A stretch of DNA of 64,000 nucleotides from Devosia faecipullorum (GTDB taxonomy: Bacteria > Pseudomonadota > Alphaproteobacteria > Rhizobiales > Devosiaceae), in the NCBI RefSeq assembly GCF_015158295.1, contig NZ_JACDXV010000002.1:124001-188000 (forward strand). Reading direction: 5' to 3'. How positions within the stretch are numbered: the stretch's first letter is position 1; every line of letters begins with the position of its first letter. This document shows, piece by piece, positions 1-64,000 of this stretch. The position numbers and the translations under genes were made by a program. The notes beneath the pieces were generated by a model that did no database searches, was not told where the DNA came from, and saw only the letters and a list, made by a program, of their open reading frames with translations.

Positions 1-2
1 TG

Positions 3-953
3 AATCTCGTCACCGACCAGATCATCAGCGATTGGCGTCCGTACTACCCCAAGCTCTGGGGCAATCAGGCGCTGCGGCTCAGCCATAACCTCGCCCATTC
101 GGACCTGTTCAGCGACGCAGCTTTGGCCGCTTTGATCGACCGCACGCCGCGCGAGGCCTATCACGTCAATTACTCGCAGAAAACCCCCGGCAATCCGCCC
201 AAGAGGCGCGAGGGCGAGATCAAGGATATTTCCGGCGCCGAAGTGCTGGACGTGGTGCGCAAGGGCAATATCTGGGTGAACCTGACCGCGCCGGCCAAGA
301 CCGATCCGGCCTATGGCGATCTGCTCGAGCGCCTTTATGCCGAGTTCGAGGAGCGGGTGCCGGGCTTCAGGAGCTATAAGCAGAACCTCACCATTCTCAT
401 CTCCTCACCCAATGTGTCGGTGAAATACCATTCCGACGTGCCGGGGCAGAGCCTGTGGCAGGTGCGCGGCACCAAAAAGGTCTATGTCTATCCCGCCCAG
501 GCCCCGTTCATTTCCCAGCCGGCGCTGGAAAAGCTGATCCTGGGGCAATTGCGCGAAACCGACATGCCGTTCGAGCCCTGGTTCGACGATTTCGCGCAGG
601 TCTATGATCTGGAAGCGGGGCAGATGCTGCATTGGCCGCTCAATGGACCGCATCGCGTGGTCAATCACGGCATGCTCAATGTCAGCTTCACCACCGAGCA
701 CTGGACCGACGAATTGCGCAAGCATTATGCGGTCAATTACGCCAATGGCGTCTTGCGCGGCAAAATGGGGATCAACAAGCTCAGCCAGCAGGTGACGGGC
801 CCCTCCTATCTGACCAAGCTCGGCCTTGCCGGGGCGGTGAAATTCTCCCCGCTCAATCCGCAGAAGAAAAAGGTCTACACGGTCGATTTCCGGGTCGATC
901 CAAATGCGCCCGAAGGCGTGCGCGATATCGACGCCCACGTCTTCGAGAAATAG
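3..953 (+). CDS. JmjC/cupin-like oxygenase domain protein, 5' partial
   Basis: The reading frame is open from the first complete codon at base 3, so the gene begins before the window. An internal TTG at 123 is not needed as a start. The protein carries a cupin-type HxD...H metal site: His and Asp in KYHSDVPG (His codon at 429) and a later His in NGPHRVVNH. Between them lies WQVRGTKKVYVYPA, a pattern typical of JmjC-like Fe(II)/2-oxoglutarate dioxygenases. The substrate cannot be told; bacterial members hydroxylate proteins or small molecules. Five bases separate it from a FemAB-like acyltransferase gene, so the two are probably co-transcribed. The fold assignment is fairly secure, the biochemical role is not. 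Confidence 0.7.
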   Translation, partial: NLVTDQIISDWRPYYPKLWGNQALRLSHNLAHSDLFSDAALAALIDRTPREAYHVNYSQKTPGNPPKRREGEIKDISGAEVLDVVRKGNIWVNLTAPAKTDPAYGDLLERLYAEFEERVPGFRSYKQNLTILISSPNVSVKYHSDVPGQSLWQVRGTKKVYVYPAQAPFISQPALEKLILGQLRETDMPFEPWFDDFAQVYDLEAGQMLHWPLNGPHRVVNHGMLNVSFTTEHWTDELRKHYAVNYANGVLRGKMGINKLSQQVTGPSYLTKLGLAGAVKFSPLNPQKKKVYTVDFRVDPNAPEGVRDIDAHVFEK

Positions 954-958
954 CGCCG

Positions 959-2146
959 ATGGGCGTCCTGGCCATGCCGGCGCCGAGAAGCGCTGCCCGG
1001 CCGGCAGCGCCGGCCATGGCGCTTGCGGCGCGGGTGGTGCGGGATCGGGCAGACCTCGAGGCCCTGGCCCAGGGCTGGCAGGCGCTGGAATGCAGGAGCG
1101 CCGACGCCACCCCGTTCCAGAGCCTGGGCTGGGTGCGGGCGATCTTTGATTTCGAGGCGGCGCGCAACAATAGCAGGTTCGATCCGGTGATCGCCGTGCT
1201 GGAGGATGAGCGGGGCCTGCTGGCGGTGTTGCCGCTGGAGCGCATCCGCACCCCGATGCGGCGGGTGCTGGCGCCGCTGGGCGATGGCTTCGGCCAATAT
1301 GCGGGCCTATTGCTCGATCCGGCAGTCGAGCCGGCGCCGGCAATGCAGCGCCTCCTGGCGGCAGCCATCGAGGCGGCGCCCTGCGATGGAGTGAGCCTGC
1401 TCAAGGTGCGCGACGGCTCGCCGCTGGCGCGGGGACTGCCGGATAAAAGGATCGAAACCGGAACCACGGCCGGGGCGCCTTATGTGGCGCTGGATGAATT
1501 TGCCGATTTCGGCAGCTATTTCGCCACCATTCGCACCAAGACGCGCAAGAATATGCGCAATGCCCGCAATAGGCTGGAACGCGATGGTCCGCTGGAGCAC
1601 CATGTCGTGCCGCCAGCGGATATGCGCGCCATGATCGAAAGCACCCTTGCCAGCCGCGCCTCGCGGCTGCGGGAGCAGGGGCTGACCTCCCGCGCTTTCC
1701 GCGACCGCCTGTTTCCCCAATTCTGCGCCGGCCTGGCCAGCCGCGACGATGTCGGGCTCATGGGATTTTCCCTCATGCACAATGGCCAGCCGATTGCCGA
1801 GCAATGGGGCTTCGTGCAGGACGGGCGCTATTATGCCTATGTGGCGGCGCGCGACTTTTCCAATTCCGAGGAAAGTCCGGGAAAGCTGCATCTGGCCGAA
1901 ATCCTGCGGGCCGGCGCCGAACAGGGCCTGTCGGGATGCGATCTGGGCGTGCCGGCCATGCCCTATAAATTGACCTTTGCCACCAGGGTCGTGACGGTGC
2001 GCGATATCGCCCTGCCGGTCACGCTCAAAGGCTGGCTCGTCGTCCAGACCTGGGACGCCGCCATGCGGCCGGCGCTCAAGGCCCTGATGCTGCGCCTGCC
2101 CGCCGGCCTGCGGGCGCGGATCATGGACTGGGCGGGAGCGTTTTGA
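959..2146 (+). CDS. FemAB/BioF2-like GNAT acyltransferase
   Basis: A 395-aa protein resembling the Acetyltransf_6 (BioF2-like, FemAB-type) family. Such proteins usually move acyl or aminoacyl groups onto cell-envelope or polysaccharide precursors. Visible family features are the N-terminal TPFQSLGWVRAIF segment, the basic stretch IRTKTRKNMRNARNRLER near residues 180-200, and a C-terminal GNAT-like half with YYAYVAARDFSN and PGKLHLAEILRAGAEQG. The frame is open back to 632, inside the preceding gene. I chose ATG 959 because it lies five bases after the upstream stop and gives a normal family length. Co-transcription with the JmjC-like gene suggests a joint modification pathway, but the substrate is unknown. 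Confidence 0.7.
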   Translation: MGVLAMPAPRSAARPAAPAMALAARVVRDRADLEALAQGWQALECRSADATPFQSLGWVRAIFDFEAARNNSRFDPVIAVLEDERGLLAVLPLERIRTPMRRVLAPLGDGFGQYAGLLLDPAVEPAPAMQRLLAAAIEAAPCDGVSLLKVRDGSPLARGLPDKRIETGTTAGAPYVALDEFADFGSYFATIRTKTRKNMRNARNRLERDGPLEHHVVPPADMRAMIESTLASRASRLREQGLTSRAFRDRLFPQFCAGLASRDDVGLMGFSLMHNGQPIAEQWGFVQDGRYYAYVAARDFSNSEESPGKLHLAEILRAGAEQGLSGCDLGVPAMPYKLTFATRVVTVRDIALPVTLKGWLVVQTWDAAMRPALKALMLRLPAGLRARIMDWAGAF

Positions 2147-2208
2147 GTTAATCTTTTCTTACAATCTGTTTCCGTATTGTCGCGAACGCTGACAGTATGG
2201 AGGGGAAC

Positions 2209-3639
2209 ATGCCAGCCAGCGCCGTTTCGCGCCTCGAGGACGCCGACGAGACTGTCCGCCTGTCCGCCATAGGTGACCGGGCCGGGCTGCTGGGCGTGGA
2301 AATCGCCGATGTGGCGGGCCTCGTCTCCGATCTTTCAGCCATCAGCCAGCAGCAGGGATTGCAAGCCGACGCCGCTCGCAGCGCCGCGAGCGAACTCAAT
2401 GCCACCACGGCGCAATTGAGCCGCACCATGGCGGTGACGCGCGAGGCGGCGGCCGAAGCCCGGCAGATTCTCGACCAGAGCGCGGCAACGCTGTCGGACG
2501 TGGTGACGCGCAGTTCGGGCACGATGGTGGCGCTTTCCGAGGGGGCCATGGCGTTCCAGACCTCGCTGGAAGGGGTGGCGGAAAATGTCGCCGGGGTGCA
2601 ACGCGCCAGCGCAGCCATCGCCCAGATCGCCAGGGAAACCAAATTGCTGGCCCTCAATGCCTCGGTGGAGGCGGCGCGGGCCGGGGAGGCCGGGCGCGGC
2701 TTTGCCATCATCGCCAATGCGGTCAAAAGCCTTGCCGACCAGATCCAGGGATTTTCCGGTCAGACCGTGGCCCATCTCAGCGATCTGGGGGAAGCGCTGG
2801 GACATTTGCAGCAACAGGCCAGGAGCAATGGCGAGGCCGCGCAGCAGGCGATAAAGGATTCGGAGGCCGCGGGAGAGGCCAGCGCCACGCTGGAGGAATT
2901 GGTGGATTCGGTGGGACGGCTGGTGGTCGATATTGACGACATGGCCCAGCCCGTCGAGCAATCCATCGAAGGCTTCGAGACCATGCAGGGCGAATTGGCG
3001 GCTCTGGCCGATGGGGTCAGCGCCTGCCGGACGCATCTGGAAAAGGCCGAACAGCGCACGCAGACCATTCTCGGCATTTCCGAGGATTTCATGCTGTTCT
3101 TGGTTCAGGCCGGGGTGGAGACGGCCGACGCGCCCTTCATCGATCTGGTGCGCGCCCGGGCCGACGATATTTCGGAATTGTTCAGCGCCGCCGTGGCGCG
3201 TGGCGACATTTCCATGGGAGAATTGTTCGACGAAGCCTATCGCGATATTGCCGGCAGCAATCCCAAACAGATGCTGACCCGTTATACCGCCTTTACCGAC
3301 AGGGTGCTGCCCGCATTGCAGGAGCCAGTGCTGGGTTTCGACCGGCGCATCGCCTTCTGCGCGGCGGTGGACCGCAATGGCTATCTGCCGACCCATAACC
3401 AGATCTATTCCCAGAAACAGGGCGCCGATCCGGTCTGGAACGCTGCCAATTGCCGCAATCGCCGCATCTTCAACGACCGCACCGGGCTGTCGGCCGGGCG
3501 GTCCACCAAACCCTTCCTGCTCCAGACCTATCGGCGCGACATGGGCGGGGGGCAATTCGCGCTGATGAAGGATTGTTCGGCCCCGATCATGGTCAATGGC
3601 CGCCATTGGGGCGGGCTGCGGCTGGCCTATAAGGTTTAG
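2209..3639 (+). CDS. Soluble methyl-accepting chemotaxis protein
   Basis: A 476-aa chemoreceptor with no membrane segment, so it is probably cytoplasmic. The signalling hairpin tip is clear ([20 protein letters not shown]) inside a long coiled-coil of about 250 residues; this part docks CheA and CheW. The last ~180 residues form a separate domain with [10 protein letters not shown], a conserved RRIFNDRTG element and [13 protein letters not shown], which resembles Cache-type sensor sequences placed after rather than before the signalling unit. ATG 2209 is preferred over in-frame ATG 2197 because GGAGGGG sits at 2199-2205 with ideal spacing. It stands alone, with no che genes in the window. The ligand is unknown. 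Confidence 0.88.
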
Positions 3640-3711
3640 GCGCGCCGCCCGACCCCCGCGTCTTTCCTGAGACACGGAAGCGATTTTGCCGCGCAATCGT
3701 GTCGGCTTTTC

Positions 3712-3740
3712 TTGACTCCTGCCCGGCTTTCCCATAGAGC
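3712..3740 (+). promoter_or_regulatory. Candidate promoter for ffh
   Basis: TTGACT at 3712 and TAGAGC at 3735 are separated by 17 bases, a plausible housekeeping sigma layout. The remaining ~170 bases up to ffh would be a GC-rich leader in which I see no RNA gene or small ORF. The -10 match is weak. Confidence 0.3.
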
Positions 3741-3911
3741 CAGCCCGTTCATCAGGCTTTTGCTCCTGACCAGCCGACCGGGGCCCCTGACGGGTTCCAC
3801 GATCCCGGAGGCCAACATCCGCCAGCGCGTCGCGCCCGCGGGTGGGTTTTGCATTTGCGCTTTTGACACTTATCTCTCCGGGGCAGACCCCCGCGAGCGA
3901 AAGGAAAGACG

Positions 3912-5495
3912 ATGTTCGAGAGCCTCTCAGACCGGCTTGGCAAGATTTTCGATGGCCTTCGCGGACGCGGCGCGCTCAACGCCGCCGATGTCGATGCGGC
4001 CATGCGCGAAATCCGCCGGGCGCTGATCGAGGCCGATGTCAGTCTCGAAGTGGTCCGCGCCTTTGTCGAACAGGTCCGCGAACGCGCCGTGGGCGCGGAG
4101 GTCACCCGTTCGGTGACGCCGGGCCAGCAAGTGGTCAAGATCGTCAATGACGAGCTTGTTGCCGTGCTGGGTTCCGATGCCGTCACTATCGATCTCAATG
4201 CACCCGCCCCCGTGACGCTGCTGATGGTGGGTCTGCAGGGCTCGGGCAAGACCACGACCACGGCCAAGATCGCCAAAAGGCTCAAGGACAGGCAGCGCAA
4301 GAAGGTGCTGCTGGCCTCGCTCGATACGCGCCGTCCGGCTGCCATGGAGCAATTGCGGGTGCTGGGCGAGCAGGTGGGGGTCGATACGCTGCCCATCGTC
4401 GCCAGTGAAAGTCCGGTCGAGATTGCCCGCCGCGCCGAGCGCGAAGGGCGTCTGGGCGGCTATGACGTGCTCATTCTCGATACGGCCGGCCGCACCCATA
4501 TCGATGACGAGTTGATGGAAGAAACCGTCAGCATCAAGGATATTGCCCGCCCGCACGAAATTCTGCTCGTGGTCGATGCGCTGACCGGCCAGGACGCTAT
4601 CAATGTGGCGCGCAGCTTCGACGGCAAGCTGGACATTACCGGCATCGTCATGACCCGCGTCGATGGCGACGGGCGCGGTGGCGCGGCGCTCTCCATGCGC
4701 GCGGCCACCGGCAAGCCGATCAAGCTGATCGGCGTCGGCGAAAAGATGGATGCGCTCGAGGATTTCCATCCCAGCCGCATCGCCGACCGTATTCTGGGCA
4801 TGGGCGACATCGTCTCGCTGGTCGAGAAGGCGGCGGAACATGTATCGGCCGAAGACGCGGCCAAAATGGCCAAGAAGCTCAAAAAGGGCTCGTTCGACTT
4901 CGAGGATCTGCGCAGCCAGCTGTTGCAGATGAAGAAGATGGGCGGCATGGGCGGGCTCATGGGCCTGTTGCCCGGCGCCGGGCAGCTCAAAAAGGCCATG
5001 GCCGGCGCCAATGTCGATGAAAAAGTCTTCGACCGGCAGATCGCCATCATCAATTCCATGACCAAAAAAGAGCGGGCCGAACCGGACCTGCTCAATGCCT
5101 CGCGCCGCAAGCGCATCGCGGCCGGCGCCGGCGTCGAAGTCAGCGAAATCAACAAGCTTGCCAAGCAGCACCGCCAGATGGCGGACATGATGAAAAAGGT
5201 CTCCAAGGGCGGCATGGGCGCCTTGGGCGGCATGTTCGGGGGCAAGATGGGGGGCATGCTCGGCGGCATGCCGGACCTTTCCAAGATGGACCCCAAGCAG
5301 CTCGAGCAGATGGCCCGCCAGGCCGGGATTGACCCCAGTCAATTGCAGGGCCTGCCCTCGGCAGAGCTTCCGGCGCAAAAGGCTTTGCCCAGCGACGTCA
5401 ATGCGCTGTTGAAATCCTCCGGCGGGCCGGTTCTCCCCGGCCTGGGCGGAGCCCCCCGGTTCCCCGGCCTTCCCGGCCTGGGCAAGAAGAAATAA
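3912..5495 (+). CDS. ffh: Signal recognition particle protein Ffh
   Basis: SRP54 GTPase that binds signal peptides on nascent membrane proteins and hands ribosomes to FtsY. The 527-aa product has the N domain (start MFESLSDRLGKIF), the NG-domain P-loop GLQGSGKTTTT near residues 108-117, DTAGRTH, and the TRVDGDGRGGAAL element. A methionine- and glycine-rich M domain follows (runs such as GGMGGLMGLLPG and GGMLGGMPDLSKM) with a proline-rich tail. Its length is slightly above the usual ~450-510 residues because of that tail. The start is supported by AAGGAAAG eight bases upstream. rpsP follows 35 bases later and is probably in the same transcript. Confidence 0.97.
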   Translation: MFESLSDRLGKIFDGLRGRGALNAADVDAAMREIRRALIEADVSLEVVRAFVEQVRERAVGAEVTRSVTPGQQVVKIVNDELVAVLGSDAVTIDLNAPAPVTLLMVGLQGSGKTTTTAKIAKRLKDRQRKKVLLASLDTRRPAAMEQLRVLGEQVGVDTLPIVASESPVEIARRAEREGRLGGYDVLILDTAGRTHIDDELMEETVSIKDIARPHEILLVVDALTGQDAINVARSFDGKLDITGIVMTRVDGDGRGGAALSMRAATGKPIKLIGVGEKMDALEDFHPSRIADRILGMGDIVSLVEKAAEHVSAEDAAKMAKKLKKGSFDFEDLRSQLLQMKKMGGMGGLMGLLPGAGQLKKAMAGANVDEKVFDRQIAIINSMTKKERAEPDLLNASRRKRIAAGAGVEVSEINKLAKQHRQMADMMKKVSKGGMGALGGMFGGKMGGMLGGMPDLSKMDPKQLEQMARQAGIDPSQLQGLPSAELPAQKALPSDVNALLKSSGGPVLPGLGGAPRFPGLPGLGKKK

Positions 5496-5530
5496 CCCAC
5501 TTAAACCGACTTAACGTACAGGACTGAAAA

Positions 5531-5893
5531 ATGGCTCTCAAGATCCGCCTTGCCCGCGCCGGCACCAAGAAGCGCCCCTTCTACCACATCGTCATCGCCG
5601 ATGCCCGTTCGCCGCGCGATGGCCGCTTCATCGAAAAGCTGGGCACCTTTAACCCGCTGCTGGCCAAGGACGCGGAAAACCGCGTCGTGCTCAACACCGA
5701 ACGTGCCCAGCACTGGGTCTCCGTCGGCGCCGTGCCGACCGATCGCGTGCTGCGTTTCCTCGACGCTGCCGGTCTGGTCAAGCGCGAAGCCCGCAACAAT
5801 CCGAACAAGGGCGAGCCGGGCGAAAAGGCCAAGGAACGCGCTGAAGAACGCGCCGCCAAGGAAGCCGCCGCCGCTGAAGGCGCCGCCGAATAA
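5531..5893 (+). CDS. rpsP: 30S ribosomal protein S16
   Basis: A 120-aa S16 protein, part of the 30S body. The N-terminus [20 protein letters not shown] and the [14 protein letters not shown] segment are diagnostic. After about residue 85 comes the Ala/Lys/Glu-rich extension common in alphaproteobacteria ([17 protein letters not shown]). The SD AGGA lies just upstream of the ATG. In many relatives rpsP continues into rimM, trmD and rplS; here a strong terminator follows at once and the next gene, leuB, is on the other strand, so those genes must lie elsewhere. Confidence 0.97.
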
Positions 5894-5920
5894 TTTCGGG
5901 AGCGCTGGTCTCCGGAATTG

Positions 5921-5951
5921 AAAAGCCCCGGTCGTGAGACCGGGGCTTTTT
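5921..5951 (+). terminator. Rho-independent terminator after rpsP
   Basis: The perfect stem GCCCCGGTC / GACCGGGGC with loop GTGA is followed by TTTTT and preceded by AAAA. It ends the ffh-rpsP transcript and could work in both directions. Confidence 0.9.
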
Positions 5952-5995
5952 GTTGTCTGGATTATCGCTCGTCATCATTGCCGGGACGAGATGGA

Positions 5996-6016
5996 CCACC
6001 GGGACAGGCCCGGTGG
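5996..6016. repeat. Small GC palindrome (copy A of dispersed element)
   Basis: CCACCGGG-ACAGG-CCCGGTGG, within a longer stretch shared with 57641-57670 (GACCACCGGGACA and CCCGGTGG blocks). It sits between the converging ends of rpsP and leuB. It behaves like a REP-type intergenic palindrome; the function is unknown. Confidence 0.65.
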
Positions 6017-6040
6017 CGACGAAGACGGGACGCCTCTGGC

Positions 6041-7141
6041 TTATTGCTGCAGCTTGGCGAGGATGGCGGCGCCCATTTCCTCGGTGCCGACGGTCTTGCA
6101 ATTGGCCTGGGCGATGTCGCCGGTGCGCAGGCCGTCGCTGAGCACGGCGGAGATGGCGTCCTCGACGCGGCCCGCCAACTCGATCATGCCGAAGCTGTAG
6201 CGCAGGGCCATGGCGAAAGAGGCGATCATGGCGATGGGATTGGCAATGCCCTTGCCGGCAATGTCGGGAGCCGAGCCGTGGACGGGCTCGTAGAAGGCCT
6301 TGCGCTTGCCGGTGGCCGGATCGGGCGCGCCCAGCGAGGCGGAGGGCAGCATGCCGAGCGAGCCGGTCAGCATGGCGGCGACGTCGGAGAGAATGTCGCC
6401 GAAGAGATTGTCGGTGACCATGACGTCGAATTGCTTGGGCGTGCGCACCAGCTGCATGGCGGCATTGTCGGCCAGGATATGGTGAAGTTCCACATCGGAA
6501 TAATCCTTGGCGACGCCCTTGACCACTTCGTCCCAGAGCACGCCCGATTTCATGACGTTCTTCTTGTCTGCCGAATGGACCTTGCCGCCGCGGGTGCGGG
6601 CCAGGTCGAAGGCGACCCGGGCGATGCGGTCGATTTCGTAGGTTTCGTAGACCTGGGTATCGATGGCGCGCTTCTGCCCGTTGCCGAGATCAGTAATGGT
6701 CTTGGGTTCGCCGAAATAGACGCCGCCGGTCAATTCGCGCACGATGAGGATGTCGAGACCCTCGACCAGTTCGCGCTTGAGCGAGGAGGCTTCGGCCAGA
6801 GCGGGATAGCAGATGGCGGGGCGCAGATTGGCGAAGACGGCCAATTCCTTGCGGAGGCGCAGCAACGCGGCTTCCGGTCGGTGCTCATAGGGCACGTCAT
6901 CCCATTTGGGACCGCCCACGGCGCCGAAGATCACCGCATCGGCGGCCTTGGCCTTGGCAACGTCTTCGTCGGTGATGGCGACGCCATGGGCGTCATAGGC
7001 AGCGCCGCCGGCAAGGCCGCGATCGGTCGAAAAATCGGTGAGGCCCTCGGCATTGGTCCAGGCGATGATCTTTTCGACCTCGACCATGATCTCGGTGCCG
7101 ATGCCGTCGCCGGGCAGCAGGAAAAGGGAATGTTTGGCCAT
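6041..7141 (-). CDS. leuB: 3-isopropylmalate dehydrogenase
   Basis: Cytoplasmic NAD-dependent oxidative decarboxylase of leucine synthesis, acting after LeuC/LeuD. The 366-aa length is normal. Motifs include [12 protein letters not shown] at the N-terminus, [11 protein letters not shown], the [10 protein letters not shown] lysine region, [10 protein letters not shown], and [18 protein letters not shown]. The open frame runs upstream to 7240, but ATG 7141 ([11 protein letters not shown]) has GAGGAG eight bases before it and matches family N-termini. leuD lies 6.5 kb away on the same strand and leuC is not in the window, so the leucine genes are scattered. It ends close to the GC palindrome and the rpsP terminator. 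Confidence 0.96.
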
Positions 7142-7347
7142 GAAAAAGCTCCTCGCCGTACTGGTGGGTACACCTTGGCGCGCACATAGCGCTTTTTGCG
7201 TGCGGGGCGCAAGCCGCAGAGCGGCGCGGCGATAGTCCACAGCCAGGATTGTTTTTGCTTTTCCAGATTCAGCAAGTGTTTACCCGTGACGGGTTTGATC
7301 GCCCTTTTGAAAAATCAGCCGCCGCGCGAATGGCCAGGGGATAAAGA

Positions 7348-10300
7348 ATGACGAGACGACACGCCACGATTTCGGTGCTGGCCATGCTGGCGGTGTTGGG
7401 CCCCGCTTTCGCCGAGGAGGCCGGCAAGGGACCGGATATGGGCGAGGCATCGGCATGGGTGCGGTTTCCGGCCATCGCCCCGGATGGGGAAATGCTGAGC
7501 TTCACCTATCGCGGGCGGATCTTCATCGTCGACGCGGAGGGGGGGCTGGCCGTGCCGCTCACGGCCAATGGCACCTATTCGCATCGCGCCACCTGGTCGC
7601 CGGATTCGGAAATGCTGGCCTTTGCCTCCAATCTCAATGGCGACGACGATGTCTATGTCACCGATTTCTCCGGCACGCTGGAGCGCATGACCTGGTCCTC
7701 GGCCAATGAAGTGCCGACCAGCTTCACGCCGGACGGCAGCTCCATCCTCTATACCGCCCAGCGGCTGGGCGATGCCGAGCAGAGTGTGCAGGCGGCATTG
7801 TCGGGCAAGACCCAGCTCTATGCGGTCAATGCCGAGACGGCGCGTGAAACCCTGGTCCTGCCCAACCTGGCCGAGCAGGCCCAGTGGAACCGCGACCAGA
7901 CCAAGCTCGTCTATTCCTACAATCCTTCCGGCGATCCCGATAACCGCCAGCATCGCGTCTTGCCCAATGCGCGCCAGATCTGGATCTATGACAAGGTCAG
8001 CGGCCGGCATGAGGCGGTATTCGAGGCCGATGGCGCCGATCGCCACAATCCGGTGTGGAGCGCGGATGGCGCCACGCTCTATTATCTCTCGGAAGCTTCG
8101 GGCTGGCTCAATGTCTGGCAGCTCGATCTGGCCTCCGGCGTGGAAACCCAGCTCACCGCTTTCGAGGGCGACCCGGTGCGCGACCTGTCGGTCTCCGATA
8201 CGGGCACTATCGCCTTCGCCAATCGTGGGCGCATCTATGTCAAGGCTGCTGACGCCGCCGAAGCGACCCCTATCGAAGTGCTGACGCTCGAGCAGCGCGC
8301 CACGCGGCAAAGCAATTATGTCGGGGCGAGCATTCAGGATTTCGTCTCCTCGTCCGATGGCGAAGTGTTCGCCATGGTCTACAATGCCGATGTGTTCGTG
8401 CAGGATATTTCCGGCACGGTGCGCCAGGCGACCAGCACGCCGGGCCAGGAAAAGGACATCACCTTCTCCCCCGACGGCGCCATGCTCGCCTATGCGGCCA
8501 TTCGCGATCATCGCTGGGGTATCTATGGCATCATGCTGCGCAGCGATCCGGAAGATATGGCGCTGCAGCACCGCTTCACTGAAATCCCGCTCTATGTGCC
8601 GGAACAGGGCAATGCCTATCGTCCGGCATTTTCGCCCGATGGCAGCAAGCTCGCCTTTGTCGCGGATCGGCGCGAGGTGCAGGTGCTCGATCTCGAGACC
8701 GGCGCGGTTACCAGCCTGGTCGGCGAGGGCGATTACAATTCCGTCTACGCGGATGGCGACATGCAATTCGCTTGGTCGCCGAGTTCGCAGGATCTGCTGA
8801 TCCAATGGCGATCCATGGGTGGCACCGAATCGCGGCGTGTTGCCGTGGTTCCCGCCGATGGCAGCGCTCCCGCCCGGCCCATCGGCAATATTCCCAATCT
8901 CTTCGATGGCATCTGGAGCGCCGATGGCACCCAGGTCATCGGCTATACAACACTCTACTCAACGCAATCGGCGCAGCTTCATTCCCAAGGCGTGAGCATG
9001 TATCGCATCTTCCTCTCGGAAGAGGCGCGGCAGGATTTCCTTGAAGTCGTCAACGATGAAGGCACCGGTTTTGACGAGGATGAAGACGGCCTTGCCGTCG
9101 TCCGGCGCTATGAAATGCCGCATTTCCGCAATCTCAATCTCGAGGGCCGCCTGGGCGAAGGCGCGGCAAATGCATTGACGCTCGCTGCCCTGCCGGACCA
9201 GCAGAGCCTGCTCGAGGTCGTGCCGGTCGATCGCGACACGCTCGCCCTGCAGGTGACCAGTCTCGTCGATGGCAGCGCCGAGATTGCCGGCGAATTTGCC
9301 GCCCCGGGCTGGAACGCGTTCTACTATGTCGCCGAGCTGGGCGTGGTCGACGTCAAGATCGATGGCGCCATTCTGCGCGTCCCGGTCAGTGCCCCCGATC
9401 AGGCGAGCGTCATTGATTCGCGGGTCTTTTTCACCCGCGATGCCGATGCCGCACGCCTCGCCGCCTTCGAGCAGGCCTGGGCAGATGCCAATTATCGCTA
9501 TTACGACAGCGCGCTCGAGGGCCGCGATTGGGATGCGATCGGGGCCAAATACCGGGCCTATCTCGGCTCCATCGCCAGCGACCGCGAACTGGAAGAGCTG
9601 ATCTCGGCCATGTATGGCGAATTGTCGGCATCTCACATGTTCACCGGTTATCGCGGCGCAGAATCGGCCCGCTCCGACCTGGGCAACAGCAATGACGCGC
9701 TGGGCATCTATCTCGACTATGGCTATGAGGGCGCCGGCCGACGCATCGCCGCCATCCTGCCCGGCGGACCGCTGGATCGACGCGCCTTCGATATCGAGCC
9801 GGGTGACATCATCAGCTCGATCAACGGTACGGACGTGCCCGAAGCGGGGGGCATCGACCGGCTGCTCAGCCTCAATGTCGGCCGACCGGCTTTGGTCGGG
9901 GTGACCGACAGCGAAACGGGCGAGGAGCGGTTCTATACGGTCAAGCCCATCGACCAGCATGACGAGGCCGACCTGGCCAAGGCGAGGCTGATCAATGCAA
10001 GGCGGGAAATGGTGGCGCGGCTCTCCAATAGCTGCATCGCCTATCAATATGTGCCCAACATGGACAATGACGCCTATCTCGATCTGCTGGGCACGCTCAG
10101 CGCCCAGCGTGGTATCGCAAGGGCGGCGCTGGTCGATGTGCGCTCCAATGGCGGGGGCAATCTCACGCGCGAGCTGATCACGCTGTTGACCGGGGAGGCC
10201 TATTCAACCAATGGCTGGGCGCAGGGACCGCTTGACGTCGAGCCGAACAATCGTTGGGTCTGGCCGAGCGCCGTGGTGGTGGACAGTTTCGGTTATTCGG

Positions 10301-10611
10301 ACGGCTCGATGTTCCCGCAGGCCTATCAAGACAATGCCGTTGGCCCGATCGTCGGCGACGTGGTGCTGAACACGGGGACGTCGGTGGACTACATCAAGAG
10401 CGCGGTGGTGCCCGGCCTTGTCTATGGCCTGCCCGTCCTGCCACACCGCCGCATGGATGGCACGCTCTACGAGAACAATGTCATCGAGCCGGAAATCCAC
10501 GTGCCGTTCAATCCGAACGATGTGGGCCTCAATACCGATCCGCAGCTGGAGGCGGCCATCGCCGCGCTCATGGAAGAGATCGGCGCTGACGCCGATTGCC
10601 GCCTGCCCTGA
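7348..10611 (+). CDS. Tricorn-type protease (S41 family), exported
   Basis: A 1087-aa homologue of tricorn peptidase. The N-terminus MTRRHATISVLAMLAVLGPAFAEE looks like a signal peptide, so it is probably periplasmic, unlike cytosolic archaeal tricorn. Residues ~30-550 carry repeated beta-propeller motifs of the TolB/WD type (FSPDGAMLAYA, FSPDGSKLAFVADR, WSADGATLYYLSE). A PDZ-like segment follows near residues 790-860 (DIEPGDIISSINGT). The C-terminal serine-protease domain shows Ser-His in ELSASHMF (His763) and the putative nucleophile Ser984 in FGYSDGSMFP, matching the tricorn order. The role is probably degradation of peptides or misfolded proteins. The SD AGGGGA precedes the start. Confidence 0.88.
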   Translation: MTRRHATISVLAMLAVLGPAFAEEAGKGPDMGEASAWVRFPAIAPDGEMLSFTYRGRIFIVDAEGGLAVPLTANGTYSHRATWSPDSEMLAFASNLNGDDDVYVTDFSGTLERMTWSSANEVPTSFTPDGSSILYTAQRLGDAEQSVQAALSGKTQLYAVNAETARETLVLPNLAEQAQWNRDQTKLVYSYNPSGDPDNRQHRVLPNARQIWIYDKVSGRHEAVFEADGADRHNPVWSADGATLYYLSEASGWLNVWQLDLASGVETQLTAFEGDPVRDLSVSDTGTIAFANRGRIYVKAADAAEATPIEVLTLEQRATRQSNYVGASIQDFVSSSDGEVFAMVYNADVFVQDISGTVRQATSTPGQEKDITFSPDGAMLAYAAIRDHRWGIYGIMLRSDPEDMALQHRFTEIPLYVPEQGNAYRPAFSPDGSKLAFVADRREVQVLDLETGAVTSLVGEGDYNSVYADGDMQFAWSPSSQDLLIQWRSMGGTESRRVAVVPADGSAPARPIGNIPNLFDGIWSADGTQVIGYTTLYSTQSAQLHSQGVSMYRIFLSEEARQDFLEVVNDEGTGFDEDEDGLAVVRRYEMPHFRNLNLEGRLGEGAANALTLAALPDQQSLLEVVPVDRDTLALQVTSLVDGSAEIAGEFAAPGWNAFYYVAELGVVDVKIDGAILRVPVSAPDQASVIDSRVFFTRDADAARLAAFEQAWADANYRYYDSALEGRDWDAIGAKYRAYLGSIASDRELEELISAMYGELSASHMFTGYRGAESARSDLGNSNDALGIYLDYGYEGAGRRIAAILPGGPLDRRAFDIEPGDIISSINGTDVPEAGGIDRLLSLNVGRPALVGVTDSETGEERFYTVKPIDQHDEADLAKARLINARREMVARLSNSCIAYQYVPNMDNDAYLDLLGTLSAQRGIARAALVDVRSNGGGNLTRELITLLTGEAYSTNGWAQGPLDVEPNNRWVWPSAVVVDSFGYSDGSMFPQAYQDNAVGPIVGDVVLNTGTSVDYIKSAVVPGLVYGLPVLPHRRMDGTLYENNVIEPEIHVPFNPNDVGLNTDPQLEAAIAALMEEIGADADCRLP

Positions 10612-10628
10612 GGGCAGACGGCAGGCAA

Positions 10629-10660
10629 CAAAAAAAGGCGCCCGCTGGGGCGCCTTTTTT
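10629..10660. terminator. Bidirectional terminator between tricorn protease and gdh
   Basis: AAAAAAAGGCGCCC, loop GCTG, then GGGCGCCTTTTTT. The A-run and T-run on both sides let it serve both converging genes. Confidence 0.92.
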
Positions 10661-10688
10661 ATTCATCGGCCATGGAGCCGGGAGCTTT

Positions 10689-11954
10689 TCAGCCGGCAAA
10701 GAAGGGCTGGGTGCCATGGGCCTCGATGGCGGTGGCCAGGCGGCCCAGGGCGTGGATATAGGCAGCGGAACGCGCCGAGACATTGCGGTCCTTGGCGATG
10801 GTCCACACGGCGCGGCCTTCGCGCTCGACGATCTTGAGCAGGCGCGCGTGGATTTCCTCGAGATCCCAGTAATAGCCCTGGCGGTTCTGCACCCATTCGA
10901 AATAGGACACGGTGACGCCACCGGCATTGGCCAGGATATCGGGCAGCACGATGACGCCCTTGTCGTTGAGGATCTTGTCGGCATCCGGGGTCACCGGGCC
11001 ATTGGCCAGTTCGAGGATGACCTTGGCCTTGATGGTGGCGGCATTGTTCTTGGTGATCATGTCCTCAAGGGCGGCCGGAACCAGCAGGTCGGCTTCGACG
11101 GCCAGCAGGTCGTCGGCCGAGATGACGTGAGCCCCCAGTTCGGACGCCAGGTCGGCGACGCGGCGGCCAGCATTCTTGCCGGCGATCAGCTTTTCCACAT
11201 CGAGTCCGCCGGGGCGATAGATGGCGCCGGCGGAATCGGAGACCGCGACCACCGAATTGCCGTCAGCGGCGCTGAGGCGCGCAAAGAACTGGCCGGCATT
11301 GCCGAAGCCCTGGATGGCGACGGTGTGATCCTTGTCGAGACCGAGTTCGGACGCCAGGTGGCGCACCAGATAGAAGCCGCCGCGGGCGGTGGCGTCATTG
11401 CGGCCGAGCGAGCCGCCCAGGGCGATGGGCTTGCCGGTGATGACGGCGGGGGAAACCTGGCCGGTGATCTGGTTATACTCGTCGGCCATCCAGCCCATGA
11501 TCATGGCATTGGTATAGACGTCGGGGGCGGGAATATCGCGGTCCGGGCCGATGATATTGGCGAAAGCCTGCACATAGGCCCTGGAAAGACGCTCCAGTTC
11601 GGTGCGCGACAATTGATGCGGATCGACGCGGATGGCGCCCTTGCCGCCGCCATAGGGCAGGTTCATCACCGCACATTTGAAGGTCATCCAGAAGGCCAGC
11701 GTCTCGACTTCCTCGATGCTGGAATCGGGATGGAAGCGGATGCCGCCCTTGGTGGGACCGCGCGTGTCGTCATAGCGGCAGCGCCAGGCCAGGAACGACT
11801 TGCGTGAGCCGTCGTCCATGCGGATGAGCAGCCGCGTCTTGGTGGTTTCGCGCGGATATTTGAGTTTCTCGGTCACGTCCGGATCGATCTGCAGATGGTT
11901 GGCAGCCTCTTCCAGGCGGATAAGCGCGCGGTCGAGCAGGGTTTCGTCGGACAT
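10689..11954 (-). CDS. Glu/Leu/Phe/Val dehydrogenase (glutamate dehydrogenase type)
   Basis: A 421-aa NAD(P)-dependent amino-acid dehydrogenase that interconverts glutamate and 2-oxoglutarate with ammonia. The substrate-binding N-terminal domain shows TRGPTKGGIRFHP, the second conserved lysine region TFKCAVMNLPYGGGKGAI (catalytic Lys105), and DIPAPDVYTN. The Rossmann domain shows GFGNAGQFFA followed by ELANGPVTPDAD. Length and motifs fit hexameric ~420-aa enzymes (GudB/RocG/GdhA-like) better than leucine dehydrogenase (~360 aa). The start is supported by GAGGG upstream of the ATG. A 6-5-6 inverted repeat 23 bases upstream may be its operator. Substrate specificity is not proven. Confidence 0.9.
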   Translation of the reverse strand: MSDETLLDRALIRLEEAANHLQIDPDVTEKLKYPRETTKTRLLIRMDDGSRKSFLAWRCRYDDTRGPTKGGIRFHPDSSIEEVETLAFWMTFKCAVMNLPYGGGKGAIRVDPHQLSRTELERLSRAYVQAFANIIGPDRDIPAPDVYTNAMIMGWMADEYNQITGQVSPAVITGKPIALGGSLGRNDATARGGFYLVRHLASELGLDKDHTVAIQGFGNAGQFFARLSAADGNSVVAVSDSAGAIYRPGGLDVEKLIAGKNAGRRVADLASELGAHVISADDLLAVEADLLVPAALEDMITKNNAATIKAKVILELANGPVTPDADKILNDKGVIVLPDILANAGGVTVSYFEWVQNRQGYYWDLEEIHARLLKIVEREGRAVWTIAKDRNVSARSAAYIHALGRLATAIEAHGTQPFFAG

Positions 11955-11976
11955 ATTTGACCCTCATGGATAGGAT

Positions 11977-11993
11977 TTATGCAGGACGCATAA
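11977..11993 (-). promoter_or_regulatory. Inverted repeat upstream of glutamate dehydrogenase
   Basis: TTATGC-AGGAC-GCATAA is a perfect 6-5-6 dyad, 23 bases before the gdh start codon and in a relatively AT-rich pocket. The position suits an operator for a dimeric regulator or a 5'-UTR hairpin. No regulator is identifiable. Confidence 0.4.
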
Positions 11994-12133
11994 AAAGACG
12001 GCATGTACTGGCATAGCGCGAGGGGTTAGGTCAATAAACCTGACGCATGTGGGATTGAAATATTCTTTCCTGCCATTGACTGGGCAAAAGCGCGCGGAAA
12101 TATGAAGGGCGCGATCTTCCTATCGGTGTCAAA

Positions 12134-12517
12134 GTGTTCTCTTCCCTGCCGCTCCCGGAAATCCTGATCAATTCCGACGATTATCACCGGGTGATGCTGC
12201 TGGCGGAGCGCTCGTTCAACGCCATGCCCTATGTGTCGGCCTATCTCGAACGCGAATTGAAGCGCGCCGATATCTGCGATCCCTGGCACAAGGCGGGCGT
12301 GTCGATGGGGCAAAGGGTGATGTTCCGGCTCGACGGCGAGCCGCGCATGCGCCTGGGCACGTTGAGCTATCCAAACAGACCGTTCGGCGAACGAGGCAAT
12401 GTGCCCATTCTCGGTCCGGTCGGCGCGGCCCTTATCGGCATGCATCGCAATTCCAGCATCGAATGGCTCGATGAGGGCAGAAACCGCACCCTGACCGTGG
12501 TTGATTACGGCTGGTAG
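12134..12517 (+). CDS. Rnk/GreA C-terminal-like protein
   Basis: A 127-aa protein resembling regulators of nucleoside diphosphate kinase (Rnk), which share the FKBP-like C-terminal domain of GreA/GreB and can bind RNA polymerase near the secondary channel. The N-terminal half PEILINSDDYHRVMLLAERS matches the short helical part of Rnk. The C-terminal ILGPVGAALIGMHRNSSIEW matches the conserved loop of GreA-type domains. The start is GTG 12134 and no strong SD is visible, so the exact start is uncertain. A second, divergent member lies at 48346-48795. It is divergent from gdh and convergent with the CPBP gene. Confidence 0.6.
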   Translation: MFSSLPLPEILINSDDYHRVMLLAERSFNAMPYVSAYLERELKRADICDPWHKAGVSMGQRVMFRLDGEPRMRLGTLSYPNRPFGERGNVPILGPVGAALIGMHRNSSIEWLDEGRNRTLTVVDYGW

Positions 12518-12520
12518 GGG

Positions 12521-13162
12521 TCAGGCGGCAAAACCATTGCGGTCGAACAGCACCCAGAAGGCGAAGATATTGGTCAGCATATGGGCCAGGGCCACATAGA
12601 AGACCGAGCCGGTGCGCCAGGCAATCCAGGACCACAACAGGCCAAGTCCCGCCGCGCCGCCCACCAGCGCCATTGCGCCACCTTCGAACACGACGCCGGC
12701 GCTGAACGCCAAAGGCAGGTGCCAGGCCGAAAACAGAACCCAGCTCAACCAGAAGCCGAGCCGGGGCCGATCCCGGAACGTTCCCAGAAATCCACCGCGC
12801 CAGGCGATCTCTTCCAGGGGGCCGTTGATGAGGGCGATCAGCAGCGCCAGCCACATGCCGCCGCTGGTCAGCATGGTGGTGTTGGGGGCGAAATTGACGA
12901 TGGCCACGATGCCGACCTGGGCCAGCAGGATGGCGATAATCCACCAGTCCCGCCAGGGCAGCTTTTCCGAGAAGAGCCGGCCGTCATTGTTCGGCAGCGC
13001 ATAAAGCCCGATCACCGGCAGGCAGAAGAGCAGCCAATAGGCCGTCATGGAAAACAGATAGCCGGCCCGGCTGTCCCAGGCGGTGAGCCAGGAGACGATC
13101 GCGAACAGCGCAGCGATGGCCAGCACCGCATGGATGGTCAGAAACCATTGCTGTCGCGACAT
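12521..13162 (-). CDS. CPBP family intramembrane metalloprotease
   Basis: A 213-aa multi-pass membrane protein of the CPBP (Abi/Rce1-like) family. The family glutamates and arginine are present in EEIAWRGGFLG, followed by FSAWHLPLAF and ALAHMLTNIFAFW, which supply the metal-binding His/Asn positions, so it is likely active. About six to seven hydrophobic segments are visible. The SD GGGGGA precedes the ATG. It is the last gene of a minus-strand run leuD - rid - CPBP, 30 bases after the Rid gene; the leucine link is probably only positional. The bacterial substrate is unknown. Confidence 0.85.
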   Translation of the reverse strand: MSRQQWFLTIHAVLAIAALFAIVSWLTAWDSRAGYLFSMTAYWLLFCLPVIGLYALPNNDGRLFSEKLPWRDWWIIAILLAQVGIVAIVNFAPNTTMLTSGGMWLALLIALINGPLEEIAWRGGFLGTFRDRPRLGFWLSWVLFSAWHLPLAFSAGVVFEGGAMALVGGAAGLGLLWSWIAWRTGSVFYVALAHMLTNIFAFWVLFDRNGFAA

Positions 13163-13192
13163 GCCGCTATTCCCCCAATATCAGCGCCCGCG

Positions 13193-13588
13193 TCATGTGT
13201 GACTAGTGGCGGCGCCGATGCGTGCGGTGACCTCGATTTCGATCTTCATGTCCGCCTCGATCATCGAGACGATCAGCATGGAGGCGGCCGGGCGGATATC
13301 CCTGAATACCGGCCCGACAGCGTCCACCACGGCGTCGACGTCGTCACGGGAAGCAATATAATAGACGACGCGCACCGTGTCGGCGATCGAGGAGCCAGCC
13401 TCGCGCAGGGCCTTGTCGATAGTGGCCAGCGCGTTGCGGGCCTGCTCGCCGACGCTCTCGGGCATGGTCATGCTGGCATAGTCATAACCGGTCGTGCCCG
13501 AGACATAGATGGTGTCCTCGTGGCGGACAGCGCGGGAATAGCCGAAGGTCGATTCAAACAGGGAGCCGGTGGAGACGCGCTGGACCAT
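13193..13588 (-). CDS. Rid (YjgF/YER057c/UK114) family protein
   Basis: A 131-aa Rid protein. RidA-type members hydrolyse reactive enamines and imines formed by PLP enzymes. The fold motifs VSGTTGYDYASM and AVGPVFRDIRPAASMLIV are visible, and an arginine sits in the RPAAS position where the catalytic Arg of RidA lies. The C-terminus KIEIEVTARIGA differs from archetypal RidA, so it may be a Rid4-7 type subfamily with another activity. It starts 7 bases after leuD ends and is preceded by GAGG, so it is translationally close to leucine synthesis, where such stress-relief functions make sense. Confidence 0.87.
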   Translation of the reverse strand: MVQRVSTGSLFESTFGYSRAVRHEDTIYVSGTTGYDYASMTMPESVGEQARNALATIDKALREAGSSIADTVRVVYYIASRDDVDAVVDAVGPVFRDIRPAASMLIVSMIEADMKIEIEVTARIGAATSHT

Positions 13589-13595
13589 CGCCGCC

Positions 13596-14201
13596 TCAGA
13601 GCCAGGGGCGCTGGGACGCCATCTGCCCTTCGAAGGCGGAGATGGCCGGATCGGATTTCAGCGTGCCGGCAATGTCATCGAGCCCTTCGAGCAGGATCTG
13701 CTTGCGGGTCGGGTCGATGTCGAAATGGATTTCCCCGCCATCGGGGCCCCGCACGGTCTGGGCTTCGAGATCGACGGTCAGGGTGGCATTGGAGCCGCGC
13801 TCGGCATCGTCGAGCAGCAGCTTGAGCTGTTCGGGGCTGACCACCAGCGGCAGAATGCCGTTCTTGAAGCAATTGTTGTAGAAAATGTCGGCGAAGCTGG
13901 TGGAGATGACGCAGCGGATGCCGAAATCGAGCAGAGCCCAGGGCGCATGTTCGCGCGACGAGCCGCAGCCGAAATTGTCGCCGGCCACAATGATCTGGGC
14001 CTGGCGATAGGCCGGCTGGTTGAGCACGAAATCGGGATTTTCCGTGCCGTCCTCGTTATAGCGCATTTCCGAGAACAGAGCCGTCCCCAGACCCGTGCGC
14101 TTGATGGTCTTGAGATATTGCTTGGGGATGATCATGTCGGTGTCGATATTGATGATCGGCAGGGGCGCCGCGACACCAGTCAGGGTGGTGAATTTTTCCA
14201 T
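13596..14201 (-). CDS. leuD: 3-isopropylmalate dehydratase small subunit
   Basis: Small (swivel-domain) subunit that with LeuC isomerises 2- to 3-isopropylmalate in leucine synthesis. The product is 201 aa, the normal length. Motifs: [17 protein letters not shown] at the N-terminus, [17 protein letters not shown], and [20 protein letters not shown]. The open frame extends to 14234, but ATG 14201 (MEKFTTLTG) is the family start. leuC is outside the window. A Rid protein and a CPBP protease follow on the same strand. Upstream, 131 bases separate it from argC with no feature I can name. Confidence 0.96.
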
Positions 14202-14332
14202 GGGGCAGATGGACCTCGCTATTACAGGCGTCATCGCGCAGAACCGGGCTTTCGGTCAAGGCCGAACCGTACCGAAGCGTTCGGTTCGATCCGGCGAGCG
14301 GCCCGCGATAGCGGGAAGGTGAGTTCGGATCG

Positions 14333-15286
14333 TCAGCCGGCAAGGCTTTCGCGCGGATCGACGCCGAGCATGATGTTGAGGTTCTGCACCGCCGCGCCCG
14401 AGGCACCTTTGCCCAGATTGTCATAGACCGCGACGATCACCGCCTGCGCCGCATCGTCATTGGCAAAGACATGCAGGGTCAGGATATTGGTGCCGTTATG
14501 GGTCTGGGGGTCGAGCGCCACATTCTTGCCCAGCGCCGGGTCATAGGGCGCGACCTTCACAAAACCATTGGGGATCGCTGCATAGAAATCGGCGAGCGCC
14601 GCATGCAGATCCTTGCCGGAGGGGATTTCGGCGACCATGTCGAGATGCAGCGGCACCGAATTGGTCATGCCCTGGGCGAAATTGCCGACCACCGGCTCGA
14701 ACAGGGGCGCACGGCCGAGACCGGAATAGGCCTGCATTTCGGGCAGGTGCTTGTGGGTGAAGGTGAGGCCATAGGGCATGAACTGGCTCGGCGTCGCGCC
14801 GGATGCCTCATAGTGCTCGATCATCTGGCGGCCGCCGCCGGAATAGCCGGAAATGCCGTGATAGGAGAGCGGATAATCGCCGGGCAGCAGCCGCGCCTCG
14901 ATCAGCGGGCGCACAGCGGCGATGAGGCCCTGCGGCCAGCAGCCGGGATTGGCGACGTAGCGCGCCTTGGCGATGGCGTCGCTCTGGCCGAAATCCATTT
15001 CGGGAAAACCATAGGCCCAGGCCTCGTTAACGCGATGGGCGCTCGACGCGTCGATCACCCGCGTCGTGTCATTGTCGATCAGGGTCACGCTTTGTTTGGC
15101 GGCCTCGTCGGGCAGGCAGAGAATGGCGATGTCGGCGGCGTTGAGCAGGCGCTTGCGCTCGTCCTCGTCCTTGCGCTTGTCAGGGGCGATGGAGATGACT
15201 TCAAGGTCGCGGCGGCCCGCGAGACGCTCGCGGATCTGCAGCCCCGTGGTTCCGGCTTCGCCATCGATGAAGATTTTCGCGACCAT
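14333..15286 (-). CDS. argC: N-acetyl-gamma-glutamyl-phosphate reductase (short type)
   Basis: NADPH-dependent reductase of arginine synthesis that turns N-acetyl-glutamyl phosphate into the semialdehyde. The 317-aa length is that of the short (type 2) ArgC group common in alphaproteobacteria. The NAD-binding start MVAKIFIDGEAGTTGLQI, the catalytic cysteine in NPGCWPQG and HGISGYSGGGR are visible. The frame is open far upstream, but ATG 15286 has GGAGG eight bases before it. It is monocistronic here: leuD lies downstream after a 131-base gap, and the divergent deoD is upstream. Confidence 0.95.
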   Translation of the reverse strand: MVAKIFIDGEAGTTGLQIRERLAGRRDLEVISIAPDKRKDEDERKRLLNAADIAILCLPDEAAKQSVTLIDNDTTRVIDASSAHRVNEAWAYGFPEMDFGQSDAIAKARYVANPGCWPQGLIAAVRPLIEARLLPGDYPLSYHGISGYSGGGRQMIEHYEASGATPSQFMPYGLTFTHKHLPEMQAYSGLGRAPLFEPVVGNFAQGMTNSVPLHLDMVAEIPSGKDLHAALADFYAAIPNGFVKVAPYDPALGKNVALDPQTHNGTNILTLHVFANDDAAQAVIVAVYDNLGKGASGAAVQNLNIMLGVDPRESLAG

Positions 15287-15424
15287 CTCAATTCGCCTCC
15301 GTTCCTGGCTCGGGTAAATGGGACGGCTTGGCCCGGAGGTCAAGCGCCTCCATGGTGCCCGATTGTGTTTGGCGGAGCCCAATGGCAATGATTTGACCGA
15401 AATGAGCGATAAGGAGCAAGCGCC

Positions 15425-16141
15425 ATGACCACGCCGCACAATCACGCCAAGCCGGGCGACTACGCCGAAGCGGTGCTGCTGCCGGGCGATCCCCTGCGCG
15501 CCAAGTGGATCGCCGAGACGTTTTTCGAGCAGCCCCGAGAGGTCAATTCGGTGCGCAATTGCCTCGGCTTTACCGGCACCTGGAAGGGCAAGCCGGTTTC
15601 GGTGCAGGCTTCGGGCATGGGCCAGCCGTCGCTGTCGATCTATGTGCACGAATTGATCAATGTCTATGGCGCCAAGACGCTGATCCGCGTCGGCACCTGC
15701 GGCGGGCTCAATGCGCGGGTCAAGGTGCGCGACGTGGTGCTGGCCCAGGCGGCGAGTACTGATTCCGCCATCGTCAAGGGGCGGTTCGACCCCTATAATT
15801 TCGCGCCGATCGCCGATTTCGGCCTGTTGCGCGCCGCTGCCGACAAGGCCGATGCCAAGGGGCTCAAGGTCCATGCCGGCAATATGCTCTCCTCGGACAT
15901 TTTCTATCATCGCGAGCCGGGACTGGAGGGTTATGGCGCCCTGCTCGATCATGGCGTCATCGGCGTCGAGATGGAGGCGGCGGCACTCTATACGCTGGCC
16001 GCCCGTTTCGGGGTCAGGGCGCTCGCCATCTGCACCATGACCGATTGCCTTATCACCCATGAAGAGATCAGCGCCGAGCAAAGGCAGACCTCCTTGGTGG
16101 ATATGGTCGAGCTGGCCCTCGACGTGGCGGTGGAGGCGTAA
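15425..16141 (+). CDS. deoD: Purine-nucleoside phosphorylase, DeoD type
   Basis: Hexameric PNP that phosphorolyses purine (deoxy)ribonucleosides in salvage. The 238-aa protein shows the phosphate-binding LLPGDPLRAKWIAE, SGMGQPSLSIYVHEL, RVGTCGGLN, and the GVEMEAAALYTLAARF ribose-binding element with the later TMTDCLITHE containing the catalytic Asp. The SD AAGGAG lies upstream of the ATG. The stop TAA abuts the ATG of the DUF1304 gene, so the two are one operon. Confidence 0.96.
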   Translation: MTTPHNHAKPGDYAEAVLLPGDPLRAKWIAETFFEQPREVNSVRNCLGFTGTWKGKPVSVQASGMGQPSLSIYVHELINVYGAKTLIRVGTCGGLNARVKVRDVVLAQAASTDSAIVKGRFDPYNFAPIADFGLLRAAADKADAKGLKVHAGNMLSSDIFYHREPGLEGYGALLDHGVIGVEMEAAALYTLAARFGVRALAICTMTDCLITHEEISAEQRQTSLVDMVELALDVAVEA

Positions 16142-16504
16142 ATGGCTCTTGCCGCCATGGTGCTGGTGGGGCTGGTTGGGGCAATCCAGCTCTATATCAT
16201 GCTGCTGGAAATGGTCTTCTGGGACAGCCCGCTCGGCCATAGGGCCTTCGGCCTCAAGCCCGATTTTGCGCGCCAGACCAAGGTGTTGGCGATCAATCAG
16301 GGGCTTTATAACGGCTTTCTCGCATTGGGGTTGATCTGGGGCCTCGTGCATCCCGAACCGGGTTTCGCCTGGCAGATCCAGCTGTTTTTCCTCGCCTGCG
16401 TGGCGGTGGCTGGAATCGTGGGCGCGGCCACAGCGTCGCGGAAAAACCTCTTCATCCAGACCGTGCCGGCGGTGCTTGCGATTCTTGCGGTGTGGCTGGT
16501 TTAA
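16142..16504 (+). CDS. DUF1304 membrane protein
   Basis: A 120-aa protein with four predicted membrane helices, matching the DUF1304 family of small inner-membrane proteins. Recognisable points are LLEMVFWDSPLGHRAFGL after the first helix and LAINQGLYNGFLALGLIWG in the second. The family function is unknown. The start codon follows the deoD stop without any gap, suggesting translational coupling, though linkage to nucleoside salvage is not known for the family. Confidence 0.85.
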   Translation: MALAAMVLVGLVGAIQLYIMLLEMVFWDSPLGHRAFGLKPDFARQTKVLAINQGLYNGFLALGLIWGLVHPEPGFAWQIQLFFLACVAVAGIVGAATASRKNLFIQTVPAVLAILAVWLV

Positions 16505-16523
16505 GTGGCCGCAGGAACCTCAG

Positions 16524-16550
16524 TGTCATCCCGGCCTGCGCCGGGTGACA
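16524..16550. repeat. Small GC palindrome
   Basis: TGTCATCCCGGC-CTGC-GCCGGGTGACA, a long stem with a single bulged T, located after the DUF1304 gene. It resembles the other dispersed GC palindromes (5996, 57604, 57646) in its CCCGG core. It could also reduce read-through into the dipeptidase gene. Confidence 0.5.
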
Positions 16551-16621
16551 ATTTGTGTTGGCCGAAAACCCCAGCCTTATTGCCCCAGCCATTCGAGCAT
16601 AGCTCTCATGGCCTTCTCGCC

Positions 16622-16648
16622 TTAATTCGCTCCATTGAAGCGAATTAA
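16622..16648. other. AT-rich palindrome overlapping the dipeptidase stop codon
   Basis: TTAATTCGCT-CCATTGA-AGCGAATTAA, a perfect 10-bp stem. The right arm contains the stop codon of the minus-strand dipeptidase gene. No T-run follows on either strand, so a classical terminator is doubtful. Confidence 0.5.
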
Positions 16649-18042
16649 CCTGCGGTACGGCTCAAAGCCCCCAGCACTCGCACCCAGGAGCGGATGCCGC
16701 GATGGAAGCTTTCGAGGTCATATTTCTCGTTGGGCGAATGGATCTGGTCGTCCACCTGGGCGAAGCCGATCAGCAGGGTATCGAGGCCAAGGATCGACTT
16801 GAACTCGCCGACGACAGGGATCGAGCCGCCGGCGCCGGTGATCACCGCCTGCTTGCCCCATTCATCGGTCAGCCCCGAGAGCGCCTGACGCAGGAATTCG
16901 CCATCGGCGGGGACGGTGATGGCCGGAGAGCCGCCATGGGGAGTGAATTTCACTGACACGTCGGCGGGCAGCATGGCCTCGACATGGGCGCGGAAGGCGG
17001 CGCGGATTTTTACCGGATCCTGGCCCGAGACCAGGCGGAAGGAAATCTTGGCGCTGGCGCGGGCGGGAATGACGGTCTTGAAGCCATCGCCGATATAGCC
17101 TCCGCTCATGCCGTTGATTTCGCAGGTCGGACGAGCCCAGAGCTGTTCGAGCACCGAGCGGCCCTGTTCGCCCGCCGGCACCGACAGATCGACCGCGCCC
17201 AGAAAGGCCTTCTCGTCGAAGCCCAGGCCCTCCCATTGCGCCTTCAGGGCCGGGCTGATCTCGGCGACGTCGTCATAAAAGCCGGGCAGGGTGACCGAGC
17301 CGTCCGGGGCCCGCAGGCTGGCGATGATCTCGGCCAGGAGTTGGTTGGGATTGCGCGCCGCATTGCCGAACATGCCCGAATGCAGATCCTTGTCGGCGGC
17401 GATGATTTCCACTTCGTCGGCGACCAGACCGCGCAGCATGGTGGTGATCGAGGGGGTCTGGCGGTCCCACATATCGGTATCGCAGACCAAAGCAATGTCG
17501 GCTTTGAGCTCGTCAGCATTGTCCTTCATGAAGGGCGGCAGGTTCTTGCCGCCGCTTTCCTCCTCGCCTTCCAGCATCAGCGAGACGCGCAAGGGCAGGG
17601 CGCCGGTCGCCGCCTTCCAGGCGCGGCAGGCTTCGATGAAGGTCAGCATCTGGCCCTTGTCGTCGGAAGCGCCACGCGCCACGATGATCTTGCGACCATC
17701 CTTGTCGAGGATTTGCGGCTCGAACGGATCGGTATGCCACAGATTAAGCGGATCGACGGGCTGGACGTCATAATGGGCGTAGAACAGTACATGCGGGCCG
17801 GCCTGTTCGGGGTCATGGGCGACGACCACCGGATGGCCTTGCGTCGGGCGGGCGGAGGCATCGAAGCCCAGTCCGGTCAATTCCCCGGCGAGCCAGTCGG
17901 CGGCCTTGCGGCACTCGGCTGCATAGGCCGGGTCGGTGGAGATCGATTTGATGCGCAGCAGGGAGAACAGGCGCTCAAGGCTCTGATCTAGCCCGGAATC
18001 GACGTTCTCCAGGACTTTGTCGATGATGTCAGGGCTGGTCAT
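16645..18042 (-). CDS. M20 family metallo-dipeptidase
   Basis: A 465-aa zinc aminoacylase/dipeptidase of the M20 group (carnosinase/CPG2-like), probably cytosolic, cleaving dipeptides or amides. Metal and catalytic motifs are LFYAHYDVQPVDP (His, Asp), RGASDDKGQ (bridging Asp) and LEGEEESGGKNL (catalytic Glu pair). A dimerisation lid domain lies in between, with GGSIPVVGEF near the C-terminus. The open frame runs to 18102, but ATG 18042 (MTSPDIIDKV) fits the family and has AAGGAT upstream. It is divergent from the FadR-type regulator with ~147 bases between starts, so shared control is possible but unproven. Confidence 0.92.
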   Translation of the reverse strand: MTSPDIIDKVLENVDSGLDQSLERLFSLLRIKSISTDPAYAAECRKAADWLAGELTGLGFDASARPTQGHPVVVAHDPEQAGPHVLFYAHYDVQPVDPLNLWHTDPFEPQILDKDGRKIIVARGASDDKGQMLTFIEACRAWKAATGALPLRVSLMLEGEEESGGKNLPPFMKDNADELKADIALVCDTDMWDRQTPSITTMLRGLVADEVEIIAADKDLHSGMFGNAARNPNQLLAEIIASLRAPDGSVTLPGFYDDVAEISPALKAQWEGLGFDEKAFLGAVDLSVPAGEQGRSVLEQLWARPTCEINGMSGGYIGDGFKTVIPARASAKISFRLVSGQDPVKIRAAFRAHVEAMLPADVSVKFTPHGGSPAITVPADGEFLRQALSGLTDEWGKQAVITGAGGSIPVVGEFKSILGLDTLLIGFAQVDDQIHSPNEKYDLESFHRGIRSWVRVLGALSRTAG

Positions 18043-18189
18043 GGCGGCAATATCCTTGTGGTCGAATCCCAATGATGTGGCGGCACCATGGCGCGCCACC
18101 AAGTGCGCTGTCCAGCCATGGCGTTCACCGTTATTGTCACACTGTTCGGGCCGTGCTTAAGGTCGGCAAGCCAGAAGGAGACAGGCGAG

Positions 18190-18960
18190 ATGGACAGGTC
18201 CGGCGGACAGGCCCGCCATTCAGGCGACCTCATCGCCAGTGTTTCGGGGCGGAATCCGGCACGCAACCTGCATTCGGATGTGTTGTGGGCGCTGGGATTC
18301 GCCATTGTATCGGGGCAATATCCGCAAGGATCGATCCTGCCGCCCGACAGCGACCTTCTGGAGCAGTTCGGTGTGTCGCGCACGGTATTGCGCGAAGCGC
18401 TCAAGACGCTGGCGGCCAAGGGGCTGATCGAAGCGCGGGCGCGGATCGGTACTCGCGTGCTGGCCAAGGAGCGCTGGAACCTCTTCGACAGCGATGTCCT
18501 CGCCTGGCATTTTGAACTGGGCCCTGACATCGCGTTTCTGCGCAGCCTCGCCGAAGTGCGTATCGGCATCGAGATCGAGGCGGCGGCGCTCGCCGCCGAG
18601 CGCGCCTCGGCCGAGCAGGCGTCCACGCTCAGCGATTGGGTGGACAAGATGGCGGCATCCGAAAGCCCGGGCGATTTCGCGCGCCATGACCTTGCCTTCC
18701 ACAAGGCGCTGGCCGAAGCCTCAGGCAATCCCTTCATGGCTTCGATCAGCGCGCTGGTGGAAATGGCGCTGACCGCCGCTTTCACCATTTCCTCGCCGGT
18801 CAATGATCCGGCGTCTTTGGCCGAGACCGTGAGCGTGCATCGGAGCATTGCCGAGGCGGTGCGCGATGGCGATGTCGCTGCCGCCCGCGCCGCGATGCGC
18901 GATGCCATAGCCCAGGGTTTTGCCCGCGCCGCCGGACAGATGGAAAAATCTTCGCCTTAG
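18190..18960 (+). CDS. FadR-subfamily GntR transcriptional regulator
   Basis: A 256-aa regulator. The N-terminal winged helix-turn-helix is visible around residues 45-105 (SILPPDSDLLEQFGVSRTVL, then LKTLAAKGLIEARARIGTRV). A C-terminal all-helical FCD ligand domain follows, with its typical metal-binding Asp/His pattern (FARHDLAFHKALAEASGNP). The open frame starts at 18088, but ATG 18190 has AAGGAG nine bases upstream and gives normal length. FCD regulators usually repress sugar-acid or organic-acid catabolic operons and are released by an intermediate. Here it precedes sugar-catabolic genes and remnants, so it is likely their local regulator. Confidence 0.87.
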   Translation: MDRSGGQARHSGDLIASVSGRNPARNLHSDVLWALGFAIVSGQYPQGSILPPDSDLLEQFGVSRTVLREALKTLAAKGLIEARARIGTRVLAKERWNLFDSDVLAWHFELGPDIAFLRSLAEVRIGIEIEAAALAAERASAEQASTLSDWVDKMAASESPGDFARHDLAFHKALAEASGNPFMASISALVEMALTAAFTISSPVNDPASLAETVSVHRSIAEAVRDGDVAAARAAMRDAIAQGFARAAGQMEKSSP

Positions 18961-18961
18961 A

Positions 18962-19103
18962 AGCGCGCTGTTCGATGCCGAGGCGGCGCGCAAGGACTTC
19001 ATTGCCCGGCCCGAGGACGTTGCCGACTTGGCGCTTCATCTTGCCGGCGCTACCTAATACAAGCAGCCAGGTTCATTTCATCGATGGTGGCTGGACGGCC
19101 TGA
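18962..19103 (+). pseudogene. Remnant of a short-chain dehydrogenase/reductase C-terminus
   Basis: No complete gene fits here, but the sequence reads as an SDR tail in two frames. From 18962 one frame gives a stretch containing FIARPEDVADLALHLAGAT and stops at TAA 19055. The next frame then reads NTSSQVHFIDGGWTA and stops at TGA 19101. ARPEDVADLALHLA plus VHFIDGGWTA is the hallmark end of SDR enzymes. The N-terminal ~200 residues, including the NAD site and the YxxxK motif, are gone. The fragment begins within the last codons of the FadR gene, which suggests a deletion that joined the two. Sugar-acid SDRs commonly accompany the neighbouring enzymes. Confidence 0.75.
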
Positions 19104-19159
19104 GGCGGCGATCCAGCCAGGCTCGCCGGCCCGCGCAGCAAACAGTGTCAGGACAAGCA

Positions 19160-20128
19160 ATGCAGTCTCACAGAATTGGCAATACCGCCGTTTCCGTCAC
19201 CGACGTCTCGATGGGCTGCGCGTCCATCGGCAATCTGGGTGCGGCCATCAGCGATGAGATGGCCCGCGAAGTGCTGGAAGCTGCCTGGGAGGGCGGCATC
19301 CGCTATTTCGACACGGCCCCCCGCTATGGCAGCGGCCGGTCCGAGCAGCGTCTGGGCGAGTTCTTCGCCACCAGAGCGCGGGACCAATTCACCGTCTCTA
19401 CCAAGGTCGGACGGGTTCTGACCCCCGGCGCAGCGCGCGCCGAGGCCCATGGTTTCATCGATCCCCTGCCCAATGATGTGCACTACGATTATAGCGCCGA
19501 GGGGTTCCGCCGGAGTCTCGAAGGCAGCCGGGAGCGGCTTGGCGTCGACTATATCGACATCGTCTATGTCCACGATATCGGCGTCTATACCCATGGCGAG
19601 GCCGATAATCGGCGCCATATGCAGCCATTGATGGGGGATGGGCTGGCCTATCTGGCCGAGCTCAAGGCGCAGGGCCGGATCGGCGCCTATGGTCTGGGCG
19701 TCAATGAAAGCGCGATCTGCGTCGAGATCATGCAGAGCCATCCCCTCGATGTCATTCTCCTCGCCGGACGCTGGACCCTGCTCGACCGCCAGGCCGAGGC
19801 TGATCTGGTGCCGCTTTGCGCCAGGACCGGGACCAGGCTGGTCCTGGGCGGCATTTTCAATTCCGGCATCCTGGCAGTCGGGCCCAAGCCCGGCGCCTGG
19901 TATGATTATGCTCCGGCAAGCGAGGCCATCCTTGAGCAGGTGCGGGAGCTCGAACGGGCCTTTGCCGCCACCGGAACTACGCTTCCTCATGCCGCCTTGC
20001 AGTTCGGCAAGACGCGGCCAAACGTGGTCAGCATACTCATCGGCACCGGCAATCCGGCGACGCTGGCCCGCAATCTCGAAATGCTTGAAAATCCGCTCCC
20101 GCCAGCGGCGCTGGCGCTGCTGGGCTGA
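19160..20128 (+). CDS. Aldo/keto reductase (aldose 1-dehydrogenase-like)
   Basis: A 322-aa AKR, closest in character to the D-threo-aldose/L-fucose 1-dehydrogenase group that oxidises C1 of deoxy-sugars to lactones. Catalytic features: Asp and Tyr in YFDTAPRYGSGRSEQRLGEF, Lys in STKVGRVL, His in YVHDIG. The C-terminal NADP site includes PNVVSILIGTGNP. A GTG at 19145 is in frame, but ATG 19160 has AGGA at good spacing. The lactonase-like gene follows 8 bases later. An SDR remnant lies immediately upstream and a mutarotase remnant downstream, so this enzyme belonged to a deoxy-sugar catabolic operon. Confidence 0.87.
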   Translation: MQSHRIGNTAVSVTDVSMGCASIGNLGAAISDEMAREVLEAAWEGGIRYFDTAPRYGSGRSEQRLGEFFATRARDQFTVSTKVGRVLTPGAARAEAHGFIDPLPNDVHYDYSAEGFRRSLEGSRERLGVDYIDIVYVHDIGVYTHGEADNRRHMQPLMGDGLAYLAELKAQGRIGAYGLGVNESAICVEIMQSHPLDVILLAGRWTLLDRQAEADLVPLCARTGTRLVLGGIFNSGILAVGPKPGAWYDYAPASEAILEQVRELERAFAATGTTLPHAALQFGKTRPNVVSILIGTGNPATLARNLEMLENPLPPAALALLG

Positions 20129-20136
20129 GGCAAGTC

Positions 20137-21006
20137 ATGCAAATTCTCGATACGCATCTGCATCTGGTCTACCGGCCGCAATTCCAGCAGCCCTGGATGG
20201 CCGGTTTTCCCGCCATCGACCAGGCCTGGACCGCGCAAAGCTATTTCGCCGAGGCGGAACCGCTCGGCATTGTCGGCGCCCTCCATATGGAGGTGGACGT
20301 CGTCGAAGCGCAGATGCTTGAGGAAGCCCGCTTCATGGGCACGGCGCATCCAAAGGTCATCGGCGCCATTGCGGCGGGGCGGCCGGAGCATGCGAATTTC
20401 TCCGCTCACCTCGACGCGCTGGCAAAAATGCCCCATGTCCGGGGGGTGCGGCGCGTCCTGCACACCATGCCCGACGAGCTATCCACTTCGGCGCTATTCG
20501 TGGACAATATCAGGCTATTGGCGGCGCAGGGCCTGAGCTTTGATCTTTGCGTGCGCGCCAACCAGCTGCATCTGGCCCATCGGCTGGCGGCAGCCGCGCC
20601 CGACGTGCAGTTCATTCTCGACCATTGCGGCAATCCCGATATTGCGGGGGAGGGCTATGCGGGCTGGAAAACGGGTCTGGCGCAGCTGGCGGGGCTGCCC
20701 AATGTTGCCGCCAAGATTTCCGGCATTGCGGTCAATGCCGCGCCGGGCTGGGGGGCGGATACGCTCAAGCCCTATGTCGAGCAGGTGATCGAGAATTTCG
20801 GCTGGGACCGGGTGGTCTGGGGGTCGGACCATCCGGTGCTGCGGCTCAATGGCAGCCTTGGGCGCTGGGTCGAGGCCTCACTCGACTTGACCGCCTCGGC
20901 GTCCGAGGCCGAGCGCTCGAAGCTTTTTTATCATAATGCCAAGCGCATCTATCGGCTCGGAGGACAACATGAAGCGGGTCGGATCAGTCATCGGGATAAA
21001 GCCTGA
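20137..21006 (+). CDS. Amidohydrolase family lactonase (COG3618 type)
   Basis: A 289-aa amidohydrolase-2 protein resembling L-fuconolactone/L-rhamnonolactone lactonases. It would hydrolyse the sugar lactone made by the preceding aldo/keto reductase. Motifs: the N-terminal metal pair in LDTHLHLVY, the strand-end FILDHCGNPDI, AKISGIA, and the final Asp in VWGSDHPVL. The last ~12 residues (after RIYRLGG) overlap the start of the broken mutarotase gene in another frame. It may therefore be slightly extended or may be the original end; the catalytic core is intact. Pathway inferred from context: sugar to lactone to acid. Confidence 0.86.
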   Translation: MQILDTHLHLVYRPQFQQPWMAGFPAIDQAWTAQSYFAEAEPLGIVGALHMEVDVVEAQMLEEARFMGTAHPKVIGAIAAGRPEHANFSAHLDALAKMPHVRGVRRVLHTMPDELSTSALFVDNIRLLAAQGLSFDLCVRANQLHLAHRLAAAAPDVQFILDHCGNPDIAGEGYAGWKTGLAQLAGLPNVAAKISGIAVNAAPGWGADTLKPYVEQVIENFGWDRVVWGSDHPVLRLNGSLGRWVEASLDLTASASEAERSKLFYHNAKRIYRLGGQHEAGRISHRDKA

Positions 21007-21132
21007 GGCGATCACGAAATATTAGGCCCTGTGCGAACAGGAAAACCCGCTGTTTTCCGATTTCGAATATGCTGGGTCGGAGTACGAACGAAGACGGCCG
21101 CAGATGCCGAAACGCAGCGCTGGTTGGCCCTG
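20969..21132 (+). pseudogene. Broken L-rhamnose mutarotase (RhaM-like)
   Basis: ATG 20969 has GGAGG five bases upstream and begins MKRVGSVIGIKPEAITKY, the signature N-terminus of L-rhamnose mutarotase, but stops at TAG 21023. The same frame then reads ENPLFSDFEYAG (bases 21041-21076), equivalent to the family's mid-protein strand. The conserved tail TAADAETQRWLAL follows in a different frame at 21094-21132. About 30 central residues and the far C-terminus are missing. It is thus a gene damaged by an internal deletion, a stop and a frameshift, ending next to the tRNA-Ala gene. It overlapped the lactonase gene end, as tightly packed operon members do. Confidence 0.82.
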
Positions 21133-21178
21133 GGCGTTTCAAGCAAACCCGTATCCAAGTCCTTGATTTTCATCGGAG

Positions 21179-21254
<76 letters not shown>

Positions 21255-21264
21255 ATTCCGAGGC

Positions 21265-21270
21265 AATATA
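21265..21270 (-). promoter_or_regulatory. -10 box of the tRNA-Ala promoter
   Basis: Minus strand TATATT, about 10 bases before the tRNA 5' end. A weak -35 (TTGTTC) lies 19 bases further upstream. Confidence 0.45.
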
Positions 21271-21568
21271 TGACGAGAATCGGGTTGGAGAACAAGGGGG
21301 CGATTGTCAGGGCCTTCGGTGAAAGGCGCGGTTTTTTGCGGCGGGGGATAGGGCGTGGTGCGAGAATTTGGGCGGGGACACCGCCCGGAATTTGTTGTTG
21401 CCTGTGGGATCGAGTCAGAACAGCGCGATGCGGTGGTGGGGAGGCCGGTATCACGGATAAATCAGCGCTCCGGATTAACCCTGCTTAAATCTGCCCATAT
21501 CTTGCCGGCTTGACCGTGTTAATTTCGCGTTAACGGCCCGAGGGGCCGGCAAGCTCCGGGGCCAGAAC
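21271..21568. other. Non-coding stretch between tRNA-Ala and a membrane protein gene
   Basis: About 300 bases without a supportable gene. I see a GGGCGGGGACACCGCCC hairpin near 21372, an AT-richer pocket with GTTAATTTCGCGTTAAC near 21518-21535 (likely the promoter area of the downstream gene), and nothing else recognisable. Confidence 0.5.
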
Positions 21569-22915
21569 ATGCAGCTCAAGCCGAATGCCTTCCGCCTGCA
21601 CGAAACCGTGCGCTCCGTCGAAACCATGAGCCGCTTCGCGCTCGCCGTTCTTGCCTTGGCCTCGGGCGTCTATACCTATCTGGGCGTGCGCGGCCTGCTC
21701 GACGGCTCGGCGAGTTTCGTCTTTTTTGCCGCCATCATCTATTCGGTGGCCGTCTCGGTCGCCATCTATGCCTTCTGGACCTACATGATGCGCTTCATTC
21801 CGCTGGTGGTCGGCGGGGTGCAGCGGCTTGGCCTCTTCGTCACCATGGCGGTGGGCTGCTGCATGATCATCGCCATGTCGTCCTGGCTCAACGCCGCGGC
21901 GCTGGCCGGTTCGGCGGCGCTTGAGCAGCATATGGCGGTGACGCTGCAAGGCTATGCCGAGGATCTCGACAATGCCCATGCCCGGGCTTTGGCCAGCCAG
22001 AGCCTGTTGCCCGATGTCGAGCGCGCCGCCGCCCGCTTTTCCGCCCTGGCGCAGGACGAGCGGGACAGCGGGGCGCTGACCGGCACGCAGGGTTCGGGGA
22101 GTGTCGTGCAATTGCTCAGCCAGATGAGCACGCAGATGAACCAGCTCGGCGCCACGATCAGCGGTTCGCGCGCGGACGTCGCCACCCTTTTCGAGAACGG
22201 CTCGGCGCGGCTGGCCACGATGCGCGAACTGGTCTCGACTCCGGGCGACATCACGCCGCGCGCCGATGCCTTTCAGGCCGAGGCGGTGCAGCTTTCTGCG
22301 ATCATCGCCGCCTTGCAGCAGACCGATGTGGCGGCTTCGGTCAAACGGGCCGCCGCCGATCTTTCCGCCGGTTTCATCGCCCCGATCGCCGATGGCCGCT
22401 CCGCCGACCTCGCCAATCGGCAGGATCAGGTCATGGAAACGGTGCGCGCTTCGGTGGCGGCGCAATCAGCGGCTTTGTCGGGCGCCGCCGATGAAATCCT
22501 CGCTCAGCCGGTGGTGGAACAACGCCGCTTCGTGCCGCTTTCCTCCGCCGAGGCGGTGATCCGCTATTGGTCCGATTTCATCCCCTCCTGGGCCGGCGCC
22601 ATTTCCATCGACCTCTTGCCCGTGGTTCTGGTGCTGACGCTGATGGTGGTCAATGATGCGATGCGGCGCGAGGCCGAGACCCTCCAGGAGGCGGAGACCA
22701 TTACCGCCGCCGAGATGCTGCGGGTCATGGCCCTTTATAGGCGCATGGGGGCCGAAGGCGCTTCCGAAGCCGCCGCGGCGCTGGCGCCACATTTCACGGA
22801 GCGGGAAGCAATCCCGCCCGATGGCGTCGACAAGCCGCGTCCGGATGACGATGCCACTGTTACCCCGATCGCTTCGGCGCCGCGCAAACGGGGCGAAGGT
22901 CCGCGTCCGGCATGA
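21569..22915 (+). CDS. Multi-pass membrane protein with long extracytoplasmic helical region, unknown function
   Basis: A 448-aa protein I do not recognise by name. It begins with a short basic cytoplasmic segment, then three hydrophobic helices at about residues 23-40, 48-72 and 83-115. A ~230-residue polar, alanine-rich, coiled-coil-like region follows (periplasmic by topology, residues ~120-340), then another helix (IDLLPVVLVLTLMVV) and a charged, proline-rich tail ending at the coupled next gene. The layout recalls envelope sensor or scaffold proteins. The stop overlaps the next start as ATGA, so the partner is the ClpP-like protease. Function cannot be assigned from sequence alone. Confidence 0.7.
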   Translation: MQLKPNAFRLHETVRSVETMSRFALAVLALASGVYTYLGVRGLLDGSASFVFFAAIIYSVAVSVAIYAFWTYMMRFIPLVVGGVQRLGLFVTMAVGCCMIIAMSSWLNAAALAGSAALEQHMAVTLQGYAEDLDNAHARALASQSLLPDVERAAARFSALAQDERDSGALTGTQGSGSVVQLLSQMSTQMNQLGATISGSRADVATLFENGSARLATMRELVSTPGDITPRADAFQAEAVQLSAIIAALQQTDVAASVKRAAADLSAGFIAPIADGRSADLANRQDQVMETVRASVAAQSAALSGAADEILAQPVVEQRRFVPLSSAEAVIRYWSDFIPSWAGAISIDLLPVVLVLTLMVVNDAMRREAETLQEAETITAAEMLRVMALYRRMGAEGASEAAAALAPHFTEREAIPPDGVDKPRPDDDATVTPIASAPRKRGEGPRPA

Positions 22916-23730
22916 AAAGCGAGGCCAATGCGCGCATCGATGGCAAGGAGCGGCCAATGCTGGCGGCGCTGGCGGCGCGATTGATGCGCATCGATGACGG
23001 ATCGATCCTGCGCGCGGCCTTTTTTGCGCTGCTTCTGGGCACGCTTGGCGTGCTGCTCATCGATTTCCGCGCGCTCACTGCAAATGCGCCCGAAGCGCTG
23101 ACGTACCGGCCGCAGCCCGTCCTGCCGCCCGCCAATTCTCCTGACGAGGACGGGCAGAAACGCCCCGCGGTCACCACCAGTCCGGCGCTGCTCGAAGCGC
23201 CGCTGGTCATTGCTCTGGGCTCGGGCGGGGTGCTCAGCCTCACCGGCACCGTCGATCCGGGCAGCGCCGCGCGTTTTGCCGAAGAGATCGCGGCGCGGGG
23301 CGAATATGTCGAGACGGTATTGCTCGATTCCCCCGGCGGTTCGGTGGAAGATGCCCTACTTATTGGGGCATTGATCCGGGACAAGGCCATGACGACGCGG
23401 GTGGCGAGCGGTGGCCTTTGCGCCTCGTCCTGCCCGGTGATCTTCGCGGCGGGAGCCGAGCGGCAGGCCGGACGCGATGCTGCGATCGGGGTGCACCAGA
23501 TCTATGCGGCAGCGCTCAGCGCCACGCTGATCGATGCTCTCACTGTGGCTGGAGTGGCCATGGCCGATGCGCAGGAAGTGACGGCGCGGATCACCCGGCA
23601 CCTGGCGCTGTCGGGGGTCGATCCGGCGCTGTGGCTGCATGCCTTGGAAACGCCGCCTGACCGGCTCTATTATTTTTCGCCTGCGGAAATGGATGAATTC
23701 AGGCTGGTGACCGCCTGGCTGGACAATTGA
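22912..23730 (+). CDS. Membrane-anchored ClpP/SppA-like serine protease homologue
   Basis: A 272-aa protein with one N-terminal membrane helix (residues ~33-52) and a proline-rich linker. The rest is a crotonase-fold ClpP-like domain: VLLDSPGGSVEDALLIGALI, then GLCASSCPVIFAAG with the probable nucleophile Ser172, and IGVHQIY with His195. The spacing matches the secreted ClpP-like proteases found in alphaproteobacteria. The active site would face the periplasm. It starts within the stop codon of the membrane protein gene (ATGA overlap), so the two are made together and probably act together, perhaps with the protease trimming an envelope substrate that the partner presents. The target is unknown. 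Confidence 0.8.
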   Translation: MKSEANARIDGKERPMLAALAARLMRIDDGSILRAAFFALLLGTLGVLLIDFRALTANAPEALTYRPQPVLPPANSPDEDGQKRPAVTTSPALLEAPLVIALGSGGVLSLTGTVDPGSAARFAEEIAARGEYVETVLLDSPGGSVEDALLIGALIRDKAMTTRVASGGLCASSCPVIFAAGAERQAGRDAAIGVHQIYAAALSATLIDALTVAGVAMADAQEVTARITRHLALSGVDPALWLHALETPPDRLYYFSPAEMDEFRLVTAWLDN

Positions 23731-23832
23731 GGACTTGGGGGAACTGCGGGCCACGCCCATTCGTTTTGCCACAGCAATGGGCCGAAATGTGCGGCATGGC
23801 GGTCCGCGACGTATTGAAGCGAGGAGGCCAGA

Positions 23833-24111
23833 ATGAGCCAAGCGCATGTGCTGACCCGGCATCGGGACATTCAGAACTGGGTGCATGACCGCAAGGGCAT
23901 GCCCGCCATCGCCCGCATCCGCGACCGGTTCGGCGCGGAGCATTCCGAGCTAACCTTGCGGTTCTCTCAGCATGATGAGGGCCATGAGGATACCGGCATG
24001 AGCCCCTGTTCCTGGGCGGCGTGGCTGGCCGAGCTGGACCGCCAGCAATTGGCGCTGCGCGTCGAGCCCGGCGGGCATTGCGATCTGGTATCGCGTCAAA
24101 CGATGAATTGA
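23833..24111 (+). CDS. Small conserved hypothetical protein
   Basis: A 92-aa soluble protein with no membrane segment. The start is well supported by GAGGAGG eight bases before the ATG. The N-terminal TRHRDIQNWVHDRKGMPA pattern and a central acidic region (LRFSQHDEGHED) resemble small alphaproteobacterial proteins of unknown function in which a helical DNA- or RNA-binding-looking start is followed by a compact strand-rich part. It stands alone between the ClpP-like gene and a convergent luciferase-like gene. I cannot assign a role. Confidence 0.65.
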   Translation: MSQAHVLTRHRDIQNWVHDRKGMPAIARIRDRFGAEHSELTLRFSQHDEGHEDTGMSPCSWAAWLAELDRQQLALRVEPGGHCDLVSRQTMN

Positions 24112-24132
24112 GCGCCAAAACCCGCGTCGAGG

Positions 24133-25155
24133 CTATTGGTCCGTCGCCGCGCGCGGCGCAATGCCCAGCGCTTCGGCCAATAATTGGTAGGAGCGGCGGC
24201 GCAAGGCATAGGAATGGATGGTGGTGGTGATCATGACCTCGTCGGCCCCGGCCTCGTGTGCCTTGTGCGCAATGGCTTCCGCCATCTGCGTCGGATCGCC
24301 AACCATCCACAGGCTCGATTGCTGATCGATAACCTGCTGCTGGGCGGGGGTGAGGCGATGTTCGAGCGCTTTTTCCGGCGAGGTTAGCTGCCGCTGCTCG
24401 CCGGTCACGAAACGGGCCCAGTTCACCGATTGGGAGATTGATAGATATTTCGCCTCCTCCGCGCTGGGCGCACAGATGACCGAGAGGCACAAAATGGTGC
24501 GCGGCTCGGGAAAATCATGCGAGGGCCGGAAGGCGTCGCGATAGGCGGCAAAGGCAGGCGCGGCCGGGGTATGGCTGAAATGGGCGGCAAAGGCATAGCC
24601 GAAACCCAATTGGCCCGCCGCCGAAGCGCTGGCTCCCGACGAGCCGAGCAGCCATTTGGGCGGCAGGGAGACCCCACCGGGCGAAACCGGAACGCGCGAA
24701 AACGGATGGTCGGGCGGAAAGGAATCCTCGTCGAAGGCCATGAGTTCGGCCAGATAGGCGGAAAAGTCCTCGCCGCCGCCGCTGCGCAGCGCGCGCATGG
24801 CATAGCCATCGCCGCCCGGCGCGCGGCCAATGCCTAGGTCGATGCGGCCCGGATAGAGCGCTTCGAGCGTGCGATAGGCTTCGGCAATGCGCAAGGGCGC
24901 ATGGTTGAGCAGCATGACGCCGCCCGAGCCGACGCGGATGCCCCGGGTTGCCGCGGCGGCGCTGCCGATGAGAATTTCGGGAACCGAGGAGGCGATTGAG
25001 GGCATGCCGTGATGTTCGGCATACCAGAGCCGGTTATAGCCCAGGGCATCGGCTTTTTGCGCCAGGAGCACGGTTTCCGCCATGGCCTCTTGCGTTGAAA
25101 CGCCCTCGGCGATGGGGGCGAGGTCCTGCAGGGACAAGGCGAAAGGTGCGGGCAT
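24133..25155 (-). CDS. LLM-class flavin-dependent oxidoreductase
   Basis: A 340-aa luciferase-like monooxygenase (bacterial luciferase alpha/beta-like barrel) expected to use FMN or F420. Visible points: the first strand start LSLQDLAPIAEG, the conserved LWYAEHHGMPSIASS, GSGGVMLLNHAPLRIAEAY and PGRIDLGIGRAPGG. These match the group of LLM proteins typified by YhbW, where the substrate is usually unknown. The start matches the family N-terminus. It converges with the small hypothetical gene and is divergent from the PagL-like gene. The family call is firm, the reaction is not. Confidence 0.92.
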   Translation of the reverse strand: MPAPFALSLQDLAPIAEGVSTQEAMAETVLLAQKADALGYNRLWYAEHHGMPSIASSVPEILIGSAAAATRGIRVGSGGVMLLNHAPLRIAEAYRTLEALYPGRIDLGIGRAPGGDGYAMRALRSGGGEDFSAYLAELMAFDEDSFPPDHPFSRVPVSPGGVSLPPKWLLGSSGASASAAGQLGFGYAFAAHFSHTPAAPAFAAYRDAFRPSHDFPEPRTILCLSVICAPSAEEAKYLSISQSVNWARFVTGEQRQLTSPEKALEHRLTPAQQQVIDQQSSLWMVGDPTQMAEAIAHKAHEAGADEVMITTTIHSYALRRRSYQLLAEALGIAPRAATDQ

Positions 25156-25299
25156 GGTGGGGCTTTCCGGTAGAACCTACTTTATCGTTAGATCACGATA
25201 ATAGGCCGCAAGATCAAGAGGCGGCGCGAATTTTTGCCGGATCGCGTTGACAGGAGAGGCCACCGATGGCCCTATGCGCGCCATTATGGAGTTGCGGCG

Positions 25300-25884
25300 A
25301 TGAACAGGCTGGTTGCGGTATTTTGGGCGTTCGGTGTCGGGTTTGTTCCGGCCCAGGCGCAGGATCTGCTGGATCCGCGGCCGCTCGCCGGTGTGGTGGA
25401 TGAATTGCGGTTCGGGCTTCACGCCCATGACGTCCATCACGCCGCCCTGCCGTTCCTCGTCAATCAATGGGATACGAGCCGCGTTGAGGATGTGAGCTTT
25501 GACGTGCTCTTCACTTCGCCGGACCTCGATGCCTTTCGCTGGATCGGCGCGCCGCGGCCCGAAATCGGCGCCACCATCAATTTTGCCGGCCGCGACAGCC
25601 TGGTTCATGCCAATCTGACCTGGCAATTGCCGGTCTTCGACACCCCGTTCTATCTCGAAGCGGGTCTGGGTGCGGCCATTCACGATGGCGCCTTGACCGG
25701 CGCGGCGCCCGGCGCCAAGAATTTCGGCTGCCGCGTCAATTTCTATGAGCGCTGGGGCGTCGGGGCGCATCTGAGCGAGAATGCCACCGCCACGCTGACC
25801 TATGAGCACACCTCCAATAATGGCTGGTGCGCCGCCAATGATGGTCTGTCCAATTTCGGCCTGCGGCTGGGCTGGAAATTCTAG
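25300..25884 (+). CDS. Lipid A deacylase (PagL-like) / acyloxyacyl hydrolase
   Basis: A 194-aa outer-membrane beta-barrel candidate. Residues 1-21 form a signal peptide (MNRLVAVFWAFGVGFVPAQA). The rest alternates in amphipathic strands and ends with the aromatic residue of GLRLGWKF, typical of outer-membrane proteins. The PagL-family active-site motif HxSN is present as EHTSNNG (His170, Ser172). PagL removes the 3-O-acyl chain of lipid A. ATG 25300 is preferred over the upstream in-frame start because it opens the signal peptide and has GGAG upstream. The stop codon is the first part of a ~100-bp repeat that continues to the next gene. Confidence 0.82.
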   Translation: MNRLVAVFWAFGVGFVPAQAQDLLDPRPLAGVVDELRFGLHAHDVHHAALPFLVNQWDTSRVEDVSFDVLFTSPDLDAFRWIGAPRPEIGATINFAGRDSLVHANLTWQLPVFDTPFYLEAGLGAAIHDGALTGAAPGAKNFGCRVNFYERWGVGAHLSENATATLTYEHTSNNGWCAANDGLSNFGLRLGWKF

Positions 25885-25986
25885 AGCGTTTCCAGGAAAA
25901 GTGGATACCGGTTTTCCGGTTCGGAAACGCGATAAAACAAACACTTAGACCATTTCAACGTTTCTACTAAACGCTGAAATGATCTA
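25881..25986. repeat. ~100-bp intergenic repeat, copy 1
   Basis: It begins at CTAG (PagL-like stop codon) and ends at CTAG (stop codon of the minus-strand flavoprotein). It shares ordered blocks with 37569-37672: AGGAA..GTGGATA, TTCCGG, GCGATAAAACA, CCATTTCA and CGCTGAAATG. The last two form a terminal inverted repeat. Similar elements are familiar in Hyphomicrobiales intergenic regions. It may end transcripts of both convergent genes. Confidence 0.8.
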
Positions 25987-27174
25987 GGCTATTTGCCCGG
26001 CTGCCCAGCCCGAGGCCCAGGCCCATTGGAAATTATAGCCGCCGAGCCAGCCGGTGACGTCCACCGCTTCCCCGACAAAGAACAGGTTCGGTACGTCGCG
26101 CGCCATCATGGTCTTGGCGTCGAGCCCCCTGGTGTCGATGCCGCCCAGCGTCACCTCGGCGGTGCGATAGCCTTCCGAGCCCACCGGCTTGAGGCTCCAG
26201 CGCTTGACGATATCGGCGGCGGCCTGGAGCTTCTTGTCGGAGAGGTCGCCGATCATGCCGGGCTGATCGATGATCTCGCCCATGAGCTGGGCCAGCCGCT
26301 TGGGCAACTTTTCGGCAAGGATCGTCTGGATATGGAGCTTGGGGCTGGCCTGGCGGGCGGCGCGGAGCAGGTCCATGGCATCCTCATGGGGCAAGAGATC
26401 GACGGCGATGGCATTGCCCTCGCGCCAATAGGACGAGATTTGCAGGATGGCCGGGCCGGAAAGGCCGCGATGGGTAAAGAGCAGCGCTTCCTCGAATGCG
26501 GTCTTGCCATGGCTGATAATGGCATTGGTGGAGACGCCGGCCAGGGGCTTGAGCTTTTCCAGCGCCCCAGGCTCGAACATTAGCGGCACCAGAGCCGGGC
26601 GGGTGTCGGTGACCTTGAGGCCGAACTGGCGGGCAATGTCATAGGCAAGGCCGGTGGCGCCCATTTTGGGAATGGACTTGCCGCCCGTGGCGACGATGAG
26701 ACTGGTGGCGGTGACCCGTCCGTCGCCGACCATGACGTCGAAACCCTCCTCGGTCCGCTCGATGCTGCCAATGGTGCGGCCGGTCCAGATCGCGGCCCCG
26801 GCCTGGCGCAGTTCGTTGATCAGCATGGCCACGATCTGGGTGGCCGGGCCATCGCAGAACAATTGCCCCAGCGTCTTTTCGTGAAAGGCGATGCCGTTCT
26901 TTCTCACCCGCTCGATGAACATTTGCGGGGTGAAGCGCGACAGGGCCGAGAGGGCAAAGCGCGGATTGCTGCTGAGAAAGCGGTCGCGCCCGATCGTATG
27001 AGTGGCGTTGATATTGGTGAAATTGCAGCGCCCACCGCCCGAAATACGGATTTTCTCGCCCGGATCGCGGGCGTGATCGACCACCAGCACCCGGCGGCCG
27101 CGCCGCGCCGCCTCGATGCCGGCCATCATGCCCGCGGCGCCGGCGCCTAGAATGATCACGTCAAAATCGGGCAT
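25984..27174 (-). CDS. BaiN/HI0933-type FAD-dependent oxidoreductase
   Basis: A 396-aa flavoprotein of the HI0933/BaiN (YhiN) family. The FAD Rossmann motif opens the protein (VIILGAGAAGMMAGIEAARRG), followed by the family signature EKIRISGGGRCNFTN. FTHRGLSGPAILQISSYW lies in the inserted domain, and the closing LFFVGEAVDVTGWLGGYNFQ carries the second FAD contact. Family members are often of unknown substrate; BaiN acts on bile-acid intermediates. The start is the natural MPDFDVIILG. The stop codon lies within the end of the ~100-bp repeat. Upstream is the asd leader region on the other strand. Confidence 0.9.
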   Translation of the reverse strand: MPDFDVIILGAGAAGMMAGIEAARRGRRVLVVDHARDPGEKIRISGGGRCNFTNINATHTIGRDRFLSSNPRFALSALSRFTPQMFIERVRKNGIAFHEKTLGQLFCDGPATQIVAMLINELRQAGAAIWTGRTIGSIERTEEGFDVMVGDGRVTATSLIVATGGKSIPKMGATGLAYDIARQFGLKVTDTRPALVPLMFEPGALEKLKPLAGVSTNAIISHGKTAFEEALLFTHRGLSGPAILQISSYWREGNAIAVDLLPHEDAMDLLRAARQASPKLHIQTILAEKLPKRLAQLMGEIIDQPGMIGDLSDKKLQAAADIVKRWSLKPVGSEGYRTAEVTLGGIDTRGLDAKTMMARDVPNLFFVGEAVDVTGWLGGYNFQWAWASGWAAGQIA

Positions 27175-27231
27175 GGATTATCCTCTTGGTTGCCGCAGGC
27201 CTATCGCTCTCCCTGAAGCGGAGCAAGCGCA

Positions 27232-27259
27232 TTGACTCTTTCCTATTTGAGAGTATGAG
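27232..27259 (+). promoter_or_regulatory. Candidate promoter of the asd leader
   Basis: TTGACT at 27232 and TATGAG at about 27254 are spaced 16 bases apart. This would start transcription near 27266, shortly before an AGGAAG ribosome site and the leader peptide ATG. Confidence 0.45.
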
Positions 27260-27293
27260 AAGTCCTGCTCTGTCATAGGAAGCATTGTTCGTC

Positions 27294-27386
27294 ATGAATC
27301 GCACCGGCTCCATCGCCGTTTCCGCCTCGACCCGGCCACTCGCCGGGGGCGCTGCGCTCATGACTAAAACCACCAAAACCGCCTGA
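27294..27386 (+). CDS. Putative Thr/Lys leader peptide upstream of asd
   Basis: A 30-codon ORF too short for usual gene calling. ATG 27294 is preceded by AGGAAG. The C-terminal part reads MTKTTKTA: four threonine and two lysine codons within seven before the stop at 27384. It is followed within ten bases by a GC hairpin and then by asd, the aspartate-semialdehyde dehydrogenase gene shared by threonine, lysine and methionine synthesis. Codon runs for pathway end-products followed by a hairpin are the classical attenuator layout, as in thrL. The evidence is positional only; no U-tract follows the hairpin clearly. Confidence 0.5.
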   Translation: MNRTGSIAVSASTRPLAGGAALMTKTTKTA

Positions 27387-27393
27387 CGCTTTT

Positions 27394-27456
27394 CCCCGGG
27401 TCCTCCTCCCGCCGGGGAGAGGCTCAAAGCAAGCGACCGCGATGGTCTTCATCGCG
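27394..27456 (+). promoter_or_regulatory. Hairpins between the leader peptide and asd
   Basis: Hairpin one: CCCCGG-12 nt-CCGGGG (27394-27417). Hairpin two: CGCGATG-GTCTT-CATCGCG (27438-27456). Neither is followed by a good T-run. They could form the alternative structures of an attenuator or mask the asd ribosome site. Confidence 0.4.
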
Positions 27457-27492
27457 CGGGGGTGGAAAATGGTAAGGGACCGGAGTTCCAAA

Positions 27493-28533
27493 ATGGGTTA
27501 TCGCGTCGCTGTCGTCGGGGCCACAGGCAATGTGGGTCGCGAGGTTCTCAATATCATGGCCGAACGCAAGTTTCCGGCCGATGAGGTCATTGCTCTGGCC
27601 TCGTCCCGTTCGATCGGCAAGGAATTGTCCTATGGCGACAAAGTGCTGAAGACGCGGGATCTGCAGCATTTCGATTTTTCCACCGTCGATTTCGCCATCA
27701 TGTCGGCGGGCGGCTCCATCTCCAAGGAATGGGCGACCAGGATCGCTGCCGCCGGGGCCATCGTCATCGATAATTCCTCCTATTGGCGCTATCACTCGGA
27801 TGTGCCGCTGATCGTGCCGGAAGTGAACGGAGATGTGCTCGACCGTTGGCTCGCCGATCCCAAGCGCACCAATATCATCGCCAATCCGAATTGCTCCACC
27901 GCCCAGCTGGTGGTGGCGCTGAAGCCATTGCACGATGCCGCCAAGATCAAGCGCGTCGTGGTCTCGACCTATCAATCGGTGTCCGGCGCCGGCAAGGAAG
28001 GCGTGGACGAGCTGTGGAATCAGACCAAGGGCATTTTCGTCAATGACAGCCCCACCCCGCAGAAATTCACCAAGCAGATTGCCTTCAACGTCATTCCCCA
28101 CATCGATAGCTTCATGGAAGACGGCTACACCAAGGAAGAGTGGAAGGTGCTGGCCGAGACCAAGAAGATCCTCGATCCCAAGATCAAGGTAACCTGCACG
28201 GCGGTGCGGGTGCCGGTCTTTGTCGGCCATTCCGAGGCGGTCAATATCGAATTCGAAAACCCCATCACCGCCGATGAGGCGCGCGAGGCGCTGCGCGAGG
28301 CCGATGGCATTGCCGTGCTCGACAAGCGCGAGGCCGGCGGCTACGCCACTCCGGTCGAGACGGTGGGTGAATATGCTACCTATGTGTCCCGCATCCGCGA
28401 AGACGTCACTGTCGAGAACGGGCTGGCCATGTGGGTGGTGTCGGACAATCTGCGCAAGGGCGCGGCGCTCAATACGATTCAGATCGCCGAAACCTTGATC
28501 CAAAAGGGTTTTGAAAGCCGCAAGGCAGCCTGA
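27493..28533 (+). CDS. asd: Aspartate-semialdehyde dehydrogenase
   Basis: NADP-dependent enzyme making aspartate semialdehyde, the branch point to lysine/diaminopimelate, threonine and methionine. The product is 346 aa, the usual length. Motifs: VAVVGATGNVGREVL (NADP site), NPNCSTAQLVVALKPL with the catalytic Cys, and VSTYQSVSGAGKEG. The frame opens at 27442, but ATG 27493 (MGYRVAVVGA) is the family start and has GGAG upstream. A putative Thr/Lys leader precedes it and a UUCG-loop terminator follows, so it appears monocistronic and possibly attenuated. Confidence 0.96.
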   Translation: MGYRVAVVGATGNVGREVLNIMAERKFPADEVIALASSRSIGKELSYGDKVLKTRDLQHFDFSTVDFAIMSAGGSISKEWATRIAAAGAIVIDNSSYWRYHSDVPLIVPEVNGDVLDRWLADPKRTNIIANPNCSTAQLVVALKPLHDAAKIKRVVVSTYQSVSGAGKEGVDELWNQTKGIFVNDSPTPQKFTKQIAFNVIPHIDSFMEDGYTKEEWKVLAETKKILDPKIKVTCTAVRVPVFVGHSEAVNIEFENPITADEAREALREADGIAVLDKREAGGYATPVETVGEYATYVSRIREDVTVENGLAMWVVSDNLRKGAALNTIQIAETLIQKGFESRKAA

Positions 28534-28544
28534 TAGACATGGCG

Positions 28545-28575
28545 CGGCGGCCCTTCGGGGCCGCCGATTTGTTTG
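28545..28575 (+). terminator. Terminator after asd
   Basis: CGGCGGCCC-TTCG-GGGCCGCCG with a stable UUCG tetraloop, followed by ATTTGTTTGT. Confidence 0.75.
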
Positions 28576-28602
28576 TCTCGTTCATTTTGAAAGGAGCGGC
28601 TG

Positions 28603-29484
28603 ATGCCGCTTCGCCACGTATTGCTCGCCCTTCTGGTCGTCGCCATCTGGGGCTTCAATTTCGTCGTCATCAAATTAAGCGTCGAGGCATTGCCGCCCGT
28701 TCTGGCCGCAGCCCTGCGGTTCGCCGCCGCTGCCTGTCCGGCCGTGCTTTTTGTGCGTCCGCCCAAGACCTCGTTCTGGATCGTTCTGGGGTTCGGCCTC
28801 TGTTTCGGGTTTGCGCTCTACGCCTTCCTTAATCTTTCCATCGCCTGGGGCATGCCGGCGGGCCTGTCCTCGATCGTGCTGCAGACCCAGGCTTTCTTCA
28901 CCATGCTGATGGCTTTTGTGCTGTTGGGAGAACGCCCGAGCCGGTTTCAGGTTTTGGGCGCGCTGGTGGCTTTTGCCGGCATTGCGGTCATTGCCGGCGA
29001 GCGCCTCTCCGGCGCCGGGCTCCTGCCCCTATCGCTGACCCTGCTGGCGGCACTGAGCTGGGGGCTGGCCAATGTGCTGACCAAAAAGGCGGGCGAAATC
29101 AATGCCCTGGCCTTTACCGTCTGGGGGGCGCTGGCCGCGCCGGTGCCGTTGTTTTTGCTGTCTGTTTTGACAGAAGGCTGGCCCGCCATTGCGGAGGCGC
29201 TGCGCCATTTCTCCTGGTCCGATGCCGGGCTTATCGCTTTTCTGGCCTATCCCTCGACGCTTCTGGGCGGCGCAATCTGGAGCTGGCTGCTGAGCAAGCA
29301 CCCGGCGTCGGTGGTGGCGCCCTTTACCCTGCTCGTGCCCATTACCGGTCTGGCCTCGGGCTATCTGGTGCTAGGGGAAATGATCACGCCCATTGAAGTC
29401 GCCGGGGCTGTGCTGGTGATCGCGGGTCTGGTGGTGACGCTCATGCGGGCGAAAAAGAGCGAGCCGGCGATCCGGCTCGACTAG
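28603..29484 (+). CDS. EamA/DMT-family transporter
   Basis: A 293-aa inner-membrane permease with ten hydrophobic helices in the two-EamA-domain layout. The first repeat opens with LLVVAIWGFNFVVIKLSV and the second carries LLAALSWGLANVLTKKAGE. Family members export amino acids or metabolites such as threonine, homoserine or purine compounds. The position after asd makes an amino-acid exporter tempting, but a terminator lies between them and I see no specificity marker. AAGGAG precedes the ATG. Confidence 0.88.
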   Translation: MPLRHVLLALLVVAIWGFNFVVIKLSVEALPPVLAAALRFAAAACPAVLFVRPPKTSFWIVLGFGLCFGFALYAFLNLSIAWGMPAGLSSIVLQTQAFFTMLMAFVLLGERPSRFQVLGALVAFAGIAVIAGERLSGAGLLPLSLTLLAALSWGLANVLTKKAGEINALAFTVWGALAAPVPLFLLSVLTEGWPAIAEALRHFSWSDAGLIAFLAYPSTLLGGAIWSWLLSKHPASVVAPFTLLVPITGLASGYLVLGEMITPIEVAGAVLVIAGLVVTLMRAKKSEPAIRLD

Positions 29485-29493
29485 GGGCGGAGC

Positions 29494-29748
29494 CTATTCG
29501 CCGCCCGGCGCCGGCAGCGCCGACTTTTGCAGGGCATTGAGCTCGTCGGGGCTCAGGCCGCCGCTGGCGTCGAGGTCTGCGGCGACAAATTCATCCTCGG
29601 TGAAATCGGTCCAGACGGCGCGCAATTCCTCATATGACAGTTCGCCATTGGCGTCGCTGTCGACCTGGGCGAAGGTGAGTGGGGTCTGGGCCAAAGCGGG
29701 CATCGCGCCCAGCGTGAGGGCGGCCAGCGTCAGGACGATCCTGCGCAT
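29494..29748 (-). CDS. Secreted EF-hand protein (paralogue 1)
   Basis: An 84-aa protein with a signal peptide (MRRIVLTLAALTLGAMPALAQ) and two EF-hand calcium loops: DSDANGELSYEE and DLDASGGLSPDE. Each keeps the acidic ligands at loop positions 1, 3 and 12, so it should bind Ca2+ in the periplasm or outside. ATG 29748 is preferred over the longer frame to 29799 because AGGAGA lies upstream and it opens the signal peptide. It follows a similar gene in tandem, with GC hairpins between. Confidence 0.8.
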   Translation of the reverse strand: MRRIVLTLAALTLGAMPALAQTPLTFAQVDSDANGELSYEELRAVWTDFTEDEFVAADLDASGGLSPDELNALQKSALPAPGGE

Positions 29749-29793
29749 GTCAAATCTCCTTTGGGTGGGGAAAGATAGTCCATTTGCAGCCGC

Positions 29794-29845
29794 GGCCACC
29801 CCGGAGTGCGGGGTGGCCGGCTGTCGTGCCCCGGATGTGGCGGGG
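29794..29845 (-). other. Two GC hairpins between the tandem EF-hand genes
   Basis: GGCCACCCCG-GAGTG-CGGGGTGGCC (29794-29818) and GCCCCG-GATGTGGC-CGGGGC-like arms (29826-29845). No T-run follows in the minus direction, so mRNA-end protection or partial attenuation is more likely than full termination. Confidence 0.5.
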
Positions 29846-29854
29846 CAGGCGGGC

Positions 29855-30100
29855 TTACTGGGCCGGTGTCGCCGCGGTGGTCAGGGCTTCATATTCCTCG
29901 GCCGAGAGTTCACCATTGCCATCGAGGTCGGCAGCGGCAAAGGCTTCTTCGGTCAGATCGGGCCAGGCGATCACGGCTTCTGCATAGGACACGCCGCCAT
30001 TGGCATCGGTGTCCACTGCCACGAAATCGGTGGCAGCCTGGGCCATGGCGGCGCCGGAAAGGCCGAGGGCGAAGATGGAGGTCAGGATGATCTTCTTCAT
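29855..30100 (-). CDS. Secreted EF-hand protein (paralogue 2)
   Basis: An 81-aa protein with a signal peptide (MKKIILTSIFALGLSGAAMAQ) and two EF-hand loops, DTDANGGVSYAE and DLDGNGELSAEE. It shares the same architecture as the 29494-29748 protein, differing mainly in the intervening helix (VIAWPDLTEEAFAAA versus AVWTDFTEDEFVAA), so the two arose by tandem duplication. ATG 30100 opens the signal peptide; the longer frame to 30154 has no family support. It is probably a small extracytoplasmic calcium-binding protein; the partner is unknown. Confidence 0.8.
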   Translation of the reverse strand: MKKIILTSIFALGLSGAAMAQAATDFVAVDTDANGGVSYAEAVIAWPDLTEEAFAAADLDGNGELSAEEYEALTTAATPAQ

Positions 30101-30401
30101 GGGAATGCTCCATGTTGACTTGAAAGGAGCGGCGCCGGAACCGGCACCGGCCATTCACGCTGCGGCGAAAGGCGAGGAGAAGATTCGTCGCCCATTGTGG
30201 CCCCGCCGGGCCTCGATCCGGGCGGCGAAGGACAAATCTTGGGGCCATTTCCGGGCAGGGTAGAGCGCCCGAATTTCGGGGTTCCCGAAGTCGTGATCGC
30301 AATGAACGGCCGGCCTGGAAAAGACTGCCGGATGAACAAGTGTTCACGATTGCGGCAGGGACAGTGCAGATTTGTGAAGAGATCGTGTCGTCTTGGCGGG
30401 C
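30101..30401. other. Non-coding region upstream of the EF-hand genes
   Basis: About 300 bases with no supportable gene. It should hold the minus-strand promoter of the EF-hand pair. Short ORFs here look like antisense or chance frames. Confidence 0.5.
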
Positions 30402-30428
30402 AAAAGAAAAGCCGCCTCGGGGGCGGCT
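30402..30428 (-). terminator. Terminator after carbonic anhydrase
   Basis: Minus strand AGCCGCC-CCCGA-GGCGGCT followed by TTTCTTTTG. Confidence 0.8.
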
Positions 30429-30452
30429 CGTCATCAGCGAATTGGGCAGTGG

Positions 30453-31094
30453 TCAACCAATATCGGGCCGGATGAAATCGCCGCTTTCGGCCATTACCCA
30501 AAGTTCTCCACCCGAAATGTCGAACCAGGCGCCATGCAGAGCCAGCTTTCCGTCGGCTTCGAGCTTGGCGACATAGGGAAAGGTGCGCAGGTTGTGGATC
30601 GAATTGCGGATGGAGATGCGCTCCATGGCGGTCTGCCGCTCGGTCGGGGTCATCAGGCCGTTCTTGTCGACCTGGCCGGGCAGGTCGCCCAGCATGGTCA
30701 GCCATTTGCCGATGAAGTCGCCATCGTCGAGCGGCACTTTATGAGGATTGAGTGCGGCGTGAATGCCACCGCACCGGCCATGGCCCATGACCACGATATT
30801 GGCGATGTTGAGCGCCTTGACCGCAAATTCGATCGCCGCCGATGTGCCGTGCTGGCCGCCATCGGGCTGGTAAGGTGGCACCAGGTTGGCGACATTGCGC
30901 AAGACGAAGACTTCGCCGGGGCCCGAATCGAAGATCATTTCGGGTGCCGCGCGGCTGTCGCAGCAGGCAATCATAAGGGTGGAAGGTTTTTGTCCGGCGG
31001 CGGCCAGGTCGCGATAGCGATCACGTTCGCGCACATAGCGCCCGGACATGAAGGAGGCGTAGCCGTCAAGCAGATGCTGAGGAAAGCTGTGCAT
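30453..31094 (-). CDS. Beta-class carbonic anhydrase
   Basis: A 213-aa zinc enzyme interconverting CO2 and bicarbonate. The zinc ligands appear as CCDSR (Cys44, with the Asp46/Arg48 dyad) and GHGRCGG (His105, Cys108), as in beta-carbonic anhydrases. The open frame extends to 31154, but ATG 31094 (MHSFPQHLLDGY) is the usual N-terminus, although no strong SD is seen. It is monocistronic with its own terminator. Bicarbonate supply would suit the pyruvate carboxylase encoded later in this window, but that is only a metabolic connection. Confidence 0.93.
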   Translation of the reverse strand: MHSFPQHLLDGYASFMSGRYVRERDRYRDLAAAGQKPSTLMIACCDSRAAPEMIFDSGPGEVFVLRNVANLVPPYQPDGGQHGTSAAIEFAVKALNIANIVVMGHGRCGGIHAALNPHKVPLDDGDFIGKWLTMLGDLPGQVDKNGLMTPTERQTAMERISIRNSIHNLRTFPYVAKLEADGKLALHGAWFDISGGELWVMAESGDFIRPDIG

Positions 31095-31165
31095 GGAATT
31101 TCGATTAGCGATATGACGCGGGAGAATCAATGACCCGCATATACAATTTCGCATGGGGATGAGCG

Positions 31166-31372
31166 ATGCAGATTTACCGATTTCTGACCGGCGAGGACGA
31201 CAGCGCCTTCTGTCACAAGGTCACCAAGGCGCTTTCGGAGGGCTGGCAATTGCATGGCGGGCCTAGCTATGGCTACGACGCGGTGAGCAAGAAGATGCGC
31301 TGCGGCCAGGCGGTCGTCCGGACCGTGGCCGACCAGCCTTATGATCCCGACCGCAAGCTCACCGATTATTGA
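31166..31372 (+). CDS. DUF1737 protein
   Basis: A 68-aa protein matching DUF1737, a small domain of about 60 residues with unknown function, often found alone. The conserved core is FCHKVTKALSEGWQLHGGPS followed by the short strand of the QAVVRTVAD end. The ATG is preceded by GGGGATGAG. It is divergent from carbonic anhydrase with about 70 bases between starts. No operon partner. Confidence 0.82.
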   Translation: MQIYRFLTGEDDSAFCHKVTKALSEGWQLHGGPSYGYDAVSKKMRCGQAVVRTVADQPYDPDRKLTDY

Positions 31373-31566
31373 GATGAGGATGCGAAAGCACCGGCATGAC
31401 AGGTGACAGGGCCAGCGCATCCCCAAGGCTGCGCTGCCTGCTCCCCGGCATGAGCCCTACTATTGTCGCATGCGATTTCATTTGTCAGGGTTACGCCATA
31501 TACGGAGATTTAATCATAAACGGATAGTCGGGAAGGACAACCAAATGCCTGAAAGGCCTTAGTTTT

Positions 31567-33201
31567 ATGTCCTCGCCTATCCCCGATCAGTTGCAGACAC
31601 GGCTTGATTTCCTCGGGCTGGATGATGCGGCACGCGCCCGGCTGGCTGAGACCAGGGCGATGGTCGAAGCCCGCCTCGAGCCGGCGCTGGAACGGTTTTA
31701 CGGGCTATTGGCCGACGTGCCGGAGGTGGCTCGCTTTTTCGAGGGCAGGGGGCATATGGGCCGCGTACAGGGCAAGCAGAGTGGTCATTGGGCCGCCATT
31801 GCCAGCGGAAGGCTCGATGCCGAATATCTCGATTCCTCCAGCAAGATCGGTCTGCGTCACGCGCTGATTGGACTCGAGCCGCGCTGGCATATCGGGGGCT
31901 ATGGCCTGATCATGGAAACCCTGGTCAAGGGTGTCGTTCACGACATGATGGCGGCGGCGACCAAGCCGGAGAAATCCCGCTTCGGGCGCAGCGTGCCGCG
32001 CAGCGGTGAGGCGGTATTGGCCGATGCCGACGCCATGGCCGAGACGCTGGTCATCCTGCTCAAGGCGATCATGCTCGACATCGATATCGGGGTCAGCGCT
32101 TATTTCGACAAGATCAGTGCCGATGCGCGGGCGCTCGAGGAGGCGTCGCGCGCCAAGATTTCCAGGGCGGTGGTGGCGACCGGCGCGGTGCTGCGCGATG
32201 TGGCCGCCGGCGATCTCACCAGCCGGGTGAGCGAGGAGCTCGATCCCGAATTCGATCAGATCAAGGCCGATACCAATGCCGTGGCGGAGCGGCTGGCCGA
32301 TATTGTGGGGCAGCTCAAACAGACGTCGCGGACGCTCAAGACCACCACCGGGGAAATCCTCGACGGCGCCAACGACCTGGCGGATCGCACGACGCGGCAG
32401 GCGGCGACCATTGAGGAAACCACCGCCTCCATCGAGCAATTGGCCGCTGCCGTGGTCGACAATGCAAGACGCGCGACGACGGCCAATGACAAGGCCCAGG
32501 CCGTGGCCGCCAATGCCACCAATGGCGGCGAGGCGATGAAACAGGCCAATGAGGCCATGAACGCCATCGAAACCTCGTCGGCCAAGATTTCCAACATTAT
32601 CGGGCTGATCGACGATATTGCCTTCCAGACCAATCTGCTCGCCCTCAATGCGTCGGTGGAAGCAGCGCGGGCCGGGGAAGCAGGCAAGGGCTTTGCCGTC
32701 GTGGCGGTAGAAGTGCGGCGGCTGGCGCAGAGCGCCGCTAATGCCTCCTCGGAAGTCAAGGCGCTGATCGAAACCAGCGCCGGGGAAGTGCGTCATGGCA
32801 GCCAATTGGTGGGTCAGGCCGCCGAAGCGCTGCTGGACATTCGGGCTGGCGCCGAGGAAAGCGCCAACCTGATCGAAACCATCGCCGAAGAGAACCGCAA
32901 CCAGTCGAGGGCCCTCGAGGCGGTGAGTGTGTCGATGCGGCAGATGGACCAGATGACCCAGCACAATGCGGCAATGGTGGAACAGACCAATGCCGCCATT
33001 GAACAGACCGAAAGCCAGGCTGCGGATCTGGACGGCATCATCGATGTGTTTTTCACCGGCCATGACGCCGCGCGCGCTGCTATCGGCGTCGCCCGGCCCG
33101 CGCCGGCCCACCGCCCCACGGTCAAGGCTGCACCGAAACGCGCGCCGGCGCTGCGCGTGTCCGGCAATACGGCGATTTCCAAGGATTGGGACGAGTTCTG
33201 A
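31567..33201 (+). CDS. Globin-coupled chemoreceptor (HemAT-like)
   Basis: A 544-aa soluble methyl-accepting protein with a heme globin sensor at the N-terminus (residues ~1-160). The globin-sensor signature is [20 protein letters not shown], with His98 the probable proximal heme ligand. A HAMP-like linker follows ([20 protein letters not shown]). The signalling hairpin contains [20 protein letters not shown]. Receptors of this kind mediate aerotaxis by binding O2. The last residues ([11 protein letters not shown]) form a tail with a terminal aromatic residue, which may tether adaptation enzymes. AAAGG lies about ten bases before the ATG. It is followed 35 bases later by methylglyoxal synthase. 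Confidence 0.92.
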
Positions 33202-33236
33202 CCGGCGCGGACCGGGGATGGCCCAGGGAGGGTAGC

Positions 33237-33599
33237 ATGGCGCGGATTGGCCTGGTGGCGCATGATGACAGGAAAGATGAGCTCTGCCGCTGGGCTGAGG
33301 CGCATCGCGAAACGCTCAGCCGGCACGAATTGTGGGGCACCGGCACGACCGGCAGCCGGGTGATGGCGGCGACGGGGCTGGACGTAAACCTGCTCAAGAG
33401 CGGCCCGCTGGGCGGCGACCAGCAATTGGGCGCGATGATCTGTGAAGGACGGCTGGACGTCCTCATCTTCTTCATCGATCCGCTCACGGCCCAGCCCCAC
33501 GATGTCGATGTCAAGGCGCTGACCCGCCTCGCGACTCTCTACGATGTGCTCTCGGCCCATAACCGTCCCACCGCCGATGCGGTGCTGGCTGCCCTATAG
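33237..33599 (+). CDS. mgsA: Methylglyoxal synthase
   Basis: A 120-aa enzyme that turns dihydroxyacetone phosphate into methylglyoxal and phosphate, a bypass of lower glycolysis. The MGS-like fold motifs are IGLVAHDDRKDEL, LWGTGTTGSRV, SGPLGGDQQLGAMI and FFIDPLTAQPHDVDVKAL, which contain the phosphate-binding and catalytic Asp positions. AGGGAGGG directly precedes ATG 33237. Glyoxalase II is encoded at 59255-60022, so the detoxification end of methylglyoxal metabolism is also present. It may be co-transcribed with the upstream globin-coupled receptor. Confidence 0.95.
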   Translation: MARIGLVAHDDRKDELCRWAEAHRETLSRHELWGTGTTGSRVMAATGLDVNLLKSGPLGGDQQLGAMICEGRLDVLIFFIDPLTAQPHDVDVKALTRLATLYDVLSAHNRPTADAVLAAL

Positions 33600-33617
33600 G
33601 CCTGTAGAAAACCTCCC

Positions 33618-33648
33618 GGCCGATGCGGTTTTGTCGGCCTGGCTTTTA
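33618..33648 (+). terminator. Probable terminator after mgsA
   Basis: GGCCGA-TGCGGTTTTG-TCGGCC followed by TGGCTTTTA. Confidence 0.5.
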
Positions 33649-33747
33649 TCCATCCGTTGACCATCAGCCCTCGTTGTGAGCAGATGCCCCAAAATCGCCC
33701 GGATCCAACCGGGTCGCATGGCATTGAGGAACCGGGGCTGATCAAAC

Positions 33748-34530
33748 TTGTCCTCCGACTTGGTTATTGACGTTCGCAACGTCTCAAAAAGCTTTGGCGG
33801 CCTGCAGGCCGTCCGCAATTGCTCGCTTTCGGTGCGGCGCGGTTCCATAACCGGGCTGATCGGACCCAATGGCGCGGGCAAATCCACCCTCTTCAACATG
33901 GTGGCCGGCAATATCGTGCCCGATAGCGGCGCGGTCATTTTCGACGAAAAGGACGTGACCGGCTTCAAGCCGCACGAATTGTTCCGCATCGGCATGCTGC
34001 GCACCTTCCAGATCGCGCATGAATTTTCTCAGATGACGGCGCTGGAAAATCTGATGATGGTGCCGGGCGACCAGCCGGGCGAGCATCTGTTCGACAATTG
34101 GTTCCGGCCGGGTCTGGTGCGCTCCCGCGAGACCGAAGTGCGCAAGAAGGCGCTCGACGTCATCGATTTTCTCAAGCTGGGTCATGTGCGCGACGAACTG
34201 GCCGGCAATCTGTCGGGCGGCCAGAAGAAGCTGCTCGAACTGGGCCGCACCATGATGGTCGATGCCAAGGTCGTGTTGCTCGATGAAGTGGCTGCCGGCG
34301 TCAACAAGACGCTGCTCAACGATCTGGCCAGCAATATCGAGCGCATGAACAGCGAGCTGGGCTATACGTTCTTCGTCATCGAGCACGACATGGACCTGAT
34401 CGGCCGCCTCTGCGATCCGGTCATCGTCATGGCGCAGGGCGAAAAGATTGCCGAGGGTCCGATGGCCGACATCCGCGCCAATCCTGCAATCGTCGAAGCC
34501 TATTTCGGCACTCCGGTAGAGGTGGCGTAA
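33748..34530 (+). CDS. livG: Branched-chain amino-acid ABC transporter ATPase LivG-like
   Basis: A 260-aa ABC ATPase. Walker A GPNGAGKSTLFN, the signature NLSGGQKKLLELGR, and VVLLDEVAAGVN (Walker B, where Val replaces the more usual Pro after Glu) are visible, with the LivG-type insertion between. The only possible starts are TTG codons: TTG 33748 follows a stop at 33739 with GGGG nearby. It begins the four-gene operon livG-livF-livH-livM; gaps are zero or overlapping. The substrate is presumably a branched-chain amino acid or another small amide-type solute; family specificity is broad. Confidence 0.9.
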   Translation: MSSDLVIDVRNVSKSFGGLQAVRNCSLSVRRGSITGLIGPNGAGKSTLFNMVAGNIVPDSGAVIFDEKDVTGFKPHELFRIGMLRTFQIAHEFSQMTALENLMMVPGDQPGEHLFDNWFRPGLVRSRETEVRKKALDVIDFLKLGHVRDELAGNLSGGQKKLLELGRTMMVDAKVVLLDEVAAGVNKTLLNDLASNIERMNSELGYTFFVIEHDMDLIGRLCDPVIVMAQGEKIAEGPMADIRANPAIVEAYFGTPVEVA

Positions 34531-35235
34531 GTGGCGCTGATCGAACTCAAGCACGTCGTCGGCGGCTATGGCGGCGCGCCCATTCTCAATGGCGTCAATC
34601 TCGCCATCGAGAAAAGCGATATCGGTGTCATTGTCGGCCCCAATGGCGCAGGCAAGTCGACGACGCTCAAGGCCATTTTCGGCCTGATCAAGGTCACCGG
34701 CGGCACGATCGAATTCGGTGGCGAAAACATCGCCAATTCCCTGCCGGACAAATTGGTGCCCAGGGGCCTCTCCTTCGTGCCGCAGGAGAAGAACGTCTTC
34801 ACCTCGCTCAGCGTCGAAGAAAATCTCGAAATGGGGGCCTTTACCCGCAGCGACGATTATTCGGAGACCATGACCTGGGTCTATGAGATGTTCCCGGTCC
34901 TGTTGGAGAAGCGCCGCCAGCCGGCGGGGGAATTGTCCGGCGGACAGCGCCAGATGGTGGCCATGGGACGGGCGCTGATGAGCCGGCCGAGCCTGCTCAT
35001 GCTGGACGAGCCCTCTGCGGGCCTGTCGCCCCGCTATGTCATCGAGATCTTCGAGACCATCCAGCGCGTCAACCAGGAAGGCGTGGGCATTTTGATGGTG
35101 GAGCAGAATGCGCGCCAGGCGCTGGCCTTCGCCACCAGGGGCTTCGTGCTCGCGCAGGGGCAGAACCGCTTTACCGGCACCGGGCCGGAACTGATCGCCG
35201 ACCCTGAGGTCGCCAAGAGCTTCCTGGGAGGTTGA
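34531..35235 (+). CDS. livF: Branched-chain amino-acid ABC transporter ATPase LivF-like
   Basis: A 234-aa second ATPase of the HAAT importer, forming the heterodimer with LivG. Walker A GPNGAGKSTTLKAIFG, signature LSGGQRQMVAMGRALM and Walker B LLMLDEPSAGLSP are canonical. It starts with GTG directly after the livG stop. It lacks the LivG-type insertion, which separates the two paralogues. Four bases separate it from the permease gene livH. Confidence 0.93.
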   Translation: MALIELKHVVGGYGGAPILNGVNLAIEKSDIGVIVGPNGAGKSTTLKAIFGLIKVTGGTIEFGGENIANSLPDKLVPRGLSFVPQEKNVFTSLSVEENLEMGAFTRSDDYSETMTWVYEMFPVLLEKRRQPAGELSGGQRQMVAMGRALMSRPSLLMLDEPSAGLSPRYVIEIFETIQRVNQEGVGILMVEQNARQALAFATRGFVLAQGQNRFTGTGPELIADPEVAKSFLGG

Positions 35236-35239
35236 GCGA

Positions 35240-36247
35240 ATGGATGAACTGATTTTCTTCATCAACCGCGTCTTGATCTCCGGCACGGTGCTGGGCTCGA
35301 TCTACGCGCTGGGCGCCATTGGCGTGACGCTGATCTTCGGCATTTTGCGTTTTGCCCATTTCGCCCATGGCGACATGATGACAATGGGCGCCTTCATCGC
35401 CTTCATGCTGGCGACCGCCCTGGCGGCCATGGGAATCGTGCTGCCTCTGCCTATGGCCTTCGTGGTTCTCCCCGTCGCCATGATAGTCACTGCCTTGCTG
35501 GCGCTGGGGATCGACAAGGGGTTTTATGCGCCGCTCCGGGCGCGCGGCGCCAAGCCGGTGACGCTCTTGATCGCCTCGATCGGCGTCACCCTGATGATCC
35601 AGGGCCTTATCCGCCTGATCTTCGGTACGGGTACGAAATCGATCTATGTGGCCGGCGAGGCTAAGGATATTTTCCGCTTCGACATGAGTTGGGCGGGAGG
35701 CTCGCGCCCCATCAACATTACCGAACCGCAGTTGATCATGTTCGTGGTCACCGCGCTGATCGTCGTGCTTTTGCACGTGTTCCTGACCCGCTCGCGGCTG
35801 GGCAAGGCCATGCGGGCCATGGCCGACAATGCCGATCTGGCGCAGGTTTCGGGCATCAATACCGCCCTCGTCGTCCGCGTCACCTGGGTCATCGCTGGTT
35901 CGCTGGCTTGCGTCGCCGGCACCATGTTGGCGCTCGATGTGGCGCTGATGCCGGACCTCGCGTTCAACATTGTGCTCCCAATCTTTGCCGCCGCCATTGT
36001 TGGTGGGCTCGGCCATGCCTATGGCGCCATTGTCGGAGGCTTCCTCATCGCCTTTGCCGAGACGCTGGCCGTGTTCAACTGGACTGCGGTGCTACGGCCG
36101 CTCAATGCCATTCTGCCCGAGGGCATGGCGCTGCCGGCCAATCTGGCGCTGGTGCCAACCGAATATAAGCTCACCGTGGCTTTCGTCATCCTCGTGGTCA
36201 CCCTACTGATGCGACCCACTGGTATCTTCAAGGGAGCATCGACATGA
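35240..36247 (+). CDS. livH: Branched-chain amino-acid ABC permease LivH-like
   Basis: A 335-aa inner-membrane permease with eight or more helices. The family EAA-like cytoplasmic loop is replaced by the LivH-type segment RSRLGKAMRAMADNADLAQVSGI. The start GSIYALGAIGVTLIFGILRFAHFAHGD is split here only for mention: AIGVTLIFGILRFAHFAHGD is the conserved first-helix signature. The C-terminal part contains GGLGHAYGAIVGGFLIAFAE. It overlaps livM by four bases (ATGA), typical of coupled permease pairs. Confidence 0.93.
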   Translation: MDELIFFINRVLISGTVLGSIYALGAIGVTLIFGILRFAHFAHGDMMTMGAFIAFMLATALAAMGIVLPLPMAFVVLPVAMIVTALLALGIDKGFYAPLRARGAKPVTLLIASIGVTLMIQGLIRLIFGTGTKSIYVAGEAKDIFRFDMSWAGGSRPINITEPQLIMFVVTALIVVLLHVFLTRSRLGKAMRAMADNADLAQVSGINTALVVRVTWVIAGSLACVAGTMLALDVALMPDLAFNIVLPIFAAAIVGGLGHAYGAIVGGFLIAFAETLAVFNWTAVLRPLNAILPEGMALPANLALVPTEYKLTVAFVILVVTLLMRPTGIFKGAST

Positions 36248-37572
36248 GCGCCGCTTCCGCCGTTCAGGCCGGTCTGGACAATCCGCTGCGTCGAGGCTTG
36301 CTGCTTTTCGCTGCCATGTTCGTCATCATATTGGCGGTCGGGCTGGTCCAGGGCACGGCCTCCATTCTTCTGATCCTGACGCAGGCCACCGCCTTCGCGC
36401 TGATTGCCCTGGGCCTCAATATTCAATGGGGTTATGGCGGGCTGTTCAATTTCGCCATCATGGGTTTCCTCATGGTGGGCGGCGCCTCGACAGTCTTTCT
36501 CTCCTATCCGGTCAATATCGACTTCTGGCAGAGCGAAGGCCCGATGATGCTGGGCCGGGCGCTGATCGCCTTTCTTGTCGGCGTTGTTCTGGTCATGCTG
36601 GCCCGCCGCTCCGACCGCATCGGCATCAGCGGCGGCTGGAAGACCGCTTTGGTGGCCCTTGCCTGGTTCGCCGGCTATATCATCTACCGCACCCAGATCG
36701 ATCCGGCCGCCGCCTATATCGAATCCACTGCCGGCTTTGTTGGCGGGCTGGGTTTGCATCCCGTGCTCGGCTGGGCTTTTGGCGGGCTGGTTTCGGCGGT
36801 GATCGCCTTTTATATCGGCAAGATCAGCCTTGGCCTCAGGACCGATTACCTGGCTATTGCCACGATCGGCATTTCCGAAATCCTGCGGGCCTTGATCAAG
36901 AACATGGACTGGTTGACGCGCGGCACCATGACCGTCTCGCCCATGCCCTGGCCCACCCCCTTGCCGCAGCACCTGCAAGCCGCCGGTTTCAGCATTCCCG
37001 AGAGCTTCATCTATGCAAGGCTCGGTTTCCTGACGCTGGCCGTCATCATCCTGGCGATCGCCTTCGTGCTGGTGCAGCGGGTCTATGGCGGGCCGTGGGG
37101 CCGAATGATGCGCGCCATCCGCGACAATCACATCTCGGCGGCCTCCATGGGCAAGGACGTCACCGGGCGGCAGCTCGAACTCTTCGTCTTCGGCTCGATC
37201 CTGATGGGCATTGGCGGGGCCATGCTGGCCACCTTCACCCAGATTTTCGACCCCTCCGGCTATCAGCCCATCAACCACACCTTCATGATCTGGGTGATGG
37301 TCATTGTCGGCGGCGCCGGCAACAATTGGGGCGTCCTGCTCGGGGCCTTCCTCATCTATATCGTCTGGATTATTTCCGATCCGCTGGCGCAGATGATCTT
37401 CCTCAACCTGTCCGCCTTCACCGACAGCATTGGCTGGGGCTCCATTCCCGAGATCGACAGCCGGGCTCTGCAAATGCGCGTCTTCGTGCTCGGCGTGGTC
37501 ATCACCATCGCCCTGCGCTATGCGCCGAAGGGGTTGATACCGGAAGTGGTGCGGCGTGAGGCGTCACGCTAG
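36244..37572 (+). CDS. livM: Branched-chain amino-acid ABC permease LivM-like
   Basis: A 442-aa permease, the second channel half with LivH, with about ten membrane helices. ALGLNIQWGYGGLFNFAIMG is the LivM first-domain signature, and the cytoplasmic coupling loop reads WGRMMRAIRDNHISAASMGK. It is longer than the E. coli protein core because of an insertion between helices (about residues 95-175, SEGPMMLGRALIAFLVG onward). Its stop codon TAG at 37570 forms the CTAG end of the second ~100-bp repeat. It is the last gene of the liv operon. Confidence 0.92.
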   Translation: MSAASAVQAGLDNPLRRGLLLFAAMFVIILAVGLVQGTASILLILTQATAFALIALGLNIQWGYGGLFNFAIMGFLMVGGASTVFLSYPVNIDFWQSEGPMMLGRALIAFLVGVVLVMLARRSDRIGISGGWKTALVALAWFAGYIIYRTQIDPAAAYIESTAGFVGGLGLHPVLGWAFGGLVSAVIAFYIGKISLGLRTDYLAIATIGISEILRALIKNMDWLTRGTMTVSPMPWPTPLPQHLQAAGFSIPESFIYARLGFLTLAVIILAIAFVLVQRVYGGPWGRMMRAIRDNHISAASMGKDVTGRQLELFVFGSILMGIGGAMLATFTQIFDPSGYQPINHTFMIWVMVIVGGAGNNWGVLLGAFLIYIVWIISDPLAQMIFLNLSAFTDSIGWGSIPEIDSRALQMRVFVLGVVITIALRYAPKGLIPEVVRREASR

Positions 37573-37690
37573 GCCGCTTTCAGGAAGTGTGGATAACGGC
37601 CTTCCGGCGTGGGCATGCGATAAAACACACATAGAGGCCATTTCAGCGTTGTTGCCGACGCTGAAATGGTCGCGGTGCAGCGCCGTCTAG
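37569..37690. repeat. ~100-bp intergenic repeat, copy 2
   Basis: It begins at the CTAG of the livM stop. It shares ordered blocks with copy 1 at 25881: TTTCAGGAAGTGTGGATAAC, TTCCGG, GCGATAAAACA, CCATTTCAGCGTT and ACGCTGAAATGG. It ends with an inverted repeat and another CTAG at 37687, shortly before the stop of the convergent methyltransferase gene. Confidence 0.8.
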
Positions 37691-37698
37691 CCAGGGGC

Positions 37699-38289
37699 TC
37701 AGCGGCGCGCGGTGACCCAGAGCCATTCGGTAGGCTTTTTGTCATAGCCCGAGCCTTCGACGCTTTGCAGGGCGAGGGACGTCCAGGGCGCGGCCTGGCG
37801 ATAATGGTCCAGCAGCGTGGCGGCGTCGGGATAATTGTAATAGCGACCGAAGCGGTCGCGGCCCTCGCCGGTCCCGGCCTTGAAGCTGGCGACAAAAAGC
37901 CCGCCTGGTCTGAGGGCGGTGAAAATGCGGGTGAGGTCGGCGGTCAATTCGGCTGCTGGTGCGTGCAGAAGGCTGGCGCAGGCCCAGACACCATCATAGG
38001 CCGCGACCGCGTCGAGTTCGTCAAAGCGCAGTAACCGCACAGGCAGGCCGATCCGTTTTGTGGCTTCCGCCGCCAATTGCGCGGAGGCGTCGGTCGGGTC
38101 GATATCAAGCCCATTGGCGCGCATGAAGGCGGCGTCGCGGCCGCTTCCCGACCCCAGTTCAAGAACCCGCGCGCCCGGTGGCAAGGCCGCGATGAAGGCG
38201 TTCAGATGCGGATCAGGCGCGTCAGCGCCGTGTTGCACATAATGGCTTGCTTCCCGCGCGTAAAATTCGAGCGTTTTATCGTCAGGCAT
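37699..38289 (-). CDS. Class I SAM-dependent methyltransferase
   Basis: A 196-aa methyltransferase with the Rossmann SAM site VLELGSGSGRDAAFM (motif I), the acidic GLDIDPTDAS (motif II), and ALRPGGLFVASF (post-motif). It is short and resembles tehB/UbiE-type small-molecule methyltransferases; the acceptor cannot be predicted. It lies between the liv permeases and a binding protein on the other strand, likely an unrelated passenger. Confidence 0.82.
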   Translation of the reverse strand: MPDDKTLEFYAREASHYVQHGADAPDPHLNAFIAALPPGARVLELGSGSGRDAAFMRANGLDIDPTDASAQLAAEATKRIGLPVRLLRFDELDAVAAYDGVWACASLLHAPAAELTADLTRIFTALRPGGLFVASFKAGTGEGRDRFGRYYNYPDAATLLDHYRQAAPWTSLALQSVEGSGYDKKPTEWLWVTARR

Positions 38290-38302
38290 GGCTCTCGATC
38301 AT

Positions 38303-38336
38303 AAAAAAAAAGCCCGGGAGATTTACCCCCGGGCTT
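38303..38336 (-). terminator. Terminator after the liv-type binding protein
   Basis: Minus strand AAGCCCGGGGG, loop TAAAT, CTCCCGGGCTT then seven or more T. Strong; on the plus strand the A-run precedes it. Confidence 0.9.
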
Positions 38337-38358
38337 CATCAGGTCACAGACGATCAAA

Positions 38359-39561
38359 TTACTTGATCAGGCCCTTGTCAACGGCAACGCCGCCTTCGAT
38401 GACCCAGTAATTGATGGCACCGGCAACGTCGCCGGCATCGTCGAACTCGATGGAGCCGGAGGCGCCTTCGTAATTGATGTCGGTTCCGGCAGCGATCAGT
38501 TCCTTGGCCTTGGCCCATTCGCCCGGCAGGATGGTTTCGCCCGGACCATTGGCGATTTCACGCAGGGCGGCCGAAACGCCGGCGCGGTCAGCCGAGCCAT
38601 TCTTCTCGATGGCCAGGGCCAGAAGGAATACGGCGTCATAGGAATTGGTCACATAAGTGCCGTTGACATCCTGCCCGGCGGCTGCGGTGAGCGCATCGAG
38701 AGCATTATATGCTGGACCTTCGGCCGCAGCAGCCTGGGTCAGGATCATGCCTTCGAGATCGGCACCGTTGCGGCTGGCGAGCAGGGCATCGCCGGCCATG
38801 CCGTCGCCACCCATGAACAGGTCGAACGAGCCGGATTCGATCGCCTGGTTGAGGATGGCGCCGCCGCCGGAATTCTCGTAGCCATAGATCACCAGCGCGG
38901 TGGCGCCAGCAGCTTCGATCTGACCGATTTCCGGACGATAGTCGGCCTTGCCGTCTTCGTGGGCGACATTGGCGAGCACCGTGCCGCCGGCCGCGGTGAA
39001 GGCGTCGGCAAAGGCGCCAGCCAGGCCCGAGCCGTAATCATTGTTGAGATAGGTGAGGCCCACCTCGTTCACGCCCATGCTCAGCAGCAATTCCGCTGCC
39101 TTGACGCCCTGAACGGAGTCGGGAACCACGTCGCGGAAGACGAGGTCGTTGTCGTCCAGTTCGGCGACGGCCGGAGCCGTCGAGGCCGGGGAAATCATCA
39201 CGACATTGCCGGGAATGGCCGAGCCATTTGCGCCTGCAAGGGTCGCACCGGAGCAAAAACCGCCGAAAATGGCGACGACGTTTTCGGCGTTGACCAGGCG
39301 GTCGGCTGCCGGACCGGCGGCGCTGGCATCGCAACCGCTATCGGCGATGACCGAGGTCAGGGTCTGGCCATCGAGAATGCCGCCCTGATCGTTGACATTG
39401 GCGATGGCGAGATTGCCGGCATCGACCATGCCCGGTGCAAAACCGGCAATACCGCCGGTCAGGTCGGCAAGAAAGCCGAGCTTGACTTCCTGGGCCAGCG
39501 CCGGAGCGGCGACGATCAGCGTCGTGGCGGCGACCGCCAGGGTCAGGGTTTTGTTGAACAT
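38359..39561 (-). CDS. Branched-chain amino-acid-type ABC substrate-binding protein
   Basis: A 400-aa periplasmic binding protein of the Leu/Ile/Val (peripla_BP_6) family. The signal peptide is MFNKTLTLAVAATTLIVAAPALAQ. The mature part has KLGFLADLTGGIAGF, IFGGFCSGATLAGA and VIYGYENSGGGAI. It is the likely partner of the livGFHM genes, although it lies on the opposite strand with a methyltransferase and a repeat between. GAGGGA precedes the ATG. A strong terminator follows. The ligand is probably a branched-chain or other aliphatic amino acid or amide, not certain. Confidence 0.9.
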   Translation of the reverse strand: MFNKTLTLAVAATTLIVAAPALAQEVKLGFLADLTGGIAGFAPGMVDAGNLAIANVNDQGGILDGQTLTSVIADSGCDASAAGPAADRLVNAENVVAIFGGFCSGATLAGANGSAIPGNVVMISPASTAPAVAELDDNDLVFRDVVPDSVQGVKAAELLLSMGVNEVGLTYLNNDYGSGLAGAFADAFTAAGGTVLANVAHEDGKADYRPEIGQIEAAGATALVIYGYENSGGGAILNQAIESGSFDLFMGGDGMAGDALLASRNGADLEGMILTQAAAAEGPAYNALDALTAAAGQDVNGTYVTNSYDAVFLLALAIEKNGSADRAGVSAALREIANGPGETILPGEWAKAKELIAAGTDINYEGASGSIEFDDAGDVAGAINYWVIEGGVAVDKGLIK

Positions 39562-39783
39562 AGACGTCCCTCTGTTTCCTTTGCGCGCCGGAAGGCCTTG
39601 CTGGCCTGGTTTCTTTCGGCGCGACTATGCTCGGGGGCGCGCGATACGCCCCGCTGGTAGAGACTGTTGCACATTCTTGGCGCAGGAGTCACCGGGGTGC
39701 GGGCGATAAATCATCGCGCTTGCGCAGTTGCTTAACGGGACGGTTTTCCGCATAGATTTCCTCTCTCTCGAGGAGGGGCGGCC

Positions 39784-40827
39784 ATGGGCCTGAGGCATGC
39801 ATTGATCTTGGTGGCGATGCTGGCTGTGCCGGTCGGGCCGGCCCTCGGGCAATTGAGCGTGCTTGATCGCGCCCAGGACGTCGTTTCTCAGCCCGCCTCG
39901 CCTGCCCAGGCACCCGAGCCCGCTGCGCCGCCGCCGGTCTGCGGCACGCAGCCCCTCACCATTGCGCGGATGAGCTGGCCCTCATCGATCCTGCTGGCCG
40001 AAATCCATGCCCGGATCCTGCAAACCCAGTTCGACTGCGATATTCGGCTCACGCAAGGCGATCTGGGTGCCACCGCCTCGGCCATGGGTTCGAATGGCCA
40101 GCCTGCAGTGGCGCCCGAACTCTGGGTGAACCGGGTCGCCGATGTGTGGAACGGAGCGACGGAGGCGCAGATGGTGCGCAGCGCCGCGCCCAGCTATGCC
40201 GAAACGAGCCTCGAAGGCTGGTTCATGCCGCTTTATGCCGCCGACAGTTTGGGCGGCGCTGTGAGCGCGGCGGGGCTTGTGGCGGCCTTGCCCCTGCTCG
40301 CGCCCGGCCAGAAGACGCGCTTCATCTCCTGTCCGCTGGATTGGGCCTGCTCGATCATCAATCGCAACCTCATCGCCGCCCATGGCCTGGCCGGGCTGGT
40401 TGAGATCGTCGAGCCGGCCAATCGCTTCGAGATGGACCGGCTGATCGCCGAGGCGGTCAATCGGCGCGAGCCGTTCCTGTTCTATTACTGGCAGCCCAAT
40501 GCGGTGCTGGCGCAACTCGATTTCGCCGCGCTGGACATGGGCGCATATGACGAGGAAGCGGCAAGGTGCCTCGCGGACCGGGATTGCGCCGATCCCCGTC
40601 CATCCGCCTTTGCGCCCGAGCAGGTGGTGATAGCCCTCGTTGAGCGCGTCTTTACCGGCATGCCGCAGATCGCCGCCTATTTTCAACGCGCCAGAATGCC
40701 ATTGGCCGAGATGAACCAATTGCTGGCCCAGCTCAACCAGCCCGGCGCGACCCCCGAAGCGGTGGCGGAACGCTTCGTCGCCGAGCGGCGTCAGGTCTGG
40801 CAGGGCTGGGTCGAGACCGCCTATTGA
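39784..40827 (+). CDS. Glycine-betaine-type ABC substrate-binding protein, paralogue A
   Basis: A 347-aa periplasmic protein of the OpuAC/ProX family. The signal peptide MGLRHALILVAMLAVPVGPALG is followed by an Ala/Pro linker and then the binding domain (IARMSWPSSILLAEIHARIL, EGWFMPLY, FLFYYWQPNAVLA). Cysteines occur in FISCPLDWAC and RCLADRDCADP, matching those of the second paralogue, so they probably form disulfides. AGGAGGGG precedes the ATG. It stands before the main betaine operon and is separated from it by an AT-rich promoter region, suggesting a separately regulated or differently specific copy. Confidence 0.88.
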   Translation: MGLRHALILVAMLAVPVGPALGQLSVLDRAQDVVSQPASPAQAPEPAAPPPVCGTQPLTIARMSWPSSILLAEIHARILQTQFDCDIRLTQGDLGATASAMGSNGQPAVAPELWVNRVADVWNGATEAQMVRSAAPSYAETSLEGWFMPLYAADSLGGAVSAAGLVAALPLLAPGQKTRFISCPLDWACSIINRNLIAAHGLAGLVEIVEPANRFEMDRLIAEAVNRREPFLFYYWQPNAVLAQLDFAALDMGAYDEEAARCLADRDCADPRPSAFAPEQVVIALVERVFTGMPQIAAYFQRARMPLAEMNQLLAQLNQPGATPEAVAERFVAERRQVWQGWVETAY

Positions 40828-41016
40828 CGTGGCGGCTCCGGTCCGAAACCCTGTCTCTCAGATATTTTTTCCCTTTCTGATAGTCAATTTTCTACATGCC
40901 ACCTTCTTGGGCAATCAAGAATTGAAGGTCTGACAATAGATCTTTCAAGTTACGCAATCCATGCGATCAAGAATTTATAAGACTGATTGTCTGTTATTGA
41001 GATAATATTGCCAGAT

Positions 41017-41045
41017 TTGACACCTAATTCTGCCATCTTTATGGT
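41017..41045 (+). promoter_or_regulatory. Promoter of the betaine-type ABC operon
   Basis: TTGACA at 41017 and TATGGT at 41040 with a 17-base spacer, placed 34 bases before the start of the second binding-protein gene. It lies in a distinctly AT-rich stretch (about 40850-41040) unlike the rest of the window. Confidence 0.7.
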
Positions 41046-41078
41046 CCGGCGCATTCCACAATAGCAGGAGTTAGCCTG

Positions 41079-42104
41079 ATGATTTTGAAATCCGGTGGCA
41101 TTGCCGCCGCGATAGCTGTTGCCTTGTTCTCGGCGACCAGCTTTCCCGCCCTTGCCCAGGATGACGCCGCGGCCTGCGGCACCGATCGCAAGATCGACAT
41201 TGCCGAAATGACCTGGCCGTCCGCCGCGGCGCTGGCGCATATCCATGCGACGATCCTCGGGGAGGGGTTTGGCTGCAATGTCGAGATCGTCACCGGCGAC
41301 ACGGTGCCGACATCCTCCTCCATGCTCAGCCGCGGCAGCCCGGCCATTGCGCCCGAGCTGTGGACCAGCGCCATCGAGGATGCCTGGGCGGAGGGTGTCG
41401 AGGAGGGGAGAGTGGTCTCCCTTGGCGACGCCATTACCGACGGCACCGTCGAGGGCTGGTTCATTCCCCAATATCTGCAGGCCGAGCACCCCGAACTGAC
41501 CAGCGCCGAAGCGGTTATCGCCCGGCCGGACCTGTTTGCCGATCCCGAGGACGAAGCCAAGGGCCGGCTCTATTCCTGCCCGCCCGGCTGGGCCTGTGAA
41601 TTGTCGACCTCGGCCCTGTTCGAAGCCTATGACATGGACGAGACCTGGAACCTGTTCTCGCCCGGTTCGGGCGGTGCACTCGATGCCTCGATCGCCCGTG
41701 CCTTCACGCGCGATGAGCCTATCCTCTTCTATTATTGGGGGCCGACCGCGATTCTGGGCAAATATCCGGCAGTGCAGCTCGATCTGGGCGAAACTTTCGC
41801 CGATGTCTATGCCTGCAATACCGACCCCGATTGCGCCGATCCGGCGGGGGTGACGGCCTATCCGTCGAGCCCGGCAGTGGTGGGCGCCGCGTCCTGGATC
41901 GTCGATGAGGCGCCAATCCTGGCCGCGTATTTCGGCAAGGTCGGCCTCACCAATGCGCAGATCAGCGAATTGCTGGTCTATGGTGACGAGAACCAGGCCG
42001 ATGCGGCCGAGACAGCCGAAAACTTCCTGCGTACCCGGCAGGAGGTGTGGACCAATTGGGTGCCCGCCATAGTGGCCGAAAAGGTTCTGGCCGCGCTCGG
42101 CTGA
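41079..42104 (+). CDS. proX: Glycine-betaine-type ABC substrate-binding protein, paralogue B
   Basis: A 341-aa ProX/OpuAC-like binding protein with signal peptide MILKSGGIAAAIAVALFSATSFPALAQ. The core matches paralogue A in order: AEMTWPSAAALAHIHATIL, APELWTSAIEDAW, EGWFIPQYLQ, CPPGWACELS and FYYWGPTAILGKYP. Tryptophans in the MTWPS, GWF and YYW positions suit a cation-pi aromatic box for betaine, proline-betaine or choline-like ligands. AGGAG precedes the ATG. It is the first gene of the ABC operon with its own promoter. A stable hairpin follows before the permease gene, as is common when the binding protein is needed in excess. Confidence 0.9.
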   Translation: MILKSGGIAAAIAVALFSATSFPALAQDDAAACGTDRKIDIAEMTWPSAAALAHIHATILGEGFGCNVEIVTGDTVPTSSSMLSRGSPAIAPELWTSAIEDAWAEGVEEGRVVSLGDAITDGTVEGWFIPQYLQAEHPELTSAEAVIARPDLFADPEDEAKGRLYSCPPGWACELSTSALFEAYDMDETWNLFSPGSGGALDASIARAFTRDEPILFYYWGPTAILGKYPAVQLDLGETFADVYACNTDPDCADPAGVTAYPSSPAVVGAASWIVDEAPILAAYFGKVGLTNAQISELLVYGDENQADAAETAENFLRTRQEVWTNWVPAIVAEKVLAALG

Positions 42105-42124
42105 GGCCCTCCAACCCCCTGATC

Positions 42125-42150
42125 AACGGCCGGGCTCCGACCCGGCCGTT
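42125..42150 (+). other. Intercistronic hairpin after the betaine-binding protein gene
   Basis: AACGGCCGGG-CTCCGA-CCCGGCCGTT, a perfect 10-bp stem in the 115-base gap before the permease, followed by only two T. It probably stabilises the upstream message. Confidence 0.7.
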
Positions 42151-42219
42151 TGCCGCGTCCGATCCCGGGGCCAGCTGTGCTGGGTCCGGGTTCGAGCGCC
42201 GTCAATCGAGAAATTGAAC

Positions 42220-43089
42220 ATGTTTCCTGAACTGATCGATACGCGCCCATTGCGCCGGGCGATCGATGACGGCCTCAATTGGGTCGTCCGCAATTGGGGA
42301 GGCGAGCTGGAAGCCGCCGCCCATCCATTGCTCATGCTGCTCAACGGTATCGAGCGCCTGCTCGTTTCGACGCCCTGGTGGCTGATTTTCATCATTGTGG
42401 TCGGTGTCGCCTGGCTTGCCACCCGCAATTGGAAATTGCCGTCATTGGTGCTGGCGTCACTTCTGTTCCTCGGCATTATGGGGCTGTGGCGCGACGCCAT
42501 GGCGACCACGGCGCTGATGATCGCCGCGACATTGACCGTTATCGTCGCTTCCATGCCCATCGGGGTCTGGATGAGCCGGTCGCTGCGGGCGCGGCAGATC
42601 ATCACCCCGATCCTCGATCTGATGCAGACCCTGCCCAGCTTCGTCTATCTCATTCCCACGGTGATGATCTTCGGCCCTGGCAAGATCCCGGCCCTACTCG
42701 CCACCATCGTCTATGCGGCCCCGCCGCTGGTGCGGCTGACCGATCTGGGCCTGCGCTCCGTCGATCCGGCGGTGATGGAAGCCAGTCGCTCCTTCGGCAC
42801 CAGTCCGGGCCAGCGGCTGGTCGGCGTGCAGATCCCCCTGGCTTTGCCGACCATCCTGGCCGGCATCAACCAGACCACGATGATGGCTTTGTCCATGGTG
42901 GTCATCGCCTCGATGATCGGCGCCGGTGGCCTCGGCTACCAGGTCTTGCAGGGCATTGGCCGGCTCGAAGTCAGCCGTGGTCTGTTTGCGGGTCTGGGCA
43001 TCGTCGTGCTCGCCATCATCTTTGATCGGATTACCCAATCCTTCGGCAGGCAATTGCAGGCCCGTATCGGTATGGCGGAGGCGCGCTAA
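42220..43089 (+). CDS. proW: Glycine-betaine-type ABC permease
   Basis: A 289-aa ProW-like inner-membrane permease. The N-terminal part has about 70 residues before the first helices (LMLLNGIERLL). The cytoplasmic coupling loop region reads VMEASRSFGTSPGQRLVGVQ and the membrane end is MMALSMVVIASMIGAGGLGY, both standard for OpuAB/ProW. ATG 42220 is preferred to TTG 42214. The ATPase gene follows one base after the stop, with GGAGG inside the permease end. Confidence 0.93.
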   Translation: MFPELIDTRPLRRAIDDGLNWVVRNWGGELEAAAHPLLMLLNGIERLLVSTPWWLIFIIVVGVAWLATRNWKLPSLVLASLLFLGIMGLWRDAMATTALMIAATLTVIVASMPIGVWMSRSLRARQIITPILDLMQTLPSFVYLIPTVMIFGPGKIPALLATIVYAAPPLVRLTDLGLRSVDPAVMEASRSFGTSPGQRLVGVQIPLALPTILAGINQTTMMALSMVVIASMIGAGGLGYQVLQGIGRLEVSRGLFAGLGIVVLAIIFDRITQSFGRQLQARIGMAEAR

Positions 43090-43090
43090 C

Positions 43091-44131
43091 ATGAGTGACA
43101 ATGATTTCGCCATCCGCATGACCGGCGTCACCAAGATTTTCGGCGACGACCCGCAGGCAGCTTTGGCGCTGTTGCGCGCCGGCAAGTCCAAGGCCGATGT
43201 GCAGGCCGAGACCAATCATGTCGTGGGGCTCGACAATGTCTCGCTCGATATCGCTCGTGGCCAGATCTTCGTGGTCATGGGCCTGTCCGGCTCGGGCAAA
43301 TCCACCCTGATCCGCCACGTCAACCGGCTTATTGAGCCGACTGCGGGCGAAATTCTGGTCGAAGGCACCGATGTGCTCAAGATGGGGCTGCCGGACCTGC
43401 GGACCTATCGGCGCAACAATGTCGCCATGGTGTTCCAGAAATTCGGACTCCTGCCGCATCGCTCGGTGATCGACAATGTCGCCTATGGCCTGGAGGTCAA
43501 AGGCGTGGGGAAGGTTGAGCGGCTGGAGCGGGCCGCGAAATGGATCGAGACGGTGGGCCTTTCAGGCTATGAGGCCAGCCAGCCAAGGCAATTGTCGGGT
43601 GGCCAGCAGCAAAGGGTGGGCCTGGCGCGGGCCTTGGCGCTCGATACCGACATCATCCTCATGGACGAGGCCTTTTCCGCGCTCGATCCCTTGATCCGCT
43701 CGGGCATGCAGGACCAGTTGATGGAGCTGCAAAAGAGCCTGGGCAAGACGATCCTGTTCATCACCCATGATTTCGATGAGGCGCTCAAGATTGCCGACCG
43801 CATCGCCGTGCTCCGGGATGGGGCGGTGCAGCAGGAGGGCCGGCCGGAAGATATCGTGCTCAAGCCCGCCAATGAGCATATCGAGGATTTCGTGCGCGAG
43901 GTGAACAAGGCCCGCGCCATTCATGTGCGCACCATCATGGAGCGCGGCGCCTTCGATGAATGCCAATATAGCGTGCCGGCCGATGCGCGCTGCGAGGACG
44001 TGTTGCCCTATTTCGCCGAGCATCAATGGGTGGGCGTCACCGATGAGGACGGCAACCAGATCGGCCGCGTTACCGCCAGAAGGGTCATCAAGGCGCTGGC
44101 GCGCTATACGCCGGGCGCCAATGAGGGCTGA
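43091..44131 (+). CDS. proV: Glycine-betaine-type ABC ATPase
   Basis: A 346-aa ProV/OpuAA-like ATPase that energises ProW. Walker A MGLSGSGKSTLIRHVNRL, signature LSGGQQQRVGLARALALD and Walker B IILMDEAFSALDPLI are canonical. The ~30-residue helical lead-in (LALLRAGKSKADVQAETNHVV) is the ProV hallmark. After about residue 275 the C-terminus reads as a single shortened CBS-like region rather than the two full CBS domains of E. coli ProV, so osmotic gating may differ. The frame is open upstream, but ATG 43091 follows GGAGG. Confidence 0.93.
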   Translation: MSDNDFAIRMTGVTKIFGDDPQAALALLRAGKSKADVQAETNHVVGLDNVSLDIARGQIFVVMGLSGSGKSTLIRHVNRLIEPTAGEILVEGTDVLKMGLPDLRTYRRNNVAMVFQKFGLLPHRSVIDNVAYGLEVKGVGKVERLERAAKWIETVGLSGYEASQPRQLSGGQQQRVGLARALALDTDIILMDEAFSALDPLIRSGMQDQLMELQKSLGKTILFITHDFDEALKIADRIAVLRDGAVQQEGRPEDIVLKPANEHIEDFVREVNKARAIHVRTIMERGAFDECQYSVPADARCEDVLPYFAEHQWVGVTDEDGNQIGRVTARRVIKALARYTPGANEG

Positions 44132-44310
44132 CCCCCTTGCCACCGCGGGGCGGCGCCGGCATCGGCGCGCCGCCTCATGCTTTGGGATGATAGCCCTTCT
44201 GTCTAAGGCGACAGTCTGATGACAGCTTTGCGCCGCGCCCTGTTGCGCCCGCGCAAGGCAGGCGGTTATAAGTGTGCCGCAATGCCAAACTCGGCACGGG
44301 GAGCAACGCC

Positions 44311-44727
44311 TTGGATTTGAAGCGGATCAACGATCGCGTCAGCGTTTCTGGACAGATCAGAGCGGAAGACGTGACAACGCTCAAACAGCTCGGCTTTGTC
44401 GCCATCGTCAACAATCGTCCGGACGGGGAATCTCCCGATCAACCGGCGGGCGCCGAGATCGAAGCGGCGGCCAAGGCCGCCGGACTCGCCTATCATGCCA
44501 TTCCGCTGGGGCGCGAGGGGGTCAATCCCGAACTCGTGGCCCAGACCAAGGCCGTGCTCGAGGGGAGCCATGGCAAGGTGTTCTGTTTCTGCCGGTCGGG
44601 CACGCGCTCGACCACGCTCTGGGCGCTGAGTCAGGCGGGGGAAGCCCCGGCCGATCAGATCATCGCCGAGGCGGCAGAGGCCGGATATGACATGAGCCAT
44701 CTGGCCGGCTATCTCGGCCAGAACTGA
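44311..44727 (+). CDS. TIGR01244-family phosphatase domain protein
   Basis: A 138-aa stand-alone dual-specificity-phosphatase-like domain of the TIGR01244 group, also found fused to beta-lactamase-like hydrolases (Blh) involved in H2S or sulfide metabolism. The signature CFCRSGTRST carries the conserved Cys/Arg. FVAIVNNRPDGESPDQP is the family first loop. The start is probably TTG 44311 with GGGGAGC upstream; a GTG at 44272 is in frame but less supported. It lies between the betaine operon and pyruvate carboxylase without a clear link. Real activity (phosphatase or persulfide-related) is uncertain. Confidence 0.78.
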   Translation: MDLKRINDRVSVSGQIRAEDVTTLKQLGFVAIVNNRPDGESPDQPAGAEIEAAAKAAGLAYHAIPLGREGVNPELVAQTKAVLEGSHGKVFCFCRSGTRSTTLWALSQAGEAPADQIIAEAAEAGYDMSHLAGYLGQN

Positions 44728-44741
44728 AGACTGAATTTATT

Positions 44742-44763
44742 GGCGGTTGGGCGGGCAACCGCC
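44742..44763 (+). other. Hairpin between the phosphatase gene and pyc
   Basis: GGCGGTTG-GGCGGG-CAACCGCC, an 8-bp stem without a T-run. It is possibly a weak terminator or part of the pyc leader. Confidence 0.4.
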
Positions 44764-44829
44764 CGTCGTCGATGTGCTGAGCCGGACCCTAAAGCGGTCC
44801 CCGACCCCTTCTGCTCGGAATTTAAATCG

Positions 44830-47800
44830 ATGCCTATCAAGAAAATCCTCGTTGCCAATCGCAGCGAAATCGCCATTCGCGTGTTTCGCGCCGCCAATGA
44901 ACTCGGGCTGAAGACGGTCGCGGTCTTTGCCGAAGAAGACAAATTGGCGCTGCACAGGTTCAAGGCCGACGAGGCCTATCTCATCGGCAAGGGCCTTGGG
45001 CCGGTCGAAGCCTATCTGCAGATCGAGGAATATATCCGCATCGCGCGGATTTCGGGCGCCGACGCCATCCATCCCGGCTATGGGCTGCTCTCGGAAAGCC
45101 CCGAATTCGTCGATGCCTGCGAGGCCGCTGGCATCACCTTTATCGGCCCGCGCGCCCAGACCATGCGCGATCTCGGCAACAAGGTGGCGGCCCGCAACAT
45201 GGCCATTGCCTCCAATGTGCCGGTGGTGCCGGCCACCGAGGCGCTGCCCGACGATCCCGAGGCCATCAGGACGCTGGCCGCGGAAATCGGCTATCCGCTG
45301 ATGCTCAAGGCCAGCTGGGGCGGCGGCGGACGCGGCATGCGCCGCATCATGGATGAAAAAAGCCTGCTTTCGGAAGTGTCCGAGGGCAAGCGTGAGGCCA
45401 AGGCGGCCTTCGGCAAGGACGAGATGTATCTCGAAAAGCTGATCGAGCGCGCCCGCCATGTCGAGGTGCAGCTGATCGGGGACGATCACGGCAATCTGGT
45501 GCATCTTTACGAGCGCGATTGCTCGGTGCAGCGGCGCAACCAGAAAGTGGTGGAACGCGCGCCCGCGCCCTATCTGTCCGAGGCGGTGCGCAAGGATCTG
45601 ACCGATGCCGCGGTGCGGCTGGGCAAGGCGGCCAATTATCGCGGCGCCGGCACCGTCGAATTCCTTATGGACGCCGACAATGACCAATTCTACTTCATCG
45701 AGGTCAATCCACGCATCCAGGTGGAGCATACCGTCACCGAGGAAGTGACCGGCATCGACATCGTCAAGGCGCAGATCCACCTGCTCGACGGCGCGGTGAT
45801 CGGCACCCCCGAAAGCGGCGTGCCGCTCCAGGAGAATATCCGGCTCAACGGCAATGCCATTCAGTGCCGCGTCACCACTGAAGACCCGGAACAGAATTTT
45901 ATTCCCGATTATGGCCGCATCACCGCCTATCGCGGCGCCACCGGCTTCGGGGTACGGCTCGATGGCGGTACCGCCTATGCCGGGGCTATTATCACCCGCT
46001 ATTACGATCCGCTCCTGGAAAAAGTCACCTGCTGGGCCCCCAGCGCCGACGAGGCCATTGCCCGCATGCACCGCGCCCTGCGCGAATTCCGCATCAGGGG
46101 CGTCGCCACCAATCTGGCCTTCCTCGAAAACATCATCACCCATCCCGATTTTGTCGAGAACCGCTATACGACGCGGTTCATCGACACGACGCCGGCTTTG
46201 TTCAATTTCAAGCCGCGCAAGGACCGGGCGACGAAGCTGCTCACCTATATCGCCGACGTGACGGTGAACGGGCATCCCGAGGTGCGCGACCGTCCGCGCC
46301 CGCCTGCCGATGCGGCGGCCCCCATCGTGCCGGACTTTGCGCCCCTCGCCGTGGTCGAGGGCAGCCGGCAGGTGCTGGACCGGGACGGCCCCGAGGGCCT
46401 GGCGCGCTGGATGAAGGCGCAGGAACGGGTTCTGTTCACCGACACCACGATGCGCGACGCGCATCAATCGCTGCTCGCGACGCGCATGCGCAGCTTCGAC
46501 ATTACCCGCATCGCCCAGGCCTATAGCGCCGGCCTGCCGAACCTGTTCAGCCTCGAATGCTGGGGCGGGGCGACGTTCGACGTCTCCATGCGCTTCCTCA
46601 ACGAAGACCCCTGGGAGCGGCTGGCCAAGGTGCGCGAGGGCGCGCCCAATATTCTCACCCAGATGCTGCTGCGCGGCTCGAACGGGGTCGGCTATACCAA
46701 TTATGCCGACAATGTCGTGCAGTTCTTCGTCCGGCAGGCGGCTCGGGGTGGCGTCGATATTTTCCGCATTTTCGACTGCCTCAACTGGGTGGAGAACATG
46801 CGCGTCTCCATCGATGCGGTGATCGAGGCGGGCAAGGTGGCCGAAGGCGCCATCTGCTATACCGGCGATCTCTTCGATCCCGACCGGGCCAAATACGATC
46901 TCAAATATTATGTCGGCCTCGCCAAGCAATTGGAGGCGGCCGGCGCCCATGTCCTGGGAATCAAGGACATGGCGGGCCTGCTCAAGCCCGCTGCGGCTAA
47001 AAAGCTGGTCTCGGTGCTCAAGGACGAGGTGGGCCTGCCCATCCATCTTCACACCCACGACACCTCGGGCGCATCGGCGGCGACGGTGTTGGCGGCGGTG
47101 GAGGCCGGGGTCGATGCGGTGGACGCCGCCATGGACGCGCTCTCCTCGACCACCAGCCAGCCGACCTTGGGCTCGCTGGTTGCTGCGCTTGACGGGGATG
47201 CGCGCGATCCGGGGCTCGATGCCAAGGCAATCCAGCAGATTTCCTTCTATTGGGAAGCCGTGCGCACCCAATACCGGGCCTTCGAGAGCGATCTCAAGGG
47301 CGGCGCTTCGGAAGTTTATCTGCACGAAATGCCGGGTGGGCAATTCACCAATCTCAAGGAACAGGCGCGCTCGCTGGGGCTCGAAACCCGCTGGCACGAG
47401 GTCGCCCAGACCTATGCCGACGTCAACCAGATGTTCGGCGACATCGTCAAGGTGACGCCGAGTTCGAAAGTGGTCGGCGACATGGCGCTGGCCATGGTCT
47501 CGGCGGGCCTCAAGCGCAGCGATGTCGAAGATCCCAACAAGGACATCGCCTTTCCCGATTCCGTCGTCGGCTTCTTTGCCGGCGATCTGGGCCAGCCGCC
47601 GGGCGGCTTTCCTGCGGCGCTGCAAAAGAAGGTGCTCAAGGGTAAAAAGCCGATGCAGGAGCGCCCCGGCTCCTATCTCAAGGAAGTCGATCTCGAGGCC
47701 GAGCGGGCCAGGATCTCCGAGGAAGCCGGCGTGCCGGTCGATGATTTCCGCCTGGCCTCCTATCTGATGTATCCCAAGGTCTATTCGGATTTCGAAAAGA

Positions 47801-48270
47801 CCCAGGATCGGTACGGGCCCACCGAAGTGCTGCCCACCCCGGTCTATTTCTATGGGCTCGAAGAGGGCGATGAAGTCCTGGTGGACATCGAAAGGGGCAA
47901 GACGCTGGTCGTCACCTATCAGGGCCGGGCTCCGACCAATGAAAAGGGCGAGGTCCGGGTCTTCTTCGATCTCAACGGCCAGCCGCGCACCATCACCGTG
48001 CCCGATAGGCTGAAGGCCGGAGAGGTCATCGTACGCGCCAAGGCGGTGGTCAGCGATCCCAGGCAAGTTGGTGCGCCGATGCCGGGCGTCATCTCGACCC
48101 TGGCCGTGGCCCAGGGCCAGAAGGTCAGCGCCGGCGACGTCCTATGCTCGATCGAGGCCATGAAGATGGAAACGGCCATTCATGCCGAGGTCGATGGCGT
48201 GGTGGTTGAATTGCTGATCAAGCCCGGCGACCAGATCGACGCCAAGGATCTGCTGGTGCGGCTGGAATAG
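44830..48270 (+). CDS. pyc: Pyruvate carboxylase
   Basis: A 1146-aa single-chain biotin enzyme that carboxylates pyruvate to oxaloacetate to refill the citric-acid cycle. The biotin carboxylase half starts KKILVANRSEIAIRVFRAAN and contains the ATP-grasp loop LKASWGGGGRGMRR. The carboxyltransferase barrel begins at about residue 535 (FTDTTMRDAHQSLLATRMRS) and includes HTHDTSGA for metal binding. The biotin-carrier domain ends the protein with EAMKMET, Lys1112 being the biotinylation site. Length fits the family. The frame extends upstream to 44740, but ATG 44830 opens the conserved domain. A clear terminator follows. Confidence 0.97.
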   Translation: MPIKKILVANRSEIAIRVFRAANELGLKTVAVFAEEDKLALHRFKADEAYLIGKGLGPVEAYLQIEEYIRIARISGADAIHPGYGLLSESPEFVDACEAAGITFIGPRAQTMRDLGNKVAARNMAIASNVPVVPATEALPDDPEAIRTLAAEIGYPLMLKASWGGGGRGMRRIMDEKSLLSEVSEGKREAKAAFGKDEMYLEKLIERARHVEVQLIGDDHGNLVHLYERDCSVQRRNQKVVERAPAPYLSEAVRKDLTDAAVRLGKAANYRGAGTVEFLMDADNDQFYFIEVNPRIQVEHTVTEEVTGIDIVKAQIHLLDGAVIGTPESGVPLQENIRLNGNAIQCRVTTEDPEQNFIPDYGRITAYRGATGFGVRLDGGTAYAGAIITRYYDPLLEKVTCWAPSADEAIARMHRALREFRIRGVATNLAFLENIITHPDFVENRYTTRFIDTTPALFNFKPRKDRATKLLTYIADVTVNGHPEVRDRPRPPADAAAPIVPDFAPLAVVEGSRQVLDRDGPEGLARWMKAQERVLFTDTTMRDAHQSLLATRMRSFDITRIAQAYSAGLPNLFSLECWGGATFDVSMRFLNEDPWERLAKVREGAPNILTQMLLRGSNGVGYTNYADNVVQFFVRQAARGGVDIFRIFDCLNWVENMRVSIDAVIEAGKVAEGAICYTGDLFDPDRAKYDLKYYVGLAKQLEAAGAHVLGIKDMAGLLKPAAAKKLVSVLKDEVGLPIHLHTHDTSGASAATVLAAVEAGVDAVDAAMDALSSTTSQPTLGSLVAALDGDARDPGLDAKAIQQISFYWEAVRTQYRAFESDLKGGASEVYLHEMPGGQFTNLKEQARSLGLETRWHEVAQTYADVNQMFGDIVKVTPSSKVVGDMALAMVSAGLKRSDVEDPNKDIAFPDSVVGFFAGDLGQPPGGFPAALQKKVLKGKKPMQERPGSYLKEVDLEAERARISEEAGVPVDDFRLASYLMYPKVYSDFEKTQDRYGPTEVLPTPVYFYGLEEGDEVLVDIERGKTLVVTYQGRAPTNEKGEVRVFFDLNGQPRTITVPDRLKAGEVIVRAKAVVSDPRQVGAPMPGVISTLAVAQGQKVSAGDVLCSIEAMKMETAIHAEVDGVVVELLIKPGDQIDAKDLLVRLE

Positions 48271-48290
48271 TAAGTGTGCCCAACAAATAG

Positions 48291-48318
48291 CAAAGGCTCG
48301 GAATGATCCGAGCCTTTG
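48291..48318 (+). terminator. Terminator after pyc
   Basis: CAAAGGCTCGG-AATGAT-CCGAGCCTTTG, 11-bp stem. It also sits downstream of the convergent Rnk-like gene. Confidence 0.75.
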
Positions 48319-48345
48319 CAGGTCTTTTCGGGATGGGTGTGATCG

Positions 48346-48795
48346 CTATGCGGCGCCCGGCCCCGGATCGTCGTCCCAGCGCGGGGTGGAATTGGCCACC
48401 TTGAGCACTTTGAGGCGGCGGGTGACGCCATCGGGATCGAGCCAGGTCATCACATGGCCGGGCCTGAGGCCCAGCAGCGCCGCGCCATGCGCCGAGGTGA
48501 CCGATAGCCGGTAATCGCCGGGCAGGTTTTCATCGCCCGGCATGACCAGCTTGATGGTCCGCTCCTCGCCCGGCATGGGCTTATAGCGCACGATGCTGCC
48601 GATACGCACGATGTCGGGCGGCAGCATGGCATCGTCCACCAGATGCGCCCGATCCAGCTCATAGAGCAGGAAGTCGATGCGGTCGGTGCTGTCGCCGATA
48701 TCGGTCAGCGCCGCAATGGTGAGCTTTTTGTGCTCATGCTCGCCGACGACGATGTCGGGGGCCTGCGACCAGTCTGACAATGAGATCGTGGTCAT
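48346..48795 (-). CDS. Rnk/GreA C-terminal-like protein
   Basis: A 149-aa protein related to regulators of nucleoside diphosphate kinase and the GreA C-terminal domain. IVRIGSIVRYKPMPGEERTI and SAHGAALLGLRPGHVMTWLD are the recognisable FKBP-like strands. It is more divergent and longer than the 12134-12517 member and lacks an obvious coiled-coil that could reach the RNA polymerase active site. It overlaps the upstream zinc-ribbon gene by four bases (ATGA), so the two are translationally coupled. A role in transcription is a family inference only. Confidence 0.68.
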   Translation of the reverse strand: MTTISLSDWSQAPDIVVGEHEHKKLTIAALTDIGDSTDRIDFLLYELDRAHLVDDAMLPPDIVRIGSIVRYKPMPGEERTIKLVMPGDENLPGDYRLSVTSAHGAALLGLRPGHVMTWLDPDGVTRRLKVLKVANSTPRWDDDPGPGAA

Positions 48796-48974
48796 GGCAG
48801 CTCCCGATTTTGCGGCGGCCCATCCGCCTCTGGCGGGATGGCGCGGTCATAGACGGAAAACAGATGTTCGGGCGCGCTGCCCGGACCGCTATAGCTCTTG
48901 TGGCACCATGGACAGCGCCGGGCTGCCCGTGGACGGGGGCCGGAACAGGATCGACAATAACGCAATACTTGCAA
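48792..48974 (-). CDS. Small zinc-ribbon protein
   Basis: A 60-aa protein with a CxxC-10-CxxC zinc knuckle: YCRSCSG (Cys7, Cys10) and RCPWCHK (Cys21, Cys24), followed by an acidic, proline-rich tail. The start is TTG 48974 with AAAGGAG nine bases upstream, and the stop overlaps the next start as ATGA. Those two points make it a real gene rather than a chance frame. Small zinc ribbons usually bind nucleic acid or RNA polymerase; here the partner is an Rnk/GreA-like protein, which supports a transcription-related pair. Function unknown. Confidence 0.65.
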   Translation of the reverse strand: MQVLRYCRSCSGPRPRAARRCPWCHKSYSGPGSAPEHLFSVYDRAIPPEADGPPQNRELP

Positions 48975-48992
48975 CTTTTGCTCCTTTCCGGG

Positions 48993-49202
48993 TCATGCCA
49001 AAGGCGACTTGCTGAGGGTCTGCAGCATTGCGGCGCGGTCCTCGACCGAGCGCAGGCGGATCGTCATGGTCTCGGTCTTGACCGGGGTCTGCGGAGGCAG
49101 GTTGTAGCTCAGGTTCGGCAGATGGGCTTCTGCCCATTCACGGAACCGGCTGAGCTTGTGGCTGCCGCTGATGGGAACGGTCACGGAATATTTGAAAGTC
49201 AT
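48993..49202 (-). CDS. Small hypothetical protein
   Basis: A 69-aa soluble protein of no recognised family. The sequence runs from MTFKYSVTVPISGSHKL to TIRLRSVEDRAAMLQTLSKS: two strand-like parts around a Pro-rich middle. GAGG lies before the ATG. It ends 18 bases before the zinc-ribbon start, so it would be the first gene of a three-gene minus-strand unit. Coding status is supported by position and SD, not by homology. Confidence 0.55.
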   Translation of the reverse strand: MTFKYSVTVPISGSHKLSRFREWAEAHLPNLSYNLPPQTPVKTETMTIRLRSVEDRAAMLQTLSKSPLA

Positions 49203-49442
49203 GGCAAGGCCTCGAAAACGTCATGCGCCATCGCCGCGCCAGGGACGCGGATGGGCATGCTCAGAATACAGGGAGGTAAATGTCAGACATCCTGGTGCCG
49301 CTCTTGCCCGTCGGGCAGGTAGCAACACCAGGCCATCAGCCTGCCTTGCGCAGGCGACTTTCAAACAAGCGAGACTTTGACATCGGGCGGTACATGGCTT
49401 GCATCATGGCGATAATATCGGGAATGTCAAATCGACGCGGCC

Positions 49443-49742
49443 TTAGAGGCGGCGCGCCGTGCCATCCATGGTGGGGCCATATTTTCCGGCATAGACCCTG
49501 GCCGGAACCGGAATGCGCGCGACGATCCAGCTGACCATGAGCGGGATCAGGACGAGGTCGTCCACCCAGCCCAGGAACGGGATCACATCGGGCACGATGT
49601 CGAAGGGATTGATCAGATAGAAGGCGGCAAAAAGCGTCGCCGCCTTGAGATAAAACGGGGTCTCGCGCGCCCAGAAGGCGGTCCAGAGCTGCACGACTTC
49701 CTTGCGGAAGAGGAAAATGCGGGGAAGGAGCCTGTTCATCAT
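49443..49742 (-). CDS. DUF1232 (YkvA) membrane protein
   Basis: A 99-aa protein with two hydrophobic stretches, fitting DUF1232. The signature is AAFYLINPFDIVPDVIPFLG, in which the Pro-Xaa-Asp elements precede the second helix (DLVLIPLMVSWIVAR). The family function is unknown. The frame starts at a TTG (49748), but ATG 49742 two codons later is the natural start. Downstream to 49203 there is a 240-base stretch where I see no gene with support. Confidence 0.85.
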   Translation of the reverse strand: MMNRLLPRIFLFRKEVVQLWTAFWARETPFYLKAATLFAAFYLINPFDIVPDVIPFLGWVDDLVLIPLMVSWIVARIPVPARVYAGKYGPTMDGTARRL

Positions 49743-49835
49743 GCTCAATAGATGGTCCTTGCGCGCCGGGGTTCAAGATGGCGGCCATCACATCTGGGAC
49801 CACGATGGTCTTGCCGCCGGGCTCCGATTGCCGGT

Positions 49836-50231
49836 TCAGCGCTTTCGGGATTGGCGCGCGGCGGCCTTGGCGCGGTTTTCCGCCAGCCGCGCGGCGACGA
49901 TCCTGGCGATCAAGTCGTCGGGCGGCATTGCCCCGGGCGGGAATTGCAGCGTGCCTTTGGAGGTGCGCCAGGGCGCGATCTCGTCCGCCATGCCGACAAA
50001 GACGGCATTGCCCATGGGAAAGAGCGAACAATGTTTCTTGAACGCGCTATAGGAGACCAGCGGCCCATCCAGCCCGATGCCGGGCATGGCATAGGTGATG
50101 ATTTCTTCGGCTTCCGGCGCAGCGGCGCGGATGACGGCGCGCAAATGGGCGATGGCGTTGCGAAAGGGCGGCGCAAGGCTGGCAATATAGGCATCGATGC
50201 GCGCCGATGCCGAAGCGCTTTGTTCGCTCAT
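49836..50231 (-). CDS. DUF1801 (YdhG-like) protein
   Basis: A 131-aa small alpha/beta protein of the DUF1801/YdhG family. Hallmarks are the [20 protein letters not shown] segment and [18 protein letters not shown], then [20 protein letters not shown]. The C-terminal tail is basic ([12 protein letters not shown]). The fold is iron-chaperone-like (frataxin), but the function is not established. GGGAGGAA lies before the ATG. It is divergent from ispG with 94 bases between starts. Confidence 0.85.
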
Positions 50232-50325
50232 GCCGGTTCCTCCCAGGGCGGCGCCACGTTATTGTCCAGTTGCCAGCGATAAAGGGAAGTCCTATCTCGG
50301 TGGCAGATCATCCAGAGGCAGCAAT

Positions 50326-51567
50326 ATGGCCGGACCATCCGCGCGCAGGCAATCGGTAGGCGTCAATGTGGGCGGCGTCATGGTCGGCGGCGGCGCGCCC
50401 GTCGTCGTGCAATCCATGACCAATACCGACACCGCCGACATCGACGCCACAGTCAAGCAGGTCATGCAACTGGCCCGGGCCGGGTCGGAAATCGTGCGCA
50501 TCACCGTGGACCGCGATGAGAGCGCCGCCGCCGTGCCCATCATTCGCGATCGCCTGGCCTTCATGGGCTATGACGTGCCGCTGGTGGGCGACTTCCACTA
50601 TATCGGCCACAAGCTGCTCACCGACCATCCGGCCTGCGCCGAGGCCCTGGCCAAATATCGCATCAATCCGGGCAATGTCGGTTTCAAGGCCAAGCGCGAC
50701 ACCCAGTTCGCCACCCTGATCGAGATCGCCAACCGCTATGACAAGCCGGTACGCATCGGCGTCAATTGGGGGTCGCTGGACGAGGAATTGCTGACCCGTC
50801 TCATGGACGATAACGCAGCGTCACCCCAGCCGATTTCCGCCGCTGCCGTGCAGCGCGAGGCCATCATCCAGTCGGCGCTCCTGTCCGCCGCGCGGGCCGA
50901 GGAATTGGGCATGGGGCGGGACAAGATCCTGCTCTCCACCAAGGTGAGCGACGTCCAGCACCTGATCGCGGTCTATCGGGATCTGGCTTCGCGCTGCGAT
51001 TATGCGCTGCATCTAGGGCTGACCGAGGCGGGCATGGGCTCCAAGGGCATCGTCGCCTCCTCGGCGGCCCTGGGCATCCTCCTGCAACAGGGGATTGGCG
51101 ACACGATCCGCATTTCGCTGACGCCGGAGCCGGGCGGGGACCGTACTCTTGAGGTCAAGGTGGCGCAGGAATTGCTCCAGACCATGGGTTTCCGGCAATT
51201 TTTGCCGGTGGTCGCGGCCTGTCCCGGTTGTGGACGCACCACTTCGACCACGTTCCAGACGCTGGCCAAGGACATCCAGGACCACCTCAACATTTCCATG
51301 CCCGAATGGCGCGAGCGCTATCCGGGGGTCGAGACGCTGTCGGTGGCGGTGATGGGCTGCATCGTCAATGGGCCGGGCGAGAGCAAGCACGCCAATATCG
51401 GCATTTCCCTGCCGGGCACGGGGGAAACCCCCGCCGCCCCGGTTTTCGTCGATGGCGAAAAGGTCGCCACCCTGCGCGGCGCCGATGTCGCCGACCAGTT
51501 CAAGGCCATGGTGGCCGCCTATATCGAAAAGAAATTCGGCTCCGGCCGGCAGGATGCCGCCGAATGA
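50326..51567 (+). CDS. ispG: 4-hydroxy-3-methylbut-2-enyl diphosphate synthase
   Basis: The [4Fe-4S] enzyme of the MEP isoprenoid pathway (GcpE) that makes HMBPP from MEcPP. The 413-aa protein has the TIM-barrel part ([19 protein letters not shown]) and [12 protein letters not shown]. The cluster-binding cysteines are in [11 protein letters not shown] and [10 protein letters not shown]. The open frame extends to 50197, but ATG 50326 ([17 protein letters not shown]) gives the family start, with AGAGG upstream. A 29-codon membrane peptide starts inside its stop codon. Confidence 0.96.
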
Positions 51568-51653
51568 AGACTGAGCGCAATCACAGGCGGCTGTTCTGGC
51601 TGGCCATGCTGATCCTGGTGCTCGGCGGGCTCAAGCTGATGGGTCAGATCTAG
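51564..51653 (+). CDS. 29-aa single-pass membrane peptide coupled to ispG
   Basis: Too short for ordinary gene calling. It begins in the ispG stop (ATGA overlap) and encodes a basic start (MKTERNHRR) followed by one strongly hydrophobic helix ([18 protein letters not shown]). Basic-then-hydrophobic layout places the N-terminus in the cytoplasm. Overlap coupling to ispG argues that it is translated. No function can be named; small coupled membrane peptides often modulate a partner. Confidence 0.55.
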
Positions 51654-51670
51654 CCGTTGAGGATAGTCAT

Positions 51671-52105
51671 CTAGCCGCGCTTGCCGATGTCCCATTCGGG
51701 CAGCGGAAACACCCGGTCATAGGCCCAGTTGAAGACAAAGGCGTAGCCCATGTAGAAAAGGGCCAGCGCAATATCCATTGCCAATGCATCCCAGAGCGAA
51801 ATCTGCAAATACCAGGCAATGGCCGGCAGCATGATGAGCAGCAGGCCTAGCTCGAACAGCAGGGCATGGAGCACGCGGATGGGCGTGGACTTTTCCGTGC
51901 CGCCGCGCAGCCGGACCATCGCATGGTCGAAGCCGAGATTGTAGATATAGTTCCACACCATGGCGATGGTGGCGCCGGCCACCACGATGACGGCGCTGTC
52001 CTCGCCCGGCAGGTGAAAGGCGAAGGCGGCGAGCGGCGTCGCCAGCAGAATGCCGATGATTTCGAAGGAAACGGCGTGACGGATACGGTCGGCAGTTTTG
52101 CGCAT
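51671..52105 (-). CDS. PACE-family efflux transporter
   Basis: A 144-aa four-helix inner-membrane protein of the PACE (AceI-like, bacterial transmembrane pair) family that exports biocides such as chlorhexidine or, naturally, polyamine-like compounds. The conserved Glu15 lies in VSFEIIGILLATPLAAFAF, and the second repeat has LHALLFELGLLLIMLPAIAW, giving the duplicated two-helix pattern. The open frame runs to 52318, but ATG 52105 opens the family start. GGGGA precedes it. Confidence 0.88.
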   Translation of the reverse strand: MRKTADRIRHAVSFEIIGILLATPLAAFAFHLPGEDSAVIVVAGATIAMVWNYIYNLGFDHAMVRLRGGTEKSTPIRVLHALLFELGLLLIMLPAIAWYLQISLWDALAMDIALALFYMGYAFVFNWAYDRVFPLPEWDIGKRG

Positions 52106-52229
52106 GGCAATCCCCAAGACTGCGGGCCGTCCCGAACGATGACCCGAAATGGGGGAGGTCGTCCTCACGCCGGGCGATATAGGACGTTCCGGTTTTGCCG
52201 GCAAGGCCGGGGCGGGCATGTCCGCTATT

Positions 52230-52841
52230 CTATGGGCGCAGGGTGAAGATACCGGCGCGCTGTGGGGCGGTTCCGCCCATGTCCGGCAAGGCATATTCGG
52301 CGATCTGTTCGAGGGCATGGAGCGGCAGATGGCGGCGAAAGGGATCGCCGATCAGGACGCTGGCGCCATTTTGGGCCAAAGCGCGGAGCAGGGGCAGCGT
52401 CGCTCGGGCAATTTCTGCGTCATAAAAGACATCGCCGGCCAGAACCAGATCGGCGGGGACCAGGTTGTCGGTGACGTTCAGATCGAGGCCATTGGCCTTG
52501 GCGTTCAGTCCGATGGCGATGCGCCCCAGCGGATCGGGTTCGCAGGCGGTGACCCGCGCCGCGCCGGCCAAGGCAGCGGCAATGGCCACAAGGCCCGAGC
52601 CGGCGCCGAAATCCAGCACGCTCCTGTCGGCGACTATTTCGGGCTGGACGGAAAGATGGAGCGCCAAAGCCGCGCCCCCGGCCCAGGCATAGGCCCAATA
52701 GGGCGGACGGTCCGCGTGGCCCTGCTCGGCAAGAAAGGCATGGAGCCCGCTTTGCGGAATGGGGCGGTAAAGCGCAATATCGGGGCGAAAGGCCAGCTTT
52801 TCCAGCCGCATGTGCTGAAGGATGAAGCCTTCCGGGTTCAT
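52230..52841 (-). CDS. Protein lysine methyltransferase (ETFB-KMT-like)
   Basis: A 203-aa SAM methyltransferase of the METTL20/ETFB-lysine methyltransferase type. The N-terminal PPYWAYAWAGGAALALHL is the family mark, followed by VLDFGAGSGLVAIAAALAG (motif I), CEPDPLG, and the LAGDVFYD catalytic element. Bacterial members trimethylate lysines of the electron-transfer flavoprotein beta subunit. The start ATG directly follows the YbaK stop, so it ends the chain ispA - MOSC - YbaK - KMT. Confidence 0.85.
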   Translation of the reverse strand: MNPEGFILQHMRLEKLAFRPDIALYRPIPQSGLHAFLAEQGHADRPPYWAYAWAGGAALALHLSVQPEIVADRSVLDFGAGSGLVAIAAALAGAARVTACEPDPLGRIAIGLNAKANGLDLNVTDNLVPADLVLAGDVFYDAEIARATLPLLRALAQNGASVLIGDPFRRHLPLHALEQIAEYALPDMGGTAPQRAGIFTLRP

Positions 52842-53318
52842 CTAGCCGGCATTTTCGGGCAATTGGCAGGCATCCACCCATTGATTGCCGCAGAGCTCGG
52901 CCAGCCGGGCGAGGCCGAGCTTGACCGAGGCATGGGTGTCGCCGCCGGCGGGGATCACCAGATCGTAGATCTTGAGCGAAGCGTCGAGATAGATCGGCAG
53001 CGGCGCGGGCAGGCCGAAGGGGCAGACGCCGCCCACTTCGTGGCTGGTGAGGCGCAAGACATCCTCGGCCCCCAGCATGCGCGGCCGGCCGCCAAAGGCG
53101 GCTTTGGACTTGGCATTGTCGAGTCGCGCATCGCCGCGTGTCACCAGGAGGAATTCCTCGTCCTTGACGCGGATGCACAGGGTCTTGGCGATCTGGCCCG
53201 GCTCGACGCCATGCACTTCGGCGGCCAATTGCACGGTGGCGGTCGAGGCTTCGGTGACGATCAATTCAAGGTCGGGGGCGCGGCGGGCGAGGTCGTCTCG
53301 GACAGTGGAAAGGCTCAT
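52842..53318 (-). CDS. YbaK/EbsC-type aminoacyl-tRNA editing protein
   Basis: A 158-aa stand-alone editing domain related to YbaK and the ProRS INS domain, which deacylates mischarged tRNA (Cys-tRNAPro or Ala-tRNAPro). Visible elements: TVQLAAEVHGVEPGQIAKTL with the catalytic-region Lys, FLLVTRGDARLDNAK, and EVGGVCPFGLPAPLPIYLD containing the GxxPxG-like loop. ATG 53318 is preferred to TTG 53330, which would overlap the upstream MOSC gene. The methyltransferase starts at the next base after its stop. Confidence 0.87.
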   Translation of the reverse strand: MSLSTVRDDLARRAPDLELIVTEASTATVQLAAEVHGVEPGQIAKTLCIRVKDEEFLLVTRGDARLDNAKSKAAFGGRPRMLGAEDVLRLTSHEVGGVCPFGLPAPLPIYLDASLKIYDLVIPAGGDTHASVKLGLARLAELCGNQWVDACQLPENAG

Positions 53319-53326
53319 GGCAAAAC

Positions 53327-53959
53327 TCAAAACAGGCTGGTCAGGCGGGTTTCATATTGCATCCGCGTCTTGTCGCGGATGGGCGTGGCGAGGGCGCGGC
53401 GCATGAAGGGCTGTGGAATTTCCGCGACGCCGTCAAAACCCATCAATTCGGCAACGCTGATGCGCTCGCCGTCATAGGGGGTGATGCTCACCGCCATGCC
53501 GGCCTCGACGATGCCGGGAATGATCACCCGGCAATAGGCGCCGGGCCGGCGCGCCTGATGAAAGCGCTTGGGCCAGCGCCGGTCGCCCATCCTGGCGGCA
53601 AAGGTGAGACAGGGCGTGCGGTGATAGCTTATTTCCAGCACTATTGTGCCGATGGTAAAGCGGTCGCCGATGGCCATGGCGGCGCTGTCGGGGCCGTCCA
53701 GGGTGAGGTTTTCCCCGAACTGGCCCGGCTCCGGCACGATCCCCTCGCCCGCCCAAAAATCGTAATCGGCCGCGGAATAGACATAGATGGCCTGGTCGGC
53801 GCCGCCATGATGCCGACGGTCGGCGATGATGTCGGTTTCGATCCCGGTCCTGCCAATGGCGACGGGCCCGGAAACGGGTTCCTTATAGATGCCGGTGGGC
53901 GTGCTGGTGCCGGGAATATTGCGCGGCACGCCGACATTGACGCTGAGCAGCCGCCCCAT
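53327..53959 (-). CDS. MOSC domain protein (YiiM-like)
   Basis: A 210-aa MOSC protein. It starts GRLLSVNVGVPRNIPG and carries DRRHHGGADQAIYVYS, a YiiM-typical histidine-rich segment, and the single Cys in YHRTPCLTFAARMGD that would coordinate molybdenum as in YiiM and mitochondrial mARC. YiiM reduces N-hydroxylated compounds such as 6-N-hydroxylaminopurine. The stop lies 8 bases before the YbaK start, and the ispA stop lies 2 bases upstream of its ATG. Confidence 0.87.
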   Translation of the reverse strand: MGRLLSVNVGVPRNIPGTSTPTGIYKEPVSGPVAIGRTGIETDIIADRRHHGGADQAIYVYSAADYDFWAGEGIVPEPGQFGENLTLDGPDSAAMAIGDRFTIGTIVLEISYHRTPCLTFAARMGDRRWPKRFHQARRPGAYCRVIIPGIVEAGMAVSITPYDGERISVAELMGFDGVAEIPQPFMRRALATPIRDKTRMQYETRLTSLF

Positions 53960-53961
53960 GG

Positions 53962-54864
53962 CTATTTCTCCCGCGCCGCGAAATAGCGGGCGGTGGCGCG
54001 CAGCCCGTCAGCGCGCGGGCCGAAGGTGCGCAGGGCGGAAATGGCGTCGTTGACGGTGCTGTCCAGCATCTGGCGGGCGCCCTCGATGCCGAGCCGGGAA
54101 ATGATGGTCTGCTTGCCCGCATCCTTGTCCTTGCCGGTGGCCTTGCCCATGATTTCGGGCGTCGCGGTCACATCGAGAATATCGTCGGCCAGCTGGAAGG
54201 CGCGGCCCGCCGCCTCGGCATAGGCGGTGAGCGCCGAAAATGCCCGCGCATCGGCGCCGCCCAGAATGGCCCCCATGCGCACCGCGGCGCGGATCAGCGC
54301 GCCGGTCTTCATCGCCTGCATGGTGGCGATCTCGAAATCGGTGAAGCCGCCCTTTTCCCCTTCGATGTCGCGCATCTGCCCGCCCACCATACCGCCGGCC
54401 CCGGACCCCGCGGCCAGCTCGGCGACGAGGGCAATGCGCACCGCCGGATCGGGATGGCAATTGGGATCGGAGAGGACGGCGAAGGCATGAGTGAGCAGCG
54501 CGTCGCCGGCCAGAATGGCGGTGGCCTCGTCATAGTGGCGGTGCACGCTCGGTCGGCCCCGGCGCAGATCGTCGTCATCCATGGACGGCAGGTCGTCATG
54601 GATCAGCGAATAGCAATGGACCATTTCCACCGCCAGTCCCGCCGGCAGCGCGGCCTCGCGGGGGATGGAGAAGATGGAGGCCGCCTGGCGCACCAGAAGC
54701 GGGCGCAGGCGCTTGCCGCCTTCAAGACTGCCGTAGCGCATGGCCTCCATCAGCCGATCGGCGGATGGACCGGGGCCGGAAAGCCTTGCGCCGGTCAGAT
54801 AGTGCGAGAGCCCCGCCTCGATGGCGGCGGCGCAATCCATGCTGTCGGCGGAAAAGTCGTACAT
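53962..54864 (-). CDS. ispA: Polyprenyl (farnesyl/geranylgeranyl) diphosphate synthase
   Basis: A 300-aa trans-prenyltransferase condensing isopentenyl units made via the MEP pathway (ispG is in this window). The first aspartate-rich motif is HDDLPSMDDDDLRRG with its preceding VEMVHCYSLI. GDALLTHAF and the second motif FQLADDILDVT complete the site. The two residues between the Asp pairs in DDLPSMD and the upstream CYS are typical of bacterial FPP synthases. The open frame reaches 55497, but ATG 54864 (MYDFSADSMD) is the sensible start; mtgA diverges 99 bases away. Confidence 0.92.
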   Translation of the reverse strand: MYDFSADSMDCAAAIEAGLSHYLTGARLSGPGPSADRLMEAMRYGSLEGGKRLRPLLVRQAASIFSIPREAALPAGLAVEMVHCYSLIHDDLPSMDDDDLRRGRPSVHRHYDEATAILAGDALLTHAFAVLSDPNCHPDPAVRIALVAELAAGSGAGGMVGGQMRDIEGEKGGFTDFEIATMQAMKTGALIRAAVRMGAILGGADARAFSALTAYAEAAGRAFQLADDILDVTATPEIMGKATGKDKDAGKQTIISRLGIEGARQMLDSTVNDAISALRTFGPRADGLRATARYFAAREK

Positions 54865-54963
54865 GGCCCCGTTGCTAGCCGTTTGGCGGAAGGCCGGCAA
54901 GTGGGGAGCCGGCACTTGGGGCGGGACTGGCCTATCGCCGGGGGAGCGGTTAAACAGCCCGCC

Positions 54964-55674
54964 ATGGCCCGGCGCACAAGTACAGTCTGGCGCGTTCTGC
55001 GCCTTCCCCTCGGCATGATTGCCGGGCTCATCGTCATTCCCTTGTTGCTGACGCCGCTCTATCTGGTGGTCCAGCCTTTGTCGGTGCCCATGCTCACGCG
55101 CATGCTGAGCGGCCAGGTGGTCGAGCGCACCTGGCGGGACATCGACACCATCTCCGATCGGCTCAAGGCGGCCGTGATCATGTCGGAAGACGGGCAATTC
55201 TGCCGCCATCGAGGGGTCGATGTTTCCGCCCTGCGGACCGAGATCGACAATTTTTTCGTCGGGCGCGATACGCGCGGTGCCTCCACCATCACCATGCAGG
55301 TGGCGCGCAACCTCTTCCTGTGGAATGGACAAAGCGCGCTGCGCAAGGGGCTCGAAGTGCCGCTGGCCTTCTATATCGATCTGGTCATGCCTAAGAAGCG
55401 GATCATGGAGATCTATCTCAACATTGCCGAATGGGGTCCAGAAGGCCAGTTCGGCGTCGCCGCCGGCAGTGCGTATGCCTTTGGCCGCGAACCGCAAAAT
55501 CTCGATTGGCGCACGGCCAGCCTATTGGCTGTCACTCTGCCCAACCCGATTCTGCGCAATCCGGCGCGGCCCGGCCCCGGGCTGACGCGCCTTGCGGGGA
55601 TCGTCGAGGACCGGGCGCGCCAATATGGCCAGCGCGCCGCCTGCGTGGGGCAGGATGGAAAGCTGGCGCTTTAG
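54964..55674 (+). CDS. mtgA: Monofunctional peptidoglycan glycosyltransferase
   Basis: A 236-aa inner-membrane transglycosylase of the GT51 family that polymerises lipid II into glycan strands. One N-terminal membrane helix (LPLGMIAGLIVIPLLLTPLY) anchors a periplasmic domain with the five GT51 motifs, including AVIMSEDGQFCRHRGVD (catalytic Glu), GASTITMQVARNLFLW, KKRIMEIYLNIAEWG and RTASLLAVTLPNP. The upstream open frame is ignored; ATG 54964 begins MARRTSTVWRVL. It is divergent from ispA. Confidence 0.94.
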   Translation: MARRTSTVWRVLRLPLGMIAGLIVIPLLLTPLYLVVQPLSVPMLTRMLSGQVVERTWRDIDTISDRLKAAVIMSEDGQFCRHRGVDVSALRTEIDNFFVGRDTRGASTITMQVARNLFLWNGQSALRKGLEVPLAFYIDLVMPKKRIMEIYLNIAEWGPEGQFGVAAGSAYAFGREPQNLDWRTASLLAVTLPNPILRNPARPGPGLTRLAGIVEDRARQYGQRAACVGQDGKLAL

Positions 55675-55851
55675 CCTTGCACTTCTGCCTGCTCCCTCAT
55701 ATGCGGAAAGCGCAGAACCGGGGATGGGTAAGACCACAAAACCCCTAGCCAAGCTCCCGCTCTTGCTCTATAGAGCCCCCCAATCCCTTTCAGAGATACG
55801 TCTCTGGGCCGCTTTCGGCGGCGCAACGATATTGAATTCGGAGTACCGACC

Positions 55852-56031
55852 ATGGCAGTGCCAAAACGCAAGACCTCGCCGATGAAGCGCGGCTTCCGCC
55901 GCTCGGCTGATGCGATCGCCAACCCCACCTATGTGGAAGACAAGGATTCGGGTGAGCTGCGCCGTCCGCACCATGTGGACCTGAAGTCCGGCATGTATCG
56001 CGGCCGCCAGATCCTCGCAGCCAAGAAATAA
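55852..56031 (+). CDS. rpmF: 50S ribosomal protein L32
   Basis: A 59-aa L32 protein, missed by a 60-aa length cut-off. It begins [20 protein letters not shown] and ends with [14 protein letters not shown]. The central RRPHHVDL lacks the zinc-binding CxxC of some L32 variants, as in many alphaproteobacteria. GGAG lies ten bases before the ATG. It lies between mtgA and fumC and is followed by a terminator. Confidence 0.95.
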
Positions 56032-56077
56032 GCCGAAAGGCTGTTTGGCGCACATGCGCTTTATCTGATATTCCGGC

Positions 56078-56109
56078 GGCCGGCCCCCCAAAGGGTCGGC
56101 CGTTTTTGT
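56078..56109 (+). terminator. Terminator after rpmF
   Basis: GGCCGGCCCC-CCAAA-GGGTCGGCC followed by GTTTTTGTTTT. Confidence 0.8.
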
Positions 56110-56152
56110 TTTCCGCCGCCGGCAGAGGCGGCCATCAGCTTCAGGGGCAAAC

Positions 56153-57553
56153 ATGAGCATGCGCGTCGAATCGGACACAATGGGCAATATCGAGGTTCCG
56201 AACGACAAGTATTATGGTGCCCAGACCGCCCGCAGCCTGATGAATTTCGATATTGGCGGGGAAAAGATGCCCGCCGAGATCATCAAGGCCTTCGGTATTC
56301 TCAAGAAGGCCGCCGCCCTCACCAATTTCAAGCTCGGGCTGATGGATGAGCCGACGCGCGATCTGGTGATCGCCGCCGCCGACGAGGTGATCGAGGGCAA
56401 ACTCGCCGATCATTTCCCCCTGGTGGTCTGGCAGACCGGCTCGGGCACGCAGTCCAACATGAATGTCAACGAGGTCATTTCCAACCGCGCCATCGAAATG
56501 TCCGGCGGGGTGATGGGATCGAAAAAGCCGGTCCATCCCAATGACCACGTCAATATGAGCCAATCGTCCAACGACACCTACCCCACCGCCATGCATATCG
56601 CGGCGGTCGAGGCGGTGGAGAATTACCTTGTCGAGCGCGTGACCCTGTTGCGCGATACGCTGCACGCCAAGGCCGAAGAATTCATGGACGTGGTCAAGAT
56701 CGGCCGCACCCATTTGCAGGACGCGACGCCCCTCACCCTGGGCCAGGAAATTTCCGGCTGGGTGGCGCAGATCGACTACGGGCTGGCCGCCATCAGGGCC
56801 AATATGCCCCAGCTCAAGGAATTGGCGCTGGGCGGCACCGCTGTCGGCACCGGGCTCAATGCCCATCCCGATTACGCGGTGACGGTGGCTGCCGAGATCG
56901 CGACCCTGACTGGGCATGATTTCGTCACCGGCCCCAATAAATTCGCGCTGCTGGCCGGACATGACGCCTTTGTCGGCGCCTCGGGCGCGCTCAAGCAATT
57001 GGCCGCCGCCCTGATGAAGGTCGCCAATGACGTGCGCTGGCTGGCCTCCGGCCCCCGTTCAGGGCTCGGCGAAATCATCATTCCCGAAAACGAGCCGGGC
57101 TCCTCGATCATGCCGGGCAAGGTCAATCCGACCCAGTCGGAAGCCATGACCATGGTAGTCGCCCAGGTCATGGGCAATGACGCTGCCATCGGCTTTGCCG
57201 CCAGCCAGGGCAATTTCGAGCTCAACGTCTTCAAGCCGGTCATCGCCTATAATTTCCTGCAAAGCGTGCGCCTGCTGGCCGATGCTGCCAAGAGCTTCAA
57301 CGACAATTGCGCCATCGGCATCGAGCCGGACCGCAAGCGCATCAAGCAATTGGTCGATCAGTCCTTGATGCTGGTGACGGCGCTCAATCGCAAAATCGGC
57401 TATGACAATGCCGCCAAGATCGCCAAGACCGCGCATAAGAATGGCAGCACCTTGCGGGAAACCGCCATCGCGCTGGGCCTGCTCACCGGCGAGGAATTCG
57501 ACGCCGAAGTGAAGCCCGAGCAGATGGTCGGCCCGCTCAAGCTCAAGAAGTAG
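56153..57553 (+). CDS. fumC: Class II fumarase
   Basis: A 466-aa iron-independent fumarate hydratase of the citric-acid cycle. Visible signature regions: [56 protein letters not shown] (catalytic His) and the family signature [15 protein letters not shown]. The length is typical. The start is at the family N-terminus [11 protein letters not shown]. It is monocistronic, flanked by a terminator upstream and by palindromic repeats downstream. Confidence 0.97.
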
Positions 57554-57603
57554 GGCGCCTCGGCTTGTACGTCGGTTCAGCAACGAGCCGAATTTGATCG
57601 TTG

Positions 57604-57666
57604 TTGCCGGGCTTGTCCCGGCAATCCATCTTGCGGAACCATTGACCACCGGGACAAGCCCGGTGG
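57604..57666. repeat. Double GC palindrome (copy B of dispersed element)
   Basis: Two hairpins in a row: TTGCCGGG-CTTGT-CCCGGCAA (57604-57624) and CCACCGGG-ACAAG-CCCGGTGG (57646-57666). The second matches 5996-6016. Together they sit in the convergent gap between fumC and the PhnB-like gene. Confidence 0.7.
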
Positions 57667-57702
57667 TGACGATTGCGACATAGGCAGCGGCCGGACGACG
57701 CC

Positions 57703-58182
57703 CTATCCCCGCAGGGCCGCCTCAATCGCTGCGACATCGATCTTTTTCATCGTCATCATGGCTTCAAAGGCCCGCTTGGCCGGGTCGCCTCCTGCTTCCA
57801 TGGCCCGGCTGAGGGCGCGTGGGGTGATCTGCCAGGAAATACCCCATTTGTCCTTGCACCAGCCGCACATGCTTTCCTCGCCGCCATTGCCGACAATGGC
57901 GTCCCAATAACGGTCGGTTTCCGCCTGGTCGTCGGTGGCGATCTGGAAGGAAAAGGCTTCGCTGTGCTTGAAGGCCGGCCCGCCATTGAGGCCGATACAG
58001 GCAATGCCCATGAGGGTGAATTCCACCGTCAGCACCGCCCCGGCGGGGGTGGAGGGATTGTCGCTGGGCGCCCTGCTGACCGCAAGCACGCGCGTGTCGG
58101 GGAAGGTTTTTGCGTAGAAATTGGCGGCTTCCTCGGCCCCGCTGTCGTACCAGATGCAGACGCTGTTTTTGGCAATGTGCAT
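57703..58182 (-). CDS. PhnB-like VOC superfamily protein
   Basis: A 159-aa member of the VOC superfamily, PhnB/3-demethylubiquinone-like subgroup. It has CIWYDSGAEEAANFYAKTFP at the start and SEAFSFQIATDDQAETDRYW in the second module. MCGWCKDKWGISWQITPRAL is the standard end. This group is often annotated as a methyltransferase, but the activity is unproven and the metal-site residues differ between members. AAGGAGGAA precedes the ATG. Confidence 0.88.
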   Translation of the reverse strand: MHIAKNSVCIWYDSGAEEAANFYAKTFPDTRVLAVSRAPSDNPSTPAGAVLTVEFTLMGIACIGLNGGPAFKHSEAFSFQIATDDQAETDRYWDAIVGNGGEESMCGWCKDKWGISWQITPRALSRAMEAGGDPAKRAFEAMMTMKKIDVAAIEAALRG

Positions 58183-58361
58183 GATGTTCCTCCTTGGTCG
58201 TGCTCTTTGAAATCATGTTCCGTCGCGCCTGTGCAACGGGATCAACCTCACGACGTTCCACAGGATGCAGATTGGACAGGGGGAAGGTTTTCCCGCAAAG
58301 CCGGCCTTGCCGCCCCTAGGCACGCTCTGGCATGGTGTGCAAAGCCAAAGGGAGGCTATTT

Positions 58362-58811
58362 GTGAGCGAAACCGTCATCCTGCCAAGCAATGCCGCGCCC
58401 AGACGCAAGGGCGTGTTCATTCCGCCGCTGCTGGTCTTTCCTTTCGTCGCTTATAATCTCGTCGTTTTCTTGTTCTTCGGCGGCAATCCGGCGAACTGGG
58501 CCTTCGGCATGTTCGCCCTGCCCATGCCTTCGGGCATGCCCTGGGCGATAACCGCCGGGGATTTCCTGCTCGTCGTCGGCATCATCCTGCTCTTCTTCGA
58601 AGTGCTGAAATCGACGCAGACGGCACGGGCTTCCATTATCGAGCATATGCTCTCCATGGTGTTGTTCGTGGTCTTTCTGGTCGAATTCCTGCTGGTCGGG
58701 GCGGCGTCGAGCTCGGTCTTTTTCCTGCTCATGGTCATGAGCCTGATCGACGTGGTCGCCGGTTTCACCGTGTCAATCACCAGCGCCAGCCGCGACGTGT
58801 CGATGAATTGA
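58362..58811 (+). CDS. Small multi-pass membrane protein
   Basis: A 149-aa protein with about four hydrophobic helices: PPLLVFPFVAYNLVVFLFFG, ITAGDFLLVVGIILLFFEVL, MLSMVLFVVFLVEFLLVG and FFLLMVMSLIDVVAGFTV. I do not recognise a named family with certainty; similar proteins occur widely in Hyphomicrobiales. GTG 58362 with GGAGG seven bases upstream is the best start; the ATG at 58332 has no SD. It stands alone. Confidence 0.75.
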   Translation: MSETVILPSNAAPRRKGVFIPPLLVFPFVAYNLVVFLFFGGNPANWAFGMFALPMPSGMPWAITAGDFLLVVGIILLFFEVLKSTQTARASIIEHMLSMVLFVVFLVEFLLVGAASSSVFFLLMVMSLIDVVAGFTVSITSASRDVSMN

Positions 58812-58833
58812 GTGCATCCGATACGCGTCGGGA

Positions 58834-59106
58834 TCAGACCAGCATGGTTTTCCGATAGCCCAGCGGCATGCGCCGTTCGCTGATGCGCGCCCCCTTGCCA
58901 TAGGCGCTGAGCGCGCCTGCCGGCGTGCCTGGGCGCAGAACGGGGTACGGGCCCAATTTCTGGCGCGCGGCGATGAGCTGGCTGACGAAAGCGGCGGTCG
59001 GGGCGCTATGGGCAAGCGAGGGGCGTGGCCGCGCCGCCCCCGATGGGACGGGCAGGCTGGCGTCATCGCCGTCATCCTGTTCCGTTTTGGACATGGACTG
59101 TTCCAT
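58834..59106 (-). CDS. Small hypothetical protein
   Basis: A 90-aa polar, likely disordered protein. The N-terminal part is acidic (KTEQDDGDDAS) and Pro-rich. The C-terminal part has ARISERRMPLGYRKTMLV, a basic ending seen in small conserved proteins of Hyphomicrobiales of unknown role. Two start candidates, ATG 59106 and ATG 59094, both have weak SDs. Coding is supported by the pattern and by the lack of an overlapping gene on the other strand. Confidence 0.5.
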   Translation of the reverse strand: MEQSMSKTEQDDGDDASLPVPSGAARPRPSLAHSAPTAAFVSQLIAARQKLGPYPVLRPGTPAGALSAYGKGARISERRMPLGYRKTMLV

Positions 59107-59254
59107 TTCCGGCCGCCTTGTCCCGGTATGGGACAGAATGCGCCGACCTTCACCCCTGTCGGAGCAAAGGTCGTGCCAGATGATAACAGTCTGTTAACGA
59201 ATTACGATCCCGCGCTAGGCGGTTTCGCACATGCTTTTGATCGCGAGGGAGTGC

Positions 59255-60022
59255 CTAGAAAGTGTCCTTGCCCTTGCGGATGGCGGCGAAGACCTCGGCC
59301 GGATCGGCCCCTTCCAGCCCATAATGCCGTGCCAGTTCGGGGGCATCCGCCCGCAGGAACGGATTGGCCAGCTTGTCCTCACCCAGCGAGAAGGGAATGG
59401 TCGGCTTGCCTTGGGCGCGGAGCGATTTTACCGTTTCGGCACGGGTCTTTAGCGCTAGGTTGTCCGGGTCGATGGCGAGAGCGAAGCGGGCATTGCTCTC
59501 GGTATATTCATGGCCGCAATAGACCAGAACGGTGTCGGGCAGCTGGCGCAGCCGCTTGACCCCCTCCCACATCGGGCCGGGAGTGCCCTCGAACATGCGG
59601 CCAACGCCCAGCGAGAACAGCGCGTCGGCCGAAAACAGATGTCCGCCCAAGGCGTTATAGAAGACGATATGCCCCAGCGTATGGCCCGGTGTCGCCATGA
59701 CCTCGAACGAAGATTCACCCAAAGCGAGCTTATCGCCATCGCCCACCAATGCGTCCAGTCCATCGATCTTGTCGGCCTCGGCGGCGGGGCCGGTCACTTT
59801 GGCGCCGAACGCAGCCTTGAGTTCGGCAATGGCTTCGACATGGTCAATATGGTGGTGGGTGACGAAGATGTCGGTCAGCGTCCAGCGGCGCCGCGCCAGG
59901 GCATTGCGGATGGCGAGGGCTTCGGGGGCGTCGATGGCGGCGGTGCGTCCGGTTGCCTCGTCATGCACGAGATAGCCGAAATTGTCGTCGCGGGCGGGAA
60001 AGACATCGACGATGAGGGCCAT
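59255..60022 (-). CDS. gloB: Hydroxyacylglutathione hydrolase (glyoxalase II)
   Basis: A 255-aa metallo-beta-lactamase-fold enzyme that hydrolyses S-lactoylglutathione in methylglyoxal detoxification. The metal site is THHHIDH (His56, His58, Asp60, His61). Further ligands lie in ATPGHTLGH, LFSADALFS and CGHEYTESNARFA, the last also holding glutathione-binding residues. GGAG lies before the ATG. It is divergent from a methyltransferase gene, a common pairing in alphaproteobacteria. mgsA in this window makes methylglyoxal. Confidence 0.95.
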   Translation of the reverse strand: MALIVDVFPARDDNFGYLVHDEATGRTAAIDAPEALAIRNALARRRWTLTDIFVTHHHIDHVEAIAELKAAFGAKVTGPAAEADKIDGLDALVGDGDKLALGESSFEVMATPGHTLGHIVFYNALGGHLFSADALFSLGVGRMFEGTPGPMWEGVKRLRQLPDTVLVYCGHEYTESNARFALAIDPDNLALKTRAETVKSLRAQGKPTIPFSLGEDKLANPFLRADAPELARHYGLEGADPAEVFAAIRKGKDTF

Positions 60023-60124
60023 GGCGAAACTCCTTTGCTCTGGTTCGGCTGCAAGCTAGGGAGCCCGGACCGGGAGTGCAAGCCGGGGTTGGACAAGTAG
60101 GCCCGGCTTTGGCAAGCTTGCGCC

Positions 60125-60868
60125 ATGACCAGCGATGTGCGGCGCCTGATCGACTATTACAAATCCCCGCTTGGCGGCATTTCACGCTCATTGGTGCGCG
60201 ACCAGATCATCGACCTGGCCGGCGATGTGGGTGGCAAGCGCGTGCTGGGCCTGGGCTTTGCCACGCCCTATCTGCGCTTCGCCCTCGGCAAGGCCGAGCG
60301 CGTCCTGGCCTTCATGCCGGCGCGGCAGGGCGCGTCGTCCTGGCCGCGCGAGGGCCCGTCACGGACGATTCTATGCGATCCCCTGGAAATGCCGTTGACA
60401 GATGCTGCCCTGGACCTGACCATTGCCGTCCATGCCCTCGAACACGTGGCCGATGCCGAGGAATTGATGCGCGAACTCTGGCGGGTCACTGCGCCCAATG
60501 GGCATCTCATCATCGTTGTGCCCCGACGTCGGGGCATCTGGGCCCAGCGCGACAATACCCCCTTCGGGCAGGGCAATCCCTATTCGGGTGGGCAATTGGA
60601 AAAGCTGCTGCGCGATCACAGTTTCGTGCCGGTCGCGTGGCGCGACGCGCTGTTTCTGCCGCCGTTCGAATCGGGTCTGATGCTGAAATCGCGGCAATTC
60701 TTCGAGCGTTTCGGGCGATTTTTTGGTCCCGCCATGAGCGGGATCATCTGCGTGCGGGCGCGCAAGGAGGCCTTCCCCGCCGTGCCGCGGCGCAAGCGCG
60801 CCGAGCGCTATGTTCGGGTGCCGGGCCTGTCGGCGGCCACGGCACGAAATTCCTGGCGTGCCCAATAG
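60125..60868 (+). CDS. Class I SAM-dependent methyltransferase
   Basis: A 247-aa methyltransferase of the Methyltransf_11 type. The SAM-binding motif I is degenerate (KRVLGLGFATPYLRFAL). Later elements are IAVHALEHVADAEELMRELW and APNGHLIIVVPRRRG (motif post-III). The C-terminal region ends basic (RRKRAERYVRV). Its regular place beside gloB in alphaproteobacteria suggests a conserved yet unidentified role. The degenerate GxGxG glycine pattern leaves activity open. The SD is weak. Confidence 0.82.
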   Translation: MTSDVRRLIDYYKSPLGGISRSLVRDQIIDLAGDVGGKRVLGLGFATPYLRFALGKAERVLAFMPARQGASSWPREGPSRTILCDPLEMPLTDAALDLTIAVHALEHVADAEELMRELWRVTAPNGHLIIVVPRRRGIWAQRDNTPFGQGNPYSGGQLEKLLRDHSFVPVAWRDALFLPPFESGLMLKSRQFFERFGRFFGPAMSGIICVRARKEAFPAVPRRKRAERYVRVPGLSAATARNSWRAQ

Positions 60869-60936
60869 AAGTTTTGCCTTTGGCGGCTGCTTTCACTATG
60901 GTCCGCGCGGCTTTCCCGCCTGCTCAAAAGACCATC

Positions 60937-62031
60937 ATGACCCTTCCGATCCGCCCCATTCCCCAGCCCGGCATTCTCGACATCGCGCCCTATCTGCCCG
61001 GAAAATCCGGTGCGCCGGGCAGCGCGGCCATCAAGCTGTCGGCCAATGAATCCCCGCTCGGGGCTAGTCCCAAGGCGCTGGCCGCCATGATGGAGGCCGC
61101 CGCGCATCTCGAGATCTATCCCGAGGGGTCTTCGCGGCTGTTGCGCGAGGCGCTGGGGGAGGTGCATGGCATCGATCCCGCCAGCATCGTCTGCGGCAAT
61201 GGTTCGGACGACCTGCTGCATTTGCTGGCGCAGATCTATCTCGGCGAGGGCGACGAAGCAGTGATGAACCGCTTTGGGTTTTCGGTCTATCCGATCATCA
61301 CCAAGGCGACGGGTGCCCGGATCGTCATGGTCGATGAGCGCGACTATCAGGCCGATATCGATGCAATATTGGCGGCGGTGAGCGCGCGCACCAAGGTGGT
61401 CTGGCTCGCCAATCCCAATAATCCAACCGGTACCTACCTTTCTGATGCCGATGTGCGGCGGCTCCATGCCGGGTTGCGTCCCGACATCCTCCTCGTCATC
61501 GACAGCGCCTATGCCGAATATGTGACGGCCGCCGACTACAATGTCGGGCTCGATCTGGTGCGCGAAGCCAGCAATGTGGTCATGGTCCGCACCTTCTCCA
61601 AAATGGGGCTGGCGGCGGTGCGGATCGGCTGGATGGTGGGGCCCGATCATGTGGTCGATGCCATCCACCGCATTCGCGGGCCGTTCAACGTCAACCTGCC
61701 GGCGCAGATGGCCGGTGCGGCGGCGGTCCAGGACGTCGAATTCACCCAGCGGCTCAAGGAGCATAATCGGTATTGGCGCGATTGGCTGACCGAGGAGCTT
61801 TCGGGAAACCATCTGCGCGTCGTGCCCAGCCAGGCCAATTTCATCATGGTGCTGTTCGAGGGCGCCGATGCGGCGGCCAGGGCGTTCACCATCCTGCTTG
61901 AGGCAGGCTATATCGTGCGCGAGATCGGGCCGTCCTATGGCATCGACAATGGCCTGCGCATCTCAATCGGCTCGGAAGAGGCGATGCGCGGGGTGGCAGC
62001 CGTGCTCAAATCCATGGATGGAACGCGATGA
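60937..62031 (+). CDS. hisC: Histidinol-phosphate aminotransferase
   Basis: A 364-aa PLP aminotransferase of the HisC type. It likely also serves aromatic amino acids, as its coupled neighbour tyrC suggests. Landmarks are IKLSANESPLGASPKAL, WLANPNNPTGTYLS, and the PLP lysine in RTFSKMGLAAVRIGW (Lys222). ATG 60937 fits the family N-terminus PQPGILDIAPYLPGKS; an ATG 13 codons upstream is possible. Its stop overlaps the tyrC start by four bases, so they are translationally coupled. Confidence 0.93.
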   Translation: MTLPIRPIPQPGILDIAPYLPGKSGAPGSAAIKLSANESPLGASPKALAAMMEAAAHLEIYPEGSSRLLREALGEVHGIDPASIVCGNGSDDLLHLLAQIYLGEGDEAVMNRFGFSVYPIITKATGARIVMVDERDYQADIDAILAAVSARTKVVWLANPNNPTGTYLSDADVRRLHAGLRPDILLVIDSAYAEYVTAADYNVGLDLVREASNVVMVRTFSKMGLAAVRIGWMVGPDHVVDAIHRIRGPFNVNLPAQMAGAAAVQDVEFTQRLKEHNRYWRDWLTEELSGNHLRVVPSQANFIMVLFEGADAAARAFTILLEAGYIVREIGPSYGIDNGLRISIGSEEAMRGVAAVLKSMDGTR

Positions 62032-62999
62032 GCGTGCATTTTCGCAAACTGGCCCTGATCGGCATCGGGCTGATCGGCTCTTCCATCGCGCTGGCGGCAC
62101 GGCGGCAGGGATTGGTCGACGTCATTTCCATCGCCACCAGACGCCAGGACACCCTGGACGAAGCCAGGCAATTGGAACTGGGCGATATTTACACGCTGGA
62201 TGCCGCAGAGGCGGTACGGGGGGCCGACCTCGTCATCCTCTGCGCTCCGGTCGGTGCCTACGGCGCGTTGGCGGAAGCGATTGGACCCTCACTGGAGGCT
62301 GGAGCCATCCTCTCCGATGTGGGGTCGGTCAAGGAATATGTACACAAGATCGTTGGGCCGCATGTGCCTGACGGGGTGCGCTTCATTCCCGGTCATCCCC
62401 TGGCGGGTACCGAACATTCGGGGCCTTCGGCCGGCTTTGCCGACCTGTTCGCGGGCCGTTGGTGCGTGCTGACGCCGGCTCAGGACGTGCCGCAGGCCGA
62501 TACCGACAGGCTCGTCGCCTTCTGGCAGGCCCTGGGCAGCAATGTCGAATGCATGGATGCGGCCCATCATGACATGGTCCTGGCCATTACCAGCCATGTG
62601 CCGCATCTGATCGCCTACAATATCGTGGGAACGGTGGCCGATCTGGAAGCGGATACCAAGTCCGAGGTGATCAAGTTCTCGGCCTCAGGTTTCCGCGATT
62701 TTACCCGTATCGCGGCGTCGGATCCGGTGATGTGGCGCGACGTGTTTCTGACCAATCGGGACGCGGTGCTGGAAATGCTCGGTCGTTTCAATGAGGACCT
62801 GTCCCGTCTGCAGCGAGCGGTGCGGATGGGCGACGGCCCGGCGTTGGAGGCGCTGTTCACCCGCACAAGGGCCATCCGGCGGTCCATCATCAGTGCCGGC
62901 CAGGAAACCGCGGCGCCCGATTTCGGTCGCCCGCACAAGGCCTCGCCCGCGCCGGACTTGTCGCCCCTGCGCGAACATGGCGGCGGCGACGACGCCTAG
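62028..62999 (+). CDS. tyrC: Prephenate/arogenate dehydrogenase
   Basis: A 323-aa NAD(P)-dependent dehydrogenase of tyrosine synthesis, TyrA/TyrC family, commonly cyclohexadienyl in alphaproteobacteria. The Rossmann start is LIGIGLIGSSIALAARR. SDVGSVKEYV and FIPGHPLAGTEHSG are the active-site segments. ITSHVPHLIAYNIVG belongs to the helical dimer domain. There is no ACT domain. It is coupled to hisC by ATGA. Its end overlaps the end of the convergent DUF2125 gene by four bases. Confidence 0.93.
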   Translation: MSVHFRKLALIGIGLIGSSIALAARRQGLVDVISIATRRQDTLDEARQLELGDIYTLDAAEAVRGADLVILCAPVGAYGALAEAIGPSLEAGAILSDVGSVKEYVHKIVGPHVPDGVRFIPGHPLAGTEHSGPSAGFADLFAGRWCVLTPAQDVPQADTDRLVAFWQALGSNVECMDAAHHDMVLAITSHVPHLIAYNIVGTVADLEADTKSEVIKFSASGFRDFTRIAASDPVMWRDVFLTNRDAVLEMLGRFNEDLSRLQRAVRMGDGPALEALFTRTRAIRRSIISAGQETAAPDFGRPHKASPAPDLSPLREHGGGDDA

Positions 63000-63967
63000 A
63001 ACAGAGCCGGTATGGCGGTGATCGGCACGAGGCCGGAGGACATGCCGCCGCCGGCAAAATTGAGCTGGTTGCGGTGTCGGCCGTTTTCGGCGGGAGTACC
63101 GAGGACCAGGGTGCGCCATGGTTCTTCGATGAAGGGGCCGATGCGCTCGGCCAGTCCGAGTGAATCGATGCTGATCGATCCGGTGAGATAGCCGCTGGCG
63201 TCGAGCCTCAATTCACCATCGGCGCTGACATCGGAGGTACCATCGCTGGCTCTGAGGCCAACGAGGCGCAGGGTGCCGCCGGCCTGCTGCCAATCCGGCA
63301 GGAAGGGCACGAGGCCCCAATCGCGAATATCGTCTCTGAGGCCGGTCATTTCGGCTTCAAGCTCGGCATTGGCCGGCGCCAGCTCGATCCCGGGCGCGGC
63401 AATGCCGGCCGCGCGGGCGAAGATCGCCAGCGCCGCCCGGCCGGCTTCGGCATCGCGCCGCTCCGGAATATCGAGGACATGCGCCTCGATATGGGAGGCG
63501 CTGGCTATGAGATTGTTTCCGAACAGGGTGTCGGTCCAGGCCAGGTCGTCGCCAACCAGCGACAGCCTGGCGATGCGCCAGTTCTCGAGCCTGGCACTAG
63601 CCTCGATGCCGGTCCAGGAAATGTCCTGGCGCAGCCCGGTGAAGGCGTCAGAAATCCGTGCCGGGCCGAGGGCCGAGCCGAGGATATGATTGAGCCGATA
63701 GATCATGGCGCTGACCCGAATTGCGGGCAGTTCGATCAGGATGTCGCCTGAAAGGATTGCCGCATCGGCGCATTGGATATCGAAGCGAAAGGGAAAGCCG
63801 GCAATAGCAATGTCTTGGCAGGTCAATTGCGGCGCATTTTCGCCATCGGCCAGAGCCAGCATTTCAACTTGCTGTCGTACCTGCGCCGCCGCAAAATACC
63901 AGGCGCCGGTCCAGGCGAGAACGACGAGCAGCACGATCGTGCCCAAAATGATGATTCGCTTCTTCAT
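62996..63967 (-). CDS. DUF2125 family protein
   Basis: A 323-aa envelope protein matching DUF2125, mostly found in alphaproteobacteria. It has a basic N-terminus and one membrane helix (IILGTIVLLVVLAWTGAWYF), after which the bulk would be periplasmic. CQDIAIAGFPFRFDIQCAD is the conserved core, with two Cys that may pair. The architecture resembles AsmA/DUF748-like lipid-interacting barrels, but the function is unknown. The SD AAGG precedes the ATG. The remaining 33 bases of the window hold nothing recognisable. Confidence 0.88.
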   Translation of the reverse strand: MKKRIIILGTIVLLVVLAWTGAWYFAAAQVRQQVEMLALADGENAPQLTCQDIAIAGFPFRFDIQCADAAILSGDILIELPAIRVSAMIYRLNHILGSALGPARISDAFTGLRQDISWTGIEASARLENWRIARLSLVGDDLAWTDTLFGNNLIASASHIEAHVLDIPERRDAEAGRAALAIFARAAGIAAPGIELAPANAELEAEMTGLRDDIRDWGLVPFLPDWQQAGGTLRLVGLRASDGTSDVSADGELRLDASGYLTGSISIDSLGLAERIGPFIEEPWRTLVLGTPAENGRHRNQLNFAGGGMSSGLVPITAIPALF

Positions 63968-64000
63968 ATTGCCTTCTTATCCTTGGACTTGTGTCGTCAG

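Follow-up and report, generated by a model that had tools for sequence, protein, structure and literature searches.

A leader peptide rich in threonine and lysine codons precedes asd in Devosia and many other Rhizobiales and is a candidate attenuator

The asd locus

The window analysed here is a stretch of 64,000 nucleotides of Devosia faecipullorum DNA, within which asd and a divergently transcribed gene for an HI0933-like oxidoreductase are separated by a gap that holds a short open reading frame and a set of hairpins (Table 1). The product of asd feeds the synthesis of lysine, cell-wall diaminopimelate, threonine, methionine and isoleucine. A first-pass annotation of the sequence had described in this gap a 30-codon frame ending in MTKTTKTA, two GC hairpins and then the start of asd, all of which are present. 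The promoter-like pair that it listed is also there, and a block with TATGA at its end is conserved in the alignment of the genus, but a strict sigma-70 consensus scan yielded no site. Its ribosome site AGGAAG can likewise be read in the sequence, although the genus alignment does not show it to be conserved.

Table 1. Features of the asd locus, with positions in the window
Feature	Position	Strand	Details
HI0933-like oxidoreductase gene	25984-27174	minus	divergent from asd
Gap between the two genes	27175-27492		
Promoter-like pair	27232-27259	plus	TTGACT (27232-27237), 16-nt spacer, TATGAG (27254-27259); read from the sequence
AGGAAG	27277-27282		
Alternative leader start	27285		TTG, giving 33 codons
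Leader peptide ORF	27294-27386	plus	30 codons, ending MTKTTKTA; ATG 27294, TGA 27384-27386
Regulatory codons	27363-27380	plus	Thr-Lys-Thr-Thr-Lys-Thr (ACT AAA ACC ACC AAA ACC), then GCC TGA
Hairpin 1 (2:4)	27388-27423	plus	GCTTTTCCCCG 27388-27398 with CGGGGAGAGGC 27413-27423; begins one base past the leader stop
Region 3	27406-27411	plus	CTCCCG in the loop of hairpin 1; putative switch element, can pair with region 4 or region 6
Hairpin 2	27438-27456	plus	CGCGATG with CATCGCG
Region 6	27457-27462	plus	CGGGGG, putative partner of region 3
Third hairpin	27476-27489	plus	small; contains the asd Shine-Dalgarno GGAG (27482-27485)
asd	27493-28533	plus	aspartate-semialdehyde dehydrogenase; Pfam PF01118 3.2e-31, PF02774 4.6e-56

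Other parts of the window carry a tRNA gene (21182-21254, minus), a match to the ffh sRNA family (RF01793, 3801-3851, plus) and a Guanidine-II riboswitch (RF01068, 52122-52170, minus). The riboswitch overlaps the 5' part of an open reading frame (51671-52318, minus) with a Pfam BTP match, the chlorhexidine efflux transporter; the true start of this frame is probably downstream of the riboswitch, and its product may export guanidinium.

Conservation of the leader within the genus

All 75 genomes of the genus have asd, whole or partial. Five were left out of the comparison, four of them with a broken or partial asd (G004, G041, G048, G054) and G072, so that 70 upstream regions were read, 69 by script and one (L018) by eye. 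A leader with a Thr/Lys-rich end stands at the same place before asd in all 70 loci, and the scripted loci all have an in-frame ATG 24 to 40 codons 5' of the leader stop (69/69). The end reads TKTTKTA in 47 of these 69, many leaders having a Met directly before TKTTKT, whilst L054, which ends in AKTTTTA, is among the least typical. The N-terminal half of the leader drifts across the genus and the Thr/Lys end persists, which is the pattern of kept codons and drifting neighbours that the first-pass annotation had proposed to look for in an alignment.

Leaders were scored by the number of Thr or Lys codons per 8 near a stop upstream of asd, with at least 6/8 taken as a pass. Of the 69 genus loci 60 pass, compared with 0/69 reverse strands and 0/690 dinucleotide shuffles. 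A search of the 3.4 Mb genome gave a single TKTTKT site, the one before asd, and likewise a single site for the same pattern written backwards as a control. Judged from these comparisons the Thr/Lys leader peptide of asd is real and is conserved beyond what chance would give.

Distribution across the order

The leader is not confined to the genus. In a family survey of 60 loci from 52 families of the order (1-6 per family), a Thr/Lys leader precedes asd in 23 families at 6/8 and in 25 at 5/8; at the latter threshold it is absent from 27 of the 52 families sampled, and two families (f14 and f52) have possible weaker versions at 4/8. A further order set gave 20 of 30 loci at 6/8 or more, with none among the reverse strands and 0/300 among the shuffles. 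Named genomes gave 35 of 79 loci (a further one, L179, was dropped from the 80 as its start was not found) as against no reverse strands and 1/790 shuffles, a count that includes three loci which pass the score and look unlike the leader, L116 and the two that lie outside the order or are unplaced, L176 and L185. Within the family taken to be the Rhizobiaceae 56 of 70 loci, nearly all of different genera, pass as against no reverse strands and 1/700 shuffles, this set being the best 30 by score of 111 genomes with 40 from the rest, so that the lowest-scoring ones are missing from it. Named genera that pass include Pseudorhizobium, Rhizobium, Sinorhizobium, Neorhizobium, Brucella, Mesorhizobium, Bosea, Microvirga, Kaistia and Roseibium. 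The score of 6/8 was not reached in the sampled records of Bradyrhizobium, Rhodopseudomonas, Methylobacterium, Ancylobacter and Rhodobacterales, and among the Sphingomonadales records sampled only L176 passes, with an unlike ending.

The endings of the leader vary between taxa, with KTTAKTTTKTV, TTKTTTKTTAGKTRTSH, KTTTKTA and KTSKTTKTA among them. A stricter pattern, TKT[APST]KTx followed by a TGA stop, is found in 11 of 297 genomes of the order and lies directly upstream of asd in 10 of these 11. Had the leader peptide failed to recur in relatives the first-pass annotation would have given up its proposal, and with 70/70 loci of the genus and 23/52 families it does recur.

Codon make-up of the leader

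The Thr and Lys codons are gathered at the end of the frame. In leaders that were chosen by passing the score, the last 12 codons are Thr or Lys in 52% of cases in the genus and in 72% in the Rhizobiaceae, and over the preceding 14 codons the shares are 17% and 5%. The spelling differs between the two groups, with Thr being ACC in 229 of 252 cases in the genus and ACG in 169 of 303 in the Rhizobiaceae, and Lys being AAA in 123/123 and 149/169 respectively. The order and number of the Thr/Lys codons, as well as their spelling, change across genera and families. Two further amino acids were considered as signals and set aside: none of four sets shows an enrichment of Ile towards the end of the leader, and Met is enriched in the genus only (0.09 vs 0.03). 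Some Rhizobiaceae leader ends (e.g. L253, L205) also have a small hairpin inside the regulatory codons, GACC..GGTC or GACG..CGTC, that covaries, with two-sided changes in 2/4 pairs (0/300 shuffles reach this), some of them synonymous Thr changes.

Two readings would make these codons something other than a sensor. If the peptide acted as an arrest peptide, or did its work as a small protein, it is the amino-acid sequence and not the codons that should matter, and the great stability of TKTTKTA within the genus would fit, as would the detection of the tagged S. meliloti peptide, which is cytoplasmic according to the part of PMC10117765 that was available. The variation in order, number and spelling of the codons across genera and families speaks against this and makes it very unlikely, the persistence of the residues whilst their codons are reordered and respelled being easier to reconcile with a sensor of tRNA charging than with a fixed peptide. 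Alternatively the frame could be a chance ORF within a conserved RNA element, since the genus alignment shows conservation of the DNA itself around the stop codon; given that neither shuffles nor reverse strands reproduce it and that the in-frame ATG is kept throughout, hardly any weight can be attached to this.

RNA structures downstream of the leader

Hairpin 1, which lies on the stop side of the leader, is near-invariant in the genus with 99% of cells paired, and a two-sided change is seen in 1 of its 11 pairs, in one sequence. In other families a helix of different sequence occupies its position (L084, L088, L089 and L114 are examples). The best duplex of the first 18 bases after the stop with downstream sequence beats shuffles in three sets that overlap in taxa, with a mean z of -1.69 (n=69), -1.43 (n=56) and -1.42 (n=64 loci). 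Amongst 21 picked loci the minimum-energy fold contains hairpin 1 in L001, L035, L082, L088 and L114 and a shorter hairpin that shares its 3' arm in L004, L051 and L117. The stop-side helix is, on these alignments, conserved.

The alternative pairing 3:4 also hardly varies in the genus, and the loop of hairpin 1 is no more complementary to region 4 than chance would give in the loci that allowed the test (69 of the genus, 12 of the Rhizobiaceae and 30 others). Helix 3:6 has 97% of its cells paired, and two-sided changes are confined to 1/6 pairs (3 cells), and the hairpin that contains the Shine-Dalgarno sequence is also paired in 97%, with no two-sided change. Hairpin 2 has two-sided changes in 7/8 pairs amongst 67 distinct genus sequences, which none of 300 column shuffles reach. 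A long-range helix between the last codons and downstream sequence, CCGCC with GGCGG, was rejected: it is 90% paired and is left unsupported by having no two-sided change and by sliding by -3 pairing better (0.94).

Clearer signs of a putative switch are found in the Rhizobiaceae, where 63 sequences were aligned, 7 of the 70 having been left out by a score and distance rule. Region 2 has as its partner there the 3' arm of a hairpin further downstream, and this 2:4 helix has two-sided changes in 7/10 pairs; the 3:4 hairpin has them in 2/6 pairs. A third helix, E, in which a pyrimidine stretch between the 2:4/3:4 parts pairs with purines just upstream of the asd Shine-Dalgarno sequence, has them in 5/8, and 0/300 column shuffles reach the count for any of these three, although the choice of helices, here as in the genus, had itself been made on these sequences, and kinship is ignored in the counts. 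The 2:4 and 3:4 helices, both of which covary, are mutually exclusive. An additional hairpin covaries in 4/5 pairs. Most of the alignment belongs to one of two sequence types, with 23 and 28 members, beside 12 others, and independent covariation events are thus fewer than the cells counted. Pairing of the Rhizobiaceae Thr/Lys codons with region 2 (GGCCAA:TTGGCC) is unsupported, being 74% paired and reached by 70/300 shuffles. The compensating hairpin changes that had been suggested as a check are found in hairpin 2 of the genus, in several Rhizobiaceae helices and in hairpin 1 between families.

A proposed attenuator and its output

The reading that we prefer, and consider probable from the sequence comparisons, is that the leader belongs to a ribosome-mediated attenuator of asd that senses the charging of tRNA-Thr and tRNA-Lys. 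Threonine and lysine are both made from the product of asd. A Thr/Lys attenuator was what the first-pass annotation had proposed, and the conserved leader and codons, the drifting neighbours and the compensating hairpins support it. A ribosome would translate the leader close behind RNA polymerase. Were charged tRNA-Thr or tRNA-Lys scarce it would stall on the Thr/Lys codons, 2 to 7 codons before the stop, leaving the bases after the stop free, such that regions 2 and 4 could pair as the stop-side hairpin. With both tRNAs charged the ribosome would reach the stop and cover region 2, and regions 3 and 4 would pair otherwise. The 2:4 state would be the one in which asd is expressed and the alternative state the one in which it is lowered, this direction and output being those we infer.

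How the switch would act on asd may be thought of in three ways. The classical one is transcription attenuation with an intrinsic terminator, as for thrL or trpL. Using as criterion a GC hairpin between leader and asd with at least 4 U within the 6 bases that follow it, such terminators are found in 14/64 Rhizobiaceae leaders (shuffled 10/640), though in none of the Rhizobium/Sinorhizobium-like type, in 7/37 named leaders (shuffled 7/370) and in 4/33 of the family set (shuffled 5/330); examples between a Thr/Lys leader and asd are Brucella rhizosphaerae L120, Mesorhizobium metallidurans L146, L230, L253 and L258. Against this, L176 and L185, which are among the seven named cases, are unlike the asd Thr/Lys leader, an intrinsic terminator scan of the stretch before asd found none, and no genus locus has one (0/69, shuffles 15/690). 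The missing U-tract that was conceded as the weak point of the original proposal is therefore a property of the whole genus, which makes classical intrinsic termination unlikely here, and as a general output we rate it as unlikely too. Termination by Rho would account for the absent U-tract. Rho would then load at the C-rich, G-poor end of the leader, which a stalled ribosome together with hairpin 1 would hide from it, and in the 69 genus loci the peak of C over G does lie in the 30 bases from -20 to +10 of the stop-codon end (C 0.42, G 0.11). However, ACC and GCC codons by themselves produce such a bias, the peak in the Rhizobiaceae and other loci falls further downstream, within the 30 bases that follow the stop, and Rho sites cannot be proven from sequence, so that a Rho output is somewhat on the unlikely side, if less so than an intrinsic terminator.

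The remaining way is translational, with region 3 (CUCCC, CUCUCC) pairing a purine stretch upstream of the asd Shine-Dalgarno sequence unless the stop-side helix traps it and so prevents this. Helix E of the Rhizobiaceae and helix 3:6 of the genus would be such pairings, and both exclude 2:4. Folding in which a ribosome was placed either at the leader stop or on a Lys codon, and access to the asd start compared, did not give a consistent opening of that start. In the genus 17/69 loci changed each way with the ribosome on the second Lys, and on the first 13 of 69 went in the expected direction and 27 in the opposite; in the Rhizobiaceae the lean was the wrong one, with expected against opposite changes of 5 vs 12 of 23 and 8 vs 22 of 40 on the second Lys and 4 vs 14 of 23 and 7 vs 26 of 40 on the first. 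The strengths of duplexes between the post-stop bases and the asd start also count against it, being near chance with a mean z of +0.06 in the genus (23/69) and -0.80 and -0.51 in the Rhizobiaceae. The covariation of helix E in the Rhizobiaceae points the opposite way from these folds. A translational output is likewise on the doubtful side, if slightly less so than Rho. For the genus, control around the asd start or by Rho is favoured over intrinsic termination.

A wider claim can be put forward, tentatively and with more doubt than belief, namely that an attenuator across much of the order reads threonine and lysine together and switches asd through the stop-side hairpin without an intrinsic terminator, its output having been rewired between lineages. 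The same tentative claim takes in that one reading could end in a terminator-like hairpin in the Mesorhizobium/Brucella-like Rhizobiaceae and in none in the genus.

Significance

If the Thr/Lys attenuator is correct, then by counting both threonine and lysine codons the leader would gate the aspartate family at its branch point by simple molecular means, in an order that includes plant symbionts, pathogens and soil bacteria. Relatives with the same sensor and seemingly different outputs would also make the evolution of attenuator output testable.

Comparison with known systems

One parallel is thrL, the attenuator of the E. coli thr operon, in which a leader with Thr and Ile codons is followed by hairpins. 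The asd leader is alike in having codons of two end products with hairpins following, and differs in its target, in using Thr plus Lys and in having no U-run terminator in the genus. In other bacteria, elements such as the Rfam asd RNA motif and the lysine riboswitch stand before asd or lysine genes. An Rfam search of the stretch before asd gave no family at gathering score, and its sole match up to an E of 5, the alphaproteobacterial sRNA ar14 (27317-27426, plus), is full-length and overlaps the leader end and hairpin 1, but at 16.5 bits against a cut-off of 58.8 (E 0.68) it is probably a chance match.

A literature search returned no asd leader besides SEP5, the attenuation surveys of 2004 and 2010 being outside its scope, and searching PMC1273637, PMC2965389, PMC4833913 and PMC4117421 by words gave nothing on one. 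The first-pass annotation was aware of no described attenuator leader for asd, and in this it had missed SEP5, already reported from Sinorhizobium meliloti 2011 in 2023 (PMC10117765). As given in the available part of that paper, SEP5 is a small ORF that lies in the 5' UTR of a gene there named aspartate dehydrogenase and carries six Thr and three Lys codons towards its end, its translation being supported by Ribo-seq and by Western blot of a tagged fusion expressed from another promoter. The asd leader of Sinorhizobium psoraleae ends in KTTAKTTTKTV and has the same six Thr and three Lys, and by way of the named Sinorhizobium loci, from place and codon make-up, SEP5 is taken to be the asd leader of S. 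meliloti.

The same order has a leader-peptide attenuator in trpL/rnTrpL of S. meliloti, also translated by Ribo-seq, which differs in being a tryptophan attenuator of trpE with an mRNA that begins at the trpL AUG (PMC10117765, available part). For SEP5 itself the role of a leader peptide was suggested there as a possibility, with conservation in Sinorhizobium only, and the available part of the paper gives it no RNA switch, whereas here the leader is found in 23 of 52 families and is followed by alternative helices. The reported range of the SEP5-type leader is so widened from one genus to much of the order and, set against that part of the earlier account, the wide distribution, the codon pattern and the putative switch are new.
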